A DNA stretch of 27,543 bases from positions 1 through 27,543 of the IMG/VR virus record IMGVR_UViG_3300017786_000102; one strand, 5' to 3'. This document shows positions 1-27,543 of the stretch, one piece after another. Made by a program: the position numbers and the translations under genes. This stretch comes from a virus. Numbering within the stretch: the first letter of the stretch is position 1; each line of letters starts with the position of its first letter. A model generated the notes under the pieces. That model saw nothing but the letters and a program-made list of their open reading frames with translations. It had not been told where the DNA came from and made no database searches.

Positions 1-3000
1 CTTCAGTATCTTCTATTATAGCAGTTGCGTAGCCATCAAAATGAGTAGTGCCAGCTGAAGCTTTTTTAATGTGTAACTTAGTAGCTGGAGCAGTTGTTCC
101 AATACCAACACCACCACCGTCATTTCCATGTGCAACAAAAAGTTTAATATTAGGACTACTTAATGCGCCTGTAGTAATACCAATACCATTAGCAGTAGGA
201 CCACCATGTCTAATAATCCCTTCTCCAGAAGCAGAGCTTCCTAATCTTAAACCAGAAATCATACAACCAATACCATTAACTTCTAGTTTATTAGAAGGAG
301 CAGCAGTATTAATACCAACGTTGCCGTCTTTATCTACCAGCATATGAACAGCAGAGTCATTCATAATTCTGAAGTCAGCCCTACCAGTTCCAGCAAATGA
401 CCTTACTAAATCAAAGTAATGGTCTCCATTGGTATCTGAATCTTGGTAAGCAAATATTCTATTATAGTTATCATCAGCATATAATTTAATAGCTTGGTTT
501 GATGTTCTACCAACAGAAAGAGTTCCTGTCCCATCTCCTGTGTAAAATTGTGCATGCTTATTTGAAGCCCATGCATTATCGCCTAAACTATATGTCCAAG
601 TAGCATTTGCACCATCAACTGTAAGACCAGCACCATTTGCGGCCGTTGCATTAGCCGCGCCTTTGGCAACTGTAATATTTAAATCTTCTACATCAAGCGT
701 TGCTGTATTTAATGTTGTCTGTGTTCCATTAACTGTTAGATTACCCGCAACTACAAGACCAGTTGAGTTTAATTGTAACTGCTCTGTTCCAGCAATATCA
801 AATCTTATGATATCTTCATCAGCAGTTTCTTCTACTTGAATTTTTGTATCGCCATCATTATCTTCAATAGATGAACCGCCACCCCCGGATCCACCCCAAA
901 TTAATGAAGTGCCTGTAGTAGGAACTTTAAGAACTTGACCTGCTGAACCAATAGTAGTTGGGAATGTGAATGCACCATTAAATGTAATTGAACCGTCTGA
1001 AGCAATAACAAGCCTTTGAGTTCTATTTGTATAAAACTCCATTCTATTATTGGGATGATTATATGATATTCTACCTGCATCGTTATTATCATTATCACCA
1101 AAAAATAGATTACCGTTATGTGAACTATTTGACATGATAGATATACCATGCGCACCAGTTGTATTACCTACTTGTAAATCGTCTGCATTAGCATCTGAAA
1201 AGTTTGTTGCATTTCCAATATTTACACGGCCTGATGAGTCTATTCTGACTTTCTCACTGCCCTGTCGTTGCCAAATATGAGCATCGTGAGCGTTGTAGTA
1301 AAGTTTAGCACCTGACGTTAAAGCATTTATTTGACCATTATTATTGACATCTTTAAGGCTTACAATACCAACATTAGCAGTACCTGAAAGGTGAAGGTCT
1401 TTGAATTTAGCACCAGGGTCTCCTAAAGTCGTAACCCCGTTTTGGCTAGGATATATTTCATCAAATTGATCTGCAAATATAAGGTTTGTGCCAGAGCTGC
1501 CACCCACACCCATCATTAACTTGCCACTTGAAACAGTACCAATAGTTCCAACTGTTGAGTTGTCTTTTCTGAATAAAAGTATATCACCATCACTAGTTAG
1601 GCGATTTAAAAGTAACACATCTCCACCATCTCTAGTATGAGTTGAAAATCCTGTTGCTCTAAAACTAGAACCTGCGGTATTTGTATAATCTGAAGTAGCT
1701 GTTTGATTTACCAACAGATTACCTGATGAGTCTATTCTCATTCTTTCAGTTCCACTAGGATTAAAATGATAATCAAGAGCATCAAAATCCATTGACTGAT
1801 AAGTTGAAGCATTTCTATCGTAAGCAAATAATATTACTCTATCGTTTGCTGTTTGTGGATTAATTTCTAGTCCTGCACCACCAGCATCTGAAACATGTAA
1901 TTTACCAGCAGGATTAGTAGTACCGATACCAACATTTCCAGTTTCACTAATAACCATTTTTTGAGATGGCGCGCCAGAAGCTTCTGCAGCTGATGTTGTC
2001 CAGAATCTTAATTCGTTACTTCCATCATTGCTACTAGTACGAATGCCTTGAATACCTGACCAGTAAAGGGCGGTATCATTATTACTAGCTGAAGAGTCAA
2101 ACTTAATACCAGCGCCACCACCGGTAGCATTAGTGCCTGTCATTCTATAAAAAATATGCTTGGGTGAAGAAGCCATAGTATTAGATAGTTCTAATAAATG
2201 ACTTGGCGAAGTCGTTCCAATACCAACAGAACCATCAGCGGTAATACGCATTTTCTCAGTATTATTAGTACCAAATAATAAACTACTGTTCGCAATATTG
2301 GTAACCTGCGCGTTGGTCGCACTTAATTGTAAACTACCTACTAGTCTAGCCCAACCTTGAACATGCAGCTTAATGCCATTGGCCGGACTAGCAGTGCCGA
2401 TCCCAACATTAGCAGCAGTATTAATAGTAATTGCTTCAGTTGAAGTTCCATCAGTAGCACCTGTTGTAGCTTCAATAGCGGTCCTTGCATTTCCACTACT
2501 GTCACTTTTAATTTTAAATCCTGATTGCCAATGACTACTATTTCTTGCGCCAGCCTGGATAATAATACCACCATTTTGATTAGCTGAATAGTTAGCACCA
2601 CGAACAACTAATTTTCCATTTGGATCAGTCTCATTTATACCCATATTACCAGAACTGTTTATTCTAACATCTTCACTACCACTTGAAAAGAATCTAACAT
2701 TACCAGAAGAGCCTGGGTATAAAAGTATGTCACCTACGTATACGGTATTCTGCTGTCCAATCTCAATGTTATTATTTGATGCATGACCAATAATTTTTCT
2801 TAGATACGAATTATCATCAGAATATATGTAGTCATTTTTTTGAATTACGAGTCCTGCATCAGTCTGAGTTTCTTGACCAGATGAAAATGAACCACCTTCA
2901 GAAACAATTGCTCCATCTACTTGTAATTTAGCACCTGGCGAATTTGTTCCAATACCCAACCCAGTAGAGTTTAATACCATATCAGCATCAGTACCATTAT

Positions 3001-3415
3001 TAGATGTGGTATCTACCATAAATCTAATTGATGAATTAGCTGCAGCCCCATTGATATCAGCAGATAAAACTAAATGGCCATTGGTATTAGTTATTCTGTT
3101 AGTTGCTACTGAGTCTTGTAATAGTATGCCAACAGTTGTATCGGTTGATTGAAACCTCGCGAGGTAATCTAGAGATGATTTTACATGAAATTGCGCGGTT
3201 GGGGTAGTAGTACCAATACCGACACGACTATTCGCACTATCAATGTGCATGATAGTATTATCGTGTCCAGTAATTATTGTTCCGTCTGATTTTTTAAAGT
3301 AAAGGGCACCGTCGGCAGTGTTGATTGCTAATTCACCTTCATTAAGGTCTGCACCGCCTGGAACGGCATTTGCGACGTTTGAGCGTCTCAAACGTATATC
3401 TGATTTTCTAGCCAA
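1..3415 (-). CDS. Giant tail-fibre-like protein, N-terminal 1138 residues (3' end beyond window)
   Basis: Reading the minus strand from a TTG at 3415 gives an uninterrupted frame to the left edge (1138 codons), so the gene is 3'-truncated by the window. The TTG start is chosen because GGAGAAG lies about 9 bases upstream, an in-frame TAG sits five codons before it, and the next in-frame ATG is some 50 codons on. The product begins MARKSDIRLRRSNV and then has a GELAINTADGALYFKKSDG stretch, a common N-terminus of marine phage fibres. The body holds about eight GIGTxxPxxKLHV-like motifs and one GNLTVNGTQTTLNTATLDVED cassette related to modules in the 499- and 2590-residue fibres. Proteins of this build often end in an S74 chaperone domain; here that end is outside the window. 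It is probably a host-recognition fibre or fibre-like virion protein; the exact position on the virion is unknown. It has its own late-promoter-like box and leader. Confidence 0.85.
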   Translation of the reverse strand, partial: MARKSDIRLRRSNVANAVPGGADLNEGELAINTADGALYFKKSDGTIITGHDNTIMHIDSANSRVGIGTTTPTAQFHVKSSLDYLARFQSTDTTVGILLQDSVATNRITNTNGHLVLSADINGAAANSSIRFMVDTTSNNGTDADMVLNSTGLGIGTNSPGAKLQVDGAIVSEGGSFSSGQETQTDAGLVIQKNDYIYSDDNSYLRKIIGHASNNNIEIGQQNTVYVGDILLYPGSSGNVRFFSSGSEDVRINSSGNMGINETDPNGKLVVRGANYSANQNGGIIIQAGARNSSHWQSGFKIKSDSSGNARTAIEATTGATDGTSTEAITINTAANVGIGTASPANGIKLHVQGWARLVGSLQLSATNAQVTNIANSSLLFGTNNTEKMRITADGSVGIGTTSPSHLLELSNTMASSPKHIFYRMTGTNATGGGAGIKFDSSASNNDTALYWSGIQGIRTSSNDGSNELRFWTTSAAEASGAPSQKMVISETGNVGIGTTNPAGKLHVSDAGGAGLEINPQTANDRVILFAYDRNASTYQSMDFDALDYHFNPSGTERMRIDSSGNLLVNQTATSDYTNTAGSSFRATGFSTHTRDGGDVLLLNRLTSDGDILLFRKDNSTVGTIGTVSSGKLMMGVGGSSGTNLIFADQFDEIYPSQNGVTTLGDPGAKFKDLHLSGTANVGIVSLKDVNNNGQINALTSGAKLYYNAHDAHIWQRQGSEKVRIDSSGRVNIGNATNFSDANADDLQVGNTTGAHGISIMSNSSHNGNLFFGDNDNNDAGRISYNHPNNRMEFYTNRTQRLVIASDGSITFNGAFTFPTTIGSAGQVLKVPTTGTSLIWGGSGGGGSSIEDNDGDTKIQVEETADEDIIRFDIAGTEQLQLNSTGLVVAGNLTVNGTQTTLNTATLDVEDLNITVAKGAANATAANGAGLTVDGANATWTYSLGDNAWASNKHAQFYTGDGTGTLSVGRTSNQAIKLYADDNYNRIFAYQDSDTNGDHYFDLVRSFAGTGRADFRIMNDSAVHMLVDKDGNVGINTAAPSNKLEVNGIGCMISGLRLGSSASGEGIIRHGGPTANGIGITTGALSSPNIKLFVAHGNDGGGVGIGTTAPATKLHIKKASAGTTHFDGYATAIIEDTE

Positions 3416-3421
3416 TTTTGA

Positions 3422-3428
3422 CTTCTCC
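3422..3428 (-). promoter_or_regulatory. Ribosome binding site that fixes the TTG start of the giant fibre
   Basis: GGAGAAG on the minus strand, with 9 bases between GGAG and the TTG at 3415-3413. It is the only purine-rich SD match ahead of this frame and the in-frame TAG at 3430-3428 overlaps it, which rules out a start further upstream. Confidence 0.75.
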
Positions 3429-3436
3429 TATTTCAA

Positions 3437-3486
3437 TCTCTATATAGAGAATTTAATAAATTTATTTACATTCACATATATATGTG
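3437..3486. repeat. Three consecutive perfect palindromes in the fibre leader
   Basis: Three perfect palindromes lie in a row: TCTCTATATAGAGA (3437-3450), AATAAATTTATT (3455-3466) and CACATATATATGTG (3473-3486), separated by 4 and 6 bases. As RNA, the outer two can form 5-bp stems with AUAU loops. They lie between a late-promoter box and the ribosome binding site, so in the predicted mRNA the first begins about 5 bases after the 5' end and the last ends about 9 bases before the SD. The role is unknown: mRNA stabilisation, translation control or protein binding are all possible. Confidence 0.8.
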
Positions 3487-3495
3487 TTATAATAC

Positions 3496-3503
3496 TATTT
3501 ATA
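3496..3503 (-). promoter_or_regulatory. T4-type late promoter box upstream of the giant fibre
   Basis: Exact TATAAATA on the minus strand in the 116-base gap between the 499-residue gene and the TTG-started fibre. With T4 late spacing, transcription would start near 3490 and give a leader of about 75 bases. This match to the T4 late consensus falls in non-coding DNA, which makes chance less likely than for copies inside genes. Confidence 0.65.
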
Positions 3504-3531
3504 ATAGAAGAAAACTTAGATTAACTATAAA

Positions 3532-5031
3532 TTAATAAGTACCACCATCAATAACATCAGAAGATATTGGATTTCCTGAGGCATTGAATTGAATAATATC
3601 GCCTTCTGAGCCAGTTAAGAAGCTAATTGCTGTTCCTGCTGCGTTAGTAACAAATACAGCATTTCCTGTAAATGAGCTTAAACCAGTACCACCGTGTGCT
3701 ACTGCTAAGTCTGTACCTAATACAAGAGAACCAGAAATATCAACATTATCGTTAATATCAATTGTACCACTAAAGGAATCTAATACTAGATTACCAGCTG
3801 TTGTACTAATCTTATTATCAGAGCTTATACCTAAATCTAAAGCTCCAGCATATACACCACCGAATTGAGCATCATGCCATGGTGAAGAAGCATCTTCTCC
3901 GCCACTAAAGTCTTCATCCTTTGTGAATACAAATCTTTCTGTTTGATGGTCAAAACCAAAGAATCCTTCTTTAGTGTTAGTTCCATCACCATACTTGAAT
4001 CTAACTCCTCTATCAGTACCATCGACAGCAGTACCACTATTATCGGCAAGTACAATTACTGGATCATCAAGAGTAATTGTCGTAGATTCTACAGTAGTAG
4101 TTGTACCTTGCACAACTAGGTTACCACCAACTGTTAGTGTGCCAGCAGTACTTACTGTATCTGCAGGATTATTACCAAGAGTTACATTGCCATCTACACT
4201 AAATGCTCCACCAACAGAAGCAGCACCAGTTACTGTTAATGCATCGCCAATTGTTACATCATCTGGAAGTCCAACAGTGAGTGTTACAGTACTTCCTGAT
4301 TTAGCTGCATTTGTTACAATCTCATTTGGAGTTCCAGAAACAGTTAAGTTATCTGTAAGTAAATCAACACCACCAGTTCCAGTATCACCATTAACAGTTA
4401 GAGCTGTTGCTACATCAACTTCACCAGCTGCTGTTAATTGTCCTCTAACGTTTACTGTAAAGGTTGGAATTTTTGTTTGTGATCCATAGTCACCGGCTGT
4501 TACACCAGTGTTTGTAATAGAAACAACTGATTCATTATCACCATCGTCATTGGCAACTGTAATACCAGCTCCACCAGTTACCGCTCCACCAACAGTATCA
4601 TAAATAAATTCTTCTAGAGTATCTGTTCCACCATTGATATAAACGTTATGTAATATTAATTTACCACTGCCATCTGGATCAATTATAATATTACCATTAG
4701 TGTTTGTTGAACTTAAAGTGTTACCATCTAATCTTAAATTATCAACATTTAATCTGTCAATTTTTGAATTAGAATCTGTAATAAGAGCACTAGAAGCTGT
4801 AAGTGTTCCATGTACATGATCTAAAAGATTTGTAAAATACTGACCGCCAATTACATCAACACTAGATGCAATTCCATTTGTTTCTGAACCGGTACCGATA
4901 TATAATCTATCACCGTTATTTGCTTGAGTACCTGCTACATATGAGTATGCAAGTTCGCCCGTCTTAATATTACTAGGGGCATCAGTAGTGGCACCGGTCG
5001 TTAATATTTTGATTCTTGTTAAATTAGCCAC
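3532..5031 (-). CDS. Fibre-like virion protein of 499 residues
   Basis: Starts with GTG, whose G is also the last base of the TAG stop of the upstream 72-residue gene (TAGTG), with AGGAGG 9 bases before it. The sequence is beta-rich and low in charge. An N-terminal KTGELAYSY/DRLYIGTG stretch resembles the GELA N-terminus of the giant fibre. A GVTAGDYGSQTK element and a VVQGTTTTVESTTITLDD cassette both have relatives in the 2590-residue fibre. Near the C-terminus is AHGGTGLSSFTGNAVF, a motif common in fibre ends of marine T4-like phages, and the protein finishes in DGGTY. No S74 chaperone domain is present. It is likely a short fibre or a baseplate-attached appendage. The family role is inferred from motifs and position; the assignment to a T4 counterpart is not possible from sequence alone. 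Confidence 0.8.
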   Translation of the reverse strand: MANLTRIKILTTGATTDAPSNIKTGELAYSYVAGTQANNGDRLYIGTGSETNGIASSVDVIGGQYFTNLLDHVHGTLTASSALITDSNSKIDRLNVDNLRLDGNTLSSTNTNGNIIIDPDGSGKLILHNVYINGGTDTLEEFIYDTVGGAVTGGAGITVANDDGDNESVVSITNTGVTAGDYGSQTKIPTFTVNVRGQLTAAGEVDVATALTVNGDTGTGGVDLLTDNLTVSGTPNEIVTNAAKSGSTVTLTVGLPDDVTIGDALTVTGAASVGGAFSVDGNVTLGNNPADTVSTAGTLTVGGNLVVQGTTTTVESTTITLDDPVIVLADNSGTAVDGTDRGVRFKYGDGTNTKEGFFGFDHQTERFVFTKDEDFSGGEDASSPWHDAQFGGVYAGALDLGISSDNKISTTAGNLVLDSFSGTIDINDNVDISGSLVLGTDLAVAHGGTGLSSFTGNAVFVTNAAGTAISFLTGSEGDIIQFNASGNPISSDVIDGGTY

Positions 5032-5249
5032 TAATATGTGCCTCCTGTTATATTTAGATTCTCGTTAGAGATATCAGTTGTAACTTTAAATTCTCCTCTA
5101 GTACCATCGTAAACAACCATGGCGCCGTCTGATTGACCTGCTGTATTGACATCGACTAAGTCTCCAAGACTTAATTCGCCAGCTTGTATTTTTACAGTTT
5201 TAGCTACAATTCTATCAGATGTAGTTCTAACCTTAGCTTTTATACTCAT
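5031..5249 (-). CDS. Small virion-associated protein of 72 residues
   Basis: ATG overlaps the TAA stop of the 113-residue gene by one base (TAATG), and its own TAG overlaps the GTG of the next gene, so the three are probably translated in sequence. The product opens with a basic strand-forming region, then AGELSLGDLVDVN, VVYDGTRGEFKV and the C-terminal ITGGTY. The AGELSLGDL and DGTRGEF pattern resembles short segments seen in phage fibre proteins. The GGTY ending is shared with the 499-residue neighbour. It may be a small fibre adaptor or a stand-alone piece of a fibre module; I do not recognise a characterised family. Confidence 0.7.
   Translation of the reverse strand: MSIKAKVRTTSDRIVAKTVKIQAGELSLGDLVDVNTAGQSDGAMVVYDGTRGEFKVTTDISNENLNITGGTY
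5041..5046 (-). promoter_or_regulatory. Ribosome binding site for the GTG-started 499-residue gene
   Basis: AGGAGG inside the last codons of the 72-residue gene, 9 bases ahead of the GTG at 5031-5029. This strong SD supports the GTG start and indicates coupled translation. Confidence 0.75.
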
Positions 5250-5590
5250 TAGCTTTCCCTTGTCACTCCAGGTCTAACTTCTAGCAGTCCTTCCAATACT
5301 CGAGTAACTTCTCCATTAGCGGTTTTAGTTATCTCTACATCGTATAGGTATCGACCAGCTTTCATATTATTAGTCGTAGATGCTGATAATCCAATTTTAA
5401 TTGTACCTGCTATAGCATTAGGTATTGAACATGTAAAATCAGTAGCTGTCGATGATGTATATGATTTTCTTATTTGGCCTGCTACAGTATACCCAGCAAG
5501 ATCTAATGCATCGCTGACATTGTCAATAACATCAATTTCAACTGAAAATGTGCTACCCTGATCAACTGTCAAATTAGAATATATCGCCAT
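5249..5590 (-). CDS. Small beta-sandwich virion protein of 113 residues
   Basis: Starts at an ATG 12 bases after the stop of the 2590-residue fibre gene, with AGGAA about 8 bases upstream. The sequence DQGSTFSVEIDV, LDLAGYTVAGQIRKS, KAGRYLYDVEITKT and a C-terminal LEGLLEVRPGVTR follows a pattern of small Ig-like proteins encoded beside tail-fibre genes in many phages. Their molecular role is not established; a structural adaptor in the fibre or baseplate is the likeliest reading. It heads a coupled trio with the 72- and 499-residue genes and has a late-promoter-like box just upstream. I recognise the pattern but cannot assign a gene name. Confidence 0.75.
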   Translation of the reverse strand: MAIYSNLTVDQGSTFSVEIDVIDNVSDALDLAGYTVAGQIRKSYTSSTATDFTCSIPNAIAGTIKIGLSASTTNNMKAGRYLYDVEITKTANGEVTRVLEGLLEVRPGVTRES

Positions 5591-5602
5591 TCTACATTTC
5601 CT

Positions 5603-8600
5603 TTATTTATTTATATCTTTTAGGCTTTCAATCTCAGCTCTAAGTAATTTATTTTCTTCTCTTAGTTCTTTAATTGCTTCAACTAAAAGCGAAGTAACCT
5701 GTGAATATTCAACTGTTTTATATTCTTGATCGTCATTAGCTTTAAATGGTAAACCTTTCTCTTTAACAGCAGACGGTAATACTTTTTCTACATCTTGTGC
5801 TATCAAACCAGCTGAATGTTCGCCATCTTTTTTCCAATCAAAAGTAACACCTTTTAATTGCGATACTTTATCCAAAGCATTATCTACAACTTGAATATTT
5901 TCCTTTAATCTTTCATCAGAAACAGTAGTTGAGAATGCAATTACATCCCCGTCAACATGAAGATCACCATCATCTTCAAGTCTCATTTCTTCAGCATTTG
6001 CAGTATAGAACCTTAGTCCATGAGAAGCATCAGCGAAAATATAATCATGAGTATTACCACCAATGTAAATATCTTCATTTGAATATTGTGACCTTCGGTC
6101 ATTATGTAATTTTATTGTAGCGGTATTATTACTACCTGAAACATCAAAGCCTTTCCAAAAATTCAATGCAAAAGTATCTGTTTTTGTGTCTGCGGCACCG
6201 GCTACTTGATTTACTGGTGATTGAGTAGCTGAATCATACTCATTAACATTAAAATATGCATATGCGTTTTGGTTAACTTCAGCAGTTGTTGCAATACTAA
6301 ATGTTTCTGTTCCAGGTGTTAATGTAATATTCGTTCCGGCAGTAATACCAACATCGTGCGAAGTTCCATTAGACATGCTATGACGTAAGATCATATTAGC
6401 GCCATTATCAACAGTAGACACATCATTTAAGAATTTATCAGTATTTGGATTAGACGGCATTGTAATAGTTTTTGTATTAACGCCTGTCACGTGACCAGTA
6501 GCATTTGTTGTAACACCATCAACTATAGTAAAGCTTCCACCAAATGAAGTTGTTGCTGAGCCATTTGTAGTATTAGTTCTGGTTGTTCTCTTATGTGAGA
6601 ATTTTAAATCATAAGGATCAGCGTCTGAACCAGTTGATGTATCACTCCAATTAATATTAATATAATTATCACCACTAGCGTTGATAGCATCTTCACCTTC
6701 TACAAACTTCCATTCTTTACCTTGGCTAATTGTAACTTCATGACCATCTCCGTCTTCAACTTGGAATGTTGTTAACTGATTCGTATTACTATCTGACCAT
6801 GGCACGTTAACAACTAAGTCGCCATCACTATCTGGCATTACAGCGTATGTTCTATTTGCTGTGGTTGAAATACCTTGAGCAGTTACATTTCTTAGTGTAT
6901 CACTAATAAGATTAGCTTTTAATGTTTGTACATGATCTCCAGAATTAGTAGTAACTGATCCAACTAAACCAACACCAGCAGTAATAGCAACTTTTGTAAT
7001 ATCACCAACGTTTGATGTCCAACCTTGATCGTTATTAAAGTCGCTTAATGTAATTGTGCTAATTTTCTTTTTCTTCTGTACACCATTATCTAGGATTGGT
7101 AAAAAGTCTTGTGTACCCACGATTGCGGTAGCATCACCCATATTGGTGAGTTCATTCAGATCTACATTGATTGTAATATCAGTTTCAGTTGCTTTATCAG
7201 CAGTAAAATCACCACCTGTAATTGTTAGATCAATCAATGAACCTTCATTAATGTCTAATGTACCATTATTTGGTACTGCGCCAGCAGGCATTGTAAACTG
7301 AGTCGTATTGACACCAGTGATATGACCTTGAGCATTAGATGAAACACCAGTTATTGCAGAAAAAGTACCTTGATAAGCTAGAGTAGCTGTGCCCACACCA
7401 GGATCATTTCTTCCCACATCAGAATGTTTAACCTGTAGTGTATGATTTTCACCAGCAACAGTAGTTACATAATCAGTCGAAATTGCAGTTCCGCCCCTAA
7501 TACCTAGAGTTTCATTTTTAGTAATAGTGGCCTGACCATTATCATCAACTTCTACTTTAAATGTTGTTTTATCAGCATCGTCATCAGCTCTTGAGAAGTT
7601 TCTGATTGTTAATGCTGTATCGCCTTCAGCGTATTGCCATCTATTATCAGATTCATTCCACTTAATATAAGCATTTACATATGAACCTCTTTCAACTTCA
7701 ACAAATGAATCTTGAGTTGGAGTTGAGTTTGGCTGATCGCTATTAAGAATAATTTTGTTATCAGATATTTTTAATGTTTCTTGGTTAACTGTTGTTTGTG
7801 TACCTTGTACTTCAAAATTACCTCTAACAACGATATTATTTGTTGCGCTTGTATTACCTATATAGACTGTTCCATCAACTTGAGCCAATCTTGCTTCTAA
7901 GTTTGCCTTATTAACATTAACGTCAGTATTAGTGTCAGCGCCATGAATATTAAATTGTCCAGCATTTGTATACGAAACAGTAACTGTACCAGAATCGGTA
8001 ATTCTTACATCATCATTTACACCATCATTAAGTCTAAGAATCACATCGTCTGCATCAACTCCCGAGTTTACAGCTTGAAACGTTGCAGTTCTTTGCGAAG
8101 TGAGGAATCCATGATTGCTATCAAGATTGACAGTAACAGTATTTCCGCTTCTTACTGTATTAATTTTATTACCACCAGCAATATCTACAGTCTCATTTGA
8201 ATCAATTTGTGCAGTGCCACCAGAATCAGCTGTTAAATGCCAATTGTCATAGTTATCATATCTATTATCGAAGTCATCAGCGGTAATAGCAGTAATATGT
8301 CCTCTAGAATCAACTGTTACTGATTTAATATACTTACCATCTTCTACGCCTGATTGTCCATAGTCACCAGCAGTAACACCTGAAACTGGGTGACCAAAGC
8401 TAACTTTATTATTTGATGCAGCAGCAAACGATGTTGTTAAGAATCCATCATCACCAAAGTTAACAACGCCATTAACATTTATATCAGCCTTTTTAGTACC
8501 TTCAACATAAAGATCCCAGCCATCATATCCAAGATTAGAAAGAGTTAATTGCCTTTTTGCAAATGTACCATTAGCATCAACGACATGACCTAGTGTATCT

Positions 8601-11600
8601 GTTTCTATATTAAAGTCTAAATCTGAAAGGACCCATGCACCAGTCATTGCTCCGGTATCAATATCAATGTCATCACCGGCATATGTTGGGTGCGCATAAG
8701 TATTATTGATAGTAAGAGTTTGACCAGTTACAGATGTTGATATATTTGTACCACCGGCAATAGTTAATGTATCATCGTTGTTATCAGCAACTGCTGTTCC
8801 TGAGTCGCCTGATACATTTTTAAATATAAATTGTGAAGAACCTTTATCACTGTTTTTAATAGCAATTACATCGTCTGCAGGAGCACTAAATTGAATACCA
8901 CCGTTTTCTCTTAATATTAATGTATCATTATTGTTATCAGCAATGGCACTCGCTACTACATTAGTATTTGATCTTTGTGTTTGTACAGTTTTAAATATTT
9001 CCTGAGCAGAACCTTTATCATTATTAGCTAAAGTGATAGTAGCATTTCCAGATTGGTTAGCGGTAAACGTACCGGTACCAGTCATACCCGATCCACCTTC
9101 TACAGTTAGAGTACCATTACCAATAGTAACAGATCCTGTAGATGCTGTAGCTCCAGTAACGTGACCAAAGTCGTCAAACGTTAAAGATAAATCTTGAATA
9201 AACGTATTACCACCATTATTTTGAACAAGATCTACTGGTTCTGCAACAGCTTCATGAGCAATTGTAATTGTCGATGTACCATTTGAATGAGCATTTGATA
9301 AAGTAATATGATCACCGCCAACAAAGTTAACAGTATTTTCATTCTCTACTTGATCTACCTGTGTACCACCTTCTTGCAATACCCAGTATGGATTAGTTGC
9401 CTGATATCTAGTATCAAAGTCACCAGTTGTAATTGCGCTAATGTGACCTTCAGCTGTAAGTGTAAGTGATTTAATATACTTACCATCTTGAGCATTTACT
9501 TGACCAAAATTACCAGCAGTGCCTGTAAATACATCAGCATGAGATAAAGAAAGAATTTGAGTTCCTGCATTAGCAGAAACATTTACTACGTTATCATCAG
9601 TAAATGTGAGGGTGTCAGCATTACCATCGGCTTCAATAGTAACTGCCCCAACTAAAACATTTTTAAATATATCTTGCGATGAACCTTTATCTGTATTAAC
9701 ATAATTAGTTACAATTGTAGCACCAGTCTTAGTTACTGTTTCACTTAGACCTGAACCAGCGCTGAATGTTAAGTTATCAGATGGTCCAAAATCAACGCTT
9801 TCAATTTGAGGAGGATTAAGTGTAGCGGTTGAAAGAATTAGAGCTCCATCAGCTTCCCATCTACCATAAGTACCGTCACCATTATCATGACCATAGTTAT
9901 ATACAATACTGTGTGCGCCAGTTACGTTTGAAGCAACGCCGCTTGGACTTGTAATTGGGCCAACCTCAAGACCAAAACCACCAGTTGAAGGTTCAGATGT
10001 TAAACCGTTTCCAGCCAAGACCAATGTGTCTTCGACTGTTAGTGTTTCAGTATTAAGTTCAACAGTATCGCCTTCGACGTAAAGATCACCGGCAACATAT
10101 AAGTCTTTTCCAATACCAACACCGCCTGTAACAACTAATGCTCCAGTAGATGTTGAACTTGACGCAGTACTATTTAATATACTTGTTATCCCATCAATAG
10201 TAACAGTACTATTTAAATCAGTATGACCATCAACTCTAGCAGTTCCTAGAGTAAAGAAGTTACCACTAGCTGCCGTAACTTTAAACTTATCAGCGCCACC
10301 TGCACCAATTCTAAAGTTACCATCAACACCGGCTGTACCGTCAACAGAAAGAGTTCCATCGATCTGTGTATTACCATTTGATCCAGTGACATTAAACTTA
10401 TTATTGCCAATTCTTAAGTTGCCATCAACGCCTAAGTTTTGAGCAATCGTAGTCGCTCCTGTTGCTGCAGCAACTTTAAATTTAGCATCTGAATATTCTG
10501 TACCACCAATTCTAAAGTTACCATCAACACCTAAAGTTGAATTAAGTTCAGTAACTCCATCAACTGTAAGAGTTGAATTTAAATCAGTTGCTCCGTCTAC
10601 GTTTAATGTTGTATCAAAATCTACTGCTGATTGGACATTAAGCGTTCCATCAATTTGTGTATTACCGCTTGTTGCTGTTACATTAAATTTATTAGAACCA
10701 ACTCTTAGATCACCATCAATACCGGTATAGCCATCAACTTCTAATGTGCCATCAATTTGTGTATTGCCATTTGCCGCATTAACATTAAATTTATTATTTC
10801 CAACTCTAAGACTACCATCAATTCCGGCTGTACCATCAACTTCTAAATTATTTTCAACTGTAAGATTGTTCTTAAATGTTCCATTGGTATTATTTGCTAT
10901 GAAAAACTCTTGATTAGCTCCAGATCTAAGAGATAATTGAGCAGAACTATGTGTAAGTCTACCAAATTCATTACCATCATCTTTCAATACAATATGATTA
11001 TTGCCCGTATCTAAATTAATATTAGATGAGGAATTAATTGTAAATGTTCCTGAAGTTATATCAAATGCATTAGCGCCAGCAGTAATTTCATGAGTTGAAG
11101 CGTCGAAGACTCCTTCAATTTCATTAATAGCGCCAACTAAGAAATTAGCTTGTGTGTCAAGAGTAACAGAACCGGCGGTATGAATATCATCATATATTTC
11201 ATTAATAGCGTCTAGGATCGAAGTTTTGTCTGCTGTTTTAAGATCAGACATTTCTCTTCTAGATCCGCCAGATCCAGCATTACCAGAATTAAATATATCA
11301 GCTTCTATTTCGTTAATCGCGTCAACAATGTTTGTATTAGTTGTGTGAAGGGATGTTAAAGATCCACTTGTATTAATATCATCATAGATATTTTTTATTG
11401 CTGTACTAATATCACCGCCTTGAGCTGAGTAATCAGTAAGACCAATTTCTAAATCTAGGACATTTACTGCGCCTGTTAGTGAAGTCGAATCAGCATCATC
11501 AACCGGGCCAGCGTTATCGAATACCATATCACCAATTTGAAATTCGTGTTCATTAATAGCGCCTTTAACATTATAAGCAGCAGTATTAAGACCATAATTT

Positions 11601-13375
11601 GTTCTAGCAGATGTATCTGATTTTAAGAAACCTTCGAACTCATTGATTGCTGCAATAAGGTTATGGCTATTTGTGTTAAGATCATAATTTGTTCTTGCTG
11701 TATTATCATCTCTAATTACATTTTCTAATTCATTAATTGCTGATACAGCATCGGTGGTAACATTAGTATCTAATGTAGCATGATTACCAAGTTCAGTTCT
11801 TAGTTCCTCAACAGCCTCTTTAAAATAATCAGCAGATAATCCAGCAAATGATACCCCAGTACCATTAACAAAAAGTTCGCTATGAATTTCATTAATAGCG
11901 TCTAGGATTGAAGTTTTGTCTGTGGTTAAAAGATCAGATCTAGTTCTTTTTGTTGCGCCTTCACCATTAAACAAATCTTCTTCTAATTCATTAACAGCTT
12001 CGGTAAGATCATCAGCCGAAGTGTGAAGAGCAAGATCACCAACTTCTATATGAAGTTGCTCAAGTGCTTTCGAAATAGTATTATCAGTAGAAGAGATTGT
12101 GTGGAAATTAGTATGATTACCAATCTGATCTTCATGTTCTCTTATTGCTGCAGTTAGATTAGCAGCACCATCAGTTCCTAAGTTAGCAAGAGTAACATCC
12201 CCAACTTCTGCATGTAATTGATTCAGAGCACCGGTAATTGTGTTATTAGAATCTCCAGCATCAACAGTGCTAATACTTTCATTACCAATTTGATCTTCGT
12301 GTTCTCTAATAGCAGTTTCTACAGTTGAAGCTGTTGTACCCATTGCTCCAGCAGTAATTGTTCCAAGTTCAGCATCGTGTTCATTAATTGCTAGAACTAA
12401 GTCATTAGCAGCAGTTGTTAAACTTTCAACTGTACCAATATCATCCTGTAATTCGTTAATTGCAGCTACAAGATCTAAAGAAAAGAGTTTAATTTGATTA
12501 GCATTAGATGCTGGAGTAGTTAATTGTACATATGTTCCATACGTGTTATCAACTTCAACTAATGGGCCGTGGTTAGATCCAGTAATAGTATTACTACTAC
12601 CTAATGCTCTAATTAAAGTTGAAGCATTAAATGAACCATTATAAGTTTTAACTCTTATAACACCATCAGATACAGAATGCAAAGTACCATACCAAGAAGC
12701 GTTTGACTCAACGTCAGATTGAGTAGTTTCGCTTGACCCCTGATAAATTGTAACGCCTTCTGTATAATTTGTTAATGTTGGAGATCCAGTTTGAGTAATA
12801 GTCGCTTTAATATTTGCGACATGGAAACTATTAGGACCTATTCCTTGAGTAAGCTCTGTTCCAGCATTGTAAACTCTTACGATACCAACAGGATATGATT
12901 CAGTTACAATTCTAATTACATTTGCGCTATCAACTGTATCTGGAGAAGTGGCTCCAACTTTAAGATCAGATGATGTACTAAATACGCCAGAAGAATCTCT
13001 TACAAGAATTTTATCAGCAGTTGCTGATACAATATAAGCTTGCCAACTTGGAGTTCCACTAGTTCCTTGATAAATAACAGCATCTTGAACATATGATGCA
13101 TCAAGAGAAGAAACAGATTCTAGAATAATATAACCAGAAGTATTATCAACAGTATGAGCTGGACTAGTCTCAAATCTGGCTGTTTTTGCTGGAGACGAAG
13201 TATCAGAACCAGCAAAAAGTGTTTGGCCGGCTGATGCTGAATAGACATATGTCTTATCAGCCATTAAAGCATTAAGTTGCTCATTATCACCTAAGTGAAG
13301 AGAAATTTCGTTTGACTTTTGTCTAAGTTTCTCTAGTGTGTCCGTTTTATAAATTCTAGTTTCTTTGTTAGCCAT
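5603..13375 (-). CDS. Very long tail fibre (2590 residues) with C-terminal S74 self-cleaving chaperone
   Basis: ATG overlaps the stop of the 74-residue gene (TAATG). Domains in order: an N-terminal beta-rich region (1-300) with YPVGIVRVYNAGTELTQG, probably the virion-attachment end; 17 AINE-type helical repeats (about 299-759); a run of KFxVxAxxGNTQIDG beta modules (about 851-1051); then a long beta-repeat shaft with three DKGSxQxIFKxV units, two DGKYIKS...GHIxAIT...DFDxRY units and two GTxTTVNxETL-type cassettes. The C-terminus is a peptidase S74 domain starting at SDERLKENI. Ser2486 and Lys2491 match the known Ser-Lys dyad spacing, so self-cleavage before Ser2486 is expected after trimer folding. 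GLIAQDVEKVLP and a terminal coiled coil follow. It is probably the main long host-recognition fibre; trimerisation is inferred from the family. Confidence 0.92.
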   Translation of the reverse strand: MANKETRIYKTDTLEKLRQKSNEISLHLGDNEQLNALMADKTYVYSASAGQTLFAGSDTSSPAKTARFETSPAHTVDNTSGYIILESVSSLDASYVQDAVIYQGTSGTPSWQAYIVSATADKILVRDSSGVFSTSSDLKVGATSPDTVDSANVIRIVTESYPVGIVRVYNAGTELTQGIGPNSFHVANIKATITQTGSPTLTNYTEGVTIYQGSSETTQSDVESNASWYGTLHSVSDGVIRVKTYNGSFNASTLIRALGSSNTITGSNHGPLVEVDNTYGTYVQLTTPASNANQIKLFSLDLVAAINELQDDIGTVESLTTAANDLVLAINEHDAELGTITAGAMGTTASTVETAIREHEDQIGNESISTVDAGDSNNTITGALNQLHAEVGDVTLANLGTDGAANLTAAIREHEDQIGNHTNFHTISSTDNTISKALEQLHIEVGDLALHTSADDLTEAVNELEEDLFNGEGATKRTRSDLLTTDKTSILDAINEIHSELFVNGTGVSFAGLSADYFKEAVEELRTELGNHATLDTNVTTDAVSAINELENVIRDDNTARTNYDLNTNSHNLIAAINEFEGFLKSDTSARTNYGLNTAAYNVKGAINEHEFQIGDMVFDNAGPVDDADSTSLTGAVNVLDLEIGLTDYSAQGGDISTAIKNIYDDINTSGSLTSLHTTNTNIVDAINEIEADIFNSGNAGSGGSRREMSDLKTADKTSILDAINEIYDDIHTAGSVTLDTQANFLVGAINEIEGVFDASTHEITAGANAFDITSGTFTINSSSNINLDTGNNHIVLKDDGNEFGRLTHSSAQLSLRSGANQEFFIANNTNGTFKNNLTVENNLEVDGTAGIDGSLRVGNNKFNVNAANGNTQIDGTLEVDGYTGIDGDLRVGSNKFNVTATSGNTQIDGTLNVQSAVDFDTTLNVDGATDLNSTLTVDGVTELNSTLGVDGNFRIGGTEYSDAKFKVAAATGATTIAQNLGVDGNLRIGNNKFNVTGSNGNTQIDGTLSVDGTAGVDGNFRIGAGGADKFKVTAASGNFFTLGTARVDGHTDLNSTVTIDGITSILNSTASSSTSTGALVVTGGVGIGKDLYVAGDLYVEGDTVELNTETLTVEDTLVLAGNGLTSEPSTGGFGLEVGPITSPSGVASNVTGAHSIVYNYGHDNGDGTYGRWEADGALILSTATLNPPQIESVDFGPSDNLTFSAGSGLSETVTKTGATIVTNYVNTDKGSSQDIFKNVLVGAVTIEADGNADTLTFTDDNVVNVSANAGTQILSLSHADVFTGTAGNFGQVNAQDGKYIKSLTLTAEGHISAITTGDFDTRYQATNPYWVLQEGGTQVDQVENENTVNFVGGDHITLSNAHSNGTSTITIAHEAVAEPVDLVQNNGGNTFIQDLSLTFDDFGHVTGATASTGSVTIGNGTLTVEGGSGMTGTGTFTANQSGNATITLANNDKGSAQEIFKTVQTQRSNTNVVASAIADNNNDTLILRENGGIQFSAPADDVIAIKNSDKGSSQFIFKNVSGDSGTAVADNNDDTLTIAGGTNISTSVTGQTLTINNTYAHPTYAGDDIDIDTGAMTGAWVLSDLDFNIETDTLGHVVDANGTFAKRQLTLSNLGYDGWDLYVEGTKKADINVNGVVNFGDDGFLTTSFAAASNNKVSFGHPVSGVTAGDYGQSGVEDGKYIKSVTVDSRGHITAITADDFDNRYDNYDNWHLTADSGGTAQIDSNETVDIAGGNKINTVRSGNTVTVNLDSNHGFLTSQRTATFQAVNSGVDADDVILRLNDGVNDDVRITDSGTVTVSYTNAGQFNIHGADTNTDVNVNKANLEARLAQVDGTVYIGNTSATNNIVVRGNFEVQGTQTTVNQETLKISDNKIILNSDQPNSTPTQDSFVEVERGSYVNAYIKWNESDNRWQYAEGDTALTIRNFSRADDDADKTTFKVEVDDNGQATITKNETLGIRGGTAISTDYVTTVAGENHTLQVKHSDVGRNDPGVGTATLAYQGTFSAITGVSSNAQGHITGVNTTQFTMPAGAVPNNGTLDINEGSLIDLTITGGDFTADKATETDITINVDLNELTNMGDATAIVGTQDFLPILDNGVQKKKKISTITLSDFNNDQGWTSNVGDITKVAITAGVGLVGSVTTNSGDHVQTLKANLISDTLRNVTAQGISTTANRTYAVMPDSDGDLVVNVPWSDSNTNQLTTFQVEDGDGHEVTISQGKEWKFVEGEDAINASGDNYININWSDTSTGSDADPYDLKFSHKRTTRTNTTNGSATTSFGGSFTIVDGVTTNATGHVTGVNTKTITMPSNPNTDKFLNDVSTVDNGANMILRHSMSNGTSHDVGITAGTNITLTPGTETFSIATTAEVNQNAYAYFNVNEYDSATQSPVNQVAGAADTKTDTFALNFWKGFDVSGSNNTATIKLHNDRRSQYSNEDIYIGGNTHDYIFADASHGLRFYTANAEEMRLEDDGDLHVDGDVIAFSTTVSDERLKENIQVVDNALDKVSQLKGVTFDWKKDGEHSAGLIAQDVEKVLPSAVKEKGLPFKANDDQEYKTVEYSQVTSLLVEAIKELREENKLLRAEIESLKDINK
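5606..5920 (-). other. Peptidase S74 intramolecular chaperone domain of the 2590-residue fibre
   Basis: Encodes residues 2486-2590. SDERLKENI carries Ser2486 and Lys2491 (spacing of five), the catalytic pair known from phage endosialidase-type chaperones. GLIAQDVEKVLPSAV and VEYSQVTSLLVEAIKEL are the typical following motifs, and the last 30 residues form a heptad coiled coil. In the family this domain drives trimer folding and is then released by autocleavage. Confidence 0.9.
5608..5615 (-). promoter_or_regulatory. Probable late promoter box for the 113-72-499 gene trio
   Basis: TATAAATA on the minus strand overlaps the last codons (Asp-Ile-Asn-Lys) of the 2590-residue gene. With T4 spacing, the transcript would start near 5602, leaving a 12-base leader that begins AGGAAATG and so contains the SD. 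The fit to a gene boundary is good, but the box overlaps coding sequence and could be chance. Confidence 0.5.
10225..10825 (-). repeat. Tandem KFxVxAxxGNTQIDG beta modules in the 2590-residue fibre
   Basis: Five copies of a pattern with an R(V/I)G line, then KFxV, then a GNTQIDG-type turn, spread over fibre residues of about 851-1051, two of them degenerate. Between them are short DLNSTLTVDG-like strands. They look like a beta-helical shaft built by repeated duplication. Sequence divergence at the DNA level is moderate. Confidence 0.75.
11196..11232 (-). repeat. Copy A of a 37-base near-identical direct repeat
   Basis: Thirty-seven bases match 11886-11922 with a single difference (C at 11219, T at 11909). 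Both copies encode DKTSILDAINEI within the AINE array and the protein similarity extends further upstream, which points to a fairly recent internal duplication or recombination. Confidence 0.8.
11886..11922 (-). repeat. Copy B of a 37-base near-identical direct repeat
   Basis: Partner of 11196-11232, lying 690 bases away in the same frame of the 2590-residue fibre gene. See that entry for the match. Confidence 0.8.
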
Positions 13376-13599
13376 TATTTTCCACCAATTAGTTTCTGTA
13401 ACATTTTCTTAATTTCAGCAACATCGCTCTTAAGATTATCTATATCTTTACTCTGTTGAGCATCTATCAATTGTTTATCTTTCGTAGCTTTGATCTGTAC
13501 TCTTCGTGCTAAATAAGCATCGTTATTAGTATTTATAATAGCTTTAGTGACGGTATCTCGCTCAAGTCCAGGTTTATCTTTTACTTTTTTATTAGCCAT
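13375..13599 (-). CDS. Small coiled-coil protein of 74 residues coupled to the long fibre
   Basis: ATG with GGAGAT about 9 bases upstream; the TAA stop overlaps the ATG of the 2590-residue fibre (TAATG). The product is highly charged. KPGLERDTVTKAIINTNNDAYLARR forms the N-terminal half and a C-terminal heptad stretch (DIDNLKSDVAEIKKMLQKLI) predicts a coiled coil. No signal peptide or membrane segment is seen. Similar short proteins with a KPGL...AIxNT...AYxxRR pattern accompany fibre genes in marine T4-like phages, as far as I recall, without an assigned role. The size and fold type are reminiscent of T4 gp57A, a 79-residue helical fibre-assembly chaperone, but there is no evident sequence identity. 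It could equally be a minor virion component. Confidence 0.75.
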   Translation of the reverse strand: MANKKVKDKPGLERDTVTKAIINTNNDAYLARRVQIKATKDKQLIDAQQSKDIDNLKSDVAEIKKMLQKLIGGK

Positions 13600-13613
13600 T
13601 TAATTTATCTCCA

Positions 13614-16600
13614 TTAAGTAGCAGCAATAGCTCTAAAATCTTTTACAGTAGGTGGAGTTGCTGAATTTTGCGATCTTAAAATAATTTTAAATGCCATTGA
13701 ACCAAAGCTACCAGTAGGATCAATTGAGTATTTAACTTCATTATAAACATCGTCGCTATTATTTATAGGGACATCATTTGCTGGTAAAGCGTACGTCCAA
13801 TCAACTAGATCAAAATCAACATCTGAACCCGCGGGGAGAGTTTTATAATATAAGTCGACATTAGTACCAGAAGGTCTATTAATTGACATATAAAGATCAA
13901 TAACATCAGCTTCTTCAACTAAATCAATTTTCTTAGTTATGTACTTACAAAGCTCTGATCCACCATAAGCATTTGTTTCAGCAGTAGTTCCATTATCCCC
14001 AATTTTATTTTGTACAGTAACGACAGATAATCTATTAGCATCAAGAACTGGACTTAAATGATCTTTATTACTCGTAAATACTGCCTTTAATTTGAATGTC
14101 TTTACACCACTATCTTCATTGGATGGAGAAGAAATAACCTTTGGCGTAGAAAAGAATTCATTCATATTGGGTAATACTTCAATTTCATCTTGAGCTTGAT
14201 AAGCCGTTTCAGATCCATCAATTGATTGCTGGGACGTTGAAACTAAATAATATCTAATATCTGTTTCTGGTAATATCATTTGAGACGCTATAATATTACA
14301 TAAGTCAAAATGTCTATTTTCAGTGGCAGTTATATTTGAACCACCTCCAGCGCCAACGCCTGTTGAATTATTAGTTGATACAGCTGAGTCTTTAGCTGTA
14401 ATAGTATATGAATCATGTGTAATATTAGAAATTATATGAGTTCCATTGATTTTGTCTGCAGCAATACCATTAAACGCTTCTGCTCCCGCAATAATAACAG
14501 TTGATGAAGCTTGATGCATGCCATGATTAGGATGTAGAACTGTAATAACTCCTGAATTTTGAGATGTAGATAAAGCGTCAGCTTTAAGATTTCTAGGTTG
14601 TATAACATCGTTTACAAATGTTACTTCCTTAGATGCATTAACACTAAATTTAGCTCTATTTAAAGTAAATTTAAGATCTTTACTTTGATCTGGAGTCCAG
14701 GTAGAAGCATTTTGAGACGTAAAGAATGAACCCCCATGTGGTTGCTTATTAATTCTATAATTAGTATTAGTTACATCAAACCCACCCATTTCAGCAACCC
14801 AAGCTTCATATTCATCGCAATCTGCTTGTATAACAATAGCATATTCTTGATCTTGCTGTAAATAAACAGGAGTTTCGAAAGTAAATCTAGTTGAGCTAGA
14901 AGCAGTTTCTGATATATTAACATCCCCAGGAAACACATTAACTTCACTTCCCGGAATGGTCGTTTGAGTTGGTATACCATTTTCAACAGTAACAATACTT
15001 ACGCTGACAGGAATTTGAACATCGTCTCCAGTTTTTACATTATACTTAGTTCTAAAAAATAAATCAATAGAGCTTGCAAATAAGCCACCTTGTTTTTCTA
15101 TAAGAATTGTTTGCGCTAGTGGATCATGCCAAGTAGTAGTTGTTCTTCTAAAGGTTTCACTAATAACTCTGCTTTGATTTAGTCGACTAGTTTCTAATCT
15201 AGGAACTTTAGTATTAGTAATAGTCCTTTGTGTAGATTCAATAAGACCTTGAGCATGAAACATTGTTTCAGCTCCAGTACCTTCAGCTTGTTTATCATTA
15301 GTTTGAGAATCAGATAATCTAAATTCTTTAGTACCAGTTTTAAACTTTACAGTATTATTTCTAGGAATAATAAACGTACCTGTAATTTCACCTTTATTAT
15401 CAGTAGATAAAGTTCCACTTCCGGATCCTGGATGCGACGTCCTACCTGAATAGTTTAATACTGAAGTAGTTTCAGACCACTCTTGATATGCTTCTTCTCT
15501 ACAGAACGCTGTAACATTAACATCATTAAAGAATGCATATATCTTAGTATTTGGTTTCATTCGAGTAGCTTTAAAGTAAATTTTTCTTGATCTCATAAAT
15601 GGAACAAAGTTAACTTCAACTATTCTATTTCCACTATCTCTAGTTACAGTGTCAAAAGTGACGTCAGTTCTTAATCCAGTTCTTGATTGATTATGGCTAA
15701 GAGTTGTAGTAGTTGTAGTATCTCTTCTAATGTTTCCTCTTCTTCTTCCTCTACGATTTCGGAAACCTTCTTGTCTCCACCAAGCTCTTCTCTCTGAACG
15801 AGTAGTTCTTCTAGAGGATACTTCAGTTTCTACTTGTCTACCAGTCCAGTTAGTTTCCCATTCGTTCCAAACAGTACCAAGAATACCTTCTTCTTTAGCT
15901 CTTTCAACAAACTGGTTATATTGACCATCATCATTAATAATAATATCCGGTCTAACATCAACTTCTTTCCATTCATCTGATTCTGGCGAAAGATGAACTC
16001 TACCATTCCAAGTAAACACATTATACGGGTTTACATTTATAGCTACAGATGCATAAGGTTGTTTAGTATGAGCAACTTGAGTAAATGGCATTGTCCAAAC
16101 TGAGCCAGTTTTCTGAGCAGTTCCGGCAATATTAGAAGCAGTAATAAGATTGACATTATTAGCTGGACACTCAGGCCTTAATATTCCATTTTCTTTATCA
16201 ACAGATTCACTACATTCTGGATGTCCCATATTAGCTACTGATTGGTCTTTAAATGAATCTACAAGCATACCATTTTTAAATCTGCTAAATCCACTGCCGT
16301 CAACCATATGAACATCAGCAGCTGACTGTTCTAGCAAAGATAAAGAAGTATAATATTCTAAATTTTTAATTCTTTTATCAAGCTTACCAATATCACGCAT
16401 TGTGTATCTTTTATTATCCTTTATTTCAGGAATAATATCGGCTAAATCAAATATATAAGGCTTTAACTTTAAAGAGTATAGTGTAAGGCCATCTTCTTTA
16501 TCTTCTGGTGGTTGCGGATATGGCGATGGAACGCCTTTAATAATTTCAAAAGCACCATCTCTTTTAATAATAAGCTTATCAATTCTGGGAAGATAATAAT

Positions 16601-18932
16601 TAACATCAGCTGTTAAAGCATGACCTACTTTAGGAGAACCAGATAAACTTGATCCAGAACCAGTAAAATTATTAGCACCGGCAGAATCATCTGATTTTCT
16701 AGGTCTAAAATCAATACAATCTCTTAATTCAAATTCTCCGCCTGGTCCAACAAAGATTGGAATATTAGCATAATCTTCAGTTGGATATGAATCAACGCAG
16801 AAATAATCTCCAGCGCCATGAGTATAATATTTAAACACTACTACCATATTACCAGTAGGAATACCCGCAGTTCCAGTTAGTTTTTGTATAGAACCTTCAG
16901 TATAAAAATTAGCTCTTTGGCCGTCATCAAATGTAAAGTTATTTGTTTGATCTACTCCAGTTGAATCTGTAATAGAAACTATTTCAATAATATCAGATTT
17001 ATCTAAAAAATATGTTTGTTGATCACTATTAGTTACAGGAATAGTTTTAGTAAACTGAGTATTTGTTTTTACTTTAGGTGCAATAGTTTTCTTAATTGTT
17101 CCTATTGCATTAACTACAGTTCCAAGTGAAAGATTTAATCCACTAGATTCGCAATCATAAGCCATGGATGTTTTACCATTACCAGTGTTTGCTCCAGTTT
17201 TAAAACCACTAACATTAGTTTGTATAGCAGCACCGACTGGAGCTATAATAATATCGTTTACATCTTCAAATAGCCCGACTGCTGTAGTGAATGTTAAAGT
17301 TTTTGGCGAACCAGTAACAGTAGCGCTAAAATGTCTTTTTATAGAATATGTTGTATCTCTTGCTGGATCTGCTAATGTTTTTACTGCAGATTGAGGTAGC
17401 TTAAATATGGATGTATTATTACCAACATCAAATCTTGTACCATCATCAGCTGCTAAGAATTGTCCTACAAATCCTCTAGCAGTATCTGCGACATTATCTA
17501 CATCATTAAAAGTTTTAGTCGCGTGTGTTATTTCAATATCAAATAAATACAACCTAACAGAAGCGGAGAACGCTTCCATTGATTTTACTCTTGCTGTACC
17601 TACTACAACAGCAGAGTCTAATAAAGTTACTGGCGTAAAGGATTCTACATCCGGAGTTCCTTGAACAGTAGTTGCATCTAGCTTAATATAGTTACCATAG
17701 TTAACTTGAGTATTAGTTTCATTTTCAAAACCGGTAGCGTCAGCGCCTCTAGGTTTATCTACATCAATATACGTAGTTCCTACTTTTTCGTTTCTATATC
17801 CTTGAACATATGCAGTTGCTGGCTCAATGCCAATAACAACTTTATCAGCGTCGCCACCCTCAGCGCCAGAAGTATACTTACCAAAATTGGTGCCATCATT
17901 TAAATGTTCAAGAATCTCAAGTTCAAACGGTTTTGTTATGTAATCCCCTGACTCGTCATGAGTTCTTTTAGCCAACCTTAACGATAATCCAGTGTCTGCT
18001 GTTTTATCAGTTTTATCTACTACAATAACACCATTATCAACTGTTAACAACGTAATATATTTATCGACAGTTCTACTGTCAATATCAACTGGTTGTTTTA
18101 TTAGAGTTGTTGAGATCTGATATCGATTTGCGCCTGGGGCAGAAGTATTAGGAACGCCTTGAGCATTATCAACTAACGACGCATCAGTACCCGAAGTTAC
18201 AATTGTTTCTTCTACCTGTAATCCAATAATATTAGAAGGATTATTTGTATACTTATCTAAAATAAGAGTTGAAGTAGGAACATAAATAAAACAACCTGAT
18301 ACAAAATATACGCCTTCTGACATAGATACTGCAGAGCCTTGGCCGATTGGATTAGCAATACTAGAAGCTGTATTTGCTCCATCAATGTTACTACCGCCGC
18401 CAACCATTCCATATTTTACAGGATCAGCGTTTGATACTATTACTTCTCCTGGTGCAAATTTTTCAATAGCATTAGTTGATCCACCAGATTTTTGGTATTT
18501 AACATAAAGTGTATCTGGTTCTGAAGCATCAACTTTAGCAACAGCCTTTAAAACTAAAGCCGTTACTTGATTCCCACTATTGGCAGTACCAGTAATAAGA
18601 CTTCCTTCGAATGCTGATAGATTATTAGCATTATATTCTGTGCCACTATGAGTAAAAGTTGATTCTACTTTTATATAATCAAATTCGATATTAAGAGATA
18701 CTTCTCCATTTACGACTCTTGAACCATCTTTAAAAGCATATTGGCCATGTCTATCAATCTGAGCTTGAAGCATTGTTTGCAATTGAGTAAGCTCTCGTGC
18801 TTGTACCGCATATCCTGGACGAAATAGAATCCTATGATAATTTTTAGTTTCAACTGTTTCACCATTATAATCTCTGAAGTAGTCATCAAAGTATGGCGTT
18901 CCGTTATATGTTTTTATATTGGTTGTTGTCAT
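13614..18932 (-). CDS. DUF4815-type baseplate or fibre-associated structural protein (1772 residues)
   Basis: Starts at ATG with GAGAG about 8 bases upstream and a late-promoter box just before. Residues 14-80 contain YFDDYFRDYN, NYHRILFRPGYAVQARELTQLQ and FKDGSRVVNG, the signature I know as DUF4815, common in structural proteins of marine T4-like phages. The middle has an arginine-rich loop at about 1040-1075 (RRGRRRGNIRR flanked by poly-Thr), followed by a VPFMRSRKIYFKATRMKPN motif found in the same family. Further on is an Ig-like HPNHGM...INGTHIISNITHDSYTI module, and the C-terminus is beta-rich. Its place right after gp8 corresponds to T4 gp9 and gp10 (fibre connector and wedge pin), so a role linking wedge and fibres is likely but inferred. 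No enzyme motif is visible. Confidence 0.85.
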   Translation of the reverse strand: MTTTNIKTYNGTPYFDDYFRDYNGETVETKNYHRILFRPGYAVQARELTQLQTMLQAQIDRHGQYAFKDGSRVVNGEVSLNIEFDYIKVESTFTHSGTEYNANNLSAFEGSLITGTANSGNQVTALVLKAVAKVDASEPDTLYVKYQKSGGSTNAIEKFAPGEVIVSNADPVKYGMVGGGSNIDGANTASSIANPIGQGSAVSMSEGVYFVSGCFIYVPTSTLILDKYTNNPSNIIGLQVEETIVTSGTDASLVDNAQGVPNTSAPGANRYQISTTLIKQPVDIDSRTVDKYITLLTVDNGVIVVDKTDKTADTGLSLRLAKRTHDESGDYITKPFELEILEHLNDGTNFGKYTSGAEGGDADKVVIGIEPATAYVQGYRNEKVGTTYIDVDKPRGADATGFENETNTQVNYGNYIKLDATTVQGTPDVESFTPVTLLDSAVVVGTARVKSMEAFSASVRLYLFDIEITHATKTFNDVDNVADTARGFVGQFLAADDGTRFDVGNNTSIFKLPQSAVKTLADPARDTTYSIKRHFSATVTGSPKTLTFTTAVGLFEDVNDIIIAPVGAAIQTNVSGFKTGANTGNGKTSMAYDCESSGLNLSLGTVVNAIGTIKKTIAPKVKTNTQFTKTIPVTNSDQQTYFLDKSDIIEIVSITDSTGVDQTNNFTFDDGQRANFYTEGSIQKLTGTAGIPTGNMVVVFKYYTHGAGDYFCVDSYPTEDYANIPIFVGPGGEFELRDCIDFRPRKSDDSAGANNFTGSGSSLSGSPKVGHALTADVNYYLPRIDKLIIKRDGAFEIIKGVPSPYPQPPEDKEDGLTLYSLKLKPYIFDLADIIPEIKDNKRYTMRDIGKLDKRIKNLEYYTSLSLLEQSAADVHMVDGSGFSRFKNGMLVDSFKDQSVANMGHPECSESVDKENGILRPECPANNVNLITASNIAGTAQKTGSVWTMPFTQVAHTKQPYASVAINVNPYNVFTWNGRVHLSPESDEWKEVDVRPDIIINDDGQYNQFVERAKEEGILGTVWNEWETNWTGRQVETEVSSRRTTRSERRAWWRQEGFRNRRGRRRGNIRRDTTTTTTLSHNQSRTGLRTDVTFDTVTRDSGNRIVEVNFVPFMRSRKIYFKATRMKPNTKIYAFFNDVNVTAFCREEAYQEWSETTSVLNYSGRTSHPGSGSGTLSTDNKGEITGTFIIPRNNTVKFKTGTKEFRLSDSQTNDKQAEGTGAETMFHAQGLIESTQRTITNTKVPRLETSRLNQSRVISETFRRTTTTWHDPLAQTILIEKQGGLFASSIDLFFRTKYNVKTGDDVQIPVSVSIVTVENGIPTQTTIPGSEVNVFPGDVNISETASSSTRFTFETPVYLQQDQEYAIVIQADCDEYEAWVAEMGGFDVTNTNYRINKQPHGGSFFTSQNASTWTPDQSKDLKFTLNRAKFSVNASKEVTFVNDVIQPRNLKADALSTSQNSGVITVLHPNHGMHQASSTVIIAGAEAFNGIAADKINGTHIISNITHDSYTITAKDSAVSTNNSTGVGAGGGSNITATENRHFDLCNIIASQMILPETDIRYYLVSTSQQSIDGSETAYQAQDEIEVLPNMNEFFSTPKVISSPSNEDSGVKTFKLKAVFTSNKDHLSPVLDANRLSVVTVQNKIGDNGTTAETNAYGGSELCKYITKKIDLVEEADVIDLYMSINRPSGTNVDLYYKTLPAGSDVDFDLVDWTYALPANDVPINNSDDVYNEVKYSIDPTGSFGSMAFKIILRSQNSATPPTVKDFRAIAAT

Positions 18933-18949
18933 ATTTTCTCTCTTTTAAA

Positions 18950-18965
18950 CTAATATTTATATTAG
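18950..18965. repeat. Interrupted palindrome enclosing a late-promoter box
   Basis: CTAATAT-TT-ATATTAG, 7-base arms with a 2-base centre. It overlaps the gp8 stop codon and the TATAAATA box of the 1772-residue gene. Too AT-rich and short to act as a terminator on its own. Confidence 0.6.
18954..18961 (-). promoter_or_regulatory. T4-type late promoter box for the 1772-residue gene
   Basis: Exact TATAAATA on the minus strand immediately after the gp8 TAA stop, 21 bases before the ATG. T4 spacing puts the start near 18948, giving a leader of about 16 bases that contains GAGAG as SD. It is in non-coding DNA and well positioned. Confidence 0.7.
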
Positions 18966-20359
18966 AATTCGATAATGATTTTTATATCTTCGATCTGTGA
19001 AGCTGTTCTATCAATTGGATTTCTATTTTCTAAAAAGACAATATCACCACTATGTATATCAACTTCAGGATTAATTAGAAAATCTCCAGCAACGGGTTTT
19101 GGCGTTCCTTCAGCTGAAGATGTGGAACCAACTACTGGAGCTCCAGTTACAAAGTTTCCATATCCAGTTTTAGAATTTTGTAGATAATGTACATAACCAG
19201 TACCACTATCAACTTCAACAACAAATGCTTGAGCTAAAGTTGCCCCACTACCTTGAGTAATTAATTCATCAACTTGAAATGATTGTGTTGTTGAAGAAAA
19301 ACTTAAAGCTGGAGTTGCTTTTAATGTTGGCTCAATTGACTTTGTAGAAGTTCCAAAATTAAATGGGTTTTTAACGAGTGTAATTTGTCTAAAATCATTA
19401 CCAGTAGTTAGATCGCCACCACCAGTTCCATCTAGTAAAGTATTAACAGCTGAAAAGAAACCACCAAGTTCTTTTACAGGATCAGTACCATGCCCATTTT
19501 CAGGAGCAAGTACTGCTCTTACTGTGGCTAATGTACCACCGCCACCATCGATAACAATATGAGCTGTTGAATAATCAGTTCCTTTTGCTGTAACATTAAC
19601 AGCAGTAACAGATCCACCTGAAACAACGGCAGTTGCAGTTGCTCCAGTACCAGCACCAGTAATATAAACATTAGGAGCTGAAGTATAACCGCTACCGCCA
19701 GCTGTTACTACGATTCTTTCAATACCAGCAGCAGTTGTAGAATCCCTTGACGCTTTTTGGTTTAGATATTGAGCGTAATCACCTTCAGATAAAGAAGTCT
19801 CAGCAGCTGCATCATTTGCAAATGATTCAACATTAATAGTTTTAACAGGCATATAAGATGTTGTAAGGAATTTTTCTGCATCGGCGACGGCTACCGTATA
19901 CATATATTTCCAAATATAACCATCAGATTCCGCTGTTGGAGCAGTCAATGTTTGTGTTGGCTCTTGAGTCGAACCAGTTCCAGGAGAGTATATACATTTA
20001 TATACTTTAAACTCTGATGTAATTACATAAAAAGCAACATCAAAAATATCAGCATTATTTGAATCCCATTGAACATATGAAGTACCAGTAGTCCAAGTAT
20101 GTCTTGGTACCACGTGTGTTACATCAGCAGCATTTAATTTTTTTAATGCAAAAATGTTTTCACGAGCTTCTACTAATGCATCAGTTGTATCATATGGAGT
20201 AAATGGTTCTGTATCAGTAGTGTCTGAAGTACTATTTGACCATGCGTCGGTTTTACCGATTGCTACGTATACGCTAGAGCCAGAATTTGCAGTATCGATA
20301 TCTTCTTTAAAATTTTCTGCGTTTAAAGTTCTAAATTTTGAGGTTATAATTGCCGTCAT
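18962..20359 (-). CDS. 8: Baseplate wedge subunit gp8
   Basis: Start ATG with AGGAAAG about 6 bases upstream. The protein matches T4 gp8 at many points in order: AIITSKFRT at the N-terminus, VAIGKTDAWS, VVPRHTW, FKVYKCIY, DGYIWKYMY, DFRQITLVKNP, and a C-terminus SGDIVFLENRNPIDRTASQ...IIIEF that lines up with the T4 ending. In T4, gp8 forms dimers in the wedge, bound to gp7, gp6 and gp10. At 465 residues it is about 130 longer than T4 gp8. The surplus lies in two insertions: a GGSGYTSAPNVYITG-type beta module at about 212-290, and a segment at about 345-435 with DSGTGYVHYLQN between the FRQ...NP and ENR motifs. It follows gp7 by 32 bases. Confidence 0.93.
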   Translation of the reverse strand: MTAIITSKFRTLNAENFKEDIDTANSGSSVYVAIGKTDAWSNSTSDTTDTEPFTPYDTTDALVEARENIFALKKLNAADVTHVVPRHTWTTGTSYVQWDSNNADIFDVAFYVITSEFKVYKCIYSPGTGSTQEPTQTLTAPTAESDGYIWKYMYTVAVADAEKFLTTSYMPVKTINVESFANDAAAETSLSEGDYAQYLNQKASRDSTTAAGIERIVVTAGGSGYTSAPNVYITGAGTGATATAVVSGGSVTAVNVTAKGTDYSTAHIVIDGGGGTLATVRAVLAPENGHGTDPVKELGGFFSAVNTLLDGTGGGDLTTGNDFRQITLVKNPFNFGTSTKSIEPTLKATPALSFSSTTQSFQVDELITQGSGATLAQAFVVEVDSGTGYVHYLQNSKTGYGNFVTGAPVVGSTSSAEGTPKPVAGDFLINPEVDIHSGDIVFLENRNPIDRTASQIEDIKIIIEF

Positions 20360-20391
20360 TTTTCTTTCCTATTAATTTATGTTAATCTTTT

Positions 20392-23343
20392 CTAATCGTG
20401 CAAATCAGCTGAGTAATTAGATGAATGTACAAACGAATTAACGTTATATTTATTTATATCACTTATAGAAGTACTTTGCAACTCAGTGTCACCTAATACC
20501 TCTAAAGTTTCATTAAAATCATAAAGCATATTACTTTCTAGTATATTTGTTTTTTGATTATAATAGTCATTTGATTGAATTGTTCTATATCCAGCCGGTA
20601 CTACAGTTACTTCGTAACCACCCATAAACTTATCGGTTTGTGGAGTTGTTTCTGTAATATTCCAGTTTTGACCTGATGTAAGAGCACCTTTTTGTAATAT
20701 TTGTCCATTATATAATTGTCTTCCTCTAACAGAAGCAGCGGATTGAACTGGGTTTGTAGCTTTAATAGAATGTGGATCTACATTAGTATGATTTAATTCT
20801 AAAATTCTAGTAACCTTTTGTGGTTTAACTCGACTTTCGTTTTTAGCAACAGAAGCAATATAAGAATTAGGATTTAATATGTATCCAAAGCCAGGATTAG
20901 TAATTTCAGCAGATTGTATTTCAGAAGGAACTAATTGACAAACTGCCGTAGCATTACCTGATATGGATATTGTCGGAACTTCTTTATATCCAGAACCTTT
21001 ATAGCTAACTACTATAGAATTAACCTTACCATTTTCAACATCAGGAATAAATCTTGGATAATCTTTCTTTACACTAATAGAAACATCGTCAATATAAACT
21101 ATACCATCGTTTCCATCGCCTTGGAATCCAACATAATCAACATTATTTACACTAACAGCAGATGCTGCAATATCGTATTCGAACTCAAAGTCTTGCCAAT
21201 CTGTAGTAAGAGTTCTTTGCTGCCAATTAGAATTACCATGTTGGTTTGTGGAGTAAGCCATTCTAAAAAATGTAGCTCCATTGGTACTTGCTTTTTTAGC
21301 TTTACATTTTACTTTGACTGTATTTCCTGGAAGCCTATCTGTATGATGAGGATTACGATATGATAGTTCATATACAGCGCCACCAACACTTCCAGAAGCA
21401 TTAGTGTCTAATGCAGAGGTTTGTATTTTTAATGACTTACTTCCACTGCTAGCTTCTTCAGTTGTAATAGAAGCTGTATGAGCTACACTACCTTCAATTT
21501 GCCATTGCTTATTTGACCAACCTCCAAGAGTTGCGCTTTCAAAGCTTTCACTAAAGAATGCCGGTGCCGTATAAAATACATCAGGATCTGATATAACAAT
21601 ATCGGGATCATTTGTATAATTATTTCCATTGCTAGACATTTCAACTCTATCCACTGAAGTTGGAGCTAGAATATATTTACCAGCGGCAGTAATATTAGTA
21701 GCTAATGGCGCACCAAGATTATCTGTTGAAGTAGGAGCATCGAATGTAATGCTAGGAGGTGTAGAATATTTTTTAGTAGTATCAGGGACAACGTTAATGT
21801 CTGATATTTTAGATAAATTAGGATTAGCCGCAACATTAGCAAATGCTGATTGATAATTAGCTCCAGCATTTACAATTGTGGCACCATTAATTTTACCATC
21901 AGAATCAATAGTACATGTAATTGTAGCTTGAGATATTGTTAAGCCAGTTTGAGCAACACCATTAACTACAATTGTTGGTGGTGTTGTATATCCAAAGCCA
22001 GGATCAGCGATTTCAACAGCTGTTACAGTATGAGCTGCAGCTCCACTGTTTGGAACCGTTAAAGACATTCTACCAGATCTGTGAATGCGAGTAAACGTAA
22101 ATGGTAAGAACGTAGAAGCAAACATTTCTACTAATAATGGAATATCTTCAATACCAATAACGCCCGGTTGTAAATCTGGCATAGCAGATTTTGTAAACCT
22201 GTTTGTTCTACCATATCCAAAATAAGATTCACCAGTTAGTTGATTATGTTTTGGCCCACCAACATATCTTAGTTCTCTTAAAACCTTTTGATCGTCGCCT
22301 AACTCGTCTCTAGTACCAAATAGCTGTATAAGAATTTCAGCAAAATATTTAAAGCCTGCAGGATGTACTAATCTATCGTAAAAATAATTCCATGAAGATA
22401 GATTTTGACCAGTACGTATAAGATATGAAAATTTCTGGTATCTTAAACTATCTTGAACTTTAATAGTATCTGATAAAAAACCTTTTTTATCTAAATAAAT
22501 ACCACCCTTAGGAAGACTAGAATTAACTTCCCAATTACCAGATGAAGGAATAAGAGTACTGTCCCATGGATATTCAACTTCAACTTCATCATCAAATAAA
22601 AGTCTAAAGAAGACTTCAATAGAATCAGAAGATCCACGAATTTTGTAATAATCTGTCATTGCCTTATACAGATTTCTTTTATCAACAGGGATAGATCTTG
22701 GTACAACAGCAGCAATTTCTTTTTGTATGAGTTCTAAATACTGAGCTGCTGTATGATCAATATCCATAGACTCTTCAATAGTATTAAGCGCATATGAAGC
22801 GCCTGGTCCAGCCCAATATGTTATTGGAGTTACAATAGTTGCTATTTGAGTATTATAATTAACAGCTGTTCCAAGATTTACAGTAAATGTTTTACCTATA
22901 GGCGAAGTTGAATTTGCTAAACTTCCAGGTAAATTATTACCATTTGAAATATGAACGCTACTATCATCCATACTAAACGTTGATATTACACCATCAGAAT
23001 CAGTTAATGTTAATATTGAATTAGTACCAGAAGCATCACTAAAGAAATGATCATTTTCATTTCTTGGATCATTAACTCTAAAAACAGCTTTATTATCCAA
23101 GACCGTATCTGAATATGTTCCGGTTTCTTGATATACAAATTCTTCTAAATTCATATATGAGTAATAAGCTTCTAACAATAATTGTAATCCACCTGAATTT
23201 TCAAGTATTTCAGCGGGCATTAATTCTTGAGTTCTTAAATTCTCTTTTGTTACAGCTTTAGACGAAGCTTTAGATTCAATATATCCAGGCGAGGATATAT
23301 CCGAAGAAAAATGAACATTATTTGGATTATGAGTTCCAGCCAT
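20392..23343 (-). CDS. 7: Baseplate wedge protein gp7, with inserted beta and carbohydrate-binding-like modules
   Basis: ATG begins 1 base after the gp6 stop; length 983 residues against 1032 for T4 gp7. Identification rests on position between gp6 and gp8, size, and two motifs typical of the marine T4-like gp7 group: LLLEAYYSYM (55-64) and VDKRNLYKAMTDYYKIRG (220-237) followed by FFRLLFDDEVEVEYPW. The C-terminal half carries GxGY-type beta repeats (PGFGYTTPP at about 446, GSGYKEVP at about 783, PGFGYILNP at about 815). Between them, residues of about 595-760 form a jelly-roll-like domain (SFESATLGGW, SGSKSLKI, WQQRTLTTDWQDFEFEYDI, GIVYIDDVSI) resembling CBM4/9-type carbohydrate-binding modules. 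In T4, gp7 joins gp10, gp8, gp6 and gp25 in the wedge. The gp7 name is firm by context, less so by direct similarity. Confidence 0.82.
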   Translation of the reverse strand: MAGTHNPNNVHFSSDISSPGYIESKASSKAVTKENLRTQELMPAEILENSGGLQLLLEAYYSYMNLEEFVYQETGTYSDTVLDNKAVFRVNDPRNENDHFFSDASGTNSILTLTDSDGVISTFSMDDSSVHISNGNNLPGSLANSTSPIGKTFTVNLGTAVNYNTQIATIVTPITYWAGPGASYALNTIEESMDIDHTAAQYLELIQKEIAAVVPRSIPVDKRNLYKAMTDYYKIRGSSDSIEVFFRLLFDDEVEVEYPWDSTLIPSSGNWEVNSSLPKGGIYLDKKGFLSDTIKVQDSLRYQKFSYLIRTGQNLSSWNYFYDRLVHPAGFKYFAEILIQLFGTRDELGDDQKVLRELRYVGGPKHNQLTGESYFGYGRTNRFTKSAMPDLQPGVIGIEDIPLLVEMFASTFLPFTFTRIHRSGRMSLTVPNSGAAAHTVTAVEIADPGFGYTTPPTIVVNGVAQTGLTISQATITCTIDSDGKINGATIVNAGANYQSAFANVAANPNLSKISDINVVPDTTKKYSTPPSITFDAPTSTDNLGAPLATNITAAGKYILAPTSVDRVEMSSNGNNYTNDPDIVISDPDVFYTAPAFFSESFESATLGGWSNKQWQIEGSVAHTASITTEEASSGSKSLKIQTSALDTNASGSVGGAVYELSYRNPHHTDRLPGNTVKVKCKAKKASTNGATFFRMAYSTNQHGNSNWQQRTLTTDWQDFEFEYDIAASAVSVNNVDYVGFQGDGNDGIVYIDDVSISVKKDYPRFIPDVENGKVNSIVVSYKGSGYKEVPTISISGNATAVCQLVPSEIQSAEITNPGFGYILNPNSYIASVAKNESRVKPQKVTRILELNHTNVDPHSIKATNPVQSAASVRGRQLYNGQILQKGALTSGQNWNITETTPQTDKFMGGYEVTVVPAGYRTIQSNDYYNQKTNILESNMLYDFNETLEVLGDTELQSTSISDINKYNVNSFVHSSNYSADLHD
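21064..21560 (-). other. Carbohydrate-binding-like jelly-roll domain inserted in gp7
   Basis: Encodes gp7 residues of about 595-760. The order of signatures (an opening SFES...GGW, a middle GSKSLKI, a paired-Trp WQQRTLTTDWQDFEF strand and a closing GIVYIDDVSI strand) is that of CBM4/9-like beta-sandwich modules. GxGY repeats flank it on both sides, which marks it as an insertion. Binding to sugar is inferred from fold resemblance only. Confidence 0.6.
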
Positions 23344-23344
23344 C

Positions 23345-25210
23345 TTATCTTAGCCTTGATGTTGTTGTATAATCGATTGTACCCGAAGAACCTGATACTG
23401 ATATAGTATCTATTCCTGGAGTTATTTGTACTCTTAATGGATCAATAGCAATTAATTGATCTCTCTTAGGAGCAAGGTCTAAAGAGTTTGGAACTACTGT
23501 AATTCTAATTGTATCAGGAGAATCATTATCTGGTATAAAGTTGTTTAATGCAATAGTTCCATTAGCAATATTAATTAAACCAGCATCATTTATAACAGTA
23601 ACATTAGTAGAATTAACAATTTTATAAACTATAACTTGTCTATCAGTCGATCCTGAAATTGGAATATCACCAAAATATACTTCATCCCCATTAAACTTCC
23701 AAGCTGTAGAAGAAATAATATAATTGTTAGAAGAGCCAGAATTAAAAAATGGTGCTGTAAATTTTAAATCAAAGTTATTATCTAAATTTGCTGCTGATTT
23801 ATTTGGAGTAATATTCATAAACATATAAGGACGAACGCTACTATTTTGAATAGCTGGATCAGCGTTATCAATTGACTTAAGAATCTGAGAATGTCTAAAC
23901 ACGCCATCAAACTTATTTAACTCGTTAAAATTATAATCTGAAATAGCGTCTCTAACAACAGACTGAAGTTCTACTCCAGATCGATCTGTTAAATTAGGAT
24001 TATACTTAAATGAAACATCTAATTCTAGATACGTAAAATTAGGATCTACAATAACCGGCGTAATAGATACAACGCTCTTACCTTTAAGAATTGTATTCAT
24101 AATTTCTGTTTTTTCGTTTTGAGTCAATATTTCATTAACTAATGGTTTAATAGAAATATAAACAGCACCATAATCTGGTGGATCATTATCTTCGCCACCC
24201 CATGTGGAAATAGAATTAATATTTGTAAACTCTTTCTTAATAATTGCTCTATAATCGTCAGAAGTCACAGCCCTATTCTGCGATGTAAACGTGAGTGGAG
24301 CATTGAATCGTATAGACTCATTTGTTTCTTTTTCAGTGCCACCCTGTGCTTTGCTTAAAGTATTAATAGACACATTTGAATAACCACTAATATTATCTAC
24401 CATACTAAATACATTAGCGCCATTTGAATCTCCGCCATTAGTAAAGATATAGTCAAGAGTTACAATGTTATTGTTAAGAGGTTTTTTACCTGTTACGCCA
24501 TCACCAAAATATACTTCAAAATATTCATTTGAATTTTCTTGTAAGTAATATACTCGGCTTGAAGAATCTACGTTAAGTAAAGAATCAAATTGAGTATAGT
24601 TGTCGTAAGAAGTTGATTCTTCATTTGCTTGAATAAGAACTCTAAGAGTTGAAGTATCAGCATCGTCATCAGATATTTGATACTTTTGGTTTTTAATATC
24701 ATTATCAACTCTATATAAAAGCTTTTTACGAGTACCCTCAACAATAGTAACATTATCAAAAGTAAATGTATTACCATTTCCTGAAATAACAGCTGATTGC
24801 TCGTTAAGGACTACATATCGATAGTTTCTTCCATCAACATTAGTAGTCAGCTTAGCGCCTCGAGGCAAAGTTAATGCAGATGGAATGATACCTGATTCTC
24901 CTGAGACATCAACTGTAATTGTAATAGTCGCTCTTGGCGCTAAAACTGAACGGGGTATGTAACCTAATAGCTTAGCTCGAGTAACAATATTACCACGAAT
25001 CTGAGCAGAATCTAAGAATGCTTCATTCAAAGCAAAATGAGCAGTCATAGCATTATAATGTGTATTATAAGCTAACACATCTAAGAGAGAAGATAAACCT
25101 GATCCTTCAAAATCATAACTATTAAAAGCTGATTGAGTCTTTAAATAGTTCTTAAGATTCTTTTTGATTTGATCAAAATCGAGTTCGGTTACATTTAAAT
25201 TAGTTGCCAT
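23345..25210 (-). CDS. 6: Baseplate wedge subunit gp6 (baseplate J-like)
   Basis: ATG lies 6 bases after the gp25 stop, with AAGG upstream. The N-terminus carries the well-conserved gp6 stretch: SGLSSLLDVLAYNTHYNAMT, NEAFLDSAQIRG and KLLGYIPRSVLAPRATI (about 42-98). Mid-protein strands NEYFEVYFGDGVTGKKP and the FTSQNRAVTSDDYRAIIKKEF segment are typical of gp6 and baseplate J proteins. At 621 residues it is close to T4 gp6 (660). In T4, twelve gp6 molecules form the continuous inner ring that joins the six wedges and clamps gp25 and gp53. It sits between gp25 and gp7, as in related marine phages. No unusual feature in the reading frame. Confidence 0.95.
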   Translation of the reverse strand: MATNLNVTELDFDQIKKNLKNYLKTQSAFNSYDFEGSGLSSLLDVLAYNTHYNAMTAHFALNEAFLDSAQIRGNIVTRAKLLGYIPRSVLAPRATITITVDVSGESGIIPSALTLPRGAKLTTNVDGRNYRYVVLNEQSAVISGNGNTFTFDNVTIVEGTRKKLLYRVDNDIKNQKYQISDDDADTSTLRVLIQANEESTSYDNYTQFDSLLNVDSSSRVYYLQENSNEYFEVYFGDGVTGKKPLNNNIVTLDYIFTNGGDSNGANVFSMVDNISGYSNVSINTLSKAQGGTEKETNESIRFNAPLTFTSQNRAVTSDDYRAIIKKEFTNINSISTWGGEDNDPPDYGAVYISIKPLVNEILTQNEKTEIMNTILKGKSVVSITPVIVDPNFTYLELDVSFKYNPNLTDRSGVELQSVVRDAISDYNFNELNKFDGVFRHSQILKSIDNADPAIQNSSVRPYMFMNITPNKSAANLDNNFDLKFTAPFFNSGSSNNYIISSTAWKFNGDEVYFGDIPISGSTDRQVIVYKIVNSTNVTVINDAGLINIANGTIALNNFIPDNDSPDTIRITVVPNSLDLAPKRDQLIAIDPLRVQITPGIDTISVSGSSGTIDYTTTSRLR

Positions 25211-25216
25211 AGTTTC

Positions 25217-25690
25217 TTACCTTAAACGTTTTAATACGATTTCTACTGTTTCTTGATTATCGTATTCTTTAATTCTAAATTTTACTAGAATATTATATGA
25301 ATTATTATCGGGATTATCATTAATGCTAATAAATAAAAGTTCAACTCTTTGTTCGTTGTCTTGTATAGTTCTTGCTATGTTTTCTTTCATAGCTTGTTTT
25401 GTAATTTCATCTGCTGGTTCAAAAAGAAGAGCTCTTAGATTAGCTCCAATTCCAAGCCCAAACGGTCTTTCATAAAAGTTAGTCAAAAGTAAATTACGAA
25501 CTGCATATTTAATAGCTCTATCATCTTTTAGTGGAACAATATCTTTACGTATTGGATGAAGTGTCAAATTAAGATCAAGATCAGTCCAAGGTTTTAACCT
25601 AGAAGTAGATGAAACTTTTTTAAGATCACCAATAATTCCACTTGCTTCGCGAACTTGAGATGACTTATCTGATAGATTAATAGTAGACAT
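25217..25690 (-). CDS. 25: Baseplate wedge subunit gp25
   Basis: 157 residues. The core reads LDLNLTLHPIRKDIV, DDRAIKYAVRNLLLTNFYERPF, GANLRALLFEP and ends in KFRIKEYDNQETVEIVLKRLR, the standard gp25 pattern. The ERPF element is the conserved loop that docks gp6 in T4-type baseplates. In T4, gp25 sits in the wedge core and nucleates sheath polymerisation. The N-terminus (about 25 residues before the core) is polar. The SD candidate AAGAGG is 13 bases from the ATG, longer than usual, and a late-promoter box lies between them, so this gene may be translated both from read-through and from a leaderless late mRNA. Comparison with T4: gene 25 is not next to gene 5 there, but it is next to gene 6 in marine relatives. 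Confidence 0.95.
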   Translation of the reverse strand: MSTINLSDKSSQVREASGIIGDLKKVSSTSRLKPWTDLDLNLTLHPIRKDIVPLKDDRAIKYAVRNLLLTNFYERPFGLGIGANLRALLFEPADEITKQAMKENIARTIQDNEQRVELLFISINDNPDNNSYNILVKFRIKEYDNQETVEIVLKRLR

Positions 25691-25695
25691 ATAAC

Positions 25696-25703
25696 TATTT
25701 ATA
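25696..25703 (-). promoter_or_regulatory. T4-type late promoter box immediately before gp25
   Basis: Exact TATAAATA on the minus strand in the 17-base gap before the gp25 ATG. With the T4 convention (box at -13 to -6), the +1 base is the A of the ATG at 25690, so the transcript would lack a leader. Confidence 0.6.
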
Positions 25704-25707
25704 CCTC

Positions 25708-26622
25708 TTAGGTTGCTTCTTTATCGGCTAATTTAGCCTTTCTTCTTGCAAAAAATTCTGCAGCTGCTACACTAAAATCTTGAGCATCAGCATATAAATG
25801 TGGATTCGCATCTTTAACAAGACCATAAGTTTCTTTTAATATTTGACCTTCCTTCTTAAAATCCCATTGAGCATCTGGATATTTAGAGCTTAATTTCTTT
25901 TGAGCTTCTCTTAGTTCTTCTAATGTTCTACTTTTTAATCTATAAGTATTATAATCTCCACCAGCCGCTTCAATTAATTCAACCCATTGCTCTTCCCATG
26001 TAGAATCATAAAACTTTTGATTCTTCTTTTTTGATCCAAAACCTTTAAATATTTTATTAGCGCGTGAAGCGATATATTTTAAATTATTATTAAAAGAAAC
26101 ACGTAGTAGCTTTCGATTTAATTCTTCTAAATCTTTTTCTATAACGGGGGTGGGTTCTGGAGCAGCCGGTGGTTCTTCTGGAACTTTAGGTTCAGTAGGT
26201 TGTTCCTTAACTGTACCGTCTGGAGAAGCTTCAACATTTGGAACCAAAGCACAAACATCTACATCAGCCTGAGCCTGTTCTAATAATTGTGCTGGAGTCA
26301 TATTAAGAAAATCAGCATTTAATCCTAGGCTTCCCATTATACTATCTAAATCGGGAAGTGCGGCTCCAAACTTTTCTTTTATTTCAGCAATAGACTTCGC
26401 TTTATCTAATGGATTAGTAAGACCTGTGGCTTTACTTAATTTATCTTGTAGGCTTTCAATTTCTGGTAGCTCAGGTTTGAATGATTCTAAATCAGCTTTC
26501 ATATCATTCAATTTAGATTCCATAGCAGATAGCTGATCTTTACCACCAGCTAAGAGATCATCTAATTCTCCTTGCTTAGCTTTTAGATCATCTAAAGCTT
26601 TATTATTACCGCATAAACTCAT
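25708..26622 (-). CDS. Unrecognised virion-module protein with coiled coil and proline-rich hinge (304 residues)
   Basis: ATG with AGAGGAGAT ending 5 bases upstream, 12 bases after the PAAR stop. I do not recognise a family. Residues 5-65 are charged and heptad-like (predicted coiled coil). Residues 66-125 hold two short helices with GLTN and LGLNADFLNMTP turns. Residues 142-160 contain eight prolines in 19 positions and form a flexible hinge. The C-terminal part (165-304) is helical and rich in Lys, Arg and aromatic residues (RANKIFKGFGSKKK, WEEQWVELIEAAGGDYNTY, DFSVAAAEFFARRKAK). No signal peptide or membrane segment is visible. T4 has no obvious counterpart between its PAAR gene 5.4 and gene 6. 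The position, flanked by spike and wedge genes, suggests a baseplate hub or assembly factor, which is inference. Confidence 0.85.
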   Translation of the reverse strand: MSLCGNNKALDDLKAKQGELDDLLAGGKDQLSAMESKLNDMKADLESFKPELPEIESLQDKLSKATGLTNPLDKAKSIAEIKEKFGAALPDLDSIMGSLGLNADFLNMTPAQLLEQAQADVDVCALVPNVEASPDGTVKEQPTEPKVPEEPPAAPEPTPVIEKDLEELNRKLLRVSFNNNLKYIASRANKIFKGFGSKKKNQKFYDSTWEEQWVELIEAAGGDYNTYRLKSRTLEELREAQKKLSSKYPDAQWDFKKEGQILKETYGLVKDANPHLYADAQDFSVAAAEFFARRKAKLADKEAT

Positions 26623-26634
26623 TTATATCTCCTC

Positions 26635-27066
26635 TTATGGACTAACATAATAATCTCCATTTGGATCAGTTGATTGGTCTAAACATGTATTGTTATTCCA
26701 ATCAAAATATGTACAACTACCTTTACTCGCAATAGCATCTTCTGGAGTAGCAGGAGTTCCTTGACTTCCACCACCGCCATTAGCAAATACATTAGTGGAA
26801 GAAGTAGCTGCGCTATTTGGAACCCAACTACCATGACCACCAGTAGCATCACCTAATCGATGAACACCTTTACCATTTACTTTAACATTTCCACTTTTAC
26901 CAACAGCAGGATCTCCACATGCAGTAGAGTCATCTTTCCGTATTACTGCTTTACTGTTAACATTGACATTAGGCGATCCACCAACATAAGAAGTCTTATG
27001 AAATGGACTTGGCGTAGGACTTGCATGTCCTGCATGTGAATCACCTTGTCTTACTATTCCTGGCAT
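26635..27066 (-). CDS. PAAR-repeat spike tip protein with a C-terminal extension
   Basis: 143 residues. MPGIVRQGDSHAGHA, STACGDPAVGKSGNVKVNGKGVHRLGD and GGHGSW form the PAAR fold; His11 or His14, Cys50, His69 and His78 are candidate metal ligands (PAAR proteins typically bind zinc through three His and one Cys). In T4 the equivalent gp5.4 caps the gp5 spike as a sharpened membrane-piercing tip, and this gene follows the gp5-like gene by 8 bases, as in T4. Beyond the PAAR fold, a glycine-rich linker (97-104) leads to a 40-residue tail with two cysteines (118 and 128) and the ending DYYVSP. The extension is unlike the minimal T4 protein. The start ATG is the only candidate after the upstream stop. 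Confidence 0.92.
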   Translation of the reverse strand: MPGIVRQGDSHAGHASPTPSPFHKTSYVGGSPNVNVNSKAVIRKDDSTACGDPAVGKSGNVKVNGKGVHRLGDATGGHGSWVPNSAATSSTNVFANGGGGSQGTPATPEDAIASKGSCTYFDWNNNTCLDQSTDPNGDYYVSP

Positions 27067-27074
27067 ATGTTATC

Positions 27075-27543
27075 CTATGGGTTAAGATCAATTGTTGGAG
27101 CAACGATCGTAACATTACCACTTGCTGTTGTATTTTGAGTACTGCTATATGTTTCAGTCACAGCACCAGTAACATTTGAATTAAGAGCATCGCCGTAAGT
27201 CTCAGTAACTACTCCATCAACTGTTTCACCAAGTGTACCAACAACTCCAATTGTCTGATTAGCATTAACACTTAATGTATAATCGGATAGAGAGGTATGA
27301 CTAAATGTACCAGCATTCATAATACTCTTATTATTCAAAACAGTTGTCGCCATATTATTTGTAACTGATGTCGTAAAGTCATTACCAACTGTTAAGAGTT
27401 TGTCATTAATAATATTAGTGGTAGAATTATTCATAACACTTAGGTTATCATCCACACCGATATTCGTTGATCGGCTACGGACGACTTCTGTCTCATGATT
27501 ACCACCAATCTTGACTTGTTGCGAACCTTTAATATTCATAGTC
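27075..27543 (-). CDS. 5: gp5-like baseplate spike, C-terminal needle fragment (5' end beyond window)
   Basis: Only the last 156 codons are visible; the frame is open at the right edge, and the ATG at 27539 is internal because there is no SD room before it. The sequence begins with NIKGSQQVKIGGNHETEVV, continues through Asn/Thr-rich strands, and then has GETVDGVVTETYGDALNSN and TGAVTETYSSTQN repeats before the ending APTIDLNP. This is a beta-helical needle of the T4 gp5/VgrG kind, which trimerises and carries the PAAR cap encoded next. Whether the missing N-terminal part includes a lysozyme domain cannot be told; marine relatives vary. The gene name rests on the needle, its ending and the PAAR neighbour. 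Confidence 0.82.
   Translation of the reverse strand, partial: TMNIKGSQQVKIGGNHETEVVRSRSTNIGVDDNLSVMNNSTTNIINDKLLTVGNDFTTSVTNNMATTVLNNKSIMNAGTFSHTSLSDYTLSVNANQTIGVVGTLGETVDGVVTETYGDALNSNVTGAVTETYSSTQNTTASGNVTIVAPTIDLNP

Follow-up and report, generated by a model that had tools for sequence, protein, structure and literature searches.

The question raised by this locus is what function is served by the palindrome-bearing leader that precedes the tail-fibre gene of a virus. The window, which is the whole stretch of DNA analysed (27,543 nucleotides), is a 27.5-kb virus fragment whose minus strand encodes T4-like baseplate and fibre proteins. Among named phages, Pelagibacter phage HTVC008M is the nearest to the gp8-like baseplate protein of the window (36% identity), and the gene encoding this protein contains a perfect 16-bp palindrome, ATCATTTGCAAATGAT, at positions 19811-19826. 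A protein of 2590 aa is encoded at 5603-13375 (minus strand), and its C-terminus (SDERLKENIQVVDNALDKVSQLKGVTFDWKKDG...AGLIAQDVEKVLPSAV) presumably resembles the peptidase S74 intramolecular chaperone domain. The tail-fibre gene (2..3415, minus strand; 1138 codons) extends past the window edge and has PHROG tail fibre matches. Its N-terminal domain (MARKSDIRLRRSNVANAVPGGADLNEGELAINTADGALYFKK) is conserved in the N-terminal alignments A1 and A3 and has neither a Pfam family match nor a PDB relative. The gene begins with a TTG codon (3415-3413, minus strand), which is kept in all close relatives of the fibre gene, and is separated by 116 nt from an upstream structural gene of 499 aa (3532..5031, minus strand). 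No other gap in the window exceeds 32 nt, in agreement with a preliminary description of the DNA in which the 116-nt gap was called the only sizeable one.

In transcript order, the minus-strand leader contains a predicted T4-type late promoter element (TATAAATA, 3496..3503), a palindrome termed HP1 (CACATATATATGTG, 3473..3486), a middle palindrome (AATAAATTTATT, 3455..3466), a palindrome termed HP2 (TCTCTATATAGAGA, 3437..3450) and the Shine-Dalgarno sequence AGGAG (3425..3429), followed by the TTG start; the preliminary description had located these parts correctly. HP1 would form a 5'-terminal hairpin (CACAU-AUAU-AUGUG) and HP2 a hairpin shortly 5' of the Shine-Dalgarno sequence (UCUCU-AUAU-AGAGA). 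The palindrome set (three of at least 12 nt, two of them of at least 14 nt) was rarely reproduced by the dinucleotide-preserving leader shuffles that had been proposed as a check (10 of 20,000; P ~5e-4, post hoc test). The sequence TATAAATA is not by itself enriched in the window (7 seen vs 5.55 expected); it lies directly before HP1 in 25 of 29 aligned relatives, and HP1 is predicted to begin a few nucleotides past the late transcription start. On the promoter consensus only, the fibre gene is predicted to be late. The aligned relatives retain a Shine-Dalgarno site of the GGAG type. Nothing in them corresponds to the middle palindrome, which is probably a chance occurrence outside the element. 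HP1 and HP2 were rejected as intrinsic terminators, as neither is followed by a U run in the window or the aligned relatives. A leader peptide that would stop at the TAG next to the Shine-Dalgarno sequence was also rejected, as its frame is not consistent.

The relatives were selected by protein alone, with the upstream 499-aa gene first, the fibre N-terminus second and the leader unseen, and 29 leaders were aligned (alignment A4). The close group keeps the gene order, the TTG start, AGGAG and the leader, although identity among its upstream proteins is only about 50%. Over HP1 and HP2, 97.4% of the cells in the 29 leaders are paired, 70 cells are changed on both sides, and changes on both sides are seen in 8 of the 10 pairs. 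The covariation score of the two hairpins is 0.617, compared with 0.174 after shuffling and a maximum of 0.178 in slid registers. Both sides change in four of the five pairs of HP1 (98.6% of cells paired), whose stems in relatives are CACA/UGUG, GGUU/AACC, CCUG/CAGG, CCAG/CUGG, UCAG/CUGA, CCGU/ACGG, CUGU/ACAG, UCGU/ACGA and CUAA/UUAG. The HP2 stems in relatives are CUC/GAG, CCC/GGG and UCC/GGA plus extensions, with covariation among CTCT/AGAG, CCCT/AGGG, TCCTT/AAGGA and CTCTT/AAGAG. This covariation shows the stems of HP1 and HP2 to be base-paired in the predicted RNA. The compensatory changes that the preliminary description had asked for are present in the outer two hairpins, and its view of these as matching hairpins with a common loop was borne out. 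Its leader of three palindromes stands for the first and the last, which are conserved as RNA hairpins, but not for the middle one. The exact 17-mer CTCTATATAGAGATTGA has 33 matches in IMG/VR (2.9 million contigs), 31 of which lie directly before this fibre gene. The two matches found elsewhere (L075 and L093) share sequence with each other and have no fibre-like start downstream.

The palindrome had been taken as the conserved unit; the relatives point instead to an RNA hairpin with the tetraloop ANAU (AUAU, ACAU, AAAU, AGAU), nearly always closed by a U-A pair, whose loop is self-complementary only sometimes. A loop variant, UNAU, is rarer, and a C-G closing pair occurs in some Rhodobacterales prophages. 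Among all 4096 hexaloops, enrichment is highest for TATATA (43 seen vs 1.8 expected in all fetched loci), followed by TAAATA. Non-palindromic sense loops of the form TA[ACG]ATA are flanked by at least three pairs in 44 of 88 cases in fibre leaders and in none of 123 cases in control genes, and the reverse-complement loops TAT[CGT]TA of fibre leaders have a stem in none of eight cases. The stem-bearing sense loops are TACATA, TAAATA and TAGATA, whereas their complements are never stem-flanked. Because the loops occur in one sense only and the stem sequences are free, RNA would be the functional form; as judged from these sequences, the leader is an RNA element and not a symmetric DNA operator. 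Kissing of HP1 and HP2 through self-complementary UAUAUA was rejected, as the HP1 loop varies (UAAAUA, UAGAUA, UACAUA, UUAAUA) while HP2 is unchanged. Use of the HP2 arm as an anti-Shine-Dalgarno toggle (CUCU/GGAG) was rejected as well; it is possible in the clade of the window, whereas the GCG/CGC and GGC/GCC stems of other lineages are incapable of it.

A third hairpin with the same kind of loop, absent from the preliminary description, covers the TTG start (HP3, AGUCA-AAAU-UGGCU; 3410..3423, minus strand). RNAalifold placed GCCA-AAAU-UGGC over the TTG of the 29-leader alignment unprompted, and HP3 was also obtained in the single-sequence fold; in the window, a U-G pair takes the place of C-G. 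The UUG start is made up of the last loop base and two stem bases, and the N of the loop varies in relatives (AAAU, ACAU). The fixed TTG start is possibly a consequence of this hairpin. In relatives starting with ATG, the start codon lies within the loop, as in GCC-ACAU-GGC, GUC-ACAU-GAC (L373), AGUC-AUAU-GACU (L376) and GGC-ACAU-GCC (L394, L405). Start-codon hairpins that carry this type of loop and a stem of at least four pairs occur at 33 of 129 fibre starts vs 2 of 691 control genes, and re-dealt downstream sequences gave a mean of 10.4 and a maximum of 20 against the 33 observed. The common GCC...ATGGC composition partly yields such stems, the re-dealt controls accounting for about one third. 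A leader hairpin is present too in 31 of the 33 fibre starts with a start-codon hairpin (Fisher P 1.5e-5). The copies are separable, since the late promoter and HP1 have been lost and HP2, the Shine-Dalgarno sequence and HP3 kept in contig IMGVR_UViG_3300017739_000004 (L007/L205). Upstream of related fibre genes at L112, L115, L125 and L126, CCTATATAGG overlaps the Shine-Dalgarno sequence itself (CCTATATAGGAG) and appears to represent HP2 in a shorter-stemmed form whose position would conceal this sequence.

Of 129 distinct fibre starts from viruses, 83 have a leader hairpin of at least four pairs. The control set, taken from ten phage genomes, yielded such a hairpin at 9 of 691 genes, and two of these nine also encode fibres; fibre starts from bacterial genome contigs have it in just 13 of 60 cases. 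The fibre genes that carry it begin M..IKLKRSAVAGKVPTT..L.LGELAINTYDGKLYLKK and belong to genomes of very different kind and base composition, including those of marine and freshwater phages, GC-rich freshwater ones among them. Isolates with the element are P-SSM2, S-B05, DSL-LC02, DSL-LC03, S-CAM9, S-PRM1, S-8S55 and the siphovirus S-CBS2. P-SSM2 contains AGCAGU-AUAU-ACUGCU and, farther downstream, the three-pair GGU-ACAU-ACC; S-CAM9 and S-PRM1 contain CCGAU-AAAU-AUCGG, and the hairpin loop of S-8S55 is UUAU. In a whole-genome census of S-B05, DSL-LC03, S-CBS2 and several IMG/VR genomes, GC-bearing intergenic copies were found before this fibre gene only. A general late-gene element was rejected, as whole genomes place the copies at the fibre gene only and the genome of HTVC008M has none. 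The hairpin is missing from about one third of the fibre starts that have this N-terminal domain, often because no intergenic gap is present. In Limnohabitans phage DC31 (L596), whose fibre N-terminus reads K-K-S, the place of the ANAU hairpin is taken by a terminator-like hairpin that has a run of T residues. These comparisons show that the putative element is associated with a single fibre-gene family and recurs at the translation start. No Rfam match above the gathering score was obtained for the window or ten relatives, the best sub-threshold match being unrelated, and no earlier description was found in the open-access literature.

That a single loop recurs in three places (the 5' end, the Shine-Dalgarno side and the start codon) points to a translational repressor that reads the loop. 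It is moderately likely that the leader, with up to three copies of the ANAU hairpin, is a translational operator for a loop-specific RNA-binding protein. Each unit would consist of a free-sequence stem of 4-8 bp, mostly closed by U-A, and the tetraloop, and the copies would be placed at the mRNA 5' end, shortly before the Shine-Dalgarno sequence and over the start codon. A protein that reads ANAU would bind the copies and hide the Shine-Dalgarno sequence and the start codon, and the bound copies would set the dose or timing of the fibre late in infection. Taken singly, the hairpins have little stability (-1.3 to -3.2 kcal/mol), so that the blocking of ribosomes would probably depend on a protein bound to them. 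The hairpins probably act as a switch, so far undescribed, that turns fibre production on and off. A translation switch or protein-binding sites had been suggested for this leader before; the comparative data fit that suggestion, but the middle palindrome on which it partly drew is not conserved and the copy over the start codon had been missed.

The hairpin promoters of phage N4, which are DNA promoters for the virion RNA polymerase, have a free-sequence stem and a conserved loop. These features are shared by the hairpins described here, which are however oriented RNA elements that follow a late promoter and are located by the Shine-Dalgarno sequence and start codon. The copy over the start codon is reminiscent of the MS2-type coat protein/replicase operator, a hairpin spanning the start codon whose loop (ANYA) is specifically recognized by a virion protein. 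The MS2 operator belongs to an RNA phage, has a bulged stem and represses another gene, whereas the present hairpins belong to DNA phages, have no bulge, carry ANAU and are repeated. RegA, which is encoded by HTVC008M, likewise exerts translational control at phage start regions, but its sites are unstructured initiator sequences without a fixed-loop hairpin. The nearest known case is the operator of gene 43 (DNA polymerase) of T4 and RB69, a hairpin with the conserved loop UAAC (UAAA in RB49) at which translation is repressed by the gene's own product (PMC3014915). It is also a short conserved-loop hairpin upstream of a gene start in a T4-type phage, but it is present as a single copy at a replication gene, whereas up to three copies, including one at the start codon, are found here in several phage types, and the binder is only a candidate. 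Identity with the T4 gp43 RNA operator was rejected, as a fibre gene and an ANAU loop are found in place of DNA polymerase and UAAC. In T4 gene e (lysozyme), stem-loops of the start region sequester the ribosome site in early transcripts (PMC3014915); this is likewise RNA structure at the ribosome site of a late gene in T4-type phages, but without a conserved loop family. As in operators, HP2 adjoins the Shine-Dalgarno sequence and HP3 covers the start codon. In a survey of pelagimyophages, middle and late promoters were not found by cyanophage methods, and hairpins are not mentioned (PMC7029224).

A structural leader without a specific binder, in which HP1 shields the 5' terminus against RppH/RNase E and HP2 holds the ribosome site accessible and spaced, is considered unlikely. 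Hairpins at the 5' terminus are known mRNA stabilisers (ompA), HP1 starts 1-23 nt (mostly 4-12) past the late promoter element where a leader has one, and promoter and HP1 were lost together in L007/L205. However, a stabiliser needs no conserved ANAU loop, as GNRA or UUCG, which are absent or nearly so, would do; a start-codon copy would impede initiation, and HP2 persists where HP1 is lost. A pure 5' stabiliser, as raised in the preliminary description, leaves the hairpins at the Shine-Dalgarno sequence and start codon and the conserved loop unexplained. The usual position of the element, flanked by two tail genes of which the upstream one often ends in DGGT[FY], would suit a processing signal whose loop is read by a host or phage endonuclease; cleavage would then part the fibre message from that of the tail genes upstream. 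Such a role is quite improbable, as many copies lie at a 5' end downstream of their own late promoter and a start-codon copy would be senseless for processing.

The orientation of the loops and the free stem sequences, which leave no fixed protein or recombination site, argue against a site acting at the DNA level, such as an operator, a cruciform or a recombination site for fibre-gene exchange. This explanation is very improbable, although the palindromes lie at the edge of a hypervariable fibre module in which the leader and N-terminus are conserved and the remainder of the fibre varies; a host recognition cluster has been described (PMC7029224). Hardly any credence can be given to a low-complexity coincidence in an AT-rich leader. 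The middle palindrome is probably one, and the leader of the window folds only slightly better than its shuffles (z -0.96), but the compensatory changes, the presence of the element in GC-rich freshwater phages and the contrasts with control genes count against it, and for HP1 and HP2 coincidence is refuted by the covariation.

For the preferred reading, a translational operator, the fibre protein itself may supply the binder, since the element travels with its N-terminal domain across unrelated phages. This domain is the constant companion of the hairpin across phage types and is a candidate, or lead; a search of Pfam and PDB gave no known RNA-binding relative. A second loop class, GNUU (GCUU, GUUU, GAUU), occurs at the same position with at least seven different stems and was first found only in one subclade, in which K-Q-S replaces the N-terminal K-R-S. 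Position 9 is Gln in 10 of 10 GNUU carriers vs Arg in 124 of 124 ANAU/UNAU carriers of the set compared, and it is the sole perfectly separating column of 44. Scanning coding regions for the K-Q-S pattern gave two more GNUU stems, L568 (ggccaGCTTtggcc) and L583 (cgcctGTTTaggcg); the other GNUU hairpins before K-Q-S fibre genes are at L355, L356, L359, L365, L414-L416 and L496. A strict rule linking Arg to ANAU and Gln to GNUU was rejected, as it is broken by a separate K-Q-S (Gln) lineage (MAGTVVKIKQSS), whose hairpin retains the AUAU loop and contains G-U pairs. L385 and L555 have a KRS N-terminus and other loops. The link between Gln and GNUU looks like one evolutionary event. It is a tentative and on balance doubtful proposal that the fibre adhesin is its own translational repressor and that the subclade switched the code to GNUU. 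The basic N-terminal domain (IKLKRSAVAGK...LGELAINTYDGKLYLKK) would dock on the virion tail, and its free form would bind the ANAU hairpins of its own mRNA; once the docking sites were full, fibre synthesis would stop by autogenous repression.

Little is known of how the number and timing of receptor-binding phage fibres are controlled, particularly in uncultured phages of the ocean. The leader described here would provide an RNA element that is compact, widespread and readable as a code made up of a free stem and an ANAU loop at defined positions. The element can serve as a sequence marker of fibre genes in metagenomes and possibly represents a new RNA-protein recognition module, and its presence in culturable phages (P-SSM2, S-CBS2) makes regulation of the fibre dose directly testable.
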